Below are positions 1 to 64,000 of a DNA stretch of 64,000 bases, in pieces; the stretch's first letter is position 1; each line of letters opens with the position of its first letter. Both the position numbers and the translations under genes were made by a program. The DNA is taken from NCBI RefSeq assembly GCF_000772105.1, contig NZ_CP009354.1, forward strand, positions 2,232,001 to 2,296,000. Direction: 5' to 3'. The notes under the pieces are model-generated. The model was given only the letters and a program-made list of their open reading frames with translations. It ran no database searches and was not told the origin of the DNA. The stretch comes from Vibrio tubiashii ATCC 19109 (GTDB lineage: Bacteria > Pseudomonadota > Gammaproteobacteria > Enterobacterales > Vibrionaceae).

Positions 1-1632
1 CTTGCCTACATTGGTCTTTGGTAAGTCATCTTTAAACTCAACGATTTTTGGCACCTTGTAGCCTGTTAAATGTTCGCGACAGTGAGCAATAATCTCTTCT
101 TTAGTTAAGCTAGGATCGCGCTTAACCACATAGATCTTAACCAGTTCACCCGACACTTCATGTGGCTGACCGATGGCTGCGACCTCTAGCACTTTACCAT
201 GAAGCGCGACAACATCTTCTATCTCGTTTGGATAGACGTTGAAGCCAGAGACAAGAATCATATCTTTCTTACGATCAACAATGTGGATCAAGCCTTCATC
301 GTCAAACTTAACAATATCACCCGTCGATAACCAACCTTCGGCATTGATCACCTCTTTGGTCGCTTCTGGGCGCTGCCAATAACCTTGCATAACTTGAGGT
401 CCACGAACCTGAAGTTCACCGACTTCAGTATTTGCCACTGGATTACCCTCGTCATCAACAATACGAACTTCGGTAGAAGGAACCGGCAAGCCAATTGCTC
501 CCGTGTAGTCAGTAAGATCGTACGGGTTACCTGTAACTAATGGAGAACATTCTGTTAGCCCGTAACCTTCAAGTAAGTGAATCCCTGTGGTCTTTTTCCA
601 CTGTTCTGCGACTGCACGCTGCACAGCCATACCACCGCCCACAGAAAGTTTGAGTTTGCTGAAGTCGAGCTCTTGGAAATCTTCGTTGTTCACAAGTGCA
701 TTAAACAGGGTATTAACGCCGGTAATTGCCGTAAACGGGTATTTCTGTAGCTCTTTAATAAAGCCAGGAATATCACGAGGGTTAGTGATCAGCAGGTTCT
801 GCCCACCCATCTCAATAAACAGCAAACAGTTTACCGTCAGTGCAAACACATGATAGAGCGGTAATGCAGTAACAACCAGTTCACGACCTTCAGATAAAAC
901 AGGGCCATAAGCGCCTTTTGCTTGTAAAACGTTAGCAATCATATTGCGATGAGTCAGAATCGCACCTTTTGCGACCCCTGTTGTGCCACCGGTGTACTGC
1001 AAGAAGGCGATATCATCACCAGACATGAAAGGCTTCACATACTGTAGACGACGACCATTGTGAAGTGCCTTACGCATGGAGATTGCGCCAGGTAGGTCAT
1101 ACTTAGGCACCATGCCTTTAACATACTTAACGACGAAGTCGACCAAAGTACCTTTTGCACGAGGTAACATCTGCCCGAGACTGGTTAACACCACATGTTT
1201 AACAGGCGTGTTATCAACAACTTGTTCAAGCGTATTGGCAAAATTCGATACGATAACAATCGCTTTTGCGCCGGAGTCATTTAGCTGATGCTCTAGCTCA
1301 CGCGGGGTGTATAGCGGATTCACGTTGACCGCAATTAACCCTGCACGTAGCACACCAAACAAGGCAACTGGATATTGCAGCAGATTAGGCATCATCAAAG
1401 CGACACGATCACCCTTTTGTAACTTCAGTTCATTTTGCAAGTAAGCTGCAAACGCTCGGCTACGCTCTTCCAGTTTGCGAAATGTCATCACCGAGCCCAT
1501 GTTCATAAAAGCAGGCTGGTCGGCATACTTTTGAACTGACTGTTCAAACATTTCCACTAATGATGGGTATTGATCTGGGTCGATATGCTCTGGCACATCT
1601 TCTGGATAGCGTGATAACCAAGGTTTATCCAC
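1..1632 (-). CDS. fadD: Long-chain-fatty-acid--CoA ligase FadD (C-terminus cut by window edge)
   Basis: Acyl-CoA synthetase that activates exogenous long-chain fatty acids with ATP and CoA at the inner membrane, the entry step to beta-oxidation. The reading frame opens with GTG at 1632 behind a GAGGAG ribosome site and encodes [17 protein letters not shown], the usual Vibrio FadD N-terminus. The AMP-binding signature region lies near 960-1010 and the closing segment ends in KTNVGK, so only about 20 residues are missing at the left edge. It is the last gene of a minus-strand block shared with E. coli (tsaB-yeaY-fadD). A 112-bp gap separates it from the hydrolase gene upstream, leaving room for its own promoter; only a poor FadR-like match is seen there. 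Confidence 0.95.
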
Positions 1633-1744
1633 GGTAAAACTCCTCGAAATTAACTGGCTGTCATCTGAGTGAAAAGCTCTATTTTCAACGTCGTCTATTA
1701 CAGCACAGGCGAAGCCCTTGAGCACGAAAGTCTCAAACACTTGT

Positions 1745-2599
1745 TTAAATTTTGTTAACTAAACCAAAAATTAGGTTAGATACTCTAGAAGGAGCTTGCA
1801 GATGACAGTGATGACCTCCTTCGATCATCTCAAAATGAGTGGAATCTGAAGCATCAAGCTGAAAAGACTGCAAATAAGAAAAGCCTTCGTTGCCTAGAAT
1901 GACAAGTTGTGGGCAAGTCACTTGTAGGCGAAAAGACTCGGCGTGTTCAAATGACATTCGATAAAGAGACTGGCTTTGCAGCTTTACATCGTGCCGCCAT
2001 ATCCAGCCAGACTGATGAGCTTCAAGCCCACGCAGTATAATTGGAGCAATTAGTTCAGACTGTATCTGATTTACCTTTGCTCGCCTCTCTATCGCTTCTT
2101 GTTCAGACAACATAACGCGAGTTGGCTTTCTACGAATTCTTTGACGACTCAGCACGCCTTCTCTTAAACGAGAAACCGTATCTTGCGCTTTTTCAGCCAA
2201 AGGTCCGTATCCTTCTATCTGAACCAAGCCACTGACTTGTTCAGGAAAGGCGGCACTATAGCAACTTGCAATCAAAGCACCAAGAGAATGCCCTACTAGT
2301 ACCAGTCTGTTTGGTGATAAGTTAGCCAAAAACTGATAAACATCGTCAATATAGTCGTGAAAAGGATAGAAATTACTGGCTTCCTTGTGGCTAGAAAGGC
2401 CGTGACCCGGTAAATCGATTGCGCATAAGTGCCAATCCGGTTTAAGAGTGTGGAGAGAGGCCATCACGGATTCAAAACTCGCCGCGTTGTCTAACCAGCC
2501 ATGTAAAAAAACGACCGAAAGTTCGGCCGTTTCACTGTATCCATATTCGATGGTTGCGATATGTCCATTAAGGATCTCGCGTTTTCGTTCGTCGCGCAT
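1745..2599 (-). CDS. Alpha/beta hydrolase
   Basis: Alpha/beta-hydrolase fold protein of 284 aa, probably a cytoplasmic esterase or thioesterase-like enzyme of unknown substrate. Visible are the oxyanion strand [10 protein letters not shown] (about residues 29-38), the nucleophile elbow GHSLG (about 103-107) and the late histidine in GGHHCHL near the C-terminus; the acid is likely the Asp or Glu around residues 230-245. No signal peptide. Its ATG overlaps the stop codon of the slp gene by one base (TAATG), so the two are translationally coupled. The position next to fadD hints at a lipid or acyl-ester role, but that is inference. Confidence 0.85.
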
Positions 2600-3153
2600 T
2601 ACTTCACTTCTTGAATCACTTTGCCCTGTCTGGTTCCATAACGAACATCGCTACAGTAGAGACCGCGACAAGGATAGAGGTAGCTGTCGAAATCATGGAC
2701 TATGATACGCTCTTCAATACGCCACAAATGAAAGCCACTCGCCTTCATCACTGGGAAGTCATAAGAATAGTCACCAACTTTACCTTGTTCTCGGCCTTGG
2801 CTTTTTCCAAGTAACGAGATAAGACGCCCCTCAGACAAGGTTACCGGATCAGCAAAACCATCAACATAGGCGACAAAACGGCCTTGTGGCTCTTGGTTGA
2901 TATCTGGTTTACCCACAGAATTTATCGGCAGATTAACCACTTCAATACGAGTTTGATCTTTAAGGTTCTTTACATCAGCGATCAATCCGCCCAGTCTTAC
3001 CTCAGCGTTAGCTTGAGCCTCCGGTTGCCACTCTTGATAACTGGTAACAACATCTGGGTTTTCGGTTTTGAGGTTTTCAGGTAGAGAGCTACAAGCGGAA
3101 AGCAAAACTACGGCAGCCAGCGCACACAAAAAACGAAAAGGTCGTTGAGTCAT
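2599..3153 (-). CDS. slp: Slp/YeaY family outer-membrane lipoprotein
   Basis: Outer-membrane lipoprotein of the Slp family (PF03843), about 184 aa. The N-terminus MTQRPFRFLCALAAVV is a signal peptide ending in the lipobox LSAC, with the lipidated Cys near residue 21; the next residues (SS) predict outer-membrane sorting by Lol. The frame extends four codons upstream to a TTG, but ATG at 3153 is the sensible start. E. coli has the paralogue yeaY between tsaB and fadD, so this is the positional orthologue. Function in the family is unclear (stationary-phase/starvation-inducible in E. coli). Coupled to the hydrolase gene downstream. Confidence 0.88.
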   Translation of the reverse strand: MTQRPFRFLCALAAVVLLSACSSLPENLKTENPDVVTSYQEWQPEAQANAEVRLGGLIADVKNLKDQTRIEVVNLPINSVGKPDINQEPQGRFVAYVDGFADPVTLSEGRLISLLGKSQGREQGKVGDYSYDFPVMKASGFHLWRIEERIIVHDFDSYLYPCRGLYCSDVRYGTRQGKVIQEVK

Positions 3154-3174
3154 AACGTCACACAAAGTCTTAAT

Positions 3175-3477
3175 TTAGATATAGATATCGACACCCAGCA
3201 GCTGTGAAAGTTCCTCGCGCTTAGCTTGGTTCATCACGTCCATATATTCTTCCATCGCTTTACGGCTGCGGCCTTCAGGAAGATCATATTGGACTTGCGC
3301 TTTATGAATCTCGGATTCATTGACATGACGGATAGAGTGCGCCACCGCGTTAGCCACCTTAGTGGGTTGGCTAACCGCAGCTTTATCGCCAGATTTTTTA
3401 ACCTCGTTCTTCTTATTGGCTTTGTTGGCCCTATTTGGTCCGGGAACCGAAGGAGGTAATCCGTTGATTGATACCAT
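3175..3477 (-). CDS. Small conserved hypothetical protein
   Basis: A 100-aa, charged protein with no signal peptide or membrane segment. The first 50 residues are rich in Lys, Asn, Pro and Gly and look disordered; the second half is amphipathic and probably helical, ending in QLLGVDIYI. The start ATG at 3477 has a GGAAAG site. It lies between tsaB and slp, 21 bp before slp, and seems co-transcribed with them. I recognise no domain. I recall similar small proteins beside tsaB in other vibrios, but give no function. Confidence 0.7.
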   Translation of the reverse strand: MVSINGLPPSVPGPNRANKANKKNEVKKSGDKAAVSQPTKVANAVAHSIRHVNESEIHKAQVQYDLPEGRSRKAMEEYMDVMNQAKREELSQLLGVDIYI

Positions 3478-3511
3478 ACTTTCCGCTTATGCCTTATTTG
3501 TCCTGTCTAAA

Positions 3512-4213
3512 CTACTCTCTACCTGGCAGTTTTTTCCAAGCAACCGTATCACGCAGATAAACTGGGCTTGCCTCTTCCGCATCAACCGTATTGCCTTTCA
3601 CTAGTTCAAACTTCGCCAGTTGAACAATGTCTTCCGCGTCGGGGAATAAAACATCACTCTTCTCTGTGGTAAATTTTACACCAGCAAGTTGTTCTGTATA
3701 CGCATCCCAACCTGTACCTGCCGTCAACCATTGCTGGTCATCCGCGGCACTGTTGTCCGAAACTAATTGAGGGGGAGTGACACATTCAGCATCTACAGCA
3801 TGCCAAGTGCCATCTTCTTGACGAGTAAAACGTCCCCAGTAAACCTCGCTCATACGTGCGTCAATCGCTGTTGCCACATGGCTTACACCTTGTTTTCGGT
3901 ATACACCTTGTGCCATTGCTTCCAACGTAGAAACACCGATCATTGGTAAATCTGCACCGAACGCTAAACCTTGTGCAATACCAATGCCAATTCGAACACC
4001 CGTAAAGCTGCCCGGGCCGCGACCAAATGCGAGCGCGTCCAACTCAGTAAGGTTAACCCCAGCTTCTTTTAGTACTTCATCCACCATCGGGAGTACTTTT
4101 TTGGTGTGGTCTCTAGGTGCAACTTCACTGCGCACGTAAACTTTATCGTCAACTAAAAGAGCAACAGAACAGTTCTCGGTTGCTGTATCTAGAGCAAGGA
4201 TCTTTACACTCAT
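3512..4213 (-). CDS. tsaB: tRNA threonylcarbamoyladenosine biosynthesis protein TsaB
   Basis: TsaB (YeaZ), 233 aa, the non-catalytic ASKHA-fold partner of TsaD in making t6A37 on ANN-decoding tRNAs. The N-terminus [20 protein letters not shown] is the phosphate-1 strand of the family, and [21 protein letters not shown] (about residues 64-84) is its hallmark glycine-rich segment. Length matches E. coli (231 aa). An essential core gene in the conserved yoaA-tsaB-slp-fadD order; 84 bp separate it from yoaA. Confidence 0.96.
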
Positions 4214-4297
4214 TGATATCTCTGGTTATTCGTTTGTATTGGTTGTCGGCTTGTGGGCACAAACGGCTCAAGCGAGTCGTTAGCATGTCACATACCA

Positions 4298-6211
4298 TCA
4301 TTGATTATGTTCGAGAAAATCCTGCACCAAAGCTAAATCTCGGGTACGAGGTATCGGTGGTAAACTCGCAAGGAAAACGCCACCGTATTCACGGGTCACT
4401 AGCCGATTATCACAGATAATTAGCGCCCCTTTATCGTTCTTATCTCGAATAAGTCGCCCTACCCCCTGCTTCAAAGTGATGACCGCATCCGGAATTTGTA
4501 CCTGAGAAAACGGGTCACCGCCTTTAAGCTGACAATCTTCGATTCGCGCCTTTAACAGCGGGTCATCGGGGGCAGTAAACGGTAATTTGTCGATGATAAC
4601 ACAGCTCAGTGCGTCACCTCTAACATCTATCCCTTCCCAAAACGCGCCTGTCGCAACGAGCAAGGCATTACCTAGTTCCATAAACTCAGCGAGGGTTTTC
4701 TGTTTGCTGGTCTCCCCTTGCATCAATACAGGAACAGTTAAGCGTTCTCTGAATCTTTCTCCCAGCTCTTTCATCATGCTGTGAGACGTGCAAAGGAAGA
4801 AACATCGGCCTTGGTTTTGCTCAATCACTGGCGTTAGCATATTGACCAGTTTATCCGCCATACCTGGGCTATTGGGCTCTGGGAGGTATCTTGGTACACA
4901 TAAACGCGCTTGAGTTTGATAGTCAAAAGGGCTTGGCAGTGACATTTGCGCCTGAGGTTTCAAACCTAAACGGGACGTGAAATGACCGAAGTCATCATTT
5001 ACAGCAAGCGTCGCCGAAGTAAATATCCAAGCTCCCTGCTTCAACTCAATTTGTTCATGGAACTTATCGGCAACCGTAAGCGGCGTAATGTGCAAGGTGA
5101 AATGGCGCGGTGTAGTTTCGTACCAGTAGGAATATCCTGTAATGGAGACATCACATACCCTATCCAGTCGCGCCTTTATGGTATTTGCTCTTTCAAACGC
5201 ACTATCAAGTAATTGGCTTCTACCCAGAGCGAGTTTGACGACCTCAATAACAAAGTCGAGTGCGTCTTCTAAACGTCGCAGCTCACGGCCAATAGATGGA
5301 GAAGTGACCGCCTCACGCCAGTTGCCACGAAAACCTGGCTCTCCTAATACGATTCTCAAATCCATTGCGGTTTGATATAGCTTTTCTCCCGCTTTTTGCA
5401 ATTGACGCATGTCTTTTACTTCGGTTCGGTAAGCAATCTCAATATCTTTGCATAACTCTTGAATCTGGCGGCTAGACAGCGACTGACCAAAATATTGGCT
5501 GGCGATATCCGGGAGCTGGTGCGCTTCGTCGAAAACAAACACTTCAGCTTCAGGAATCAACTCACCAAAGCCGGTTTCTTTAATCGCTAGATCGGCTAGA
5601 AACAAGTGGTGGTTGACCACAACTACATCAGCATCCATCGCCTTTTTTCTCGCTTTAAGTACAAAGCACTCTTGGTAACTCGGGCATTCTTTACCTAGGC
5701 AATTGTCGTTGGTTGAGGTAATGGTTGGAATAACCGGACTGTCTTCAGCGATGGCATCACAATCACCAAGATCGCCAGTTTTGGTTTCTGACGACCAACT
5801 GCGCACCTTTACCAATTGACTAAGCAAAGTTGGATCCGCACTTTGGTTGTGGCTTTCAACCATCTGACGACTCAAGCGGTCTAAACAAAGGTAGTTTGCC
5901 CGACCTTTCAACAATGCAACCTGACCGTAAAAACCTAACGCATTAGTCATTAACGGCAAATCACGGTGAAACAGTTGTTCTTGGAGGTTTTTCGAGCCCG
6001 TGCTGATAATGGTTTTCTTACCACTTAACAGAGCTGGCACCAAATAGGCGAAAGTTTTACCTGTCCCTGTTCCGGCTTCAACGACCACCTGACTTTGGCT
6101 TTTGATTGCACTTGCCACCGCTTCAGCCATATCGAGCTGAGCTTGACGCGGTTGAAAGCCAGGTATTGCTTTACCTAGCGCTCCCTCAGAGGAGAAGGTC
6201 TTTGAAATCAT
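4298..6211 (-). CDS. yoaA: ATP-dependent DNA helicase YoaA (DinG/XPD family)
   Basis: Superfamily 2 iron-sulfur helicase, 637 aa from ATG at 6211 (a TTG two codons earlier is less likely). Walker A reads EAGTGTGKT (about residues 43-51), the DEAH box is VFDEAHQLPD (about 227-236), and four cysteines near residues 110-180 (NYLCLDR and CLGKECPSYQEC) form the 4Fe-4S cluster. The C-terminal motif VI is QGVGRLIRD. E. coli YoaA works with HolC in replication fork repair and tolerance of chain terminators. The neighbour of tsaB in E. coli as well. Confidence 0.95.
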   Translation of the reverse strand: MISKTFSSEGALGKAIPGFQPRQAQLDMAEAVASAIKSQSQVVVEAGTGTGKTFAYLVPALLSGKKTIISTGSKNLQEQLFHRDLPLMTNALGFYGQVALLKGRANYLCLDRLSRQMVESHNQSADPTLLSQLVKVRSWSSETKTGDLGDCDAIAEDSPVIPTITSTNDNCLGKECPSYQECFVLKARKKAMDADVVVVNHHLFLADLAIKETGFGELIPEAEVFVFDEAHQLPDIASQYFGQSLSSRQIQELCKDIEIAYRTEVKDMRQLQKAGEKLYQTAMDLRIVLGEPGFRGNWREAVTSPSIGRELRRLEDALDFVIEVVKLALGRSQLLDSAFERANTIKARLDRVCDVSITGYSYWYETTPRHFTLHITPLTVADKFHEQIELKQGAWIFTSATLAVNDDFGHFTSRLGLKPQAQMSLPSPFDYQTQARLCVPRYLPEPNSPGMADKLVNMLTPVIEQNQGRCFFLCTSHSMMKELGERFRERLTVPVLMQGETSKQKTLAEFMELGNALLVATGAFWEGIDVRGDALSCVIIDKLPFTAPDDPLLKARIEDCQLKGGDPFSQVQIPDAVITLKQGVGRLIRDKNDKGALIICDNRLVTREYGGVFLASLPPIPRTRDLALVQDFLEHNQ

Positions 6212-6302
6212 GCACAACAGAGAGTTAATAAAGGGGGAGAGATTATGGCAGTTTTTGCACCAAGGCGCGAATGAGATTTTCGCGCCTAAGCAGCCTCAGA
6301 GA

Positions 6303-6506
6303 TTAGCGTTTATTGAGGTAACGGTTTAACCAAGCAGGACCAGAAAATCCGTCTTGTTGGTCATCCATCATGGCACGTGCGGCTTCACTTGGGGAGGCAC
6401 GGTTTTCCCACATTTCATCTAAGATTTCTTCGTCTAGTTCTTTGCCACCAGTTAAGGCGCTTACTCGTTCAGAATACAATTTACGGGCTAGTAGCTCTTT
6501 ATCCAT
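6303..6506 (-). CDS. Small conserved hypothetical protein (67 aa)
   Basis: A 67-residue acidic protein starting MDKELLARKLYSERVSAL, with ATG at 6506 preceded by AGGTGG at good spacing; a longer GTG-initiated form would swallow this site. No signal peptide, membrane segment or cysteine is present. The C-terminus PAWLNRYLNKR is basic. It lies 91 bp upstream of yoaA on the same strand and may share its transcript. Clear ribosome site and codon bias support a real gene; function unknown. Confidence 0.65.
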   Translation of the reverse strand: MDKELLARKLYSERVSALTGGKELDEEILDEMWENRASPSEAARAMMDDQQDGFSGPAWLNRYLNKR

Positions 6507-6703
6507 ACATACCACCTAAAAGACACGCTAAGAGAACAAACACTCTTCAAATAACCTCAGCCAATCGGTTAACTCAGATTAATTGTTGAAACCAACTCGA
6601 TATTAGTTTAATTGTAGCTTCAATACTGCGGGTGACCTCACCGTTCGGATGCCCGTAAAAAATTCACAATACAAAAAAAATAATTCACGGAAGTTTGAAC
6701 CTA

Positions 6704-7537
6704 ATGGAAAAGAAAACACTACTGACACACTGCACTGACGCCCCAGGTCTTATTTCAAAGATCACCAACATTTGTTACAAACACCAACTCAATATTATTC
6801 ACAACAACGAGTTTGTAGATAACACTAGCGGTCACTTCTTTATGCGTACTGAGCTTGAAGGTTACTTCAATGATCAGACCTTTTTAGCCGACCTCGACCA
6901 AGCTTTGCCAGAGGGTGCTAAGCGTAAATTGATAGGTTCAAATCGCAAGCGAGTCGTCATTCTTGTCACCAAAGAAGCCCACTGCTTGGGTGATATCTTA
7001 ATGAAGAATTACGACGGAAGCTTGGATGTTGAAATCGCTGCTGTCGTGGGTAACTACGATACTTTGCAGAGCCTAACTGAGAAATTTGATATCCCTTATC
7101 ACTACGTTTCTCATGAAGGGTTGAATCGTGAAGAGCACGAGAAAAAGATGCTGGAAGTTATCGACCAGTACCAAGCAGATTACTTAGTTCTTGCTAAATA
7201 CATGCGTGTACTGACTCCTTCTTTTGTCGAAAAGTACCACCACAAGATTATTAATATTCACCATAGTTTCTTGCCTGCTTTCATTGGTGCTAAACCATAC
7301 CAGCAAGCTTATGAGCGCGGCGTAAAAATCATTGGCGCCACAGCGCACTTTGTAACTAACGATCTCGATGAAGGTCCAATCATCAAGCAAGACGTTATTC
7401 CAGTGGATCACAACTTTAGCGCGCAAGATATGGCGCAAGCGGGTCGTGACGTTGAAAAGAACGTATTGAGCAAAGCCCTCAACAAAGTACTCAATGATCA
7501 CGTCTTTGTTTACGGCAATAAGACCGTAATCCTTTAA
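6704..7537 (+). CDS. purU: Formyltetrahydrofolate deformylase PurU
   Basis: Hydrolyses 10-formyl-THF to THF and formate, balancing one-carbon pools and supplying formate to PurT. 277 aa. An N-terminal ACT domain (residues 1-80, TDAPGLISKITNI) precedes a formyltransferase domain with the catalytic segment INIHHSFLPAF and IGATAHFV/DEGPII, giving the Asn-His-Asp triad of the family. I chose ATG at 6704 with GGAAG ten bases upstream over the TTG at 6695. Monocistronic, closed by a strong hairpin shared with fadH. Confidence 0.95.
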   Translation: MEKKTLLTHCTDAPGLISKITNICYKHQLNIIHNNEFVDNTSGHFFMRTELEGYFNDQTFLADLDQALPEGAKRKLIGSNRKRVVILVTKEAHCLGDILMKNYDGSLDVEIAAVVGNYDTLQSLTEKFDIPYHYVSHEGLNREEHEKKMLEVIDQYQADYLVLAKYMRVLTPSFVEKYHHKIINIHHSFLPAFIGAKPYQQAYERGVKIIGATAHFVTNDLDEGPIIKQDVIPVDHNFSAQDMAQAGRDVEKNVLSKALNKVLNDHVFVYGNKTVIL

Positions 7538-7551
7538 GACGCACAGATACG

Positions 7552-7581
7552 AAAAAGGTCTCTTCGAAAAGAGACCTTTTT
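7552..7581. terminator. Bidirectional terminator purU / fadH
   Basis: Thirteen-base perfect arms (AAAAAGGTCTCTT and its complement) around a CGAA tetraloop, A-run on one side and T-run on the other. It lies between the convergent purU and fadH genes and can end both transcripts. Confidence 0.9.
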
Positions 7582-7602
7582 TTATGATAATCAGATCGTA
7601 AA

Positions 7603-9627
<2,025 letters not shown>

Positions 9628-9633
9628 TTATTG

Positions 9634-9650
9634 TTGTGGTCTGACCACAA
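9634..9650. promoter_or_regulatory. FadR-type operator upstream of fadH
   Basis: TTGTGGTCTGACCACAA is a perfect 7-3-7 dyad containing TGGTCTGACCA, which matches the FadR core TGGTCnGACC(A). It ends 19 bp before the fadH start codon, where FadR would block transcription and acyl-CoA would relieve it. Assignment by consensus comparison only. Confidence 0.75.
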
Positions 9651-9815
9651 TATGAAGAGCTTAAATAAAAATCAAACACCTGTTTACATTTTTGTAACAC
9701 CGATCAATCTTCTGGTTGTTTGGGTATACTAGTTTAAGTAGGATGGAACTTATCTGAACTTAAATGCTCATAGAGCGGATAAGCCTTAATCTGCGGTTTC
9801 CGTAGCGGAGAAAAA

Positions 9816-11666
9816 ATGAAAAAAATATTTAAATTCGTTGGCCTGTTTTTTAAAGGGATTTGGAAGCTCATCACTTTCATTCGTCTTGCCCTCGTCAACC
9901 TGATCTTTTTAGCGAGTATCGGCGTCATCTATTTCATCTACACCAGTGCAGATACACCAACGCCAACAGTGCCAAAAGAGTCGGCACTGATTCTGAATAT
10001 TTCAGGGCCTATCGTCGAACAGCCAACCTATGTAAACCCTATGGATTCATTAACGGGATCTTTCTTTGGTCAAAGCCTGCCTAAAGAAAACGTCTTGTTC
10101 GACATTGTAGACACCATTCGTCACGCCAAAGATGACTCACAAGTGAGTGGTATTGTCCTAGCACTGCGTGATATGCCAGAAACAAACCTGACTAAGCTAC
10201 GTTACATTGCGAAAGCATTGAATGAGTTTAAAGCCTCAGGCAAACCTATTTATGCCGTGGGCGATATGTACAACCAAAGCCAGTACTACCTTGCAAGCTA
10301 CGCAGATAAAATCTACCTCGCTCCAGACGGCGCAGTGATGCTCAAAGGCTACAGTGCTTATACTCTGTACTATAAAACCTTGCTAGAAAATCTGGACGTG
10401 AATACGCATGTCTTCCGAGTCGGTACTTACAAATCTGCTATCGAGCCGTTTGTCCGCGACGACATGTCTAAAGAAGCCAAAGCGTCAGCCTCGCGTTGGC
10501 TTGGACAGCTTTGGGGAGCCTATGTAGATGACGTTGCAACAAATCGTCAGCTCTCTGCTGATGCGCTTACTCCAGATATGGATGAGTTCCTAGCTCTACT
10601 CAAAGAAAACCAAGGCGACCTTGCTGCTCTGTCACTCAACGTCGGCTTAGTTGACGAGCTCGCAACACGCCAGCAAGTTCGTAAACGGCTAATCGATGTC
10701 TTCGGTAGCAATGGAGAAGACAGCTACAACTACGTTGATTATTACGAGTATCAATCAACCATGAGCCCAAGCTTTGACTTAGCAGCGGACGACATTGCTG
10801 TGGTAGTGGCAAGTGGTTCTATTATGGATGGTTCTCAGCCACGCGGTACGGTTGGTGGTGATACGGTAGCAGCCCTTCTGCGCCAAGCGCGCAACGATGA
10901 CAAAGTTAAAGCCGTAGTGCTTCGTGTAGACAGCCCTGGAGGCAGTGCATTTGCCTCCGAAGTGATTCGTAATGAAGTAGACGCGCTCAAAGAAGCAGGG
11001 AAACCTGTGGTAGTTTCTATGTCGAGCTTAGCGGCCTCTGGTGGTTACTGGATCTCGATGAGTGCTGACAGCATTGTTGCACAGCCAACCACGCTAACCG
11101 GCTCCATTGGTATCTTTAGTGTTATTACTACCTTTGAAAAAGGCCTTAACAAGCTAGGTATCTACACTGACGGAGTTGGCACATCACCATTCTCTGACGT
11201 TGGTGTTACCACCGGGCTTTCAAAAGGTGCTTCGCAAGCCTTCCAAATGGGCATCGAGCATGGCTACAACCGATTTGTCGGCTTAGTGAGTCAATCGCGC
11301 GAAATCCCTCTCGATAAAGTAGATGGTGTTGCTCAAGGTCGAGTTTGGACAGGACAAGATGCATTAGAACTTGGCTTAATAGATAAAATTGGCGACTTTG
11401 ATGATGCCGTGGCATTAGCCGCTAAAATGGCAGAGGTCGAGAACTACAACTTGTACTGGGTTGAAGAACCACTTTCACCTGCGCAACAAATTGTACAAGA
11501 CTTTATGAACCAAGTCAGTGCATCATTAGGTATCGACGCAACAGCGTTACTGCCCGCAGCATTGCAACCTGTTGCGACACAAGTGATTCAAGATGCCAAT
11601 ATGCTGCAAAGCTACAACGACCCTAAAGGTCAGTATGCTTTCTGTTTAAACTGTCAGGTTCAGTAA
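9816..11666 (+). CDS. sppA: Signal peptide peptidase SppA, 67K type
   Basis: Inner-membrane serine protease (S49) that degrades cleaved signal peptides from the periplasmic side. 616 aa, close to the 618 of E. coli. A transmembrane anchor spans about residues 24-44. The two tandem S49 domains supply the Lys-Ser dyad: Lys206 in GTYKSAIEP and Ser408 in SLAASGGYW. ATG at 9816 follows GCGGAG. A terminator follows at 11686. ansA, its immediate neighbour in E. coli, is displaced by 2.6 kb here. Confidence 0.96.
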   Translation: MKKIFKFVGLFFKGIWKLITFIRLALVNLIFLASIGVIYFIYTSADTPTPTVPKESALILNISGPIVEQPTYVNPMDSLTGSFFGQSLPKENVLFDIVDTIRHAKDDSQVSGIVLALRDMPETNLTKLRYIAKALNEFKASGKPIYAVGDMYNQSQYYLASYADKIYLAPDGAVMLKGYSAYTLYYKTLLENLDVNTHVFRVGTYKSAIEPFVRDDMSKEAKASASRWLGQLWGAYVDDVATNRQLSADALTPDMDEFLALLKENQGDLAALSLNVGLVDELATRQQVRKRLIDVFGSNGEDSYNYVDYYEYQSTMSPSFDLAADDIAVVVASGSIMDGSQPRGTVGGDTVAALLRQARNDDKVKAVVLRVDSPGGSAFASEVIRNEVDALKEAGKPVVVSMSSLAASGGYWISMSADSIVAQPTTLTGSIGIFSVITTFEKGLNKLGIYTDGVGTSPFSDVGVTTGLSKGASQAFQMGIEHGYNRFVGLVSQSREIPLDKVDGVAQGRVWTGQDALELGLIDKIGDFDDAVALAAKMAEVENYNLYWVEEPLSPAQQIVQDFMNQVSASLGIDATALLPAALQPVATQVIQDANMLQSYNDPKGQYAFCLNCQVQ

Positions 11667-11685
11667 AACCTTAGACTGAGCTATT

Positions 11686-11721
11686 AAAGCGCACCTATTG
11701 GCAACACTAGGTGCGCTTTTT
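11686..11721 (+). terminator. sppA terminator
   Basis: Perfect 12-base arms (AAAGCGCACCTA / TAGGTGCGCTTT) with a ten-base loop and a following T-run, 20 bp after the sppA stop. Confidence 0.88.
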
Positions 11722-11808
11722 AGATCAACCGCTCGCTTTTTCTAATGATGCAACAAATCACATAGTATACAATGCGCATATCATTATTAATCTTAACGAA
11801 CGCAAGCC

Positions 11809-12537
11809 ATGGATGTGCGCAATAGCGATATGGAGGCAATCTGCCATGTATTCAGACGCTACGTCGAATATATGGGGGTTGATCAGACCGTATCTTACTC
11901 TCGAGTTGACACTCATCTTCACCAAGTCAAAACCGTATCCACCAACTATTCTTGGCATCTCGCTTATTGGGGAGATGAACTGTACAAAAATCTCCATTCG
12001 CGGCTCAAACCCGGGATAAACATGTGGAACAGTCAAAGAGTGCAGAATTTTAGTGGCTCGTGTAAAGCAAGTCACAATCGAGTGGATATTGTCACCAAGA
12101 ACGGTTTTGATTATGACATTCTTTCAATTTCTCTTCCTACGACCCCCCAACCATGTGATTTGGTCGGCCAGACGATTGCTATCAGATCTAAGATTAACCA
12201 ACTTGCTTTGGAGTGCTGGAGCGACAAAGAGATTCAGATTCCTATCGATAATCTATCGACATCAAACTCAGTGCTTGCTGAACCAAAAGAGTATGTATTT
12301 GGTGAAATTACTTTGACTCAAGACGAGCTCACCAGCGTAGGTTACTTTCTTGAAATGAAAACCTGTTATGAAGTCTCAGTCATTAGAGGTTGTACCGAAG
12401 CGAAAGAAGCGCACCGCCTTAACACTATCCGATACAAACTTGGCTGCGAAAACCAGCCCGATTCCTTCTTTTTTAACAAACTGGTAGAGCTAGGAGTAAC
12501 CGTCGCATGTCTGGACAGTTTCATCATATCTCGCTAA
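11809..12537 (+). CDS. Putative LuxR-type transcriptional regulator (divergent HTH)
   Basis: 242-aa protein, not assigned to a named family with certainty. Residues 1-150 (WHLAYWGDELYKNLHSRL; LSISLP) resemble the mixed alpha/beta sensory half of LuxR solos. The C-terminal stretch from LTQDELTSVGYFLEMKT to TIRYKLGCENQ (about 168-222) aligns with the LuxR/FixJ four-helix DNA-binding domain, with the LT..E..V start and the KLG end conserved but the recognition helix unusual. It heads a three-gene operon and overlaps the VOC gene by 31 bp, so it probably controls the VOC protein and transporter. The ribosome site is weak; ATG at 11830 is an alternative start. DNA-binding role is inference. Confidence 0.55.
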   Translation: MDVRNSDMEAICHVFRRYVEYMGVDQTVSYSRVDTHLHQVKTVSTNYSWHLAYWGDELYKNLHSRLKPGINMWNSQRVQNFSGSCKASHNRVDIVTKNGFDYDILSISLPTTPQPCDLVGQTIAIRSKINQLALECWSDKEIQIPIDNLSTSNSVLAEPKEYVFGEITLTQDELTSVGYFLEMKTCYEVSVIRGCTEAKEAHRLNTIRYKLGCENQPDSFFFNKLVELGVTVACLDSFIISR

Positions 12538-12890
12538 CCGTGAGCGACTTGATCGTGAGCCAAAAGTTCTACGCATTGTTTGGTTATCAGCTTGAGCGCA
12601 ATTTCCAAGATGAACAAGTCACTATTCACATGTTGGAAAACCAAGGCTCAAGAATTGAGCTTTTTCATTTTAATGGGGAAGCCTTTACCCCAACACCCGA
12701 GCCACTCATGACTTTAAGAAGAATGGGGATTACTCATTTTGCTTTACGAGTGAGCGGACTTGAAACCTTTCATAGAAAATTATCGGAAGTCACCAACATC
12801 ACTACTATATACAACGCTAGGCTAGGTAGTTTCCGTTACTTTTTCTGTTCAGATCCCGATGGAAATCAAATCGAAGTTATAGAGGAGTAA
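12507..12890 (+). CDS. VOC (glyoxalase/bleomycin-resistance/dioxygenase) family protein
   Basis: 127-aa single-module vicinal-oxygen-chelate protein. Candidate metal ligands are at the expected strand positions: His6/His7 (FHHISLTV), Glu in RIELFHF, His in ITHFALRV and Glu in NQIEVIEE at the C-terminus. Members include glyoxalase I, fosfomycin- and bleomycin-resistance proteins and extradiol dioxygenases; the sequence does not tell which. It overlaps the LuxR-like gene and sits six bases before the MFS gene, so the three form one transcript. A detoxification or sequestration role paired with export or uptake is an inference. Confidence 0.85.
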   Translation: MSGQFHHISLTVSDLIVSQKFYALFGYQLERNFQDEQVTIHMLENQGSRIELFHFNGEAFTPTPEPLMTLRRMGITHFALRVSGLETFHRKLSEVTNITTIYNARLGSFRYFFCSDPDGNQIEVIEE

Positions 12891-12896
12891 AACAGA

Positions 12897-14093
12897 ATGT
12901 CACTCACTTGGAAACAGCGCAGCAGTACTGTACTTGGAAATGCTATGGAGTTCTACGATATCGCGGTATTCGCATCGATATCGATCTACATTTCCCAGTT
13001 GTTTGCCACTCAAGGTATTGAGCATTCAGAATTTGTAGTTTGGGGAGTGTTTGCCCTACGTTTCTTGGTTAGACCGTTTGGTGGCATTATCATTGGTCGC
13101 TACGCTGATAAGTACGGACGTAAAAGAGCATTAGTATTCTGTAACCTACTCACTGGTATCGCAACCGTGGCCATGGCATTCGTCCCTGTCGAAATTGTTG
13201 GACAATATGTGGTTGTGGTTTTTCTGTTCTTCCAGATGATTCAATCATTTAGCTTTGGTGGCGAGTACCCTACTCTGATTAACTACCTACTGTATGATGC
13301 AAAGAAAACAGAGCGATCACGAGTGAGTAGCTTAATAGTGGCGAGCTCAATCGTCGGCGTTATCATCTCACTCTTGATTGTCGCGGGATTAGAGAGTGTG
13401 TTAAGCGCAAAAGAGATGAGCGAATGGGGCTGGAGAGTGCCATTGCTGGTTGGAGTAGCAAACATCATAGTTAGCCTCTATCTGCGCCTTTCTTTGCCTG
13501 AGCTGCCTAAAGCACACGCTGTAGCAAGTAAATCTAGCCGCGCAATCATTGCCAAAGTATTTTGCATCTCAATTCTTGGTGCGGTGGTCTTCTATGTACA
13601 AAACTTAGCGAGTGGAATTCTAGGTAAAGCAATGAACATCGACAACCTTGCACTCATCAACTCTTCAATCCTCGTAGTCATGCTATTTGCCTTTGCGGTG
13701 TTTGTTGATAAACGCTATTCGCCGACAAAAGCATTTAAGACCGGTGCGCTGCTAATGTTGTTTTCTGCCGTTCCACTGTTTGCTCTGCTTGGTTCGAATC
13801 AATTTGTCTGGCAAGCATTAGCGGTGTTAGGAATCAGCAGTTTATCGGCTATCATACTCGGTAACTTGGCGGCTCTTTTATGGCAGCAGTCTGACAACCA
13901 AACCACGAGCTTAGGTATTGGCTACAATATCGCGCTGTCTATTTTTGGAGGACTCACACCATTGATCGTCACAGAAGCGATGTTATTTAGCCCTGCCTAT
14001 GTAGGTATTTACGTCGCGATAGCCACAATACCAGGATTAACCGTGTTATATCGTTTCAATACCCAAAGGCTTCAGAAACCAGTAGAAGCATAG
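12897..14093 (+). CDS. MFS transporter, metabolite:H+ symporter (MHS) type
   Basis: 398-aa major facilitator with about 12 hydrophobic segments. The N-terminus GNAMEFYDIAVFASI, the loop GRYADKYGRKRAL after helix 2 and the segment FSFGGEYPTLINYLL after helix 4 are the pattern of the MHS subfamily (ProP, CitA, ShiA, KgtP), which are proton-coupled importers of small metabolites. It is shorter than most MHS proteins (420-550 aa) and lacks a C-terminal coiled coil. Last gene of the cassette; a hairpin with a T-run follows at 14256. Substrate unknown. Confidence 0.85.
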   Translation: MSLTWKQRSSTVLGNAMEFYDIAVFASISIYISQLFATQGIEHSEFVVWGVFALRFLVRPFGGIIIGRYADKYGRKRALVFCNLLTGIATVAMAFVPVEIVGQYVVVVFLFFQMIQSFSFGGEYPTLINYLLYDAKKTERSRVSSLIVASSIVGVIISLLIVAGLESVLSAKEMSEWGWRVPLLVGVANIIVSLYLRLSLPELPKAHAVASKSSRAIIAKVFCISILGAVVFYVQNLASGILGKAMNIDNLALINSSILVVMLFAFAVFVDKRYSPTKAFKTGALLMLFSAVPLFALLGSNQFVWQALAVLGISSLSAIILGNLAALLWQQSDNQTTSLGIGYNIALSIFGGLTPLIVTEAMLFSPAYVGIYVAIATIPGLTVLYRFNTQRLQKPVEA

Positions 14094-14200
14094 CAACGCT
14101 GACACACTATTGTTTAATCAACTTATTAGACTCATCGGTCTTATCCGTGAGCCTTGGTGTGTCTGACGATTATTCTTTTCATCCAGACAAAGAGTGACCA

Positions 14201-14217
14201 ACTCTGGTCAGACCTAG
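14201..14217. promoter_or_regulatory. FadR-like half-palindromic site upstream of ansA
   Basis: CTGGTCAGACCTAG contains the FadR core CTGGTCnGACC but its flanks are not symmetrical as they are in the fadH site. It lies 137 bp before ansA and 110 bp after the MFS gene, upstream of a terminator, so its target is unclear. Confidence 0.3.
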
Positions 14218-14255
14218 ATTAGTTTCGCAACGACTACAATACTGAGTATCAAGAT

Positions 14256-14286
14256 AGGGGGATTCCTGTGCGGGAGCCCCCTTTTT
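14256..14286 (+). terminator. Terminator of the LuxR-like/VOC/MFS operon
   Basis: GGGGG...CCCCC hairpin with an imperfect inner stem followed by CTTTTTATT. Confidence 0.75.
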
Positions 14287-14350
14287 ATTGGCTTGGATTA
14301 ATATATAATCCCACGCTCTGTTCCCCCTACAATTAACTGGTTTCAAAGCA

Positions 14351-15367
14351 ATGGCAAGAAAACATATTTATATCGCCTACACTGGCGGTACCATTGGTAT
14401 GCAAAAATCCCATGATCACGGTTATGTCCCAGTAGCTGGCTTCATGGAAAAACAACTAGCAAGTATGCCAGAGTTCCACCGTCCAGAAATGCCTGAGTTT
14501 ACCATTCATGAGTATGACCCACTTATCGACTCATCGGATATGACACCAGCAGATTGGCAGCAAATTGCTGACGACATCCGCGCTAACTATGATAAGTACG
14601 ATGGTTTTGTCATCTTGCATGGCACCGATACCATGGCGTATACCGCCTCTGCACTTTCGTTCATGCTCGAAAACCTTGGCAAGCCTGTTATCGTCACTGG
14701 CTCGCAGATTCCTCTGGCAGAACTTCGTTCTGATGGTCAAGCAAACCTGCTTAACGCGCTGCACATTGCTGCTAACTACCCGATCAATGAAGTGACCTTG
14801 TTCTTCAACAATAAGCTTATGCGTGGCAACCGCAGCACTAAATCTCATGCTGATGGTTTTAACGCCTTTACGTCACCAAACCTTCCACCACTGCTTGAAG
14901 CGGGTATCAACATCCAAATTAGTAGTGAGATTGAGGTGGGTGCTAAGCCTGAAGGTGAGTTCAAAGTTCATGACATCACACCGCAGCCAATCGGTGTCAT
15001 TACTATGTACCCTGGCATTTCGCACGAAGTAATCCGCAATACGCTACTGCAACCTGTTAATGCCATGATTCTCTTAACGTTTGGGGTAGGTAACGCACCG
15101 CAGAACCCTGAGCTGTTAGGACACCTGAAGGATGCGTCTGAACGTGGCGTTATCGTCGTCAACCTCACTCAATGTTTGGCGGGTAAGGTTAACATGGGTG
15201 GTTATGCAACAGGCTGTGCTCTTGCAGAAGCAGGGGTTATCAGCGGCTACGACATGACACCAGAAGCCGCGCTTGCAAAACTTCACTTCCTACTCAGCCA
15301 AGGGCTTAGCTACGAGCAAGTTAAAGTTAAGATGCAGCAAGTTCTGCGCGGTGAAATGAGTATTTAG
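14351..15367 (+). CDS. ansA: L-asparaginase I, cytoplasmic
   Basis: Hydrolyses L-asparagine to aspartate and ammonia in the cytoplasm. 338 aa, the same size as E. coli AnsA. The two catalytic threonine motifs are present: TGGTIG near residue 12 and HGTDTMAY near residue 92, together with GSQIPL and RSDGQANL. No signal peptide, which separates it from the periplasmic type II enzyme. sppA-ansA adjacency in E. coli supports the call. A strong terminator follows 15 bp after the stop. Confidence 0.96.
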   Translation: MARKHIYIAYTGGTIGMQKSHDHGYVPVAGFMEKQLASMPEFHRPEMPEFTIHEYDPLIDSSDMTPADWQQIADDIRANYDKYDGFVILHGTDTMAYTASALSFMLENLGKPVIVTGSQIPLAELRSDGQANLLNALHIAANYPINEVTLFFNNKLMRGNRSTKSHADGFNAFTSPNLPPLLEAGINIQISSEIEVGAKPEGEFKVHDITPQPIGVITMYPGISHEVIRNTLLQPVNAMILLTFGVGNAPQNPELLGHLKDASERGVIVVNLTQCLAGKVNMGGYATGCALAEAGVISGYDMTPEAALAKLHFLLSQGLSYEQVKVKMQQVLRGEMSI

Positions 15368-15382
15368 GTACCAAGTTCTATA

Positions 15383-15411
15383 AAAAAACCGGCGACTATG
15401 CCGGTTTTTTT
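15383..15411 (+). terminator. ansA terminator
   Basis: AAAAAACCGGC / GCCGGTTTTTT arms with a six-base loop; the A/T runs on both sides could also serve the convergent MocR gene. Confidence 0.9.
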
Positions 15412-15431
15412 GTAGTTAGGTCAACTCGATA

Positions 15432-16772
15432 CTAGAAAGGAAATACCGTATTCATATTGGATGACATTAAATCTCTTAGCTTCAAGAGCCCTTCCTCTAA
15501 ACGTTCATCAGTACTGACCGACATCAGTGATAAACGTATATGGTTTGTCCCCTCTCCACTCGCGTCAAAGTAACTTCCACTGCTAACAATAACACCACGA
15601 TTTTTGGCTTCCATCATAAACCTTTCCTGTGGCCACGATTTTGGCAAAGGGACCCATAGATGATACCCCGCCGCCGAGCTATCAACGTCAGTCAAAATTT
15701 CTCGTGCTATTTTTTGCCGCCTCTGGGCAACGCTTCTTTGAGTTGCAGCGATTTCGAACGCCTCGCCAGATTCGATCATATTTGTGGCAGCAATATAATT
15801 AATCGGAGAAGATAACCAGATGTTTGCGCGTATATGAGCATTGATCAACGCCACCTGTCTATCGGGCACTTTGACATACCCACAACGCATTGCGGGACTA
15901 ATTGCTTTGGAAAGTCCCGAAATATGAAAGGCATAATCTGGTGCAAAGTTACTCACTGCTGGCAAAGTCATTTGATCCAAAAAACAATAAATATCATCTT
16001 CTATAAGCCAAACTTCATTGTCTTTGACTACTTTAGCAATCTCTTTTCGGCGAGACTCTGGCATTGTTATCCCTGTCGGGTTTTGGTGAGAAGGAACGAC
16101 AATAACAGCCTTGATATCATGCTGAAGAATTGAATTCTCTAGTTCCGTAGGCGACATCCCTGCTTCATCCATAGGTATGGCGACCACTTGTCTTCCAGAC
16201 AAACTGGCTATCGCTAAAATCCCCGGATAAGTAAGCGCCTCAACAGCAATTGCATCACCAGGTTTCGTTAGTGCGTTTATTAGCAAAGATAAGGCATGCT
16301 GCGCCCCATTAGTGAGCAGAGTATTTTTCGTGTTTCCACCCTCAAGCCCAAAGTATTTCGCCCATTCAACACCTGCTCGCCTATGTTCTTCATGTCCCGA
16401 GTGCTCCGTATAACCAATCAAATCAGCAGACAGCGTTTGACTCGCCACTTCTAGCGCCTTCTTTAGTTGTGGAACATTTTTGTATAGACAAGGCTGAAGA
16501 ATCGAAAAGTTGTAATCCTTCTCATCTTCTGGCGGTTGAATCGCTTGATTTAGCGTTACATCACCACACACAAATGTGCCTCTTCCTACAAAAGACTCCA
16601 CTCTTCCTTTTTCAGCAAGCAACTTGTAAGCCTTCGCTACTGTCGCTGGCGTGGTATCAAGTTCATCAGCAAGAGTACGATGCGGTGGCAATTTAAAGTT
16701 AACTGGATATTCACCTCGGTCAATTCTTAGCTCAATTGCCTCGGCTATCTGATTAAACTTATTCTCACTCAC
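15432..16772 (-). CDS. MocR-type regulator (GntR HTH fused to class I aminotransferase domain)
   Basis: 446-aa PLP-dependent transcription factor. Residues 1-70 form a GntR winged helix (PPHRTLADELDTTPATVAKAY). Residues 85-440 are a fold-type I aminotransferase domain with NPTG at 231-234, the Asp/Tyr pair EDDIY near 258-262 and the PLP lysine K289 in SGLSKAI, so PLP binding should be intact. MocR proteins sense amino acids or amines (GabR: GABA; TauR: taurine; PdxR: PLP) and often control a divergent operon. Here the divergent operon is the dioxygenase-dehydrogenase-permease set, with two dyads in the 160-bp gap. The ligand is unknown and is probably the substrate of that operon. Confidence 0.9.
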   Translation of the reverse strand: MSENKFNQIAEAIELRIDRGEYPVNFKLPPHRTLADELDTTPATVAKAYKLLAEKGRVESFVGRGTFVCGDVTLNQAIQPPEDEKDYNFSILQPCLYKNVPQLKKALEVASQTLSADLIGYTEHSGHEEHRRAGVEWAKYFGLEGGNTKNTLLTNGAQHALSLLINALTKPGDAIAVEALTYPGILAIASLSGRQVVAIPMDEAGMSPTELENSILQHDIKAVIVVPSHQNPTGITMPESRRKEIAKVVKDNEVWLIEDDIYCFLDQMTLPAVSNFAPDYAFHISGLSKAISPAMRCGYVKVPDRQVALINAHIRANIWLSSPINYIAATNMIESGEAFEIAATQRSVAQRRQKIAREILTDVDSSAAGYHLWVPLPKSWPQERFMMEAKNRGVIVSSGSYFDASGEGTNHIRLSLMSVSTDERLEEGLLKLRDLMSSNMNTVFPF

Positions 16773-16817
16773 CTTGAATTCCTCTCTGTCTCACGGTTAA
16801 GAACATTATGACCTAGT

Positions 16818-16842
16818 TTAATTGGTATTGAAATTCAATTAA
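16818..16842. promoter_or_regulatory. Inverted repeat in MocR/dioxygenase intergenic region
   Basis: Seven-base perfect arms TTAATTG (16818-16824) and CAATTAA (16836-16842) with an 11-bp spacer, about 46 bp before the MocR start codon. Candidate operator for autoregulation. AT-rich, so chance is possible. Confidence 0.45.
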
Positions 16843-16860
16843 CATTTTAAAACAAAAATA

Positions 16861-16889
16861 TTGACATATGTCATTACAAGCAATTACAT
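16861..16889 (+). promoter_or_regulatory. Candidate promoter and 12-bp palindrome for the dioxygenase operon
   Basis: TTGACA at 16861-16866 is a perfect -35 box, with TTACAT 17 bp downstream as a modest -10. The -35 is embedded in TGACATATGTCA (16862-16873), a perfect 12-bp palindrome, where a bound regulator would touch RNA polymerase. The initiation codon at 16933 lies downstream. Confidence 0.55.
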
Positions 16890-16932
16890 TAGCCAAATAA
16901 ATAATAACAACGTCAAACTAGGCATACGGAAA

Positions 16933-17952
16933 ATGTTACATTTACAAAAAGAGCCCCAAGAAACGCTCGAAATACAGGAAATCTACATCCCATACGACTC
17001 TGCTCAGAGGTTAAAAAGCGCATTTTCACATCTACGAATGAGTGATGATAGTGCATGGTTAAATTCTAAAGAGTGGTTAGGAAGTACTGTTAAACACAGC
17101 CTCCCCAATAATATTGTGGAGACCATTGAAGATTTCACCCGCTCAGAACAACAGTCAGCGTTAATCATTCGAGGGCTTCCTGTCGATGCTGACCTGTGTT
17201 CAACTCCTTACCAAGGCTACCTACCTCCAAGTAAAACGCCTTTAGCAAGTGCCTGTCATATTGGCATATATCAATTGGCCAAAATCGAACCTATTGCTTA
17301 TAAGACCGAAAACAATGGATTTCTATTTAGGCATGTTGTTCCTTCCATTCATTCTAGGAACGAAAAGTCTTCTCACGGTTCAACACATACTTTTGGCCAT
17401 CATGTAGACAATCCAGACCTCCCCTTATTGAGTGAAAACATAAGTCAGAAAAGTGGTTGTCCTGAATACCTATCACTTATGGCCCTTCGCACAGATCTAA
17501 GAGTTCGCTCTAACTTCGTGCTGTTAGACGACATCCTGAGCAACCTAAGTCAAGGAGTCATTGAGGCACTGAGCTTACCTCAATTCCAGATAGCTCGACC
17601 TGATTCATTTGGACAAGACATTCGCACTGTATTGCCTCTCCTCACTTACGATAAGTCTGGGATCGCACTTTGCCGTTACGACAAGGAAAATACAACGCCG
17701 CTCAATGAACAAGCTGCTGCTGCATTGGTGATGCTAGATGCACAGCTGAAAGAGACTAGCTTGCAAAATTCAATTACTTATCAGCCAGGAGACCTACTGA
17801 TTATTAAGAATCAAAGATTGCTTCATAGCAGAGAAGGATTCTCTCCACGTGACGACGGTACCGATCGCTGGCTAATGCGTCTGTTTGGTATGAAGTCACT
17901 ATCACGACTAGTGCAAGCCTACCCTGACGTAAAACACATAGGAAAAGACTAA
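16933..17952 (+). CDS. Fe(II)/2-oxoglutarate dioxygenase, TauD/clavaminate synthase-like (amino acid hydroxylase type)
   Basis: 339-aa non-haem iron oxygenase from ATG at 16933 (CGGA site). A frame extending to TTG at 16861 would run through the promoter-like TTGACA, so I reject it. The facial triad is readable: His157 and Asp159 in GHHVDNP and distal His298 in RLLHSR, with the 2-oxoglutarate arginine Arg312 in DGTDRWLMR, 14 residues after His298. The C-terminal block PGDLLIIKNQRLLHSREGF is closest in pattern to the clavaminate synthase/AsnO/VioC/lysine hydroxylase group, which hydroxylates free amino acids, rather than true taurine dioxygenase (shorter). It begins a three-gene operon with a dehydrogenase and TSUP permease, under a likely MocR regulator. 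Substrate unknown. Confidence 0.85.
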   Translation: MLHLQKEPQETLEIQEIYIPYDSAQRLKSAFSHLRMSDDSAWLNSKEWLGSTVKHSLPNNIVETIEDFTRSEQQSALIIRGLPVDADLCSTPYQGYLPPSKTPLASACHIGIYQLAKIEPIAYKTENNGFLFRHVVPSIHSRNEKSSHGSTHTFGHHVDNPDLPLLSENISQKSGCPEYLSLMALRTDLRVRSNFVLLDDILSNLSQGVIEALSLPQFQIARPDSFGQDIRTVLPLLTYDKSGIALCRYDKENTTPLNEQAAAALVMLDAQLKETSLQNSITYQPGDLLIIKNQRLLHSREGFSPRDDGTDRWLMRLFGMKSLSRLVQAYPDVKHIGKD

Positions 17953-17966
17953 AAAGGAAAATTATC

Positions 17967-18842
17967 ATGGAAATAAAAAATGTAGCGTTTGTTGGCTTAG
18001 GTGTTATGGGTTACCCAATGGCCGGGCATATTTCTAAAGCCGGATTTAACACTCGCGTTTTTAACCGTACGGAAACCAAAGCGAGAAAATGGGCGACTGA
18101 ATATTCTGGTGAATTTGCCATTACACCCGCTGCGGCTGCGAAAGGCTGCGATGTGGTTGCAATCTGTGTAGGGAATGACGACGACGTTCGAAGTGTAGTC
18201 TTTGGGAAAGATGGCGTACTAGTCAGCATGGAAGCTGGGGCAGTGCTGATTGACCATACAACCACTTCTGCTGAGTTAGCCCTTGAACTCGCAGACGCCT
18301 GCTCGGCTAAAGGAGTACAGTTCATTGACGCTCCTGTTTCAGGTGGTCAAGCAGGTGCAGAGAACGGTGCGCTGACCATTATGTGCGGAGGAGATTCAAA
18401 TACGTTCAAAAGCCTATCTCCCTTACTTAATACATACGGCAAACAATCTGTGTTGCTAGGAGAAAATGGGCAAGGTCAGCGTTGCAAAATGGTGAATCAA
18501 GTTTGTATCGCTGGGATATTGCAAGGCTTAAGCGAAGCACTTCAACTTGCTCAATCGTCAGATTTAGACGTAAAGCAAGTCGTCAATGTACTCAAGCATG
18601 GCGCTGCAGGTTCTTGGCAAATGGAAAACCGCGCAGTCACCATGTCTAATAATGAATTCGACTTTGGCTTTGCCATTGACTGGATGCGCAAAGATTTAGG
18701 CATCTGCCTAAACGAAGCAAAGAAAAACGATCTTCGCCTCCCAATGACTAAAGAGGTGGACGGTATGTATCAAACACTTCAAGAGCAAGGGTTTGGTCGA
18801 ATGGATACATCCGTTTTAATACAAGCATACCAAAAACAATAA
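17967..18842 (+). CDS. NAD(P)-dependent beta-hydroxyacid dehydrogenase family oxidoreductase
   Basis: 291-aa member of the 3-hydroxyisobutyrate/tartronate-semialdehyde/sulfolactaldehyde reductase family. The N-terminal Rossmann motif is GLGVMG (10-15), and Asn33-Arg34 followed by Thr and Lys suggests NADP(H) preference. The substrate loop is DAPVSGG (121-127) and the catalytic Lys174 lies in CKMVNQ. The family acts on beta-hydroxy acids, which fits oxidation of the hydroxylated product of the dioxygenase 14 bp upstream. Ribosome site AAGGA. Exact substrate unknown. Confidence 0.88.
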   Translation: MEIKNVAFVGLGVMGYPMAGHISKAGFNTRVFNRTETKARKWATEYSGEFAITPAAAAKGCDVVAICVGNDDDVRSVVFGKDGVLVSMEAGAVLIDHTTTSAELALELADACSAKGVQFIDAPVSGGQAGAENGALTIMCGGDSNTFKSLSPLLNTYGKQSVLLGENGQGQRCKMVNQVCIAGILQGLSEALQLAQSSDLDVKQVVNVLKHGAAGSWQMENRAVTMSNNEFDFGFAIDWMRKDLGICLNEAKKNDLRLPMTKEVDGMYQTLQEQGFGRMDTSVLIQAYQKQ

Positions 18843-18855
18843 GGAGCAAAATACT

Positions 18856-19641
18856 ATGGAATGGCTAGGTAATGATATTACCCTTTGGGTTTTAATTGCT
18901 CTGATGATTTCAGCGTTTGCTGCTGGTTTCATTGACAGTGTCGCGGGAGGTGGTGGTCTTATATTAGTTCCATCTTTTATATTGGCGGGGTTACCGCCTC
19001 AGATCGCTTTAGGCCAAGAGAAGATTGTCAGCACTCTAGGCACTATAGCTGCGATACGTAATTTCATGCGAAATAAGTGCGTCGTTTGGACCGCTGTTGC
19101 AACGGGTATCCCCGCAGGGCTTGCTGGGGCTTACTTCGGTGCTGAGGCTATTTTATATTTCGAGCCAGAGACTATTGGTAAAATCATTTTGGGAATGCTG
19201 CCTATTGGTATCGTTTTATCGTTTATTCCCAAGAAAAACAACGCTTCATCTGAAGAGAAACCAATCAATAAGCATGTTATTTTGTTCGGCGTTCCTTCGG
19301 CTGTTTTTGTCATTGGTTTTTACGATGGCTTCTTCGGACCAGGGACCGGAAGCTTTTTAATCCTTGCGCTACATTACCTTTTAAGGTTTGACTTAGTCTC
19401 TGCATCAGCAACATCAAAGTTGTTCAACTTTGCCTCCAATATTGGTGCGCTGATTGCGTTTATGCTGGCAGGTAACGTCCTCTATGCGTTGGCATTGCCT
19501 TTGGTTGCAATGAACTTACTAGGAAATCACTTTGGAAGCGCTTCTGCAATGAAATATGGTGCAAAGCTTATCCAACGAACAATCTCACTCTCGTTGACGC
19601 TTCTCATGTGCTCACTTGGCTATAAATTTTTAGTCGCGTAA
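18856..19641 (+). CDS. TSUP family permease (TauE/SafE type)
   Basis: 261-aa inner-membrane protein with 7-8 hydrophobic helices. The duplicated family signature is visible as GFIDSVAGGGGLILVPS (about 25-41) and GFYDGFFGPGTGSFLI (about 154-169). TSUP members move sulfite, sulfonates, sulfoacetate or other organic anions in taurine and related pathways. It begins 13 bp after the dehydrogenase gene, so export or import of the pathway's substrate or product is likely. Direction and cargo cannot be read from sequence. Confidence 0.88.
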   Translation: MEWLGNDITLWVLIALMISAFAAGFIDSVAGGGGLILVPSFILAGLPPQIALGQEKIVSTLGTIAAIRNFMRNKCVVWTAVATGIPAGLAGAYFGAEAILYFEPETIGKIILGMLPIGIVLSFIPKKNNASSEEKPINKHVILFGVPSAVFVIGFYDGFFGPGTGSFLILALHYLLRFDLVSASATSKLFNFASNIGALIAFMLAGNVLYALALPLVAMNLLGNHFGSASAMKYGAKLIQRTISLSLTLLMCSLGYKFLVA

Positions 19642-19666
19642 TCCATGTATAAGGTTCGCGTCAAAC

Positions 19667-19688
19667 TAAGCGGCCCATCGGCCGCTTA
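19667..19688. terminator. Terminator between TSUP gene and aminopeptidase
   Basis: Nine-base perfect arms TAAGCGGCC / GGCCGCTTA around a CATC loop between two convergent genes. The T-run is poor on both strands, so it may be a moderate terminator. Confidence 0.6.
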
Positions 19689-19698
19689 TAATTTGAAA

Positions 19699-21285
<1,587 letters not shown>

Positions 21286-21358
21286 TCATCAGTTTGTAGA
21301 GAAAAGTTGTCACCGTTTTATCAATAGATAAGTTGAATAATTAACATGAAATAGATAC

Positions 21359-21386
21359 AAAAAAGGCGACTCATTGAGCCGCCTTT
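21359..21386 (-). terminator. serS terminator
   Basis: On the minus strand AAAGGCG...CGCCTTT arms with an inner CTCA/TGAG pair are followed by TTTTTTG, 19 bp after the serS stop. Confidence 0.88.
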
Positions 21387-21404
21387 CATTACTAACTTTG
21401 GCTA

Positions 21405-22730
<1,326 letters not shown>

Positions 22731-22931
22731 TTAGTAGTGAAATCGCGCTTAAGCATCGTGCTCAAGCGCCAAAAATAGTTCCCAAAATAGTTGGAGTTGC
22801 AGCGCGGCAACAAACCAATTCAGCCCTATGAGCATAGGATCTCTATGTGATTAGGGTGAATTGATGCAGTTAACAAAGCTGCGGCTTCAAGTATGAAGGG
22901 ATAATTGGATAAATGTATCTAAAATGGAAGC

Positions 22932-24278
22932 TTATTCATAGCGCTTTTGTGGGCTTTTTGCGTCTAAACTAGCCAAGTAATCTAACTTTTCGCCAATTTT
23001 GGTTTCTAAGCCGCGGTTGGTCGGATAATAGTAGCGCGTTGCTGCCATTTCAGGTGGTAGGTAACGCTCTCCCGCCGCATACGCGCCTGGCTCATCATGG
23101 GCATAACGATATTCGGCACCATAGCCAAGATCTTTCATCAAATTGGTAGGCGCATTGCGAAGGTGTGGCGGAACTTCATATTCAGGCTCATTGTGCGCGT
23201 CGCGAAGTGCTTGCTTCCAAGCCGTGTAGACCGCATTACTCTTTGGTGCACAGGCAAGGTACACAATCGCTTGTGCAATCGCTCGTTCACCTTCCGCAGG
23301 CCCAACACGAGTAAAGCAATCCCAAGCCGATAGTGCTACCTGCATCGCTCTTGGATCTGCATTACCAATATCTTCTGATGCAATCGCCAGCAAGCGACGG
23401 GCAATATAAAGCGGGTCACAACCTGCAGCAATCATCCTCGCTGACCAGTAAAGCGCAGCGTCAGGATTTGACCCGCGGATAGATTTATGCACCGCGGAAA
23501 TCAAGTCGTACCAAATGTCGCCTTTATTATCAAAACGCGAGACTTTTTCCCCGGCAACTTCAGCCAATAGCTGCAAAGTGATTTCTTTGTCGCCTTGGTC
23601 ATCTTCTTGAGCCATATCGTATAACAGCTCAAGATAGTTAAGAGACATTCGCGCATCACCATTAACCAGCTCCGCTAGTCTGTCGAGAACGTTATCGGCA
23701 AATTTCGCCGATATCTTGCCTAAGCCACGATTTGAGTCGGAAATCGCTTGCTGCAAAGCCAAATGAATATCTTCTGTCGATAGGGAGGTAAGCTTATACA
23801 CCCTAGCGCGAGACAACAGTGCGTTGTTTAACTCGAAGGAAGGGTTTTCAGTTGTCGCGCCGATAAAGGTTACCGTGCCATCTTCAATGTGGGGAAGGAA
23901 TGCATCTTGTTGGGACTTGTTAAAACGGTGTACCTCGTCTACAAACAAAATAGTCCGACGACCACCCAATTTGTTTTCGCGCGCTTTTTCAATTGCTGCC
24001 CGAATCTCTTTAACCCCAGACGTCACAGCAGAGACTCGCTCCACTTCTGCATTGGCGTAGTTAGCAGCCACTTCCGCCAGCGTGGTTTTTCCTGTGCCAG
24101 GTGGCCCCCAAAGGATCATTGAGTGAATATGGCCCGCTTCTAGCGCTCGTCTAAGTGGCTTCCCCTCTCCCAGAATATGTTGCTGACCTATGTATTGATC
24201 TAGCGTTTCTGGGCGCATTCTTGCGGCAAGGGGACGAAAATCTTCATCCCCAGAAAAGTCCAATGAGTAGTTACTCAC
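22932..24278 (-). CDS. rarA: Replication-associated recombination protein RarA
   Basis: 448-aa AAA+ ATPase (MgsA) of the clamp-loader/Holliday-junction helicase group, acting at stalled replication forks with SSB and RecA. Walker A is [12 protein letters not shown] (about 58-69), Walker B is [10 protein letters not shown] and sensor 1 is [11 protein letters not shown]. The C-terminal tetramerisation domain is complete (YYYPTNRG near the end). Starts 2 bp after the lolA stop, so the two are co-transcribed. Confidence 0.97.
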
Positions 24279-24280
24279 AT

Positions 24281-24877
24281 TTAATTCCTTTGGTCATCGA
24301 CCTCAACACCTTCTGGCACAACGAAAGTAAATCTTTCTGGTTTTGGCTTACTAAGAACAATGTTGTTGAAGACAAAGTTACTTTGCTGACCATCTTGCTC
24401 TACAACACTAAAACCTTGTACCGCGCCCTTGGCATCAATCTTCAGCTTGAATTGACCTTGATTAGAGTCCACTGCGCTTGGCGTTAGCGTGAATGTATCG
24501 CCGTTCTGTTCAACGTTGTAGTTATCCCAGTCGCTGGCACGATTACGAGTCAGCAGAACAAAAGGCGTTTGCTCGGTTGCTTGTTCTTGCCAGTAAATGC
24601 TCACTTGCTCGATAAACGGGCTGTAGTACCACAAAGATTTACCGTCTGAAACAAGGACATTTTCGTCAGGCGTTGTTGTTGTCCAACGAAACAAACTTGG
24701 GCGAGCAATTTCAACATTGCCCTCACCTTCCATTACGACGTCACCTTCTGGGCTAATTAGCTGCTGAGAAAAGTCAGCGCTAAAACCTTCATTTTTCTGT
24801 AATCGTTGGCTCAATTCGTCTTTTGGCGCTGCCATCACTGAAAAACTCATCAGTAGTAATGCGGCAAATTTTTTCAT
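24281..24877 (-). CDS. lolA: Outer-membrane lipoprotein carrier protein LolA
   Basis: Periplasmic chaperone that takes lipoproteins from LolCDE to LolB. 198 aa from ATG at 24877 with GGAAGAG upstream; the frame runs to 24922 but that would put 15 residues before the signal peptide [18 protein letters not shown]. The mature protein has the family's incomplete-barrel motifs ([25 protein letters not shown]). Feeds into rarA. Confidence 0.96.
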
Positions 24878-24980
24878 TAAAACTCTTCCTAGTTGTGCGC
24901 GTTTAGCTTTGTTATATCGCAATTGAATAACGAGTTTGACCGAATAAAGTTAACTTGGTTCGATTTAAGAATTCAATAAC

Positions 24981-25595
24981 TTAACAGCCGCAGCACTGTT
25001 TGAACTTCTTACCACTGCCACACGGGCAAATATCGTTACGGCCAATGTCTTTGTACGGGTTAACGCTTTGAGATTTAGCCCCCATCATTGCTTCGTCTGC
25101 CGCTTGCGCGACTTCAGATATCATCAAGTCAATTTGCGGAGACATCTCTTCAAGCGCTGGTGGTGTTTCTATACCTGACGCTTTCATCTGTTCGTGAGTT
25201 TGTTCTTCATCAATGGCTAGCATTAACGTAGTCAGCAGAGCTTGAAGCATCCGCAGTGTACCATCGCCAAGGTTCACCTCTGCCCACTGCTCTTCAACCG
25301 TAGGCCAAAGCGTCATAAACCCTTCTGCAAAATCGGCTAACTGGTCTCGCTGGCTCGACTCATCCAACAAAGCGAGAAGCGAGTACTCATTACGTTTTAA
25401 ATAGCTATATTGCTGGTTAATATGGGTTTCGACATCTGCTCGTGCTTTATCAGCCTGCTCTGCAAACACAGACGGCAGCCATGTTTCAGGTGCTAAAGGC
25501 TGAGTTGCGAGGTTTGCGGCCAGCGTAAGACCTTCAATAAACAGTGGTGATTCTTCAGTAATTGAGCCTTCGAGTGTCAGTAATTGATACTTCAT
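24981..25595 (-). CDS. UPF0149 (YgfB/YecA) family protein with C-terminal SEC-C zinc motif
   Basis: 204-aa protein. Residues 1-150 are the all-helical UPF0149 domain (FIEGLTLAANL; FAEGFMTLWP). The last 20 residues, CPCGSGKKFKQCC after GRNDI, are the SEC-C zinc motif found on SecA and YecA, which binds SecB or ribosomes. A cytosolic role linked to translation or export is plausible, as for E. coli YecA, but the substrate is not known. It has a promoter with a perfect TATAAT upstream and lies 103 bp before lolA. Confidence 0.88.
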   Translation of the reverse strand: MKYQLLTLEGSITEESPLFIEGLTLAANLATQPLAPETWLPSVFAEQADKARADVETHINQQYSYLKRNEYSLLALLDESSQRDQLADFAEGFMTLWPTVEEQWAEVNLGDGTLRMLQALLTTLMLAIDEEQTHEQMKASGIETPPALEEMSPQIDLMISEVAQAADEAMMGAKSQSVNPYKDIGRNDICPCGSGKKFKQCCGC

Positions 25596-25629
25596 TATCT
25601 TAATCTAGTTTTAACCATAGTTTGGGCGC

Positions 25630-25659
25630 ATTATACCCCTAAGCAAGGCTTGGGGTCAC
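25630..25659 (-). promoter_or_regulatory. Sigma70 promoter of the SEC-C gene
   Basis: On the minus strand a perfect TATAAT (25635-25630) is preceded, 18 bp away, by GTGACC (25659-25654) as the -35. The spacer contains a CCCCAAGC/GCTTAGGGG stem. The start codon is 35 bp downstream. Confidence 0.65.
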
Positions 25660-25723
25660 TTCGATACTTTACTCCCTGATTTGATAACCTCTCCTTGTGG
25701 TAATTCGACACTCTTCCCGTCAC

Positions 25724-25757
25724 GGCTAGCTATTTGATTTAGTAACTAGCCCTTTTT
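25724..25757 (+). terminator. Orphan plus-strand terminator upstream of pilin-like gene
   Basis: GGCTAG / CTAGCC arms followed by CTTTTTCTT. No plus-strand gene precedes it: the upstream gene is on the other strand. It may end a small RNA or act as a leader attenuator for the pilin gene 100 bp further on. Confidence 0.5.
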
Positions 25758-25857
25758 CTTACTAGCACTTATTTCTCTTTGAGAATTTGCTCATTAGGTG
25801 CATCATTCGCCAATGAAACATTTCCTTACATCCTATTGATAGGTTGCGGTCATCAAT

Positions 25858-26409
25858 ATGAAAAGATCTAGAATACGCGGTTTCACGCTGATTGAACTGG
25901 TTGTCGTGATTGTGATTTTGGGCGTGCTGGCTGTAACAGCGGCACCAAGATTCCTCAATTATCAGCGTGATGCCCATGTTGCCCGTGCCGATGCTGCGTT
26001 TGGCGCTTTTGCGAACTCCGTACAACTCTATCAAGCTAAATGGTTAACTCAGGGTGAACCAGAAACACCTGTTAGCTATGGCTCTGGCACTATTTACCCT
26101 TCCACTCCGGGCTACCCAATGTCAGTCGGTAGTGCGCCCATTGACCCAACGGTAGGGCCGGTTCGTGGTAGTGACTGTGTTGCAATGTGGAATGCACTAA
26201 TGCAAGTCGACCTAACCATTCGTCCGTTAACTGGCACCATACTCCCATCAGATACCGATATCGTCTCTTGGTATACCACCAGCAACCAATGCACTTACTA
26301 TTACACCACTGGCTATAGTAATGGTGAGGAAATGCCTCTATTGCTTTATTCTCCACTAACTGGTGTTATCGAAAAAACCACCGGCAGAAATAATGCGCCG
26401 AGTAATTAG
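25858..26409 (+). CDS. Type IV pilin-like protein (orphan)
   Basis: 183-aa prepilin. After MKRSRIRG comes the PilD cleavage site G|F and the canonical N-terminal helix FTLIELVVVIVILGVLA with Glu5 of the mature protein; the motif FLNYQRDAHVARADAAFGAF continues the alpha1 helix, as in MSHA-type pilins. Two cysteines (in GSDCVAMW and NQCTYYYT) could form the D-region disulfide. No assembly genes are near, so it would depend on the MSHA, PilA or type II secretion machinery encoded elsewhere. Single gene between the SEC-C gene and dusC. Which pilus it joins is unknown. Confidence 0.85.
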   Translation: MKRSRIRGFTLIELVVVIVILGVLAVTAAPRFLNYQRDAHVARADAAFGAFANSVQLYQAKWLTQGEPETPVSYGSGTIYPSTPGYPMSVGSAPIDPTVGPVRGSDCVAMWNALMQVDLTIRPLTGTILPSDTDIVSWYTTSNQCTYYYTTGYSNGEEMPLLLYSPLTGVIEKTTGRNNAPSN

Positions 26410-26477
26410 ACTTCTGAGTACTAAATCTCTAAAATCACGCCTCTTAATTTGAAGACTGATGTTGTGAGAAGAGCGTT

Positions 26478-27428
26478 ATGCGACTAGTGTTGGGCCCAAT
26501 GGAGGGCGTGTTAGATCATTTGATGCGCGAAATCTTAACAGATATCAATGACTACGATTTATGTGTTACTGAGTTTGTTCGCGTTGTTGATCAGCTACTC
26601 CCAGATCATGTTTTCCATCGCTTATGTCCCGAACTAGAACAAGGCTCACAAACTAAGTCTGGTGTACCTGTTCATGTTCAATTGCTCGGACAAGATCCAA
26701 ACTGGATGGCAGAAAATGCCATTAAAGCGGCGCAATTAGGCGCAAAAGGGATCGACCTAAACTTTGGTTGTCCTGCTAAGTTAGTCAACAAGAGCAAAGG
26801 TGGCGCGGCACTATTGCAACACCCTGAACTGATTCACAACGTCGTAAAAGCTTGTCGTAACGCTGTCCCGTCACACACTCCCGTGACTGCAAAAATCCGC
26901 CTAGGATGGGACAACCCTGAAGATTGTTTTGAGATTGTTGATGCTATCCAATCTGCGGGCGCCAACGAATTAACAGTGCATGCTCGAACCAAAACCGGTG
27001 GTTACAAAGCGAGTGAAATCAAATGGGAATACATCAATCAAATTCGTGAGCGCTTTTCGATTCCGTTGATCGCCAATGGCGAGATTTGGAATTACCAAGA
27101 TGGTCAAGCTTGTATGGAGACGACGGGTGTCGATTCACTCATGGTATGTCGCGGCGCGTTCAATGTGCCGAATCTAGGGAACGTGGTAAAACACAACCAT
27201 ACTGTGATGCCTTGGTCTGAAGTTGTTGAGCTACTATTGGTTTACTCACAATATGAGATGAAAGGTGATAAAGGGCTCTACTACCCGAACCGCGTTAAGC
27301 AATGGTTTTCTTACCTGCGCCACCAATACCCACAAGCCGATGCCCTGTTTAGAGAGATTCGCACTTTTAATAAGGCAGCTCCGATTGTTGAACACATCAC
27401 TCGCTATCGTGACGAGCTAGCCGCTTAA
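26478..27428 (+). CDS. dusC: tRNA-dihydrouridine(16) synthase DusC
   Basis: FMN-dependent reductase that forms dihydrouridine 16 in tRNA D-loops. 316 aa. The TIM barrel carries GPMEGVLDHLMREIL at the N-terminus, the catalytic cysteine in LNFGCPAK and the FMN-phosphate segment near VHARTKTGGYKA; the GPMEGVLD and CVTEFVRV signatures distinguish DusC from DusA and DusB. The last 4 bp overlap the convergent diguanylate cyclase gene. Confidence 0.95.
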   Translation: MRLVLGPMEGVLDHLMREILTDINDYDLCVTEFVRVVDQLLPDHVFHRLCPELEQGSQTKSGVPVHVQLLGQDPNWMAENAIKAAQLGAKGIDLNFGCPAKLVNKSKGGAALLQHPELIHNVVKACRNAVPSHTPVTAKIRLGWDNPEDCFEIVDAIQSAGANELTVHARTKTGGYKASEIKWEYINQIRERFSIPLIANGEIWNYQDGQACMETTGVDSLMVCRGAFNVPNLGNVVKHNHTVMPWSEVVELLLVYSQYEMKGDKGLYYPNRVKQWFSYLRHQYPQADALFREIRTFNKAAPIVEHITRYRDELAA

Positions 27429-28900
27429 AACACCAGCTTGTTTTTACCACTGGTTTTCGCCTGGTACAGCTTTTCATCCGCAGCTTTGAACAATTTATCA
27501 AAGCTGCTTTGTACATCTCCCTGAATCACTTCGACACCACCAGATACAGTAAAGCCACCTTCTACAGCCTGATGAGACTGAAAACAAATGGCGTGATGAA
27601 CTCGGTTGATGCTCTTCTTCAGCGCCTCGATGTTGTTACCAGATAAATAGATAACAAACTCTTCTCCACCAATTCGCGCAGCGGCATCACTATCCCGGAT
27701 ACTGAGTGAAATAGTCTCTGCCATATAGGTGATCACACGATCCCCGACATCGTGCCCATAGGTATCATTGATGGCCTTAAAGTCGTCAATATCGAGCACG
27801 GATAAAACCGCATACGAGGCATTGGAGCCACCCTGCAGAAAATCTTCTAAGCCACGGCGGTTAAGTAAACCCGTCATTGGGTCTTTAGCAGCAAGCTCCT
27901 TAAAGTAGCCGTGCTCGACTCGTGTATTAATGAAGAATAGAACGATGACCGAGAAAACGTAGATAAATAGAGTGACGATTAAACTATAACGTTCAAATGA
28001 AAAAAAGTTGCCAATTTCTTTCGGTAAATCAAGCAAGTAGTACAGTGAGTGCTCGCCAACGACTCCATCAATATCAATCGTTTCTAGCCGTAGTGCATTC
28101 TGAGGTGGCGCTAATCTCGCACTATCAATAATACTAAGATTTCCCGCCAGTGTTCCTTGGCTATCAAGCAACTCATCATAAGCGATATCAACAGACAGCA
28201 TCCCTTGATGAACACCTTTATTGAACACAGGCATGGTCATACTCATCACTAAATCGCTCGTCGTGGCAATGGGGGCTGGGCCCGTGAGCGTCACCAAGTC
28301 TCGGTTATGAGCCGTTTGATGCCAGAAAGGACGCGCTTTAATGGTCTGGAGTAGCTCTAACGTAATGCTCTTTGCGTAGGTGTCTGGGGAGGACATGATA
28401 TAGCCCTGTTTATCGATGTAGTGAATCCCCAACAAATAGGAGTCGATATCATGCAAGAAAGAAAGTACGGGCGCTAATGAGACCTGACCTGAGACTCTTT
28501 GGTAGTCGGCGCTTGACGGATCGCACAACGACACATCGCCCACCAACATGTAGTTGATATCTACCGCTGGTATTTCTTGATGACGCCCATCAGAGAGCAA
28601 AGCAGCATCGATCGGCCACATCTGACATAAATCACCTTTGATTTGTCGATTATGCTCGACTAACAGAATATAGTTGGATTTTGAGTAGTTGGAAAAACTG
28701 TAATCAAGAGCCGAAATAACTTTCGCCGCTCTGGATAAAGCAGCATTAATTCGCTCATACTCGTCATTAATGTCTCGATTTACTGAGTCGTAGTAGTTTT
28801 TGATCGTAAGTGCCAAAACGATCAAAGCGATGACCAAGGGCATCAAGAAGACAAACTTTAAACTGAAATGCCTGTTAACTTGCATTCCCTTACCACTCAT
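27425..28900 (-). CDS. Membrane diguanylate cyclase with periplasmic sensor domain
   Basis: 491 aa. Two transmembrane helices (about 14-32 and 312-332) flank a large periplasmic region resembling a double CACHE sensor (GIHYIDKQGYIMSSPDTYA). The C-terminal GGDEF domain (about 350-490) has the active-site RIGGEEF and the inhibitory I-site RDSD at the correct distance (RxxD, three residues, then R), so it should make c-di-GMP and be feedback inhibited. No EAL domain. A likely signal is a small ligand such as an amino or organic acid. Stop overlaps dusC. Confidence 0.93.
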   Translation of the reverse strand: MSGKGMQVNRHFSLKFVFLMPLVIALIVLALTIKNYYDSVNRDINDEYERINAALSRAAKVISALDYSFSNYSKSNYILLVEHNRQIKGDLCQMWPIDAALLSDGRHQEIPAVDINYMLVGDVSLCDPSSADYQRVSGQVSLAPVLSFLHDIDSYLLGIHYIDKQGYIMSSPDTYAKSITLELLQTIKARPFWHQTAHNRDLVTLTGPAPIATTSDLVMSMTMPVFNKGVHQGMLSVDIAYDELLDSQGTLAGNLSIIDSARLAPPQNALRLETIDIDGVVGEHSLYYLLDLPKEIGNFFSFERYSLIVTLFIYVFSVIVLFFINTRVEHGYFKELAAKDPMTGLLNRRGLEDFLQGGSNASYAVLSVLDIDDFKAINDTYGHDVGDRVITYMAETISLSIRDSDAAARIGGEEFVIYLSGNNIEALKKSINRVHHAICFQSHQAVEGGFTVSGGVEVIQGDVQSSFDKLFKAADEKLYQAKTSGKNKLVF

Positions 28901-29025
28901 ATTAGAAATTTTAAATTAAAAAGCCCATCAATACTGTATAACAGCAGATAGGCTTAGTAGACAAATTAACGCTAATTGTGTCACAAATCAGCATCATAAG
29001 TTGGTTAATGACTGTCAGTAAATAC

Positions 29026-29820
29026 CTAATTTAGTAACAAACTGTCGTCAGCCAGTTCTTCTCCTCGCACTTTGGTGAACATCTCAAGTAGATCAGGTAC
29101 CTGCATATTGGCGCGCTGTTCACCCGCCACATCCAGCACAATCTCACCCTGATGGAGCATCACAGTGCGATCACCACACGCTAACGCATCCTTCATTGAG
29201 TGCGTCACCATCATCACCGTCAAGTTAAACTCGGCAACAATTTTCTTCGTTAAATCAATAATAAACGCAGCCATGCGAGGGTCTAGTGCGGCGGTATGCT
29301 CATCGAGCAACAGCAGTTTACTATCGGATAAGGTCGCCATAACTAGACTCACTGCTTGTCGTTGACCACCAGAAAGGAGACCAATACTGTCACCTAAACG
29401 ATCTTCTAGCCCTAGCCCTAAAATGCTGATCCGCTCTTGAAACAACTTGCGACGCTTGGTTGATAGCGACAAGCTCCAGCCACGTTTTTTGCCACGCATA
29501 TAGGCAAGTGCCATGTTCTCTTCAATAGTGAGATCACCACATGTGCCTGCTAGTGGATCTTGGAAAACCCGAGCGCATTGCTGAGCTCGCTGGTCAACAG
29601 TACGCTTGGTCACATCTAAATCATCAATAATGACGCTGCCGCCAACCATTGGGGTTTCTCCCGTCACCGCGCCAAGCAGTGTGGATTTACCGGCACCATT
29701 TGAGCCAATCACGGTTAAAAACTGGTGCTCTGGCACCTCTAAGCTCACGCCGCGTAAGGCTCGATTTTCTAAGATAGTGCCCGGATTAAAAGTCACCTGA
29801 ATATCTTCTAAACGAATCAT
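29026..29820 (-). CDS. ABC transporter ATP-binding protein (PF04392-linked importer)
   Basis: 264-aa ATPase with Walker A GSNGAGKSTLLG (about 40-51), signature LSGGQRQAVSL (about 150-160) and Walker B KLLLLDEHTAALDP. It partners the permease upstream, whose stop it overlaps by 4 bp (ATGA), and the periplasmic binding protein. The set resembles the TrpXYZ-type importers of streptococci, so an amino acid or nucleobase-like cargo is possible; I do not assign one. Confidence 0.9.
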   Translation of the reverse strand: MIRLEDIQVTFNPGTILENRALRGVSLEVPEHQFLTVIGSNGAGKSTLLGAVTGETPMVGGSVIIDDLDVTKRTVDQRAQQCARVFQDPLAGTCGDLTIEENMALAYMRGKKRGWSLSLSTKRRKLFQERISILGLGLEDRLGDSIGLLSGGQRQAVSLVMATLSDSKLLLLDEHTAALDPRMAAFIIDLTKKIVAEFNLTVMMVTHSMKDALACGDRTVMLHQGEIVLDVAGEQRANMQVPDLLEMFTKVRGEELADDSLLLN

Positions 29821-30761
29821 GCTACTTCTCCTGACTCTTTATCCTGCTTGATTGCTCTTTGACCATCAGCAGGAGGGCTAAGCTTTTTTGATTTGAGGTT
29901 TCCTTTAATCTTTGGTGCGATAAGGGCTGCCGCTACCAAGACTGCGGTAACTAAGTTTAAATCCGACGCTTGTAAGCCAAACATTCCAGTACTCAACGCG
30001 AAGGCCACCGCTAAGCGGTAGAGAACTGAGCCAACAATAACCGCAACGACTGCAACCCATATTTTTCTGCCAGGTATCAAAGTTTGCCCAAGAATCACTG
30101 CGGCTAGGCCAACAACGATAGTACCTACCCCAGACGTGACATCGGCGAAACTATTGGTTTGAGCAAACAAGGCACCCGCAAAACCCACAAAACCGTTTGA
30201 TAGCGCTAAACCAAAGTAAGTATAAAACGCTGTACTCGCCCCTTGAGCCGAAACCATACGTGCATTGACACCTGTCGCTCTAAGCCCGAGGCCAAAATCA
30301 CTGTTTAACAACCGCACCACTAGCCAGCCCGATATCAAAACCAAGATTCCGACAATCAAAGGGCGAATCAGCATAGGATCACCGATGGCTTCAAACGGGG
30401 TCAAAATGGTCTCTTCCCCAAGTAAAGCAACGTTAGGCCTACCCATAATTCTGATGTTAATTGAGAAGGCTGCGATCATAGTTAAGATAGAAGCAAGTAA
30501 ATGTAGAATACCGCAACGAACCGCTAAGAACGCGGTGACCCACCCCGTTGCGGCCCCTGCTAAAATAGCCATAAGGGTCGCGAGCCAAGGGTTAATCCCC
30601 GCCACTATCGCCGTCGCAGCCACAGCCGCCCCCATAGGAAAGCTACCGTCAACACTTAAGTCTGGAAAATCAAGTACGCGAAAGGTGAGATAAACGCCCA
30701 GAGCAACAAGGCCATATAGCAAGCCAATTTCTAGAGCGCCAAAAAATGCAAAAGCAGACAT
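29817..30761 (-). CDS. ABC transporter permease
   Basis: 314-aa inner-membrane permease of the BPD_transp_2 (LivH/RbsC-like) fold with about eight or nine helices. LGVYLTFRVLDFPDLSVDGSFPMGAA at the N-terminus is typical of the permeases that go with PF04392 binding proteins. Overlaps the ATPase start by 4 bp, and lies 68 bp after the binding-protein gene. Confidence 0.9.
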   Translation of the reverse strand: MSAFAFFGALEIGLLYGLVALGVYLTFRVLDFPDLSVDGSFPMGAAVAATAIVAGINPWLATLMAILAGAATGWVTAFLAVRCGILHLLASILTMIAAFSINIRIMGRPNVALLGEETILTPFEAIGDPMLIRPLIVGILVLISGWLVVRLLNSDFGLGLRATGVNARMVSAQGASTAFYTYFGLALSNGFVGFAGALFAQTNSFADVTSGVGTIVVGLAAVILGQTLIPGRKIWVAVVAVIVGSVLYRLAVAFALSTGMFGLQASDLNLVTAVLVAAALIAPKIKGNLKSKKLSPPADGQRAIKQDKESGEVA

Positions 30762-30829
30762 ACCAACTCCCTTTTCTGCTAGAGATCAAGACGCCTCAAG
30801 CATGTGTTGAATACACTTGAGGCTGAGGT

Positions 30830-31795
30830 TTATTTCACGCTTGTTGCACGATCTAGAACAGATTGAGGAATAGAAATACCTAGTTTAGTTGCTGCGCTCT
30901 TATTGACCACAAGATCAGAACCCTTAGCGACTTTTACGTCCAGTGAACCTGGGTTCGAACCTTCTATAATAGCAGCGACATAATCTGCGGTTTGCACACC
31001 CACTTGGTAGTAATCAAAGCCTAAGCTTGCAATGGCACCTTTATCAACATAAGAAGTCGCACCACCAAGCACTGGGGTTTTCGCTTGGTTCGCCGCAACA
31101 ATCATACCTTCGATTGCACTCGCGACTGTGTTATCCGTTGGCGCATAAAGAACATCTGATTTTGCAGCAATGGCTTGAGTCGCCGATTGTACATCAGCAC
31201 TTTTCAACGCCGTTGCTTCAATCACTTCAATACCCTGCGCAGATGCACTTTGTTTAAGTAACTCGACCAGTGTGACTGCGTTCGCTTCACCTGGGTTAAA
31301 CACCACGCCGATAGACTTGGTGTCTGGCAAAATTTCTTTGATCAGCTCGACATGCTGGCTCACTGGAGAGAGGTCAGAAAGCCCGGTAACGTTTTTGCCC
31401 GGTTGCTCTAGTTGTTTAACTAGTTTCGCGCCTACAGGGTCAGTTACCGCTGTAAAGACAACCGGAATAGAGCGCGTTGCAGAAACCAATGCTTGCGCAG
31501 TTGGCGTAGCAATACCAACTAAGACATCAGGTTTCTCTCCAACATATTGGCGGGCAATCTGCACTGCAATCGCTGGATTTCCTTGCGCAGTTTTATAATC
31601 AAACTCAAGGTTCTTACCCTGCTCGTAACCTTTAGCTTTTAAGCCATCGATTAGACCTTGGCGTGTGGCATCCAAAGCTGGGTGCTCAACGATCTGTGAC
31701 ACGGCAACTTTCGCTGTTTTCGCCATAATGCTAGCGGATGAGAGTAATGTGACACCTGCAAGAGCGGCTGTTGCAATGACTTTTGCTGCTTTCAT
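30830..31795 (-). CDS. ABC transporter substrate-binding protein (PF04392 family)
   Basis: 321-aa periplasmic protein from ATG at 31795 behind CAAGGAG. Signal peptide MKAAKVIATAALAGVTLLSSASIMA; the mature chain begins KTAKVAVSQIVEHPALDATRQG, the hallmark of the ABC_sub_bind family. GVVFNPGEANA and APTDNTVASA are the second and third conserved segments. Related streptococcal TrpX binds tryptophan, but binding residues cannot be compared by eye. Its leader directly abuts a 115-bp inverted-repeat element. Confidence 0.9.
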   Translation of the reverse strand: MKAAKVIATAALAGVTLLSSASIMAKTAKVAVSQIVEHPALDATRQGLIDGLKAKGYEQGKNLEFDYKTAQGNPAIAVQIARQYVGEKPDVLVGIATPTAQALVSATRSIPVVFTAVTDPVGAKLVKQLEQPGKNVTGLSDLSPVSQHVELIKEILPDTKSIGVVFNPGEANAVTLVELLKQSASAQGIEVIEATALKSADVQSATQAIAAKSDVLYAPTDNTVASAIEGMIVAANQAKTPVLGGATSYVDKGAIASLGFDYYQVGVQTADYVAAIIEGSNPGSLDVKVAKGSDLVVNKSAATKLGISIPQSVLDRATSVK

Positions 31796-31810
31796 CTTAA
31801 CTCCTTGATG

Positions 31811-31925
31811 TAATACCAACGTCCTTGTTCGCTCAAACATCTATCTCTAAGCCTGCTAGGCATTAACCCAGTCAGCCGTTTTCTTAGAAGCTATAACGTG
31901 AGCCCATTCATTGAACTTGGTATAA
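31811..31925. repeat. 115-bp inverted-repeat-ended intergenic element
   Basis: Ends TAATACCAA (31811-31819) and TTGGTATAA (31917-31925) are complementary at 8 of 9 bases. The right end in complement, TTATACCAA, is identical to the left end of the larger element at 54342. No coding potential inside; a GCCTGCTAGGC mini-hairpin sits near the middle. Confidence 0.45.
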
Positions 31926-31966
31926 GCAATAATGTTGTGTGAGGGTATATTTAGTATTGTTGTTAT

Positions 31967-31983
31967 TGCACAAATTATGTGCA
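31967..31983. promoter_or_regulatory. Dyad upstream of the ABC binding-protein gene
   Basis: TGCACA - five bases - TGTGCA, a perfect 6-5-6 dyad 172 bp upstream of the binding-protein start. Candidate operator; no regulator is recognised. Confidence 0.35.
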
Positions 31984-32065
31984 CATCAATATTATTACCA
32001 ACATGCTGTTCAAAAGAAAAGCAACTTTTAACATTAAAGCAACAAAAGGAGAGACGCGTTGTCGT

Positions 32066-33259
32066 TTACTGTTTCACAGCATGAATCAATAAGTTGCGCG
32101 GAGTTGTCTCTCTAGAGCAAAACTCAGATAAAGTCACCGTGTAGCCTTGTTCTTGCAGATACAGCGCCTTATCTAGCACCAGCCAGAGTTCCAACACGCG
32201 GCGAAAAGGTTGCTGTACCAAACTGATACGCTCCATCTGCCAGTATCTTTTTAAGCCCAACTTTTCGTAGTAGCCAAAATCTACTTCGGGCAAATTGATT
32301 CCCTTCTGGTCACAGGCCCAGCGACAAAAAGCTTCAAACCCTTCTGCCAACTGAGACTTTTTAATACTAGGAACAGGTTGATACCTGTCAGTTTGCGTGA
32401 TTTCGCGCGTCAATAGGTCGAAGCCGAGACGAAAAGTCATCTCTTCTATACGATGGCGTTTGACACGCTCACCACCCGTCACCGTTTCCTGTAGAGGGAT
32501 TCTTAGCTCTTGGCGCGTTAGAGTTAGTATCGAAGCTCGACCAAGCTCAGATAATGCTTGGTAGGTGTCACAGTTTACCAAGTGATAGCAACATGGCGAC
32601 AAGGTCACCGCAGGAAGTTGCTTTCGCGTTGCGTGGTTGATCAGTGAAACATGCAAATCACCGCATGCATGCAAGGCAACCGCATGTTGATTACTGTTGA
32701 ATGCCGCTTCGGCTTGCTCACTCAGCGCATCACCTTGAATGAATTGCATCGCGAGACCTTGTTTGTCTGCCTCACGTTGGCCAGACTCGCACAACGCTTG
32801 CTGATATTCAAAACTAGTGACTTTTTGCTGAGTTTGGCTAGCAAGAATTCGCCCTAGAAACCCCTTGCCTGAGCACCACTCAAGCCACTCACCACCATGA
32901 TGGTTGTTGATAGCCGCTTCTCCCATCGAGAGAATTTGCGCTAACTTCCGCCCGGGAACGCCACTTTCAACCCCTCGCGCTAACTCAAGACCTTTGCTGT
33001 CAATTTGTGGCAATGTTGTCCAGCCACTAATCTGCTCAAGACAAGGTAGGTAGCATGACATATCGTTAAGCAATGAAGCGTTGTCTTGCTTATAGGAGGT
33101 AATTTGCTCTGGGGAAAGACTCTCTAACCAGCCGCACAACGCGGAACTTTGACTAAGCCAAGGCAAAGATTGTTGGTCAGATAGAAAAAATGGTTCGAAG
33201 CGCCAGTAGGCTTGATGCTCAATCAAGAACTGATTGAGTAATTGGAATTGGTTTAACAT
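32066..33259 (-). CDS. Methyltransferase, Methyltransf_32 (METTL25-like) type
   Basis: 397-aa class I SAM-dependent methyltransferase. The SAM site is EWLEWCSGKGFLGRILA (about 121-137), followed by the acidic strand SFEYQQAL, and the segment ALHACGDL with SPCCYHL that marks the PF13679 group. Substrate unknown; family members have been proposed to act on RNA or protein. Stands alone between the ABC importer and cysB; 45 bp after the cysB stop, so co-transcription with cysB is possible. Confidence 0.85.
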   Translation of the reverse strand: MLNQFQLLNQFLIEHQAYWRFEPFFLSDQQSLPWLSQSSALCGWLESLSPEQITSYKQDNASLLNDMSCYLPCLEQISGWTTLPQIDSKGLELARGVESGVPGRKLAQILSMGEAAINNHHGGEWLEWCSGKGFLGRILASQTQQKVTSFEYQQALCESGQREADKQGLAMQFIQGDALSEQAEAAFNSNQHAVALHACGDLHVSLINHATRKQLPAVTLSPCCYHLVNCDTYQALSELGRASILTLTRQELRIPLQETVTGGERVKRHRIEEMTFRLGFDLLTREITQTDRYQPVPSIKKSQLAEGFEAFCRWACDQKGINLPEVDFGYYEKLGLKRYWQMERISLVQQPFRRVLELWLVLDKALYLQEQGYTVTLSEFCSRETTPRNLLIHAVKQ

Positions 33260-33304
33260 GGCTTCCCCCTGAATGGGTATTTTAGAGGGAAGCCAATCGA
33301 GATG

Positions 33305-34297
<993 letters not shown>

Positions 34298-34576
34298 TTA
34301 TCGACGCCCCATAGTGAGCAAATATAGTTTATAATATTTAGTTATAACGCCAATAGGTTTAAATTGATAGTCCAATCGCGATTAAGGTAAGGAAATACAG
34401 GCTGTTTTTGCGCTTGATTGCCCATTTTGCAATCAATTACTCAGAATGAGCTTTTCAATCCGAGTTTTCATTAATAAAATTTATCAATTGGGCGATAATA
34501 CAAAACAGGTGCAGTAGCTTAGCGGAATCGTGTATGCTTATCTGCTAGCCATTAAAAAACATAAGATACGGAATTT

Positions 34577-35341
34577 ATGAATATTGGTTTAATCATAGCT
34601 TTAGTTGCCATCTTACTCGTCTTGATCCTTGGCTATAACATTATGCTCCAGTATAAAGTTAAAGCTGAAACAGCACGAAAACAGGAAAGTTCACGCTACT
34701 TACAGATCATAGATGCGACCGAAGAACTCATTGGGCATGCACATCATATGCCTTACAGTAAAGAGCTACTGATGTGTCTCAATACCCGTATTCTAGACGC
34801 ACTGCAGAGTATGCACGAACTCGACCCGAAAAATAAGCAATTAGAACAACGAGTTGAACACGTAAAGCAACAGATCAAGCAGCTTGAAGAGAATTTCAAA
34901 GGTGGCGAAAGCGCGACCTTTAAAGTTCCTTCAAGTGATAAGCAAGCAATTGTTATGCTCAAGTTAGTTAAGCGCTTGCGCGATACTATTCGCAGCGAAC
35001 ACAACAAAGGTCGCTTCGAAACTCAAGCGTATGTTGCTGAGAATGCTCGACTAGAAACCATTCAGATTCGCATCAATATTGAGAACGTCATTAAGCGTTC
35101 CAATGATGCTATCGTTCGTGGTCAGCCTGGTACCGCTATTCAGTTGCTGAAAAAAGGTCTTGATGCGTTAAGTACCAAGAATGATAGTTACTCAACACAA
35201 GCTCGCGAGAAGCTACAGACCATGTACGATGAGCTTGAAACAAAACGTCAAAGTCGCAATGCTGAAGAGCTTCATCAAATTGAAGAAGATCAACGCAAAG
35301 ACGATATGGATGCGCTCTTTGGCGAAAAGAAAAAGTGGTAA
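34577..35341 (+). CDS. Membrane-anchored coiled-coil protein, conserved hypothetical
   Basis: 254 aa. One N-terminal transmembrane helix (residues 4-23), then a long charged, helical region with coiled-coil stretches (QLEQRVEHVKQQIKQLEENF; DELETKRQSRNAEELHQIEEDQRKDD). Residues 165-200 (RSNDAIVRGQPGTAIQLLKKGLDAL) look like a single TPR-like hairpin. Similar proteins are labelled DNA repair protein in databases, as I recall, with no evidence visible here. An Nin/Cout topology is likely. A terminator follows at 35363. Confidence 0.75.
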   Translation: MNIGLIIALVAILLVLILGYNIMLQYKVKAETARKQESSRYLQIIDATEELIGHAHHMPYSKELLMCLNTRILDALQSMHELDPKNKQLEQRVEHVKQQIKQLEENFKGGESATFKVPSSDKQAIVMLKLVKRLRDTIRSEHNKGRFETQAYVAENARLETIQIRINIENVIKRSNDAIVRGQPGTAIQLLKKGLDALSTKNDSYSTQAREKLQTMYDELETKRQSRNAEELHQIEEDQRKDDMDALFGEKKKW

Positions 35342-35362
35342 TATAATCCCACTCAACCTATC

Positions 35363-35392
35363 AAAAAAGGTCGCAATTGCGGCCTTTTGTTT
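35363..35392 (+). terminator. Terminator of the coiled-coil gene
   Basis: AAAAGGTCGC / GCGGCCTTTT arms (one G-T wobble) with AATT loop, then TTTTGTTTTT. Confidence 0.85.
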
Positions 35393-35413
35393 TTAAATAA
35401 GCTGTAAAACACG

Positions 35414-36226
35414 ATGATTGAACTAGAACAATATCAAAGCTTACTGGAACCGATTAATGGTTTCCTACAGTGCTCAACGCCAGATAAATGGGTAGAAGAA
35501 GCTCGCAAGCCTGAAAACCTTAAAGTCGTTTTGATTGACCATTTGCTGTGTGAGCTTAAGGCTGGTCAGTCGGCCATGTACCTGATTCGCAAGTACGCAG
35601 TAGATAAACAAAGCGCGCATAGTCTGCTTGATTGGTTTAAACCCTATGAAGACTTTGCTTATCGTAAGACGGGCAGCCTAGAAACGCTCAAAGGTAAGAG
35701 CAATATCTCTAAAGCGATAATGGCGAAATCTGACTCGCCATATAGCCAAGATCTGATCGATAAAATGGTTTTGTTGATTAAAGAAGAGCTCCACCACTTC
35801 TATCAGGTGCTCGAAATCATGGACAACAGAAATATCGCCTATGAGCCAGTTCAAGCTAGCCGTTATGCCAAAGGCTTGATCGCTAAGATGGCTACTCACG
35901 AGCCACAAACCCTGATTGATAAGCTTATTATCGGCGCCTACATAGAAGCTCGTTCATGCGAACGCTTTGCCAAGCTGGCACCACATATGGATGAAGACAT
36001 CGCTAAGTTCTACGTATCCCTATTACGCTCAGAGGCTAGGCACTATCAAGACTATCTCACACTCGCTGAAGATATAGCAGGAAAAGATATCACTGAGCGC
36101 GTTGACTACTTCGGTAAACTAGAAGCAGAGTTAATTTCTTCACCTGATAGCGACTTTAAGTTTCATAGCGGAGTTCCGGTATCACAACCTGACAAAGCAC
36201 CTCACCAACCTAAAAAGAGTGATTAA
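35414..36226 (+). CDS. miaE: tRNA-(ms2io6A37) hydroxylase MiaE
   Basis: Di-iron monooxygenase that hydroxylates the isopentenyl group of ms2i6A37 in tRNAs reading UNN codons. 270 aa. The ferritin-like carboxylate-bridged site is visible as EELHHF (about 118-123), EARSCERF (about 177-184) and EARHYQDY (about 207-214), with a further Glu in HLLCELKAG near residue 47. The gene has its own start region immediately behind the preceding terminator. Confidence 0.93.
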   Translation: MIELEQYQSLLEPINGFLQCSTPDKWVEEARKPENLKVVLIDHLLCELKAGQSAMYLIRKYAVDKQSAHSLLDWFKPYEDFAYRKTGSLETLKGKSNISKAIMAKSDSPYSQDLIDKMVLLIKEELHHFYQVLEIMDNRNIAYEPVQASRYAKGLIAKMATHEPQTLIDKLIIGAYIEARSCERFAKLAPHMDEDIAKFYVSLLRSEARHYQDYLTLAEDIAGKDITERVDYFGKLEAELISSPDSDFKFHSGVPVSQPDKAPHQPKKSD

Positions 36227-36260
36227 AGTTGCTACCTCAATTGATTTGCAAATTGGGGAT

Positions 36261-36287
36261 AAAAAAGCCAGCGAGCGCTGGCTTTAG
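36261..36287 (-). terminator. pyrF terminator
   Basis: AAAGCCAGC / GCTGGCTTT arms with GAGC loop; on the minus strand a TTTTTTAT run follows, nine bases after the pyrF stop. The plus side lacks a T-run. Confidence 0.87.
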
Positions 36288-36295
36288 AAAGGGAC

Positions 36296-36991
36296 TTACG
36301 CGAGAGTCGCGTTAATGTCAGCTAAGACCGCCGCTGGATCGGCAGCTTGAGTAATCGGGCGGCCAATAACTAAGTAGTCAGACCCTGCTTGAATCGCATC
36401 AACTGGCGTCATAATTCGTTTTTGGTCACCAACCGCTGCGCCTGCCGGGCGAATGCCAGGTGTCACCAGTTTAAACTCTTTACCTAGCTCGTTCTTAAGC
36501 ATTGAAGACTCTTGTGCTGAACAAACCACACCATCTAGACCTGAGTTTTTGGTCAGGTTTGCTAGGCGAATAACCTGCTCTTGTGGCGCAATGTTTAAGC
36601 CAATGCCTGCTAAATCACTTTGTTCCATACTAGTTAGCACTGTCACACCAATGAGCAGCGGACGATCTTTACCATACGGTTCTAGGATCTCGCGAGATGC
36701 TGTCATCATGCGCTCGCCACCACTGGCATGTACGTTTACCATCCACACACCAAGCTCTGCCGCAGCGCGAACCGCTTTAGAACAAGTATTTGGGATATCG
36801 TGGAACTTAAGATCTAAGAACACTGAAAAGCCGCGCTTGTGCAATTCTTTGACGAAATCAGGACCAAATAGCGTAAACATCTCTTTACCTACTTTTAGTC
36901 GGCATGAGCTTGGGTCAATTCTATCTACAAAAGCGAGTGCATCAGCTTGGTTATCGTAATCAAGTGCAACTATTACTTTTTGGTCGATCAT
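36296..36991 (-). CDS. pyrF: Orotidine 5'-phosphate decarboxylase
   Basis: Final enzyme of UMP synthesis, 231 aa. The catalytic Asp-Lys-x-x-Asp signature is [10 protein letters not shown] (about 60-69), with ALDYDNQ at strand 1 and TPGIRPAG, the phosphate-binding loop, near residue 180. Located downstream of lapB as in E. coli, but a hairpin terminator separates them here, so it probably has its own promoter. Confidence 0.97.
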
Positions 36992-37021
36992 TTCATCTCC
37001 TAACTTACTTTAAACAAATCG

Positions 37022-37047
37022 AAAAAAAGCAGCGGGATCACCGCTGC
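37022..37047 (-). terminator. lapB terminator
   Basis: GCAGCGG / CCGCTGC arms; the minus strand continues into seven T residues. It lies between lapB and pyrF. Confidence 0.85.
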
Positions 37048-37076
37048 CATTTTGTGATGGGATTACCCCATAAAAA

Positions 37077-38246
37077 CTATTCACCATCCAATCCTCGGAT
37101 TGGCTTGATCGTCCCCCACCCTTTACATGAAGGGCAGTGCCAATACATGGAATGGGTCGAGAAACCGCATTTACGACATCGATAGTGAGGCTTAACCTTA
37201 AGCTGTTCCCCAACCAGTTTCTGTAGTGTACCAAGACTGGCCTTAGCTCTACCCTCTTCAGCCTCAGCTAAATGGTAGTCCATCAGGCGATAAAAGCCCT
37301 TCATGGTTGGGTTTTTAACCAGCTGACGAGTCAACAGCTCCTGAGCAGCACCGGCACCATCATGTTGTGCGACAAGTTGTGCGAGCATCAACTCAGCAGA
37401 TACTCCTGCTTTGTTAACAATGCACTGGCGTAAGAAATTAAGTAACTCGTCTTCTTGACCCAAGTGATGGTAACACTCTGCTAAGGTAGGTAATACCTCA
37501 CTGACAAAATCACTGTCTTGCTCTAACACCATCTCCATATACTTAATGGTATTGTGGTAATCTTCGTCATCTAAATACAACTTACCTAGAGCAATACTTG
37601 CACGGACACACTTTGGATCTTCAGACAGTGCTCGCTTAAAATTCTGCATCGCGACCGCATGATTGCCGTCTGCTTTTTCTTGCATCGCCAGCTCACACCA
37701 AAAGTGACCAATACTGGTTCGCATCCTTTTGCGCCCCATCTTGACCAACAAAGACGCATAATGAATGGCTTTGTTCCACTCACGTGTCTGCTGATAAATC
37801 GCGACAAGTTGTTGTAAAGCCGCTTCACGATGATCAGGTTCTTCAACCAACTGCTCAAAGATTTTTTCCGCGCGGTCAAGGAAACCTGACGCCATATAAT
37901 CTTTTGCTAGCTGCTGAAGCGCGATGTTTTTCTGGTCAATCGTCAAACCAGATCGGGAAATTAAGTTTTGGTGGATACGAATGGCGCGATCAACTTCACC
38001 TCTAGAACGGAATAAGTTGCCTAGCGCTAAGTGGGTATCGATCGTTTCATTATCAACTTGAAGAAGTTCGATAAAGTGATCAACGGCCTTGTCAGATTGA
38101 TCTGACAAAAGAAGGTTCAAACCCGTCACATACTGACGTGATATTTGGTTTGATTGTTTCTGCTTGTCTTGCTGGGCACTTCGATTACCCATATACCAAC
38201 CGTAAGCGGCGGCAATTGGCAATAACAAGAAGAGAATTTCTAACAT
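37077..38246 (-). CDS. lapB: Lipopolysaccharide assembly protein LapB
   Basis: LapB (YciM), 389 aa from ATG at 38246. One N-terminal transmembrane helix, about nine TPR repeats (HLALGNLFRSRGEVDRAI; ASIALGKLYLDDEDYHNTI) and a C-terminal rubredoxin-like zinc ribbon (YRCRKCGF...WHCPSCKGWG). In E. coli it controls LpxC turnover with FtsH and PbgA, limiting LPS synthesis. Paired with lapA upstream, 23 bp apart. Confidence 0.96.
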   Translation of the reverse strand: MLEILFLLLPIAAAYGWYMGNRSAQQDKQKQSNQISRQYVTGLNLLLSDQSDKAVDHFIELLQVDNETIDTHLALGNLFRSRGEVDRAIRIHQNLISRSGLTIDQKNIALQQLAKDYMASGFLDRAEKIFEQLVEEPDHREAALQQLVAIYQQTREWNKAIHYASLLVKMGRKRMRTSIGHFWCELAMQEKADGNHAVAMQNFKRALSEDPKCVRASIALGKLYLDDEDYHNTIKYMEMVLEQDSDFVSEVLPTLAECYHHLGQEDELLNFLRQCIVNKAGVSAELMLAQLVAQHDGAGAAQELLTRQLVKNPTMKGFYRLMDYHLAEAEEGRAKASLGTLQKLVGEQLKVKPHYRCRKCGFSTHSMYWHCPSCKGWGTIKPIRGLDGE

Positions 38247-38272
38247 CAAGTAACAGCCTACCTAATACTACT

Positions 38273-38551
38273 TTAAGCTTTACCTTGGCTTGCTTCACTC
38301 ACTGACGGAGATAACTTGTTAAGCTGCTTCTTCAGTTTACGCACCTGCAACTTAGATTTAAGGTGCAAGCTGCCGAAAATGATCCATGCTACTGCGAAGC
38401 CACCAATAAACACGCCACCAAGCAACGTAGACAGGTGGAAGTCACCTTGAGCAATTAGATAATTGAAATTAACGACTGCCTGATTTTGAGAGCCTAATGC
38501 CAATGCAATTAAGAATAGGGCCAGTACAAGAACGATTTTTATAATTTTCAT
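38273..38551 (-). CDS. lapA: Lipopolysaccharide assembly protein LapA
   Basis: LapA (YciS), 92-aa membrane protein with two transmembrane helices (about 3-21 and 44-63) and a basic, helical C-terminal tail (KSKLQVRKLKKQLNKL). Contains the DUF1049 segment NQAVVNFNYLIAQGDFHLSTLL. Co-transcribed with lapB. Confidence 0.93.
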   Translation of the reverse strand: MKIIKIVLVLALFLIALALGSQNQAVVNFNYLIAQGDFHLSTLLGGVFIGGFAVAWIIFGSLHLKSKLQVRKLKKQLNKLSPSVSEASQGKA

Positions 38552-38638
38552 AGTCCATCACCTAAGATAAGTTCTGCCGTTACGATTATGCAGTAAAAGC
38601 TACAAACAAACCATGGTTATCTCGGTTATTCCAATGAT

Positions 38639-38673
38639 AAAAAAGCGGCATACGCTATGTATGCCGCTTTTTT
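38639..38673 (-). terminator. ihfB terminator
   Basis: Nine GC-rich pairs (GCGGCATAC / GTATGCCGC), five-base loop, extended by A6/T6 on the two sides; lies 20 bp after ihfB. Confidence 0.9.
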
Positions 38674-38692
38674 ATCAGTCTTTTACAAATAT

Positions 38693-38974
38693 CTAACCGA
38701 TATTCACTCGCTCACGTAACTCTTTACCTGGCTTGAAGTGAGGAACGAATTTTCCTTCTAGCTCCACTCGGTCGCCTGTTTTAGGGTTACGGCCAACACG
38801 AGGCTCGCGGAAGTGTAAAGAGAAGCTACCAAAGCCACGAATCTCGATTCTGTCACCACTTTCTAGTGTCGACGCCATATGCTCTAAGATATCTTTTACA
38901 GCATCTTCTATCTCTTTCGCTGAAAGGTGCGTCTGCTCTGCGCACAGTCTTTCAATCAATTCAGACTTAGTCAT
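38693..38974 (-). CDS. ihfB: Integration host factor subunit beta
   Basis: 93-aa DNA-bending protein that pairs with IhfA. The beta-arm tip GRNPKTGD with Pro (about 60-67) inserts into the minor groove, and the N-terminus [11 protein letters not shown] is that of IhfB. ATG at 38974 gives the family length; the frame's extension upstream is spurious. Follows rpsA as in E. coli; a terminator at 39144 and an inverted-repeat element separate the two genes. Confidence 0.97.
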
Positions 38975-39012
38975 AGTTGCCCTCGTAGAGTAATTTATCA
39001 CTTATTATAGTA

Positions 39013-39122
39013 AGTAATACCAGTTCCAACAAACACTTGCTTTCAATTTTAGACAATAATTGAGCAATATGTGTAATGAAAAATTGCTTTTTTTAGAACA
39101 CTTTGAAGAGATTGGTATTACT
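39013..39122. repeat. 110-bp inverted-repeat-ended element between rpsA and ihfB
   Basis: Perfect ten-base terminal arms AGTAATACCA (39013-39022) and TGGTATTACT (39113-39122). Between them are nested AT-rich pairs such as AGCAAT/ATTGCT. No gene inside. The ATACCA/TGGTAT ends are shared with the elements at 31811 and 54344. The ihfB promoter must lie in or beside it. Confidence 0.5.
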
Positions 39123-39143
39123 ACTAGTGATCTATCGAACATA

Positions 39144-39169
39144 AAAAAGGAGCCTTTCGGCTCCTTTTT
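39144..39169 (-). terminator. rpsA terminator
   Basis: AAAAAGGAGCC / GGCTCCTTTTT arms around TTTC, 17 bp after the rpsA stop. Confidence 0.9.
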
Positions 39170-39185
39170 CTTAAAAGCGATTTAA

Positions 39186-40856
39186 TTATTCGCCTTTAGC
39201 TGCTTTGAAAGCGTCAGCCATAGCGTTACCGAATGAAGCATCGTCTGCTTTGTTCAGTGAAGCCATTGCTTCTTGCTCTTCAGCTTCGTCTTTAGCTTTG
39301 ATAGATAGGTTGATTACGCGGTTCTTACGGTCTACACCTGTGAACTTAGCTTCAACACTGTCACCAGCGCTTAGGATTAGAGAAGCGTCTTCTACGCGGT
39401 CACGAGAAACTTCAGAAGCGCGGATGTAACCTTCTACGCCTTCTTCAAGCTCGATAGTTGCACCTTTAGCGTCAACAGCAACAACAGTACCGTTAACTAG
39501 AGTGCCTTTCTTCTTCTCAGCAACGTAAGCGTTGAATGGGTCGTTTTCCATTTGCTTAACGCCTAGAGAGATACGCTCACGCTCAGCGTCTACTGCTAGT
39601 ACTACTGCAGAGATTTCGTCGCCTTTCTTGTACTCACGTACCGCTTCTTCACCAGCAACATTCCAAGAAATGTCAGATAGGTGAACTAGACCGTCGATGC
39701 CGCCTTCTAGACCGATGAAGATACCGAAGTCAGTGATAGACTTGATCTTACCAGTAACTTTGTCGCCTTTAGCTTGCGCTTCAGCGAAAGATTGCCATGG
39801 GTTAGCTTTACACTGTTTTAGGCCTAGAGAGATACGACGACGCTCTTCGTCGATTTCAAGAACCATAACCTCAACTTCGTCGCCAACATTAACAACTTTA
39901 GATGGGTGGATGTTCTTGTTAGTCCAATCCATTTCAGAAACGTGTACTAGACCTTCAACGCCTTCTTCGATTTCAACGAAACAGCCGTAGTCAGTTAGGT
40001 TAGTAACGCGACCAGATAGTTTGTGACCTTCTGGGTAACGCTTAGCGATTGCTACCCATGGATCTTCGCCTAGCTGCTTAAGACCTAGTGATACGCGAGT
40101 ACGCTCACGGTCGAACTTAAGAACTTTAACTTGGATCTCGTCACCAACGTTAACGATCTCAGAAGGGTGCTTAACGCGCTTCCAAGCCATGTCAGTGATG
40201 TGTAGTAGGCCGTCAACGCCACCTAGGTCTACGAATGCACCGTAGTCAGTAAGGTTCTTAACGATACCTTTAACTTCTGCGCCTTCTTGTAGAGTTTCTA
40301 GAAGCTCATCACGCTCAACGCTGTTCTCAGACTCGATTACTGCACGACGAGAAACAACTACGTTGTTACGCTTCTGGTCAAGTTTGATAACTTTGAACTC
40401 TAGCTCTTTGTTTTCTAGGTGAGCAGTGTCGCGGATAGGACGCACGTCTACTAGTGAACCTGGAAGGAAAGCACGGATACCGTTTAGTTCAACAGTGAAA
40501 CCGCCTTTAACTTTACCGTTGATGATACCAACAACAGTTTCAGCTTCTTCGTAAGCCTTCTCAAGTACGATCCAAGCTTCGTGACGCTTCGCTTTCTCAC
40601 GAGAAAGTTGAGTCTCACCGAAACCGTCTTCTACAGCGTCTAGAGCTACGTCTACTTCAGAACCAACTTCAACTTCAAGTTCGCCAGCAGCGTTCTTGAA
40701 CTGTTCAGCAGGGATTGCAGACTCAGACTTTAGACCAGCGTCAACAAGAACGAAACCGTTCTCGATAGCTACTACAGTACCTTTAACGATAGTACCTTGT
40801 TGGAATTCAGTCTCGTTTAGAAACTCTTCAAAGAGTTGAGCAAAAGATTCAGTCAT
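39186..40856 (-). CDS. rpsA: 30S ribosomal protein S1
   Basis: 556-aa ribosomal protein that unfolds and docks mRNA. Six S1/OB repeats are readable: two degenerate N-terminal repeats that bind the ribosome, then four RNA-binding repeats with the motif [10 protein letters not shown] / [10 protein letters not shown] / [11 protein letters not shown] weak Shine-Dalgarno (GAAG) and stacked hairpins in the leader indicate autogenous translational control as in E. coli. Very strong codon bias. Downstream of cmk. Confidence 0.98.
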
Positions 40857-40938
40857 TTATTTAATCTTCAATAAATTAAACGTCCACGGGTGTCCTACCG
40901 CGTGGGGTTATTAAATTCGCCAGTCATCATCCTTGCGA
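40857..40938 (-). promoter_or_regulatory. rpsA leader with three stacked hairpins (S1 autoregulation element)
   Basis: On the minus strand: hairpin I, TCGC...GCGA (40938-40917) with AAGGATG in its loop; hairpin II, CCACG...CGTGG (40905-40884) with inner GGT/ACC pairs and an AGGAC loop; hairpin III, TTTAAT...ATTAAA (40880-40860) exposing GAAG before the start codon. GGA-bearing loops and a GAAG in place of a Shine-Dalgarno are the features described for the E. coli rpsA leader. Confidence 0.65.
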
Positions 40939-40959
40939 CCAACGCTCTTACCTAGCCGC

Positions 40960-41640
40960 CTAAGCGACTAGCTTCGATTCGATATATTGTAGTGCTTTTT
41001 CTACCACTTCGTCGATACTCATCGTAGTAGAATCTAGCAAAAGCGCATCCTCAGCAGGGCGTAATGGAGCCACTGGGCGGTTACGATCTCGGTCGTCACG
41101 CTCTTGGATCTCGCGCAAAAGGTCGTCAAATCTAACATCTAACCCTTTGCCTTGCAACTGTTTAAGGCGGCGCTGAGCGCGTTCTTCAGCGCTTGCGTCT
41201 AAGAAAATTTTCGCTTCAGCCTCAGGGAAAACAACCGTGCCCATGTCACGACCGTCAGCAATCAAGCCCTGCCCTTCGGCAAATGCTCGTTGGCGACGCA
41301 ACAAAGCCTCACGCACTCGCGGTAGTGCTGCAACTTTTGATGCTGCCATACCCGTTTCTTCTTTGCGTAGCTCTCCGGAGACGTCTTCGCCTTCAAGGAT
41401 CACTTTAACTAGGTCACCTTCAGCGACAAATTGAACATCAAGGTGAGTGGCGAGCGGAACAAGTGCATCTTCAGACTCTAAGTCCACGCCATGGTGGATT
41501 GCAGCAAGTGCAAGTACGCGATAGATCGCGCCAGAGTCTAATAGGTGGAAGCCTAGCTTGTTCGCTATAAGCATACAAAGAGTGCCTTTACCCGCACCAC
41601 TCGGTCCATCAACGGTCACAACCGGTGTATGAGACGACAT
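40960..41640 (-). CDS. cmk: Cytidylate kinase
   Basis: Phosphorylates CMP and dCMP with ATP. 226 aa. P-loop [10 protein letters not shown] (about 12-21), substrate segment [13 protein letters not shown] (about 129-141) and lid residues [16 protein letters not shown] at 41640 has a GGAG site. Precedes rpsA as in E. coli. Confidence 0.97.
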
Positions 41641-41750
41641 GTTTTACTCCGTGTTGGTTGCAGATCAACGCTCAAAGCGTAGACCTTAATTCGGCGACAA
41701 ATTATAGAGGGAAACGCTATTTGGTTCTAGGCGGGAATGACAGTAATTGG

Positions 41751-41773
41751 AAAAAAGAGCGCTGATGCGCTCT
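41751..41773 (-). terminator. comEA terminator
   Basis: AGAGCGC / GCGCTCT arms, TGAT loop, followed on the minus strand by six T residues; 20 bp after comEA. Confidence 0.88.
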
Positions 41774-41792
41774 ATCGTAACTAAATAGCAAA

Positions 41793-42086
41793 TTACAGTT
41801 GGATCCGAGATTGATTTTTGGCAACAATTGCAGCGCCAATTCCTTTCACTTCGGTTAAAGACTCTGCACTGGCAAACTCACCATGTTGCTTTCGATGCTC
41901 GACGATCGCTTGAGCTTTCTTTATGCCAATTCCATTGAGTAAATCTGCCAACTCCTGCGCACTAGCGGTGTTTATGTTCACCGTAATTTCAATGCCGTCA
42001 TACTTGGGATCAGATTTAACATCGTTGGCAATAGAGAAAGGCGCAGCACATATCAGTGCCGCAATGAGAATTATCTGTTTTAGCAT
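41793..42086 (-). CDS. comEA: Competence protein ComEA, helix-hairpin-helix DNA-binding
   Basis: 97-aa periplasmic DNA receptor/ratchet for natural transformation. Signal peptide MLKQIILIAALICAAPFSIA; the mature part has tandem helix-hairpin-helix motifs (VNINTASAQELADLLNGIG; ESLTEVKGIGAAIVA). In Vibrio the same gene lies between ppiD and cmk, and expression needs TfoX and QstR. It implies the organism can be competent. Confidence 0.93.
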   Translation of the reverse strand: MLKQIILIAALICAAPFSIANDVKSDPKYDGIEITVNINTASAQELADLLNGIGIKKAQAIVEHRKQHGEFASAESLTEVKGIGAAIVAKNQSRIQL

Positions 42087-42164
42087 ATTGGCTTCCTAGT
42101 TTATTGGGGGACTTGCTCAGCATACGTTTAAACGCCAACCTGCCAATCAGAGACCACTAAAAAC

Positions 42165-42192
42165 AAAACGGACTGCAGAAGCAGTCCGTTTT
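42165..42192 (-). terminator. ppiD terminator
   Basis: AAAACGGACTGC / GCAGTCCGTTTT arms with AGAA loop, then GTTTTTAG on the minus strand. Confidence 0.88.
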
Positions 42193-42221
42193 AAGATATG
42201 TATCAATTACACAAACTGTGC

Positions 42222-44081
42222 TTATTGAGTCACAACGTAGTACTCGATATCAATTGTTTTACGCAAGATATTGATTAGGCCAGATAGGTCTTGTTGAGCA
42301 TTAACCTGCGTCAATTGAGAGCCGATTTGCTGGTTGTATTGAGGGTCAAAATCCGACGCAACTTTTGTCAGTTCAACCACAACGATATCACCATTCAGAT
42401 CTTTCGCTTGAGCAAAGCCAACTTTGCCTTCTTCTGGTTTTGTCATCGAGAACACAACATCAGCAAGTGGTGAGCTGCGGTCAAGTGTTTCTACTTCACC
42501 AAAAGCCAAACCATTTTCACTAAGTAGCTCTTGCTTACCTTGCTTTAATTCTTCAACCAGATTTTGTGCTAGTTCAATAGCCGTTTGCTCGCCCTTAACA
42601 TTCGCCAGTGCTTTAACCACATCACTACGAACATCTTCTAAAGGAAGTACTGTTTCATCGCGGCTATCTTCAACACGAACTACCACGATATGCTCAGGAG
42701 CCACTTCAATCGCTTCTGAGTTTAGGCCGTCTTCTTTCACTTCAGGGCTAACAATCGCTTGCAATACAGCAGGCGTTTTCAGCAGTTCCGGAGCATCACG
42801 CTCTGAGATAAAGTCAGTAGTTTGAATCTTCGCGCTGATAGCTTTAGCTGCATCATCCAGCGAATCTGGGTATTCAAACGCCACTTTCTCTAGCTCGCTT
42901 TGCAGCTCGTAGTACTGATCGATCGCTTGCTGATCTTTAAGCTCTTGCTTAATTTCCGCAGCAACTTCTTGATATGGCTTAGCTACAGAATCTTTTAGCT
43001 CATCAAGCTTGATAATGTGGTAACCGAACTCAGACTTAACTAAACCTGTTGTTTCACCCACTTTAGTTAAAGCAAACGCCGCTTCTTCAAATGTTGGGTC
43101 CATCACGTCACGTTCAATCCAACCTAAAGAACCACCTTCAGAGGCACTACCAAAGTCATCCGATTTCTCTTCCGCTAGCGTAGCGAAGTCAGCACCAGCA
43201 TTAAGCTCATCAAGAATTGCTTGAGCTTTCGCTTCATCATTACCTTCAACTAGGATATGGCTTACACGACGTTGCTCTTCCGAAGAGTACTTATCTAGGT
43301 GCTCTTGGTAGTATTGCTTAGCTTGCTCATCTGAGATTTCAATCGAATCTTTAAGCTGCTGAGCTGACAACTCAATGTAGGCTACTTTCACTTGTTCTGG
43401 ACGCGTATAACGCTCAGGGTTCTGTTTGTAGTAGTCGTTAATCTCTTCTTCAGACAATTCTGCTTTCGCTGCGAAATCTGCAAGAGATAGCGTTACTTTT
43501 TTGATATCGCGAGTTTGAGTCAGAAGCTTGCTTTGCGCTTCAACTTCACCCGGTAGAGAAAAGTCACTGCCCTGAATTGCTGTCAGTAGCTGATTACGAA
43601 CTAGGTCACGACGTAGGTACTCAGCAAAACTCTCTGCCGAAAAGCCTGCACGACGAAGAGCGGTTTGATAGATGTCTTGGTCGAACTTACCGTCAACTTG
43701 GAACTGAGGCATTTCTAGAATCAGCGTACGCACTTGCGTATCACTTACACGTAGACCTAAAGATTCTGCGTGTTGTTCTAGAAGCAAGTCATTCACCATG
43801 CGGTCAAGAACAGATTTACGGAAAGATTCTACATAGCTTGGGTCAGCCAGTAGGTTTGAGAAGTAATCGCCCAATTGCGCTTGCATACGATTACGTTCGT
43901 TTTGGTAAGCTTGTTCAAACTCACCACGACCAATTTCCACATTGCCTACTTTCGCTGCAGAGTTGTTTGAACCGCCCACAATGTAGCTGCCCACACCTGC
44001 AAATACGAAAGATAGGATGATAAGTCCTAGGATAATTTTAACCGCGATGCTGTTAACGCCTTCGCGTAATCGGTCCATCAT
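42222..44081 (-). CDS. ppiD: Periplasmic folding chaperone PpiD
   Basis: 619-aa inner-membrane-anchored periplasmic chaperone at the Sec translocon. Transmembrane helix at about 14-34, SurA-like N-terminal chaperone region, one parvulin (PpiC) domain around 265-360 (RVSHILVEG; GSLGWIERDVM; GYHIIKL) and a C-terminal helical region. The E. coli parvulin domain lacks clear isomerase activity. Downstream of hupB as in enterics. Confidence 0.95.
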   Translation of the reverse strand: MMDRLREGVNSIAVKIILGLIILSFVFAGVGSYIVGGSNNSAAKVGNVEIGRGEFEQAYQNERNRMQAQLGDYFSNLLADPSYVESFRKSVLDRMVNDLLLEQHAESLGLRVSDTQVRTLILEMPQFQVDGKFDQDIYQTALRRAGFSAESFAEYLRRDLVRNQLLTAIQGSDFSLPGEVEAQSKLLTQTRDIKKVTLSLADFAAKAELSEEEINDYYKQNPERYTRPEQVKVAYIELSAQQLKDSIEISDEQAKQYYQEHLDKYSSEEQRRVSHILVEGNDEAKAQAILDELNAGADFATLAEEKSDDFGSASEGGSLGWIERDVMDPTFEEAAFALTKVGETTGLVKSEFGYHIIKLDELKDSVAKPYQEVAAEIKQELKDQQAIDQYYELQSELEKVAFEYPDSLDDAAKAISAKIQTTDFISERDAPELLKTPAVLQAIVSPEVKEDGLNSEAIEVAPEHIVVVRVEDSRDETVLPLEDVRSDVVKALANVKGEQTAIELAQNLVEELKQGKQELLSENGLAFGEVETLDRSSPLADVVFSMTKPEEGKVGFAQAKDLNGDIVVVELTKVASDFDPQYNQQIGSQLTQVNAQQDLSGLINILRKTIDIEYYVVTQ

Positions 44082-44225
44082 ACTTAAACTACTCTCCGCT
44101 TATGCACCGTACTTAAGCCCAACAGCTGTGCACGATACACTTCATTAAAATAAAAATTGAATAGCGCGATAATACCAGAAAAAGAAATGCGCATCAGTAT
44201 GATGCGCATAATTTAAAAAGGTTCG

Positions 44226-44253
44226 AAAAAATCCGCCTAACTGGCGATTTTTT
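44226..44253 (-). terminator. hupB terminator
   Basis: AAAATCGCC / GGCGGATTTT arms with a single bulged base and T-run on the minus strand, just after hupB. Confidence 0.75.
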
Positions 44254-44255
44254 GA

Positions 44256-44528
44256 TTAGTTACAAGAGTCTTTCAGAGCTTTACCAGCTTTGAACGCAGG
44301 AACTTTAGCTTCTGCGATTTGGATCTCTTCACCAGTCTTAGGGTTACGACCTGTGCGCGCTGCACGAGTACGTACGCTGAATGTACCAAAGCCAACTAGA
44401 GCAACTTGGTCACCAGACTGTAGAGTGTCACCTACTGCTTCGATGAATGCGTCTAGAGCACGACCAGCAGACGCTTTTGATAGATCTGCATTTTCTGCGA
44501 TTTTTTCTACTAATTGTGTTTTATTCAC
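44256..44528 (-). CDS. hupB: DNA-binding protein HU-beta
   Basis: 90-aa nucleoid protein. The true start is GTG at 44528: it follows AGGGG at good spacing and gives [17 protein letters not shown], the standard HU N-terminus. The frame extends upstream to another GTG at 44549, but that would include the ribosome site as coding. Arm motif [10 protein letters not shown] is present. Lies between lon and ppiD. Confidence 0.97.
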
Positions 44529-44652
44529 TGTGATTCCCCTTTGTGCCACCTGATTTTATTTTTGTCGGTAGCTTTACGTTCCATTTCATTTCAAATTAGC
44601 GACAAACCCTTATATTACAAGGCTTGAAGCTATAGTCGCTAAAGTTAGCGCC

Positions 44653-44692
44653 CAAAAAAAACGCTGACAAGCCTTTTTATGCTTATCAGCGT
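44653..44692 (-). terminator. lon terminator
   Basis: ACGCTGACAAGC / GCTTATCAGCGT arms, eight-base loop and a run of eight T on the minus strand. Confidence 0.88.
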
Positions 44693-44721
44693 AATCTTTT
44701 ACTTATTTTTGCTGCACATCA

Positions 44722-47073
44722 CTATTTTACGGCTGCAAACTCGACACCTGACGGCTCTTTTTCTAATGCAACTTTCAATACTTCATCGATCCATTGCACC
44801 GGAATAACCTTCAGATCTGCAATAACATTATCAGGAATCTCTTCCAGATCACGTTCATTGTCTTTCGGAATAAGTACCGTTTTGATGCCACCACGGTGTG
44901 CTGCAAGCAGTTTTTCTTTCAAGCCACCGATCGGAAGAACTTCACCACGCAGGGTAATTTCACCCGTCATCGCCACTTCGGCTTTTACAGGGTTACCCGT
45001 TAAGCTTGAAACAAGGGCAGTACACATCGCAATACCTGCACTTGGACCATCTTTTGGCGTTGCACCCTCAGGCACGTGGACGTGAATATCGCGTTTTTCA
45101 TAGAAATCTGAGTTAATGCCCAGTTTCTCGGCGCGCGAACGTACCACTGTCATTGCCGCTTGAATCGACTCTTGCATCACATCGCCTAGAGAACCGGTTT
45201 GCGTTAGCTTACCTTTGCCCGGCATTGCTTCGGTTTCAATCGTCAGTAGGTCACCGCCTACTTCCGTCCAAGCAAGACCTGTAACTTGGCCAATGCGGTT
45301 GCTGTCGTCAGCTTTGCCGTAATCAAATCGCTGCACACCCAAGTATTCTTTCAGGTTGTCCATCGTCACTGTCACGCTCTTCAGTTCTTTATCTAGCAGG
45401 ATGTTCTTCACTGCTTTACGACAGATCTTAGAAATCTCACGCTCTAGGCTACGTACACCTGCTTCTCGCGTGTAGTAACGGATAATGCCGATAATTGCCG
45501 AATCTTCGATCTCAATCTCGCCAAGTTTAAGACCATTGCGCTTAATTTGCTTCTCAACTAAGTGACGCTTAGCGATATTCAGCTTTTCATCTTCTGTATA
45601 GCCAGATAGACGAATCACTTCCATACGGTCTAGTAGTGGGCCTGGGATGTTCATTGAGTTCGACGTCGCGACAAACATAACGTCAGACAGATCGTAATCC
45701 ACTTCTAGATAGTGATCGTTAAACGCGTTGTTCTGCTCTGGATCGAGCACTTCCAGTAATGCTGACGATGGATCGCCACGCATATCTGAAGACATCTTAT
45801 CGATTTCATCCAGCAGGAATAGTGGGTTTTTCACACCGACTTTCGACATTTTCTGGATAAGCTTACCTGGCATTGAACCAATGTAAGTACGGCGGTGACC
45901 ACGGATTTCCGCTTCGTCACGTACGCCACCCAATGCCATACGCGTGTATTGACGACCTGTCGCTGCCGCAATAGAGCGACCAAGAGAGGTTTTACCTACA
46001 CCAGGAGGACCAACAAGACATAGGATCGGACCTTTGAGCTTGTTGATACGGTTTTGAACCGCTAAGTACTCAAGGATACGTTCTTTAACGCGCTCAAGGC
46101 CGTAGTGGTCTTCGTTAAGAACCTCTTCAGCTTTAGCTAGATTTTTCTTAACTTTAGAACGTTTAGCCCAAGGCACACCAAGCATCCAGTCGATATAGCC
46201 ACGTACAACCGTCGCTTCTGCCGACATAGGAGACATCATTTTCAGCTTTTGTAGTTCTTGTTCTGTCTTCTCACGCGCTTCTTGCGGCATTTTAGAATCG
46301 AGGATCTTCTGCTTCAGAGTTTCAAACTCATCGACGCCGTCTTCGCTTTCACCCAGCTCTTTCTGAATTGCCTTCATTTGCTCATTCAGATAGTACTCAC
46401 GCTGAGATTTTTCCATCTGCTTTTTAACGCGAGTACGGATGCGCTTTTCAACTTGAAGCAAGTCAATTTCAGATTCCATCTGTCCCATTAGGAACTCAAG
46501 ACGCTCTGTTACGTCTAGAATCTCAAGCACATTCTGCTTTTCTGCCAATTTAAGCGGCATATGCGCGGCAATGGTATCAGCGAGACGAGCAGCTTCATCA
46601 ATTCCGTTTAGCGAAGTCAGAACTTCTGGCGGAATCTTCTTGTTGAGCTTAATGAAGCCTTCAAATTGGTTGATAGCGCTGCGCACGATAACTTCTTGCT
46701 CACGCTCATCTAACTCAGAAGTGGTTAGATACTCTGCATCAGCAAAGAAAAATTCATTTTCAATAAAGTGGTTAATTTTCGCGCGCTGCTGACCTTCTAC
46801 CAGCACTTTAACTGTGCCGTCAGGAAGTTTCAGTAGTTGCAGGATTGTCGCTACGGTACCAACTTCAAATAAGTCCGATTGAGTTGGCTCATCAGTATCC
46901 GCTTCTTTTTGGGCTACCAACAATACTTGCTTGTTGTTGTCCATTGCCGCTTCTAGACAAGCAATAGATTTTTCACGTCCAACAAACAATGGAATAACCA
47001 TATGCGGGTAAACGACTACATCTCGTAGAGGTAGTACGGGGATCTCGATACGTTCGGAACGTTCCAAGTTCAT
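44722..47073 (-). CDS. lon: ATP-dependent protease Lon
   Basis: 783-aa cytosolic AAA+ protease. N-terminal LON substrate domain ([15 protein letters not shown]), coiled linker, Walker [12 protein letters not shown], Walker [12 protein letters not shown] and a C-terminal peptidase with the Ser in [11 protein letters not shown] and the Lys in [14 protein letters not shown] sigma32-like promoter lies 35 bp upstream. Order clpP-clpX-lon-hupB as in E. coli. Confidence 0.98.
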
Positions 47074-47107
47074 ATTATTCTCTCTTCCGCTTTGTCCTAT
47101 GAGCAGT

Positions 47108-47135
47108 ATATGGGGGCTAATTGGTTGGATTCAAT
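47108..47135 (-). promoter_or_regulatory. Sigma32-type heat-shock promoter of lon
   Basis: On the minus strand ATTGAA (47135-47130) and CCCCATAT (47115-47108) are separated by 14 bp, close to the RpoH consensus CTTGAA-N-CCCCATNT. It stands 35 bp before the lon start codon. Confidence 0.65.
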
Positions 47136-47143
47136 GAAAGAAT

Positions 47144-47174
47144 AAAAAAAAGGGAGTAATTGATTACCCCCTTT
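47144..47174 (-). terminator. clpX terminator
   Basis: AGGGAGTAAT / ATTACCCCCT arms (one mismatch) with a TG loop and a long T-run on the minus strand. Confidence 0.85.
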
Positions 47175-47202
47175 CTACGTACATTAATTTATGTGAATCA
47201 GA

Positions 47203-48486
47203 TTATGATTCTGCACCTGCTGCTTGGTTGTCAGAGTTGCTGTAAATAAGCAGTGGATCAGATTCACCCTTAATTACTGACTCGTCGATAACAACTTTGC
47301 TCACGTCATCCATTGATGGCAGTTCATACATGGTTTCAAGTAGAACGCCTTCAAGAATTGAGCGTAGACCACGAGCACCTGTTTTACGCTCCATCGCTTT
47401 CTTAGCAATTGCGCGTAGTGCATCTTCACGGAACTCTAGCTCAGAATCTTCAAGCTCAAACAACGCTGCATACTGCTTAGTTAGCGCGTTCTTAGGCTCA
47501 CATAAGATTTGAATCAGTGCGTCTTCATCAAGTTCAGTTAGCGTCGTTGTAACTGGTAGACGACCAATGAACTCTGGAATCAGGCCGTACTTAACAAGAT
47601 CTTCTGGCTCAACTTGAGAGAACAGCTCACCGATAGTGCGTGTTTCGTCTTTAGAGCGAATATCTGCACCAAAGCCGATACCCGTGCCTGTCGCAACACG
47701 TTGTTCAATCACTTTATCTAGGCCAGCAAATGCACCACCACAAATAAATAGAATCTTAGAAGTATCTACTTGTAGGAATTCTTGCTGTGGATGCTTACGA
47801 CCACCTTGTGGCGGTACTGAAGCAACCGTACCTTCAATCAATTTCAGCAACGCTTGCTGAACGCCTTCACCTGACACATCGCGTGTAATAGATGGGTTCT
47901 CAGCTTTACGAGAAATCTTATCGATTTCATCGATGTATACTATGCCGCGCTCTGCTTTCGCTACGTCGTAGTCACATTTCTGAAGAAGCTTTTGAATGAT
48001 GTTTTCAACGTCTTCACCCACGTAACCCGCTTCAGTTAGCGTTGTCGCATCAGCCATTGTAAATGGAACGTCTAGGAAACGAGCTAGCGTCTCTGCTAAT
48101 AGCGTCTTACCACTACCAGTAGGACCAATGAGTAGAATGTTACTCTTACCAAGCTCAACACCTTCACTGGTGGTGTCCCCATTACGTAAACGCTTATAGT
48201 GGTTATAAACGGCTACTGCTAACACTTTCTTAGCGTAATCTTGGCCAATCACATAGTCGTCAAGGTGCTCACGAATCTCTCTTGGCACTGGTAGTGCTTC
48301 AGATTGTTTTTTCGGTAGAACATCTTTGATTTCTTCACGGATGATGTCGTTACATAGATCGACACATTCATCACAAATGTAGACTGACGGACCAGCGATT
48401 AACTTGCGAACTTCGTGCTGGCTCTTGCCGCAGAAAGAGCAGTAAAGAAGCTTACTACTACCGCTCTCTTTGCTTTTATCTGTCAT
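47203..48486 (-). CDS. clpX: ClpX, ATPase subunit of ClpXP protease
   Basis: 427-aa AAA+ unfoldase. N-terminal C4 zinc-binding domain ([10 protein letters not shown]...YICDEC, about 16-41), Walker [12 protein letters not shown], pore loop GYVGEDV, Walker B VYIDEIDK and the ClpP-binding loop/RKH region GGRKHPQQ. Hands ssrA-tagged and other substrates to ClpP, encoded 89 bp upstream. Confidence 0.98.
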
Positions 48487-48575
48487 TCGCTAACCTCTTA
48501 TTAGCTTTCACTGTCTTGCTTTGAGTTTATATCAATTTTGACCAAATTTCGCCTGCATCTTTTGGCGATATGGTA

Positions 48576-49202
48576 TTACTCTTTGTGATGAGTCAAAACT
48601 GAGTCAACCAAACCGTACTCTACCGCTTGATCTGACGACATAAAGTTGTCGCGGTCTGTATCACGCTCGATCACTTCTAGAGGCTGACCTGTGTGCTCTG
48701 CAAGCAACTTGTTTAGCTTCTGCTTAATAGTCAGAATTTCTTGCGCATGGATCTGAATATCCGATGCTTGACCTTGGAAGCCACCTAGCGGTTGGTGAAT
48801 CATCACACGAGAGTTTGGCAATACATGACGCTTACCAGGAGCACCACCAGCAAGGAGGAATGCACCCATAGAGCAAGCTTGTCCCATACATACTGTGCTT
48901 ACGTTTGGTTTGATGTACTGCATTGTGTCATAAATAGACATACCTGCAGTCACGCTACCTCCCGGTGAGTTGATGTAGAGGAAGATATCTTTATCAGGAT
49001 TTTCTGACTCTAGGAATAGCAGCTGAGCAACAACTAGGTTAGCCATTTGGTCTTCCACTTGGCCTGTCAGAAAGATGATACGTTCCTTAAGTAAACGAGA
49101 GTAAATATCGTAAGAACGCTCACCTCGGGAAGTCTGTTCAACCACCATTGGTACTAGCGCGTTTAGGATTGGCGACATTGCATTTTTTTCTTGGTAGCTC
49201 AT
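48576..49202 (-). CDS. clpP: ATP-dependent Clp protease proteolytic subunit
   Basis: 208-aa serine peptidase forming the 14-mer barrel. The triad is Ser111 in GQACSMGAF, His136 in MIHQP and Asp185 in DTDRDNF, at the same precursor positions as E. coli ClpP. A propeptide of about 14 residues is expected to be self-cleaved. Between tig and clpX. Confidence 0.98.
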
Positions 49203-49254
49203 ATTCTTATGTCCCTAAAATAAATGGCCCGGATGATACTTATCATACGGACCA

Positions 49255-49284
49255 TTGTTAGCAGAATAGTTAACGCTAAGTCAA
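49255..49284 (-). promoter_or_regulatory. Candidate promoter of clpPX
   Basis: Minus strand TTGACT (49284-49279), 18-bp spacer, TAACAA (49260-49255) preceded by TG at extended -10 position. Lies in the tig-clpP gap about 50 bp before the clpP start. No sigma32 motif was seen here. Confidence 0.5.
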
Positions 49285-49307
49285 CCTTGTAAGCACTTTA
49301 TTGCTTA

Positions 49308-50612
49308 TTACGCTGCTGGCTGCTGGTTCATTAGCTCGTTGAAGCTAACTTCTGTTTCAGAAACCTGAGCTTTAGCGATGATTGCATCAATAGCTTGCTC
49401 TTCTAGAGCAACGTTGCGCATGTTGTTCATCATCTGCTCGTTTTGCTCGTAGTAAGCAACAACTTCTGTTGGATCTTCGTATGCAGTAGCCATTTCTTCG
49501 ATAAGTGCTTTCACTTTCTCATCGTCAGCTTTTAGCTCTTCAGACTTGATTACTTCACCTAGTAGAAGACCTACTACTACGCGACGCTTAGCTTGCTCTT
49601 CGAAAAGCTCACGTGGAAGCTGCTCAGCTGCTTCTGGGTTGCCACCGAAACGTTGTGCAGCTTGCTGACGTAGAGTACCGATTTCTTGATCGATTAGTGC
49701 AGCAGGTACGTCGATTTCGTTTTCTTTAACTAGACCGTCAAGCGCTTGCTCTTTGATACGGTTCTTAACAGCTTGCTTAAGCTCACGCTCCATGTTCTTA
49801 CGAACTTCAGCTTTAAGAGCGTCAACGCCACCTTCAGCAACACCGAACTTAGAAACGAACTCGTCGTTTAGTTCTGGAAGCTCACGCGCTTCAACTTTGT
49901 TTACTTTGATAGAGAATTTCGCAGCTTTACCTTTTAGGTTCTCAGCGTGGTAATCTTCTGGGAAAGTTACGTCGATTTCGAATTCCATACCAGCAGTCTT
50001 GCCTGCGATACCGTCTTCAAAACCAGGGATCATACGACCTGCGCCCATTTCTAGAGGGAAGTTCTCAGCTTTACCGCCTTCGAACTCTTCACCGTCGATA
50101 GAACCAACGAAATCGATAGTAGCGCGCTTGCCTTCTTCAGCAGCTTCTTCTACTTCAACCCAACCAGCTTGTTGCTTACGTAGAGTTTCAATCATCTCTT
50201 CAACGTCAGCGTCTTGAACTTCAGTTGTTGGTTTTTCAACAGTGATGTTCTCTAGGCCTTTTAGTTCAACTTCTGGGTAAACTTCAAAAGTTGCGTTGAA
50301 TACTAGGTCTTCACCTTCTTTAGTCTCAACTGGAGCGAAAGTTGGTGCGCCTGCTGGGTTGATTTTCTCTTTAACGATCGCTTCGATGAAGTGACGTTGC
50401 ATTACTTCACCCATTACGTCTTGACGTACTGCTTTGCCGTACATCTTCGCAACCATTTTTAGAGGCACTTTGCCTTTACGGAAACCATCGAAACGACGGT
50501 TTTTTGCGATGTTGCGTAGTTCAGCTGTTACAGCATCTTCGATGTTTGCAGCAGGAACAGTAATGTTTAGACGGCGCTCTAGGCCCTCTAGCGTTTCAAC
50601 AGTAACTTGCAT
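49308..50612 (-). CDS. tig: Trigger factor
   Basis: 434-aa ribosome-associated chaperone. The ribosome-docking loop is GFRKGKVP (about 44-51); a central FKBP-type prolyl isomerase domain ([19 protein letters not shown], about 156-174) and a C-terminal helical arm region follow. First gene of the tig-clpP-clpX-lon block. Its leader is long, with two perfect hairpins. Confidence 0.98.
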
Positions 50613-51126
50613 TATTCATTAACCTCAAAACTGGCTCAGATAACTGAGCGTATGTGCCCTAATCAACAGGAAAAGGACCCATCCTTGTTTGTACTCTATG
50701 AGTACTCTTGTAAATCGAGTATCGATAACCGAGCAATTCAATTATCGGACTAATTAGCGATATCCTTTCGAGCTAGTTGTTTAGAATCTAGTCCGGTAAA
50801 GGTATCTCCGATTAGCCTCAGGATAAAAATTTAGACGCAGCATTCTACCGAGCAGATCGGTAGCTGTCGAGCCGATCCCCACGATCACTGCGGGATTACC
50901 CTAAAAACTCACTTAACTGCTAAAAAAAACATCAATAAAGCAGTCTTTGTTTCCAGAAATGGGGACATTAATGCCTTTTTCAAGAGAAACTAATGTTTTT
51001 TTTCATTTAAAGATCAAAACAAGATCTAAGTCCGGTTTTATCCCTCAGTTTGTCGCGCAGAGTACACACATTTGTAACAAAAACCTTTACGCTATGGATG
51101 TTTAAGGAAGTTTCACAGGGAAAGTG
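50613..51126. other. Intergenic region tig / dctB
   Basis: No protein or tRNA gene is supported in these 514 bp. The left part holds the tig leader hairpins; AGATC/GATCT (51011-51027) and a weak ACATTA...TAATGT stem with eight T residues (near 50976-51008) lie closer to dctB. Promoters for tig and dctB must be here. Confidence 0.6.
50634..50705 (-). promoter_or_regulatory. Structured 5' leader of tig
   Basis: Two perfect hairpins on the minus strand: GAGTAC/GTACTC pairing at 50705-50691 with a three-base loop, and GCTCAG-TTAT-CTGAGC at 50649-50634, the second ending 21 bases before the start codon. Function not known. Confidence 0.4.
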
Positions 51127-52905
51127 ATGTTAACGTTCAGGCGCAGCAAGTTTTATCTGCTCATACTCTACCTGTTCACCGTTCTTGTCGGTTCGAGCTG
51201 GATATGGAATTCAAGCGAAAGCCGCCAATTTTCGAGACACAAAGAGCAGCTTGAACGTTTTGCAGAATTTATTTCAAGCAAGCTCGATAAGTACGCTCAC
51301 CTTCCTCAGCTGATAGCCAAAGATAAAGAGCTGATCGCAGCGCTACAACACCCACACAATAGCGCTCAAATAGAGCTTACCAATCGCTACCTTGAGCAAG
51401 TCAACGAAACCATTCAGTCGACAGATGCGTACTTGTTAGACGAGTTCGGCAACACCATCGCTTCAAGCAACTGGAACCTCGAGCGTTCATTTCTTGGTCG
51501 GAACTATGCTTGGCGCCCTTATTTTTCTAATGCGATTCAAGGTAAACCTAGTCAGTATTTCGCGTTAGGCTCCAGTTCGAAGCAGAGAGGGTATTACTTT
51601 TCTTACCCGGTGACTTATGCGGCGGAGATCATTGGCGTTATCGTTATCAAAATGGATCTCACCGCTATCGAAGCGAACTGGCAAAACAGAACTAACACCT
51701 TTGTCGCCACCGACAGCTACAACGTAATTTTCATGTCGAGCAATGATGATTGGCTATTTAAAAGCCTGACGACATTATCAGAGGCGCAGCGACAAGCCAT
51801 TCTGAACAGTCGCCAGTATTTAGATTCACCCATACGCTCTTTTGGCCTAGATGGCGAGTTGAACCTACCCCATACCGAGCTTAGCAACCCGCTCGCTTCT
51901 GGTTTCGAGAACTCATACTTAGTTTCATCACGCCCACTCACCAAGCACGATTTGACATTGCGTGTACTCACTCCAAAAGCGACCTTACTTTGGTCAACAC
52001 TGAGTTTCTCTTTGGTTGTGACCCTGCTGTTTGTCATCGCTTATCTTTCACTACAGCTCACTTATCAACGTCACCTGAAGAAACGCCAGTTCGAGCAGTT
52101 GCAATCAGAAGCAAAGCAAAAGTTGGAGTTCTTGGTTATGGAGAGGACTTCAGAACTGCAAGCCGAAATCCATGAGCGCAGCAAAACTGAGTACGCTCTA
52201 CGCCAGACCCAAGATGAACTAATTCAAGCCGCTAAACTCGCTGTACTCGGTCAGATGTCAGCTAGCATTAGCCATGAGCTAAACAATCCACTCGCAGCAA
52301 TTCGTAGCTTTGCGGACAATGGTCGACGCTTTTTAGAGAGAGATAAGTATGACCGTGTTGAAGATAACTTGTCGCGCATCTCAGCTTTAACTGAACGCAT
52401 GGCCAAAATTAGCAATCAGCTACGTTCATTTGCACGTAAAAGTGACAGTAACGAGACCAGCCAGCTAGATGTTGTGCCGCTGATCATCGCCGCTAAAGAG
52501 TTACTGGCACCACAATTTAAATCTAAACAAGTTGCGCTTGAGATTCAGCTCGAACAACCTTTGCCAGAAGTGGAGCTGAACCCCATTCAATTCGAGCAAG
52601 TGCTTATCAATCTGATGACCAATGCGATGCAAGCCGTCGAAGACCAAACACAGCGTCAGGTCGCCATTTCTACCTCCGTAGGCGGTAAAGAGCTGTCCAT
52701 ATTTGTCGATGACAATGGTCCGGGAATTGACAGTAACAAGCAGCAGTCACTGTTCGAGCCTTTTTATACCACCAAGAAAAACGGACTAGGTCTGGGGTTG
52801 TCGATTTCGCAGCAGATCACCCAAGCTATGGGTGGCACACTCCAGGTTTCGACGTCCCCAATGGGCGGGGCGCGATTCGCTATCTCTCTGCCAATTAAGG
52901 AATAA
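51127..52905 (+). CDS. dctB: C4-dicarboxylate transport sensor histidine kinase DctB
   Basis: 592-aa inner-membrane kinase from ATG at 51127 with CAGGG. Transmembrane helices at about 10-27 and 290-312 flank a periplasmic double-CACHE sensor for C4-dicarboxylates. The cytoplasmic part has a coiled linker, HisKA with the phosphorylated His in ISHELNNPLAAIRSF, and an HATPase with DDNGPGI and GLGLGLSISQQI. Followed 6-12 bp later by dctD; the target dctPQM operon is close by. Confidence 0.95.
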   Translation: MLTFRRSKFYLLILYLFTVLVGSSWIWNSSESRQFSRHKEQLERFAEFISSKLDKYAHLPQLIAKDKELIAALQHPHNSAQIELTNRYLEQVNETIQSTDAYLLDEFGNTIASSNWNLERSFLGRNYAWRPYFSNAIQGKPSQYFALGSSSKQRGYYFSYPVTYAAEIIGVIVIKMDLTAIEANWQNRTNTFVATDSYNVIFMSSNDDWLFKSLTTLSEAQRQAILNSRQYLDSPIRSFGLDGELNLPHTELSNPLASGFENSYLVSSRPLTKHDLTLRVLTPKATLLWSTLSFSLVVTLLFVIAYLSLQLTYQRHLKKRQFEQLQSEAKQKLEFLVMERTSELQAEIHERSKTEYALRQTQDELIQAAKLAVLGQMSASISHELNNPLAAIRSFADNGRRFLERDKYDRVEDNLSRISALTERMAKISNQLRSFARKSDSNETSQLDVVPLIIAAKELLAPQFKSKQVALEIQLEQPLPEVELNPIQFEQVLINLMTNAMQAVEDQTQRQVAISTSVGGKELSIFVDDNGPGIDSNKQQSLFEPFYTTKKNGLGLGLSISQQITQAMGGTLQVSTSPMGGARFAISLPIKE

Positions 52906-52917
52906 CGAGGAATGCAG

Positions 52918-54264
52918 ATGTACGATGTAATCTTCATTGATGACGAAAGTGATATTCGCCTTGCGATAGAGCAGAGTTTTGAACTAGAAGAAATTCCAGC
53001 GCGCTTTTTTGCAAGTGCCGAAGAAGCGCTGCTCGCGATCAAGCAAGACGGCTTGCCAAAAGTAGTGATTACGGATATCTGTTTACCCGGACTTTCCGGC
53101 GAAAATATTCTATCGAGTATTTTGCACCAGGACCCTGATATTCCGGTGATACTCATCACCGGGCACGGCGATATTTCTATGGCAGTGAACGCCCTGAGAA
53201 ACGGAGCCTATGACTTTATCGAGAAGCCGTTTCCAATCGATCGGCTGATCGATACAACGCGCCGAGCATTGGAGAAACGTGACTTAACGATAGAGAACCA
53301 AGAGCTCAAACGTAGCCTGAAAGCGAGTCAAACCCTTGGTCCTAGGATTATTGGTGATACGCCCTCTATTCAAGCGCTGCGCGATACCATAGTTCATATC
53401 TCTGACACCAATGCGGACATACTGCTGTTTGGAGAAACGGGAACCGGTAAAGAACTCTTCGCTCGTTCTATTCATGAGCAGAGCCCACGTAGAGATAACA
53501 ACTTCGTCGCCATCAACTGTGGTGCGGTGCCAGAGAATTTGATTGAAAGTGAACTCTATGGTCACGAAAAAGGCGCCTTTACAGGGGCCGATGTTAAACG
53601 CGTGGGTAAATTTGAACATGCTCAAGGGGGAACACTGTTCTTAGACGAAGTCGAGTCTATGCCTCTGCAGGCGCAAATTCGTTTGTTACGCGTACTACAA
53701 GAGCGCGTTATTGAGAGAGTTGGCTCCAATGAGCTTATCCCGATTGATATTCGCGTCATCGCTGCCACCAAGGTCGATTTAAAACAAGCTGCCGAACAAG
53801 GGACATTTCGTGAAGATCTCTACTACCGACTCAATGTTGTCACTCTCGATTTACCACCGTTGCGACAACGTAAAGAGGATATCCCTACTCTATTTCACCA
53901 CTTTCTACTGGTTGCTGCTTCGCGCTACGGTAAGTCAGCGCCAGCAATTGAATCACAGCAAATTCATCAACTCATGAGCCATGACTGGCCGGGCAATGTA
54001 CGGGAGCTAAGAAACGCAGCCGAACGGTTTGTGCTTCTTGGTAGACTGTCTCAGTTTGGTTCTGATAGCGCTGAAAATACCAACCGAGAGTTAGGCTTAG
54101 CCCAACAAGTTGCCGAGTTTGAGAAAAGCCTCATTGAACAAGCACTCAACCAGAATGAAGGCAGCATTAAGAAGACGATGGATCATTTGCAACTTGCCCG
54201 CAAAACCCTGTACGACAAAATGCAAAAATATGGCTTGGATAAGAGTAACTATAAAGGTGATTAG
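52918..54264 (+). CDS. dctD: C4-dicarboxylate transport response regulator DctD (NtrC family)
   Basis: About 448 aa. Receiver domain with the phospho-Asp in VVITDICLPG, sigma54-interaction AAA+ domain with Walker A GETGTGKELFA and the GAFTGA loop, and a Fis-type helix-turn-helix at the end (LQLARKTLYDKMQKYGL). An ATG six bases earlier (52912) lies only one base after GAGG, so 52918 is the better start. With sigma54 it should activate dctPQM, whose promoter matches the -24/-12 consensus. Confidence 0.96.
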   Translation: MYDVIFIDDESDIRLAIEQSFELEEIPARFFASAEEALLAIKQDGLPKVVITDICLPGLSGENILSSILHQDPDIPVILITGHGDISMAVNALRNGAYDFIEKPFPIDRLIDTTRRALEKRDLTIENQELKRSLKASQTLGPRIIGDTPSIQALRDTIVHISDTNADILLFGETGTGKELFARSIHEQSPRRDNNFVAINCGAVPENLIESELYGHEKGAFTGADVKRVGKFEHAQGGTLFLDEVESMPLQAQIRLLRVLQERVIERVGSNELIPIDIRVIAATKVDLKQAAEQGTFREDLYYRLNVVTLDLPPLRQRKEDIPTLFHHFLLVAASRYGKSAPAIESQQIHQLMSHDWPGNVRELRNAAERFVLLGRLSQFGSDSAENTNRELGLAQQVAEFEKSLIEQALNQNEGSIKKTMDHLQLARKTLYDKMQKYGLDKSNYKGD

Positions 54265-54343
54265 GGTCTATTCATCTTTAGTTCATCTTTGACCGCCTAT
54301 ATTGGACTCATCAAACGGAAGTGATGAATGGAGTTGTCTTGTT

Positions 54344-54506
54344 ATACCAATCGGGATAAATAGGGGCTCAGATAATTGCGCAGGAAAAATCGCTTAGAGC
54401 GAGGCATAGATTGCAGCTAGCTAGTTTCTCTACCTACAAAATCTATAACGCAGCTATCAGCGATTTTAACCAGCAAGAATGACCAGATATTTATTCTGGT
54501 TGGTAT
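54344..54506. repeat. 163-bp MITE-like inverted-repeat element
   Basis: Terminal inverted repeats of 19 bp, ATACCAATCGGGATAAATA at the left (54344-54362) and its complement with three mismatches at the right (54488-54506). Inside, AAAATCGCT (54386) pairs with AGCGATTTT (54459) and ATAGATT with AATCTAT, so the whole unit can fold into a long hairpin. No coding potential. GGAGTTG and CAACTCC lie just outside as further complementary flanks. A non-autonomous intergenic repeat is the simplest reading. Confidence 0.7.
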
Positions 54507-54543
54507 CAACTCCACTGTCCATAAATAGAAATGTCCTAAAAAC

Positions 54544-54578
54544 AAAAGCCCCAGATAACTGCCTATCTGGGGCTTTTT
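54544..54578. terminator. Bidirectional terminator dctD / dctM
   Basis: AAAAGCCCCAGATA / TATCTGGGGCTTTT perfect 14-base arms with a six-base loop, T-run on both strands, between convergent transcripts. Confidence 0.92.
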
Positions 54579-54590
54579 ATGTTCATTACG

Positions 54591-55952
54591 TTACTTGGTT
54601 ATTATCTCTGGTCCCATCAGAGTGGTCGGAAGCCATGTCGAAACCCAAGGCACGTATGTCACGATAATGAGGAAGAGGAACATCACCGCTACCCAAGGCA
54701 GTGCGGCTTTAACCACTTGCATCATCGACATCTTGGCTACCCCAGCGGTTACAAATAGGTTGAGCCCGACCGGAGGAGTAATCATACCTATCTCCATGTT
54801 CACCACCATCATGATACCTAGGTGGATTGGGTCGATACCGAGCGCGATAGCGATCGGGAACACTAACGGTGCAACGATAATCAACAGACCCGATGGCTCC
54901 ATGAACTGACCGCCAATCAGTAGTAGAACGTTAACCACAATCAAGAAGGTAATCGGGCCAAGACCTGCTGATAGCATAGACTCGGTGATCATTTGTGGAA
55001 TGCGTTCTTCCGTTAGTACATGCTTTAGAATCAGAGCGTTAGCAATGATAAACAGCAACATAATGGTCAGTTTACCTGCTTCATACAAGGTATGCTTTGT
55101 GTCTTTGTGGATGAACGCTTGGAAGATTTTCACTAATGCAGGTTTGGTGTTTTTCTTATCGGCAAACGGCCCCATATCTTTGTAGATAAAGTTGGCGATA
55201 AGGAAAGAGTACACAGCTGCTACTGCTGCCGCTTCTGTTGGTGTAAAGATACCGCCATAGATACCACCGAGGATGATAACCACCAGCAATAGACCCCAGC
55301 TCGCATCTTTTGCCGCTGCAAACATTTCTCCCCAACCAACGAATGGCTGTTTAGGTAGGTTCTTCACCCGCGCTGCAATGTAAATGGCAATCATCAACAT
55401 CACACCTGCAAGAAGACCAGGAATCACACCACCAAGGAACATACGCCCTACAGACACATCCGTCGCCGCGGCGTAGACAACCATTACGATTGAAGGCGGG
55501 ATCAAGATACCCAATGTACCAGCGTTACAAATAACCCCAGCCGCAAAATCCTTTGAATAGCCATTTTTGATCATACCAGCGATAACGATACTACCGATTG
55601 CTACTACCGTTGCAGGTGATGAACCAGATAGCGCGGCGAACATCATACACGCCACAACAGAAGCCATGGCTAAACCGCCGCGGAACCACCCCACCATTGC
55701 GATAGCGAAACGAATAATACGTTTTGCTACCCCACCGGTAGACATAAAGCTTGAAGCGAGAATGAAAAACGGGATTGCCAATAAGGTGTAGTGTCCAGCA
55801 AAGGCATTAAATAGAGTTTGAGCGACAGAGGCTAACGACGCATCTGAATGCATCATCAAAAAGACAATACTTGATAGGCCCAGTGAAATTGCGATTGGCA
55901 CGCCAACAAGCATAAAACCAATCACCATGACGAATAAGAATAAGATTTCCAT
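54591..55952 (-). CDS. dctM: TRAP transporter large permease DctM
   Basis: 453-aa inner-membrane protein, 11-12 helices, the ion-coupled translocating subunit of the C4-dicarboxylate TRAP system. Family signatures GVPIAISLGLS at the N-terminus, ALSGSSPATVVAIGSI and GILIPPSIVMVVYA are present. It starts 3 bp after dctQ. Na+-driven uptake of succinate, fumarate and malate is expected from the DctBD context. Confidence 0.95.
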   Translation of the reverse strand: MEILFLFVMVIGFMLVGVPIAISLGLSSIVFLMMHSDASLASVAQTLFNAFAGHYTLLAIPFFILASSFMSTGGVAKRIIRFAIAMVGWFRGGLAMASVVACMMFAALSGSSPATVVAIGSIVIAGMIKNGYSKDFAAGVICNAGTLGILIPPSIVMVVYAAATDVSVGRMFLGGVIPGLLAGVMLMIAIYIAARVKNLPKQPFVGWGEMFAAAKDASWGLLLVVIILGGIYGGIFTPTEAAAVAAVYSFLIANFIYKDMGPFADKKNTKPALVKIFQAFIHKDTKHTLYEAGKLTIMLLFIIANALILKHVLTEERIPQMITESMLSAGLGPITFLIVVNVLLLIGGQFMEPSGLLIIVAPLVFPIAIALGIDPIHLGIMMVVNMEIGMITPPVGLNLFVTAGVAKMSMMQVVKAALPWVAVMFLFLIIVTYVPWVSTWLPTTLMGPEIITK

Positions 55953-55955
55953 GGT

Positions 55956-56627
55956 TTAGCTTTCCTTGTTCTGGTTATTGTTGTTCTTCGGCTCCATCGC
56001 TTCACCAGCATCCTTGAGCTCTTCTTTTAGCGCTTCTAACTCTTCTTCCGCTTCATGACCAGCAATTAAGCGGTCCAATTTACCTGAGATGATTTGCAGC
56101 GTAATTTGAGCAAAACGGAATGTGAGTAGCGCCATGCCAATCGGCAGCGCCATATAAGGAATAAAGCGCGGCATTTTTTCGTAGCGCTCGCCTTCATTAA
56201 GCCAATCAGCAAGGAATTGCAGCATTTCTGGCATTGGAATATCGTCTGTTTCGTACCAAGCGCGCTCGGTTGCAAACGGATACCAGTAGTTCCATGAACC
56301 AATCAACAGCAGAATTGAGAAAGCCAAACAACATGCCGCAGCAATCAAGGCATAGATTTTACGTAGTTGCTCTGGAGCAAGGTTAATCACCACATCGACA
56401 CCGATGTGAAAATGCTTTTTAACGCCGTACGAAGCGCCGACAAGAACCATCCAAGCAAACATGAACACGGTAAGTTCCAGTGCCCATAAAATGTTGTCGT
56501 TAAAGACATATCTAAATACAACGTTGGCGAACGTGAGCAAGGTCATTGCTCCCAAAAAGAACGCAATCAATGTCTCTTCAATTGCGTCTGTCACCTTCCC
56601 AATTCTGGCAAAAATTGACTGTTCCAT
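55956..56627 (-). CDS. dctQ: TRAP transporter small permease DctQ
   Basis: 223-aa membrane protein with four helices (about 15-38, 50-70, 90-112, 155-178) and a long acidic C-terminal tail (EAEEELEALKEELKDAGEAM). Typical of the larger Vibrio DctQ proteins. Located between dctP and dctM; a hairpin separates it from dctP. Confidence 0.93.
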   Translation of the reverse strand: MEQSIFARIGKVTDAIEETLIAFFLGAMTLLTFANVVFRYVFNDNILWALELTVFMFAWMVLVGASYGVKKHFHIGVDVVINLAPEQLRKIYALIAAACCLAFSILLLIGSWNYWYPFATERAWYETDDIPMPEMLQFLADWLNEGERYEKMPRFIPYMALPIGMALLTFRFAQITLQIISGKLDRLIAGHEAEEELEALKEELKDAGEAMEPKNNNNQNKES

Positions 56628-56658
56628 AAGTTACTTCACTATATCGCAGGTAAAGAAA

Positions 56659-56682
56659 GGCCCTCCTCCCGACAAGAGGGCC
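56659..56682 (-). terminator. Intercistronic hairpin dctP / dctQ (attenuator or mRNA stabiliser)
   Basis: GGCCCTC / GAGGGCC arms with a ten-base loop and TTTCTTT on the minus strand, inside the dctPQM operon. Partial termination or 3'-end protection would give more DctP than DctQM. Confidence 0.7.
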
Positions 56683-56705
56683 AATGTTTTTCTAGGTTTT
56701 AGTTA

Positions 56706-57701
56706 TTATTTGTTTGAAGCTAGAGCCGCTTCAATGAGGTCAGAGCCGATGTCTTTTTCAAACTTCTTCCAAACTGGTTGAAGCGCAGTCACCCACTGCT
56801 GACGTTGCTCTGGTGTTAGCGTACGAACTTCACCACCAGCTTCGATGATGTTGTTTTTGTTCGCTAGGTTAACTCGTGAAGACTCAGAGTTACGCGTTTC
56901 AGTCACTTCTTGGATGATCTTGTTTAGCTGCTTACGCTGGTCATCCGGTAGGCCTTTCCAGAAGTCTTTAGACGTCACGACTAGGTAATCGAGAATACCG
57001 TGGTTCGTTTCAGTAATACCGTCTTGAACCTCGAAGAACTTCTTACCGTAGATGTTTGACCAAGTGTTCTCTTGACCATCGATAACTTTAGTCTGTAAGC
57101 CACCGTACACTTCTTTAAACGACATTTTCTGTGGGTTAGCACCTAGCTGTTCAAATTGAGCAACCAGTACGTCAGAGGCTTGAACACGGAACTTAAGACC
57201 TTTTGCGTCATCAGGAGAGATAAGCGGCTTGTTCGCTGACATCTGCTTCATACCATTGTGCCAGAACGCTAGACCTTGCAGACCACGGCGGCGCATTGCA
57301 TTCTTCAGCTTTTCACCAGCCTGAGAGTTTTGGAAACGGTCAACCGCTTCTACGTCTTCAAATAGGAATGGCAGGTCGAAAATACGGTACTTTTTCGTGA
57401 ACTTTTCAAACTTTGATAGAGAAGGGGCAGCAAGTTGCACGTCACCGTTGAGCAGTGCTTCTAGAACCTTGTTATCATCATAAAGAGTCGAGTTAGGGAA
57501 AACCTGCATACACACTTTTCCGTTCATCTCTTCATTAACACGTTTTTCCAGTAATGAAGCCGCGATACCTTTCGGGTGTTTATCTGTATTCGTTACGTGA
57601 CTGAACTTAATCACTGTCTCGCCCGGATCACAGTTCGCCGCAGCGTTAAAACTGGTCACAGCAAGAATCGATGCAGATAGTAGGGTCAATGGCTTAAACA
57701 T
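56706..57701 (-). CDS. dctP: TRAP transporter C4-dicarboxylate-binding protein DctP
   Basis: 331-aa periplasmic receptor. Signal peptide MFKPLTLLSASILAVTSFNAAA, then ETVIKFSHVTNTDKHPKGIAA. The ligand arginine lies in GLKFRVQASDVLVAQFEQLGA and the signature VIDGQENTWSNIYGKKF follows, both typical of dicarboxylate-binding DctP. First gene of dctPQM, behind a sigma54 promoter and a GGAG site. Confidence 0.95.
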   Translation of the reverse strand: MFKPLTLLSASILAVTSFNAAANCDPGETVIKFSHVTNTDKHPKGIAASLLEKRVNEEMNGKVCMQVFPNSTLYDDNKVLEALLNGDVQLAAPSLSKFEKFTKKYRIFDLPFLFEDVEAVDRFQNSQAGEKLKNAMRRRGLQGLAFWHNGMKQMSANKPLISPDDAKGLKFRVQASDVLVAQFEQLGANPQKMSFKEVYGGLQTKVIDGQENTWSNIYGKKFFEVQDGITETNHGILDYLVVTSKDFWKGLPDDQRKQLNKIIQEVTETRNSESSRVNLANKNNIIEAGGEVRTLTPEQRQQWVTALQPVWKKFEKDIGSDLIEAALASNK

Positions 57702-57759
57702 TATTATTCTCCTTGTTAAATGAACAACCCCATCACTGGGAGTTGATACCTTAATAAGG

Positions 57760-57774
57760 GCAATAACCGCGCCA
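57760..57774 (-). promoter_or_regulatory. Sigma54 (-24/-12) promoter of dctPQM
   Basis: On the minus strand TGGCGC, five bases, TTGC matches the RpoN consensus TGGCAC-N5-TTGC with one mismatch and both invariant GG and GC in place. It lies about 60 bp before dctP; DctD would act from upstream sites. Confidence 0.8.
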
Positions 57775-57947
57775 AATTGAATTACTTATTATTATTTCTT
57801 ATTTTTCAAATAGTTAAGATTATTGATAAATCGATGACGTTATCGAGATCACATTAAGATTTTTAAAATGGGGGGAATTCCACCCATCACAAATTTCAAT
57901 ACGGGTGAATTTACACATATTTAACAAGCATGCAAAAATAGAAAAAC

Positions 57948-57974
57948 AAATGGCAGCTATAGTAGCTGCCATTT
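57948..57974 (-). terminator. Terminator of the glucose-type ABC operon
   Basis: AAATGGCAGCTA / TAGCTGCCATTT perfect 12-base arms with a three-base loop; the minus strand continues TGTTTTTCTATTTTT. It lies 144 bp after the ATPase stop codon, giving a long 3' UTR. Confidence 0.82.
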
Positions 57975-58117
57975 TCGTTACTAGAGATGAGATGAGCAGT
58001 AAGGAGACATGACTGCCCACTTCGACTCACTCTGCATGAAACTCACTTCATGCTATGCTACTAAGCTTAGTCGACTTCACCCAAAGTTACTAATAAACAT
58101 ATCAATTAAATCACCCA

Positions 58118-59233
58118 TTAGTGAAATTCGATACGTTGCTCGGTCGCCGCATCAAAAAATACCGCTTTGGATAGATCAAAGTGTAAAGACGCAACTTGAC
58201 CCGCTGTTACATCAAACTCAGGCGAGAGACGGCATGCCACTTCCTGCTCGTTCACCTTGATCATCGCGATAGTATCTGGCCCGGTTGGTTCAAGCACCTC
58301 TAAGGTTAAATCTAACTGAGTCGTCGCATCAGATTCTTGGTTTTCACTGTCAGTAATGTGCTCAGGGCGAAGACCAATCACCACTTCTTTGCCATCTTGC
58401 TCTCGCATTGAAGCAGGTAAATTAATGTGGTGTTCTTGCCCATTACTGCCCTTAACCTTAATAACCGGCTTATCTTCGCCATCGAGATCCACCATGGTCT
58501 TAATAAAGTTCATCGAAGGAGACCCCATAAAGCCAGCCACAAACATGTTGTTGGGCTTATTGTAGATTTCTTGCGGTGTACCCAGTTGCTGCAGTTCACC
58601 ATCTTTCATTACCGCGATTCTGTCCGCCAGAGTCATCGCTTCAATCTGATCGTGAGTCACGTAGACAATGGTGGTGTTGAGCTGCTGATGCAGACGTTTG
58701 ATTTGATGACGCATTTCAACACGCAGTTTCGCATCAAGGTTGGATAGTGGTTCATCAAACAAATAGAGCTTAGGTCGACGAGCTAAAGCGCGCCCCATCG
58801 CCACACGTTGGCGCTGACCACCGGATAGCTGCGAAGGTTTTCTATCTAGCAGGTGATCAATTTGCAGCATTGCCGCAACGCGCTCTACTTCTGCATCAAT
58901 ATCCTGCTTTGGCATTTTACGTATCTTGAGGCCAAACTCGATATTGCCACGCACCGTCATATTGGGATACAGCGCGTAAGACTGGAATACCATCGCGATA
59001 TCACGGTCTTTCGGTTCAACTTCAGACACGTCATTGCCATCAATCACAATTTCACCTGAGCTGATGTTCTCTAGCCCCGCAATGGTGTTCATCAAAGTTG
59101 ATTTACCACAGCCCGACGGCCCAACTAAGATCAGGAACTCTCCTGAGTCGATATTGATGTCGATGCCTTTCAGCGTCTCTTGGTCCGCCTTTGGATAGGT
59201 TTTACGGATTTGTTTAAGTTCTAGTGTTGCCAT
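58118..59233 (-). CDS. Sugar ABC transporter ATPase (MalK/UgpC/GltK type)
   Basis: 371-aa ATPase. Walker A GPSGCGKSTLM (about 38-48), signature LSGGQRQRVAMGRAL, Walker B LYLFDEPLSNLDAKL and a C-terminal OB/TOBE regulatory domain (GLRPEHI) as in MalK. It energises the two permeases encoded just upstream. The Pseudomonas glucose importer has the same layout (gltBFGK/gtsABCD). Confidence 0.92.
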   Translation of the reverse strand: MATLELKQIRKTYPKADQETLKGIDINIDSGEFLILVGPSGCGKSTLMNTIAGLENISSGEIVIDGNDVSEVEPKDRDIAMVFQSYALYPNMTVRGNIEFGLKIRKMPKQDIDAEVERVAAMLQIDHLLDRKPSQLSGGQRQRVAMGRALARRPKLYLFDEPLSNLDAKLRVEMRHQIKRLHQQLNTTIVYVTHDQIEAMTLADRIAVMKDGELQQLGTPQEIYNKPNNMFVAGFMGSPSMNFIKTMVDLDGEDKPVIKVKGSNGQEHHINLPASMREQDGKEVVIGLRPEHITDSENQESDATTQLDLTLEVLEPTGPDTIAMIKVNEQEVACRLSPEFDVTAGQVASLHFDLSKAVFFDAATEQRIEFH

Positions 59234-59238
59234 AATAA

Positions 59239-60096
59239 TTATCCTTTTACCGATCCAGCCGTTAGGCCGCGAACGAAGTATTTCCCTGCTAATACGTAAA
59301 CTAAGAGTGTCGGCAGTGCGGCAATGATCGCGGCTGCCATGTCAACGTTGTACTCTTTCACCCCAGTACTGGTGTTGACCAAGTTGTTGAGTGCCACCGT
59401 AATCGGCTGAGTCTCTGAACCTGAATAAACGACGCCGAATAAGAAATCATTCCAGATTGCGGTGAACTGCCAAATGACGGTCACCATGATTATCGGCGTC
59501 GATATTGGCAGTAAAATCTTAAAGAAGATGGTAAAGAAACCGGCACCATCAAGCTTGGCTGCTTTAACTAACTCATCCGGAATACTGATGTAGAAGTTAC
59601 GGAAAAAGAGCGTAGTAAATGCCATACCGTAGATAACATGAACAATCACCAGTCCAGCAGTAGTATTCGCCAAGCCAAGCTTACCTAATACCGTTGCCAT
59701 TGGTAAAAGAACAACTTGGAACGGAATGAAGCAGCCAAAAAGTAGCAAACTAAAGAACAGGTTCGAGCCACGGAATTGCCATTTGGTCACAACGTAACCA
59801 TTGAACGCGCCGAGCAAGGTAGAGATGGCTACTGCAGGTATCACCATTTGGAACGAATTCCAAAAATACCCTTTCACCCCTTCACACTTCACACCGGTAC
59901 AAGCGCTGTCCCAAGCTTTAAGCCAAGCATCGAACACCCACTCGGTTGGTAAGCTCATTAAGTTACCGGCTTTAATATCTGGCAAAGTTTTAAAAGAGGT
60001 AATCACCATCACGAACAGCGGCATCAAGTAAACCACACAGAAAAATGCCAGCGTTGAGTAGATAAACAGTCGAGAGAAATTGATTCCTTGCATCAT
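59239..60096 (-). CDS. Sugar ABC transporter permease (GltG/MalG type)
   Basis: 285-aa inner-membrane permease with six helices and the cytoplasmic EAA-type loop (LVKAAKLDGAGFFTIFFKILLPIS). An unusual Cys pair in DSACTGVKCEGVKG in the first periplasmic loop matches the Pseudomonas-type glucose permease, as I recall. Overlaps the other permease gene by 4 bp. Confidence 0.9.
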   Translation of the reverse strand: MMQGINFSRLFIYSTLAFFCVVYLMPLFVMVITSFKTLPDIKAGNLMSLPTEWVFDAWLKAWDSACTGVKCEGVKGYFWNSFQMVIPAVAISTLLGAFNGYVVTKWQFRGSNLFFSLLLFGCFIPFQVVLLPMATVLGKLGLANTTAGLVIVHVIYGMAFTTLFFRNFYISIPDELVKAAKLDGAGFFTIFFKILLPISTPIIMVTVIWQFTAIWNDFLFGVVYSGSETQPITVALNNLVNTSTGVKEYNVDMAAAIIAALPTLLVYVLAGKYFVRGLTAGSVKG

Positions 60097-61016
60097 GACT
60101 TTTTCTCCCTAAGTTCTGAATAGAGGTAAGGCACCAAAATCGCGAGTATTCCCGCTAACATCATCATCGCACTGGCTGCACCTAAACCAATTTGACCACG
60201 TGTGAATGAGTGCGCGTACATAAACAGCGCAGGAAGGTCGGAAGAGTACCCTGGCCCGCCAGCTGTCATTGCTGTGACCAAGTCAAAGCTCTTAATCGCA
60301 ATGTGGGAGGTAATAATCACGGCGCTAAAAAACACCGGTCTTAGACACGGCATAATGATACGCCAATAGATGGTTGGTAAGTTCGCACCGTCAATCTGCG
60401 CAGCTTTGATAATCGAAGAATCTATACCACGCAGACCTGCAAGGAACATTGCCATGACGAAACCTGAAGATTGCCATACAGCCGCAATCACTAAGGTGTA
60501 GACCGCCATATCGGAATTCACTAGCCAATCAAATTTAAAGTCAGTAAAACCCCAATCTTGCATCAGTTTTTCGATACCAAGACCTGGGTTAAGAATCCAT
60601 TTCCACGCCGTACCTGTAACAATGAATGACAAGGCCATTGGGTATAAATAGATGGTACGAATTGCCCCTTCTTGACGGATATTTTGGTCAAGAAGGATCG
60701 CTAGCCCAACACCAAGTCCAATCGCCACTAGCATGAACAGCAGGCCAAAAACACCTAGGTTGGTAATAGAAGTGATCCAACGGTCGTTATCCATCAGTTT
60801 TTCGTATTGAGAGAAGCCAACAAAATTAAAACTAGGGAGAAAACGGGAGTTGGTCATTGAGAGTGCCGCTGTCCAGAAAATATAACCATAGATACAAACC
60901 ACAGTTACAAGAACGGTCGGGGCAAGAACGATTTTCGGCAGCCAATGTTGAAGTCGGTCGGCCAAACTGACCTTAGTTGTCGACTTCTTTTCATACCGAT
61001 TTACAACATGCTCCAT
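60093..61016 (-). CDS. Sugar ABC transporter permease (GltF/MalF type)
   Basis: 307-aa inner-membrane permease with six helices and the EAA loop IIKAAQIDGANLPTIYWRIIMP. Forms the channel with the GltG-type permease whose start it overlaps (ATGA). A pair of hairpins separates it from the binding-protein gene. Confidence 0.9.
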   Translation of the reverse strand: MEHVVNRYEKKSTTKVSLADRLQHWLPKIVLAPTVLVTVVCIYGYIFWTAALSMTNSRFLPSFNFVGFSQYEKLMDNDRWITSITNLGVFGLLFMLVAIGLGVGLAILLDQNIRQEGAIRTIYLYPMALSFIVTGTAWKWILNPGLGIEKLMQDWGFTDFKFDWLVNSDMAVYTLVIAAVWQSSGFVMAMFLAGLRGIDSSIIKAAQIDGANLPTIYWRIIMPCLRPVFFSAVIITSHIAIKSFDLVTAMTAGGPGYSSDLPALFMYAHSFTRGQIGLGAASAMMMLAGILAILVPYLYSELREKKS

Positions 61017-61040
61017 AACGAGTCCTTACGTCATAACGCG

Positions 61041-61108
61041 CCGATCAATATCCTGATCGGAAATAGAGGAAAGGGCGAACAGGCTCCCCACAAGCCTGAA
61101 CGCCCTTT
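61041..61108 (-). other. Tandem hairpins between binding-protein and permease genes
   Basis: A long stem (61070-61085 with 61093-61108: AAAGGGCG and CAGGCT pairing around a two-base internal mismatch) and a second stem CCGATCA / TGATCGG (61041-61060). No T-run follows, so they more likely protect the upstream message, as the malE-malF intergenic structures do, than terminate. Confidence 0.6.
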
Positions 61109-61133
61109 GGGGGTGTGATTTAACTACGAGAAG

Positions 61134-62381
61134 TTAGATCGCAGCTTTAACCGCTTTCGCTAGCTTTTGTGCTGCCTGTTGTGGATCCGCTTTGTCGTCA
61201 TTGAAGAAGTTAGTAACGACGTCATAGATCGCGCCTTGAGCGTAGCTTGTAGTCGATAGACCATGCGCCATACTTGGCACTAGGTCACCTGACTTAGCAC
61301 TCGCTTTGAAGGTCGCCATTGAGTCCAATGCACATTGGTCAAACTTCGACATGTCCATATCTAAACGTACTGGAATTGAACCTTTGTTTAGGTTGAACAC
61401 TTCTTGGAAGTCTTTGGTTAGGATGGTGCGCGCTAGATCTTGCTGCGCTTTTTGGTTTGCTTTATCGCTCAGTTCAAAGAACGCAAAGCTATCAATGTTG
61501 AACGTGAACTGGCCGTTAGTACCTGGTGCTGGTGCACAGATGTAGTCTTTACCTGGGACTTTACCCGCAGCGGTAAACTCACCTTTCGCCCAGTCACCCA
61601 TGATTTGCATTGCCGCTTCACCGTTGATGACCATTGAAGTGGCTACGTTCCAGTCACGGCCCGGAGAGTTGGCGTCAATGTAGTCGCGAATTTTCTTAAA
61701 CTTAGTGAACACTTCAACCATTTTGTCGCCAGACAGTGTATCCATATCCAATTCAACAAATGCCTTGTTGTAATCTTCACTGCCTAGAACGTCTAGTGCT
61801 ACTGCTTCAAATACCGTTGCGTCTTGCCATGGCTGACCACCGTGCGCTAAAGGCACGTAACCTGCTGCTTTAATTTTGTCTGCGGCTACGAAGAACTCAT
61901 CAAGGGTTGTTGGTAGTTCTACGCCCGACTTCTTAAGTACTTCTGGGTTTGCCCAAATCCAGTTTACACGGTGAACGTTAACAGGAACCGCTACATACTC
62001 GCCGTCAAACTTCATCACTTTAGTTACAACGGAAGGAAGGATTTCATCCCATTTCTCTTGCTGACCCGTGCTGTCTAGTGACGTTAGGAAGCCAAGACCG
62101 CCCCACTCTTGAATATCATGACCTTTGATCTGCGCTGCAGACGGTGGGTTACCTGATACGGCACGCGTTTTCAGTACAGTCATTGCCGACTCACCGCCGC
62201 CACCAGCAACCGCGAAATCTTTCCAAGTATGGTTTTGCTGCTCTAGCATATCTTTAAGTACAGCGGCAGACTTTGCTTCGCCACCCGCTGTCCACCAGTG
62301 AAGAACTTCAACTTCACCAGCGTTAGCAAAATTAGCAGCAGAAAGTAGAGAGAGGGTAAGTAGGGTTTTATTAAGTTTCAT
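61134..62381 (-). CDS. Glucose/mannose-type ABC substrate-binding protein (GltB/GtsA-like)
   Basis: 415-aa periplasmic protein. Signal peptide [21 protein letters not shown]; the mature N-terminus [16 protein letters not shown] and the segments [27 protein letters not shown] and [15 protein letters not shown] follow Pseudomonas GltB/GtsA closely, including the sugar-stacking tryptophans. Glucose (or mannose) is therefore the expected ligand, notable in a genus that mainly takes glucose by the PTS. First gene of the operon; GGAAG ribosome site. Confidence 0.92.
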
Positions 62382-62504
62382 TATTATCTTCCATGTATTG
62401 GATTAGACATTCAGGCCAACTGCTTAATGACCCCAAGCGTTCTTGCTTGTACATAAGGGAGTCTATCCAATTAGAATTTTTTGATTGAAACAAACCGTAA
62501 AACC

Positions 62505-62526
62505 AATGTAACAACAATGTTACATT
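62505..62526. promoter_or_regulatory. Perfect 9-4-9 dyad upstream of the glucose ABC operon
   Basis: Arms AATGTAACA (62505-62513) and TGTTACATT (62518-62526) with spacer ACAA. It overlaps the stop codon of the sensor kinase gene and lies 124 bp before the binding-protein start. It could be the binding site of the GltR-like response regulator, or a weak terminator hairpin for the kinase transcript. Confidence 0.5.
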
Positions 62527-63985
62527 ACACCTCAAGACTCGGTGGGATAAAGACTTGCGCTCTTAAGCCTCTATTTGGCAAGTTGTCAATAATGAGATCT
62601 CCGCCATGTCCATGGAGGATATTGCGGCAAATTCCTAAGCCTAAACCATGCCCATCTTCATCATTTGCCAAGCGATAATAAGGCTCAAACACGGCTTCTA
62701 GCTTTTCTTCAGGAATACCAGGGCCATGATCACAGATGACCACTGTTATCCATTCATCATCAACCATGACGTTCACTTCAGCACGTTGACCATACTTGAC
62801 CGCATTCTCAATCAAATTGCTTAGCACACGTTTCATCGCAAGTGGCTTAGCGACAATCGGATCCATCTCTTTTGGCTTAAACTCGACTTGGGTTTGATAC
62901 TGGTTATAAGGTTCCGCGACGCTTTGTATCATTTCACTTAAATCAATATAGGCGTTGTTTTCATGCAGATCGGTATCACGGACACATTGCAGAGCCCCTT
63001 TCACCATCATCTCTAACTCATCAAGGTCACGATTGAACTTCTCGCGTTTGGTATCACTTTCCAGAAGCTCAGCGCGCAGCCTCAAACGTGTGATAGGCGT
63101 TTTTAAATCATGTGAAATGGCCGAGAAAAGATGTTCACGATCGGCAACATAGCGTCGGATTCGTTGCTGCATACGATTAAATGCTCGGGTGGCAGTGATA
63201 AGCTCACTTGCCCCCTCTTCTTGCAGCGGCGCCTGTTCAATATCCATACTCATTTCATTGGCGGCCTTGGCTAATCGCTTAAGTGGCTTGACTTGGCGGC
63301 GAACCAATAGATAGGTCAGAGCAAGCAAAATCGTAGTCGAGAAAATCAGAAACAGAATCTGCTCACGGCCAATTAAGGTGTCATCTAGCGTAACGTAAGG
63401 CGCTGGCAGCAGAGCCGCTATGTAAACCCACTCATGCGAGGCAAGCTCGATCTGCACCACTAAGATTGGCGGGTCGATAGGATTTAACGTCAGGGTATGG
63501 TGCGCCCATGATTTTGGTAGATCATGCAGATAGATATCGTTTTTCAGTAAACGTAGGTTATCTGGATGGGAGAAATCGACAGAGATACTTTCTGCTTTGC
63601 GCAGTTTGTTTTGCAATACCCCTTCAATCGCCTCAATTGATGCCAGTTTCAACGGCGTATCTTCGATTGGTTCTACAATGAGTTGCTCTTTATTGAAAGA
63701 AACGAAAAAGCGTGTTCCGCCCATATTACGGATTTGGTCCAGCACGATATGGCGGTAGCGAACAGGCAGAGATTGAAAAAAGGTCACTGTAGACGCGAAC
63801 ATGTTGGCCATGCTTTCTGAAGCGTCCCGAATCCCTGCCAGCTCTTTGTGTTTCGATTCCGTATACCAGATGCTGGTAGCAACTCCTTGCGCGAGAATGA
63901 CTGCCAGTAAGGTTAAGCCTAATGTTCGGCTGACTAATGAGTTGGGCTTAAACTGTCGAAACCAGTTCCAAACTCTAGCTCTCAT
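62525..63985 (-). CDS. Sensor histidine kinase (GtrS-like), beside sugar ABC operon
   Basis: 486-aa inner-membrane kinase. Transmembrane helices at about 18-40 and 208-228 enclose a periplasmic domain of about 165 residues; then HAMP, HisKA with the phospho-His in AISHDLKTPITRLRLR, and HATPase with ENAVKYG, DHGPGIP and HGLGLGICRN. The layout resembles the Pseudomonas GtrS-GltR pair that controls glucose uptake from next to the same transporter. Its ATG overlaps a TGA of the preceding frame (ATGA), pointing to a response regulator gene beyond the right edge. Confidence 0.9.
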   Translation of the reverse strand: MRARVWNWFRQFKPNSLVSRTLGLTLLAVILAQGVATSIWYTESKHKELAGIRDASESMANMFASTVTFFQSLPVRYRHIVLDQIRNMGGTRFFVSFNKEQLIVEPIEDTPLKLASIEAIEGVLQNKLRKAESISVDFSHPDNLRLLKNDIYLHDLPKSWAHHTLTLNPIDPPILVVQIELASHEWVYIAALLPAPYVTLDDTLIGREQILFLIFSTTILLALTYLLVRRQVKPLKRLAKAANEMSMDIEQAPLQEEGASELITATRAFNRMQQRIRRYVADREHLFSAISHDLKTPITRLRLRAELLESDTKREKFNRDLDELEMMVKGALQCVRDTDLHENNAYIDLSEMIQSVAEPYNQYQTQVEFKPKEMDPIVAKPLAMKRVLSNLIENAVKYGQRAEVNVMVDDEWITVVICDHGPGIPEEKLEAVFEPYYRLANDEDGHGLGLGICRNILHGHGGDLIIDNLPNRGLRAQVFIPPSLEV

Positions 63986-64000
63986 AGCTCACCGGTACTG
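63982..64000 (-). CDS. Possible 3' end of upstream response regulator gene (edge fragment)
   Basis: Only about five codons fit before the window ends (reading ...STGEL then TGA overlapping the kinase ATG). A second frame also stops here, so the assignment rests on the usual regulator-kinase coupling rather than on sequence. Confidence 0.3.

What the first reader, a model, noticed from the sequence alone, without database searches (positions are those of the whole stretch)
15432..19641. MocR-controlled dioxygenase / beta-hydroxyacid dehydrogenase / TSUP permease island
Seen: a MocR regulator with an intact PLP lysine faces an operon of a clavaminate-synthase-like Fe/2OG dioxygenase (His157-x-Asp159, His298, Arg312), a beta-hydroxyacid dehydrogenase (Lys174, NADP-type loop) and a TauE/SafE permease, spaced 13-14 bp. 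Known: CAS-like enzymes (AsnO, VioC, lysine hydroxylases) hydroxylate free amino acids; MocR proteins sense amino acids or taurine; TSUP carriers move sulfonates or organic anions. Inference: the dioxygenase hydroxylates an amino acid-like (possibly sulfonated) substrate, the dehydrogenase oxidises the new hydroxyl group, and the permease moves substrate or product. I know of no described pathway with this exact set.
Basis: partly seen in the sequence, partly recalled or inferred. Interest (0 to 1): 0.78.

Follow-up and report, generated by a model that had tools for sequence, protein, structure and literature searches.

The report
Probable amino-acid hydroxylase and exporter operon
A Vibrio-type bacterium carries an operon that probably hydroxylates a free amino acid and exports the product; related bacteria keep the hydroxylase-transporter pair with other helper genes, and several vibrios have lost the hydroxylase but kept its neighbours.

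Summary
The genes are real and co-occur elsewhere: MocR (15432-16772, minus) faces dioxygenase-dehydrogenase-TSUP, gaps 14 and 13 bp. Correction: the dioxygenase starts at ATG 16933; the upstream TTG (16861) begins a conserved palindrome, TTGACATATGTCA, the probable MocR operator. The dioxygenase has the clavaminate-synthase-like fold (nearest AsnO, KDO1, VioC; at most 27% identity), an intact iron triad, and fails every curated enzyme cut-off that it was compared with.

In 75 loci a transporter lies within two genes downstream in 72: TSUP in 66, LysE, NhaC plus LysE, or MATE in six more distant relatives. Accessories vary: this dehydrogenase, a YdfG-like dehydrogenase, a YbaK-type tRNA-editing protein, or second tryptophan synthase genes. 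In the genus, of 17 loci chosen by TSUP the dioxygenase is intact in 2, a remnant in 10, absent in 5; MocR is intact in 16, the dehydrogenase in 13.

Best reading: hydroxylation of a free amino acid with a polar side chain, then export (0.5). Sulfonate catabolism lacks positive evidence. 'Island' is not supported: composition is native, and three relatives hold reduced versions at the same site. Substrate, product, transport direction and role are unproven.

The parts
15432..16772 (-). MocR-type regulator (GntR domain + aminotransferase-like domain, Lys289), divergent from the operon
   Evidence: (best NCBIfam EhuR 347.6 bits, cut-off 480)
16861..16873 (.). palindrome TTGACATATGTCA, probable MocR operator, overlapping a -35-like hexamer (-10-like TACATT at 16885-16890)
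   Evidence: (TTGACATA on either strand in 21 of 21 intergenic regions)
16933..17952 (+). clavaminate-synthase-like Fe(II)/2OG dioxygenase, 339 aa from ATG 16933
   Evidence: (model mean pLDDT 90.3)
17967..18842 (+). beta-hydroxyacid dehydrogenase, 291 aa (Lys174, NRT loop; best NCBIfam TIGR01505 230.5 bits, cut-off 340.75)
18856..19641 (+). TauE/SafE-family (TSUP) membrane transporter, 261 aa, the most conserved product of the set

Best explanation
An operon for making and exporting a hydroxylated free amino acid, under local MocR control. MocR senses an amine through its PLP pocket and acts at the palindrome TTGACATATGTCA. The dioxygenase uses Fe(II), O2 and 2-oxoglutarate to hydroxylate a free L-amino acid with a polar, hydrogen-bond-donating side chain (Asn/Gln-like or basic), most likely at C3. 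TSUP exports the product. The dehydrogenase interconverts the new hydroxyl group and a ketone, as a finishing or a detoxifying step. Shown: gene content, predicted fold, iron triad, conserved palindrome, recurring dioxygenase-transporter pairing. Inferred: substrate, position of hydroxylation, direction of transport, regulator ligand, role of the dehydrogenase.
For: Fold: model mean pLDDT 90.3; Foldseek puts AsnO and KDO1 first, VIA-align gives KDO1, VioC, AsnO and CmnC within one Z unit, 35-36. H157, D159, H298, R312, E126, S147 are invariant in 34 rows that I picked from 120 hits. E126 and S147 align with the AsnO/KDO1 positions that PMC6224419 (passages; sections 10 and 11) assigns to the substrate's amino and carboxylate groups; D250/E252 align with VioC D268/D270. 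A transporter lies within two genes in 72 of 75 loci, of LysE, NhaC+LysE or MATE type in six, which argues for export. A YdfG-like SDR (25 loci) takes the place of this dehydrogenase; the best NCBIfam models of both are beta-hydroxyacid-type enzymes, below cut-off, which fits a beta-hydroxy product. The palindrome half TTGACATA is kept to Marinomonas and Parendozoicomonas. At these genus loci the dioxygenase is the gene most often broken.
Against: No substrate or product is known. TSUP proteins can carry sulfite or other anions, and direction is not shown. The six exporter swaps are in the more distant relatives (four of them 35-39% identical to the query), and three lie on contigs under 5 kb (L048, L085, L124), so they say less about this operon. 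A dehydrogenase of this family occurs in 182 of 196 genus genomes, in the eight extra sites that I looked at without the other three genes, so it may serve something else. In the LysR clade N250 replaces D250 in 30 of 30 rows, so the family need not share one substrate. S147 lies in a stretch of low model confidence (mean pLDDT 64 for 141-150). The palindrome was not found beside MocR in G135, G043, G099, G157, G111, G145 and G013. The substrate guess rests on a few residues aligned at about 25% identity.
Confidence: 0.5

Rival explanations
1. Catabolic operon: TSUP imports an amino acid or organic anion, the dioxygenase hydroxylates it, the dehydrogenase oxidises the hydroxyl group, and MocR senses the substrate.
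For: Described MocR regulons include taurine, GABA and ectoine use (PMC5320631, passages). Dehydrogenase and permease in one operon suit a route of use. The best NCBIfam match of MocR is the ectoine-utilisation regulator EhuR, below its cut-off.
Against: LysE or MATE stands in for TSUP in some distant relatives. At genus loci the first enzyme is the gene most often broken while MocR, dehydrogenase and transporter stay, the reverse of what a catabolic route needs. The added genes in relatives are a tRNA-editing-domain protein or second TrpAB copies.
Confidence: 0.25
2. Loose neighbourhood: MocR and the dehydrogenase (with or without TSUP) are a unit with its own role in vibrios, and the dioxygenase is a dispensable passenger between them.
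For: MocR stands next to the dehydrogenase without dioxygenase and TSUP in 9 of the 15 TSUP-less genomes that I fetched; the dehydrogenase stands without the other three at the same site in two relatives. Dioxygenase intact in 2 of 17 genus loci. Five of the 17 show no trace of it.
Against: The complete four-gene order recurs in Vibrio hepatarius, Photobacterium, Celerinatantimonas, Parendozoicomonas and Marinomonas, and the dioxygenase-TSUP pair holds in Pseudomonas, Serratia and Deefgea without this dehydrogenase.
Confidence: 0.17
3. Sulfonate route: the dioxygenase hydroxylates an amino-sulfonate such as cysteate next to sulfur, sulfite leaves and is exported by TSUP, and the dehydrogenase handles the aldehyde.
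For: TSUP includes the sulfite exporter TauE, TauD desulfonates taurine, and TauR is a MocR protein (PMC5320631, passages). Several of the dehydrogenase's NCBIfam matches are semialdehyde reductases, below cut-off.
Against: The pocket positions that meet the side chain in VioC are acidic here. LysE or MATE in place of TSUP does not fit sulfite. In the 15 neighbourhoods listed by eye I recognised no sulfonate uptake system; this was no systematic search.
Confidence: 0.08

Closest known systems
AsnO (asparagine 3-hydroxylase, PDB 2og7)
   Different: 27% identity; His-x-Asp in place of His-x-Glu; Ser147 for Asn146; Glu252 where AsnO has Ala; here beside a transporter and MocR.
VioC and GntD (arginine / enduracididine 3-hydroxylases)
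   Same: Fold; GntD is the best NCBIfam match; D250/E252 align with VioC D268/D270.
   Different: Far below the cut-offs (67.8 of 418.6; 101.6 of 345); VioC Asp222 of the lid aligns with Pro223.
AMB toxin cluster of Pseudomonas aeruginosa (ambABCDE)
   Same: Two Fe/2OG oxygenases and a putative LysE-type transporter for a toxic non-protein amino acid (abstract start in a search listing, PMC4357302).
   Different: AMB also needs two peptide synthetases; no such gene lies among the window ORFs read around the operon (10-26 kb). Comparison of roles only; no sequences compared.
Canavanyl-tRNA(Arg) deacylase (CtdA, name recalled)
   Same: A standalone editing protein that guards translation against a non-protein amino acid (abstract start in a search listing, PMC10018355); a model for the YbaK-type gene in 30 relatives.
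   Different: No such gene in this operon; no sequences compared.

Membership tests
Clavaminate-synthase-like Fe(II)/2OG oxygenases | His-x-Asp/Glu...His iron triad and conserved Arg residues | tested here: met
   H157, D159, H298, R312, R316 invariant in 34 chosen rows
Clavaminate-synthase-like Fe(II)/2OG oxygenases | Overall fold | tested here: met
Clavaminate-synthase-like Fe(II)/2OG oxygenases | 2OG-dependent oxidation of an amino acid or derivative | not testable with these tools
   needs the purified enzyme
VioC / GntD / clavaminate synthase Cs1 equivalogs | Score above the curated NCBIfam cut-off | tested here: not met
   67.8 of 418.6; 101.6 of 345; 80.9 of 450
AsnO | Pocket residues Glu125, Asn146, Asp241 | tested here: not met
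   first and third kept (E126, D250), Asn146 aligns with Ser147
MocR regulators | GntR domain, aminotransferase-like domain, PLP lysine | tested here: met
   PF00392 and PF00155 above cut-off; SGLSKAI, Lys289
EhuR (ectoine MocR) | Score above the curated cut-off | tested here: not met
   347.6 of 480
TSUP (TauE/SafE) | Pfam PF01925 over nearly the full length | tested here: met
   145.8 bits, cut-off 32.6, residues 16-252 of 261
TSUP (TauE/SafE) | Sulfite or sulfonate transport | not testable with these tools
   needs a transport assay
Beta-hydroxyacid dehydrogenases | NAD_binding_2 + NAD_binding_11 and catalytic Lys | tested here: met
   173.1 and 106.6 bits; Lys174
Tartronate semialdehyde reductase / HIBADH equivalogs | Score above the curated cut-off | tested here: not met
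   230.5 of 340.75; 178 of 291.6

The most novel reading that the evidence does not exclude
A widespread cassette of three or four genes, without peptide synthetases, makes and exports a toxic hydroxy-amino acid; clades carry different self-protection (tRNA-editing protein, second tryptophan synthase, dehydrogenase), and several vibrios have lost the maker gene but kept sensor, transporter and dehydrogenase, living as protected non-producers.
Probability: 0.25. Interest if true: 0.75.

Novelty: new variant of a known kind. Interest (0 to 1): 0.5.

Why it matters
If right, a clavaminate-synthase-like clade with no characterised member that I found, present in Vibrio, Photobacterium, Marinomonas, Halomonas, Pseudomonas and others, makes an exported amino-acid derivative with very few genes. 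The swaps of helper genes and the switch from D250 to N250 between clades give testable predictions of substrate; eroded copies in the genus allow a test of whether non-producers keep protection. It would also give a role to a group of TSUP transporters and to a MocR regulator.

Tried and rejected
Not supported: 'island' (native composition; reduced forms at the same site in three relatives), though gain of genes at that site is not excluded. Rejected: TTG 16861 as start codon. Not supported: desulfonation. Rejected: EhuR membership. Tried: regulon by the pattern TTGACATANNTCA in eight genomes: all eight have other, imperfect matches, with one or two control matches in most; the perfect palindrome TTGACATATGTCA was found in five genomes (G000, G163, G082, G183, G160), only at this locus, so no second target emerged. 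Tried: class-wide search of 369 genomes: three matches at E 1e-40 or better, one of them the window. Paper searches in the held library that showed no description of this gene set: 20 of 29 listed; 0 papers; 1 paper, a review, not opened; most subscription journals are missing. Promoter and terminator scan: 4 promoter-like sites against a shuffle mean of 8.8, so the promoter rests on the conserved palindrome. Not done: one tree with AsnO, VioC, KDO and TauD; docking.
Full report
Observation. The four genes are present as described: MocR 15432-16772 on the minus strand; dioxygenase, dehydrogenase and TSUP on the plus strand with gaps of 14 and 13 bp. The named residues are there. The dioxygenase begins at ATG 16933; TTG 16861 begins a palindrome that is kept upstream of MocR. 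The window is G000:C1:2232001-2296000. The genus is Vibrio by inference: genus members G188 and G179 have contigs of the same length as the Vibrio cincinnatiensis and Vibrionales SWAT-3 records. G000 holds one dioxygenase match and a second dehydrogenase of the family on C2.

The dioxygenase. An AlphaFold model from an alignment of 34 rows, picked by me from 120 hits, has mean pLDDT 90.3 (64 for residues 141-150). Foldseek puts AsnO and KDO1 first; VIA-align gives KDO1, VioC, AsnO and CmnC within one Z unit, 35-36. Identity is at most 27% among the rows listed. It stays below every NCBIfam cut-off among its seven matches. Alignment to AsnO, KDO1 and VioC places E126 and S147 at positions that PMC6224419 assigns to the substrate's amino and carboxylate groups (passages; sections 10 and 11), and D250/E252 at VioC D268/D270. 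A table in PMC9968057 (passages) lists AsnO D241N, the position of D250, with L-aspartic acid as substrate. D250 and E252 are kept in all 25 rows of the MocR-linked Pseudomonas/Serratia/Deefgea clade; in the LysR-linked Pseudomonas clade D250 is N in 30 of 30 rows and E252 is A in 29 and G in one. So the substrate here is probably an amino acid with a polar or basic side chain; which one is open.

Co-occurrence. One pattern-based scan of the genome-contig collection (84,980 species) gave 73 loci; two more came from a class-wide search, 75 in all. They were found through the dioxygenase, so they say nothing about loci without it. Gene order was read by translated search (first passes 14, 17). 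A transporter lies within two genes downstream in 72 of 75: TSUP 66 (in pieces in L042 and L093), LysE 3, NhaC plus LysE 2, MATE 1 (read, Pfam). Examples of each family were checked by Pfam; the rest rest on similarity. The exceptions are two Erwinia loci, where an MFS gene lies further off, and L092. The six loci without TSUP are distant relatives, three of them on contigs under 5 kb. Architectures: MocR-dioxygenase-dehydrogenase-TSUP in the Vibrio-to-Halomonas group; MocR-dioxygenase-TSUP-SDR in 24, and in Deefgea the same with TrpB and TrpA added; dioxygenase-TSUP-YbaK-type protein in 30, 29 of them with a LysR gene. The SDR's best NCBIfam model is YdfG, below cut-off; the editing protein matches PF04073 and, below cut-off, YbaK models. 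Tree clades agree with these architectures (70 rows, several long branches flagged as unsure, 12 of 67 inner branches open).

Extra tryptophan synthase. TrpB and TrpA lie beside the cluster in 4 of 75 loci (L024, L026, L082, L084; convergent in L084). Each of the four genomes has a further trpB elsewhere with trpA beside it, and in three of them I read trpF and accD next door by eye. The extra copies keep residues that I recall as catalytic, with changes nearby: Met for Gln in the GAGQHG motif of Halomonas, Cys for Ser before GRGDKD in two. Precursor supply, a resistant target and chance cannot be told apart.

Erosion in the genus. Of 196 genus genomes 14 match the dioxygenase; three (G043, G067, G068) hold distant relatives only. 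In the other 11, TSUP is present in 11, MocR is intact at the locus in 10, the dehydrogenase in 8, the dioxygenase in 2, the window included. Chosen instead by TSUP (16 genomes, 17 loci with the window), the dioxygenase is intact in 2, a remnant in 10 and without trace in 5; MocR is intact in 16 and the dehydrogenase in 13. TSUP is 17 of 17 by construction, and in G179 the match covers residues 1-247 only. Some losses are shared (G027 and G137 keep the same remnant); others differ in breakpoint. In the five without trace the gene may never have been there. Outside the genus the dioxygenase is in pieces in Halomonas maura (L084), L092 and L093, and partial in L082 and L088; assembly errors are not excluded. 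TSUP is the most conserved product: median identity to the window 85% (21 loci), against 61% for MocR (20), 64% for full-length dioxygenases (4) and 67% for the dehydrogenase (16) (the 21 loci, two of which appear twice under different handles). TSUP may simply evolve slowly.

Limits of that pattern. MocR matches 35 of 196 genomes. I fetched 15 of the 19 that lack TSUP. In 9 of the 15 MocR stands next to a dehydrogenase without dioxygenase or TSUP (in G010 MocR itself is split over two frames); in G135 a dehydrogenase lies about 2 kb off. Short TSUP remnants remain in three (G061, G150, G010). The palindrome (or its half) was seen beside MocR in G095, G120, G077, G150, G103, G138 and, weaker, G061 and G010, and not in the other seven. 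A dehydrogenase of this family occurs in 182 of 196 genomes. At the window's own site (SppA-AnsA ... SerS; SppA, SerS and RarA named by eye) G095 has MocR and dehydrogenase, G090 and G002 the dehydrogenase alone. The dehydrogenase therefore has a life of its own, and the locus looks more like an old operon in stages of loss than an acquired island.

Regulation. TTGACATA on either strand occurs in 21 of 21 intergenic regions examined, among them five loci without a dioxygenase and those of Marinomonas and Parendozoicomonas; these regions are related, so the 21 are not independent. In eight genomes the perfect palindrome was found only at this locus, in the five genomes that have it; imperfect matches occur elsewhere. 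This supports local control by MocR; binding was not shown.

Conclusion. The best-supported reading is hydroxylation of a free amino acid followed by export under MocR control (0.5). Uptake and catabolism is the main rival (0.25), a loose neighbourhood the next (0.17), a sulfonate route unlikely (0.08). The bolder reading, a toxic amino acid with self-protection genes and protected non-producers, fits the exporter swaps, the editing protein, the second TrpAB and the loss pattern, but nothing here shows toxicity (0.25).

Noticed in passing
L077:9812-10981 and L079:9992-10981 (Erwinia): Dioxygenase relatives with HVS in place of HVD, so the acidic iron ligand is missing, in a shared cluster with a 2OG-Fe_Oxy_2 protein, a WelO5-like match below cut-off (25.4 of 27), an ATP-grasp enzyme, an aminotransferase and an MFS transporter; possibly different chemistry.
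   Followed up: partly
window 11809-14093: A 242-aa protein without Pfam match, a glyoxalase-family protein and an MFS transporter lie between sppA and ansA; in G095, G090 and G002 sppA and ansA are neighbours.
   Followed up: partly
L101:1468-2682: The Parendozoicomonas genome has a third trpB on another contig, beside a gene that reads by eye as a periplasmic amino-acid-binding protein.
   Followed up: no
L136:4693-5313: In G145 the MocR relative faces a LysE-family gene instead of the operon.
   Followed up: no
L105 and L106 (G163): One genome holds both forms: the complete four-gene locus on C1 and a MocR-dehydrogenase-TSUP locus without dioxygenase on C2.
   Followed up: partly
L048 and L055 (alphaproteobacterial MAGs): The dioxygenase-LysE pair follows a gene that reads by eye as a histidyl-tRNA synthetase; in L055 an ABC_sub_bind protein follows.
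   Followed up: no
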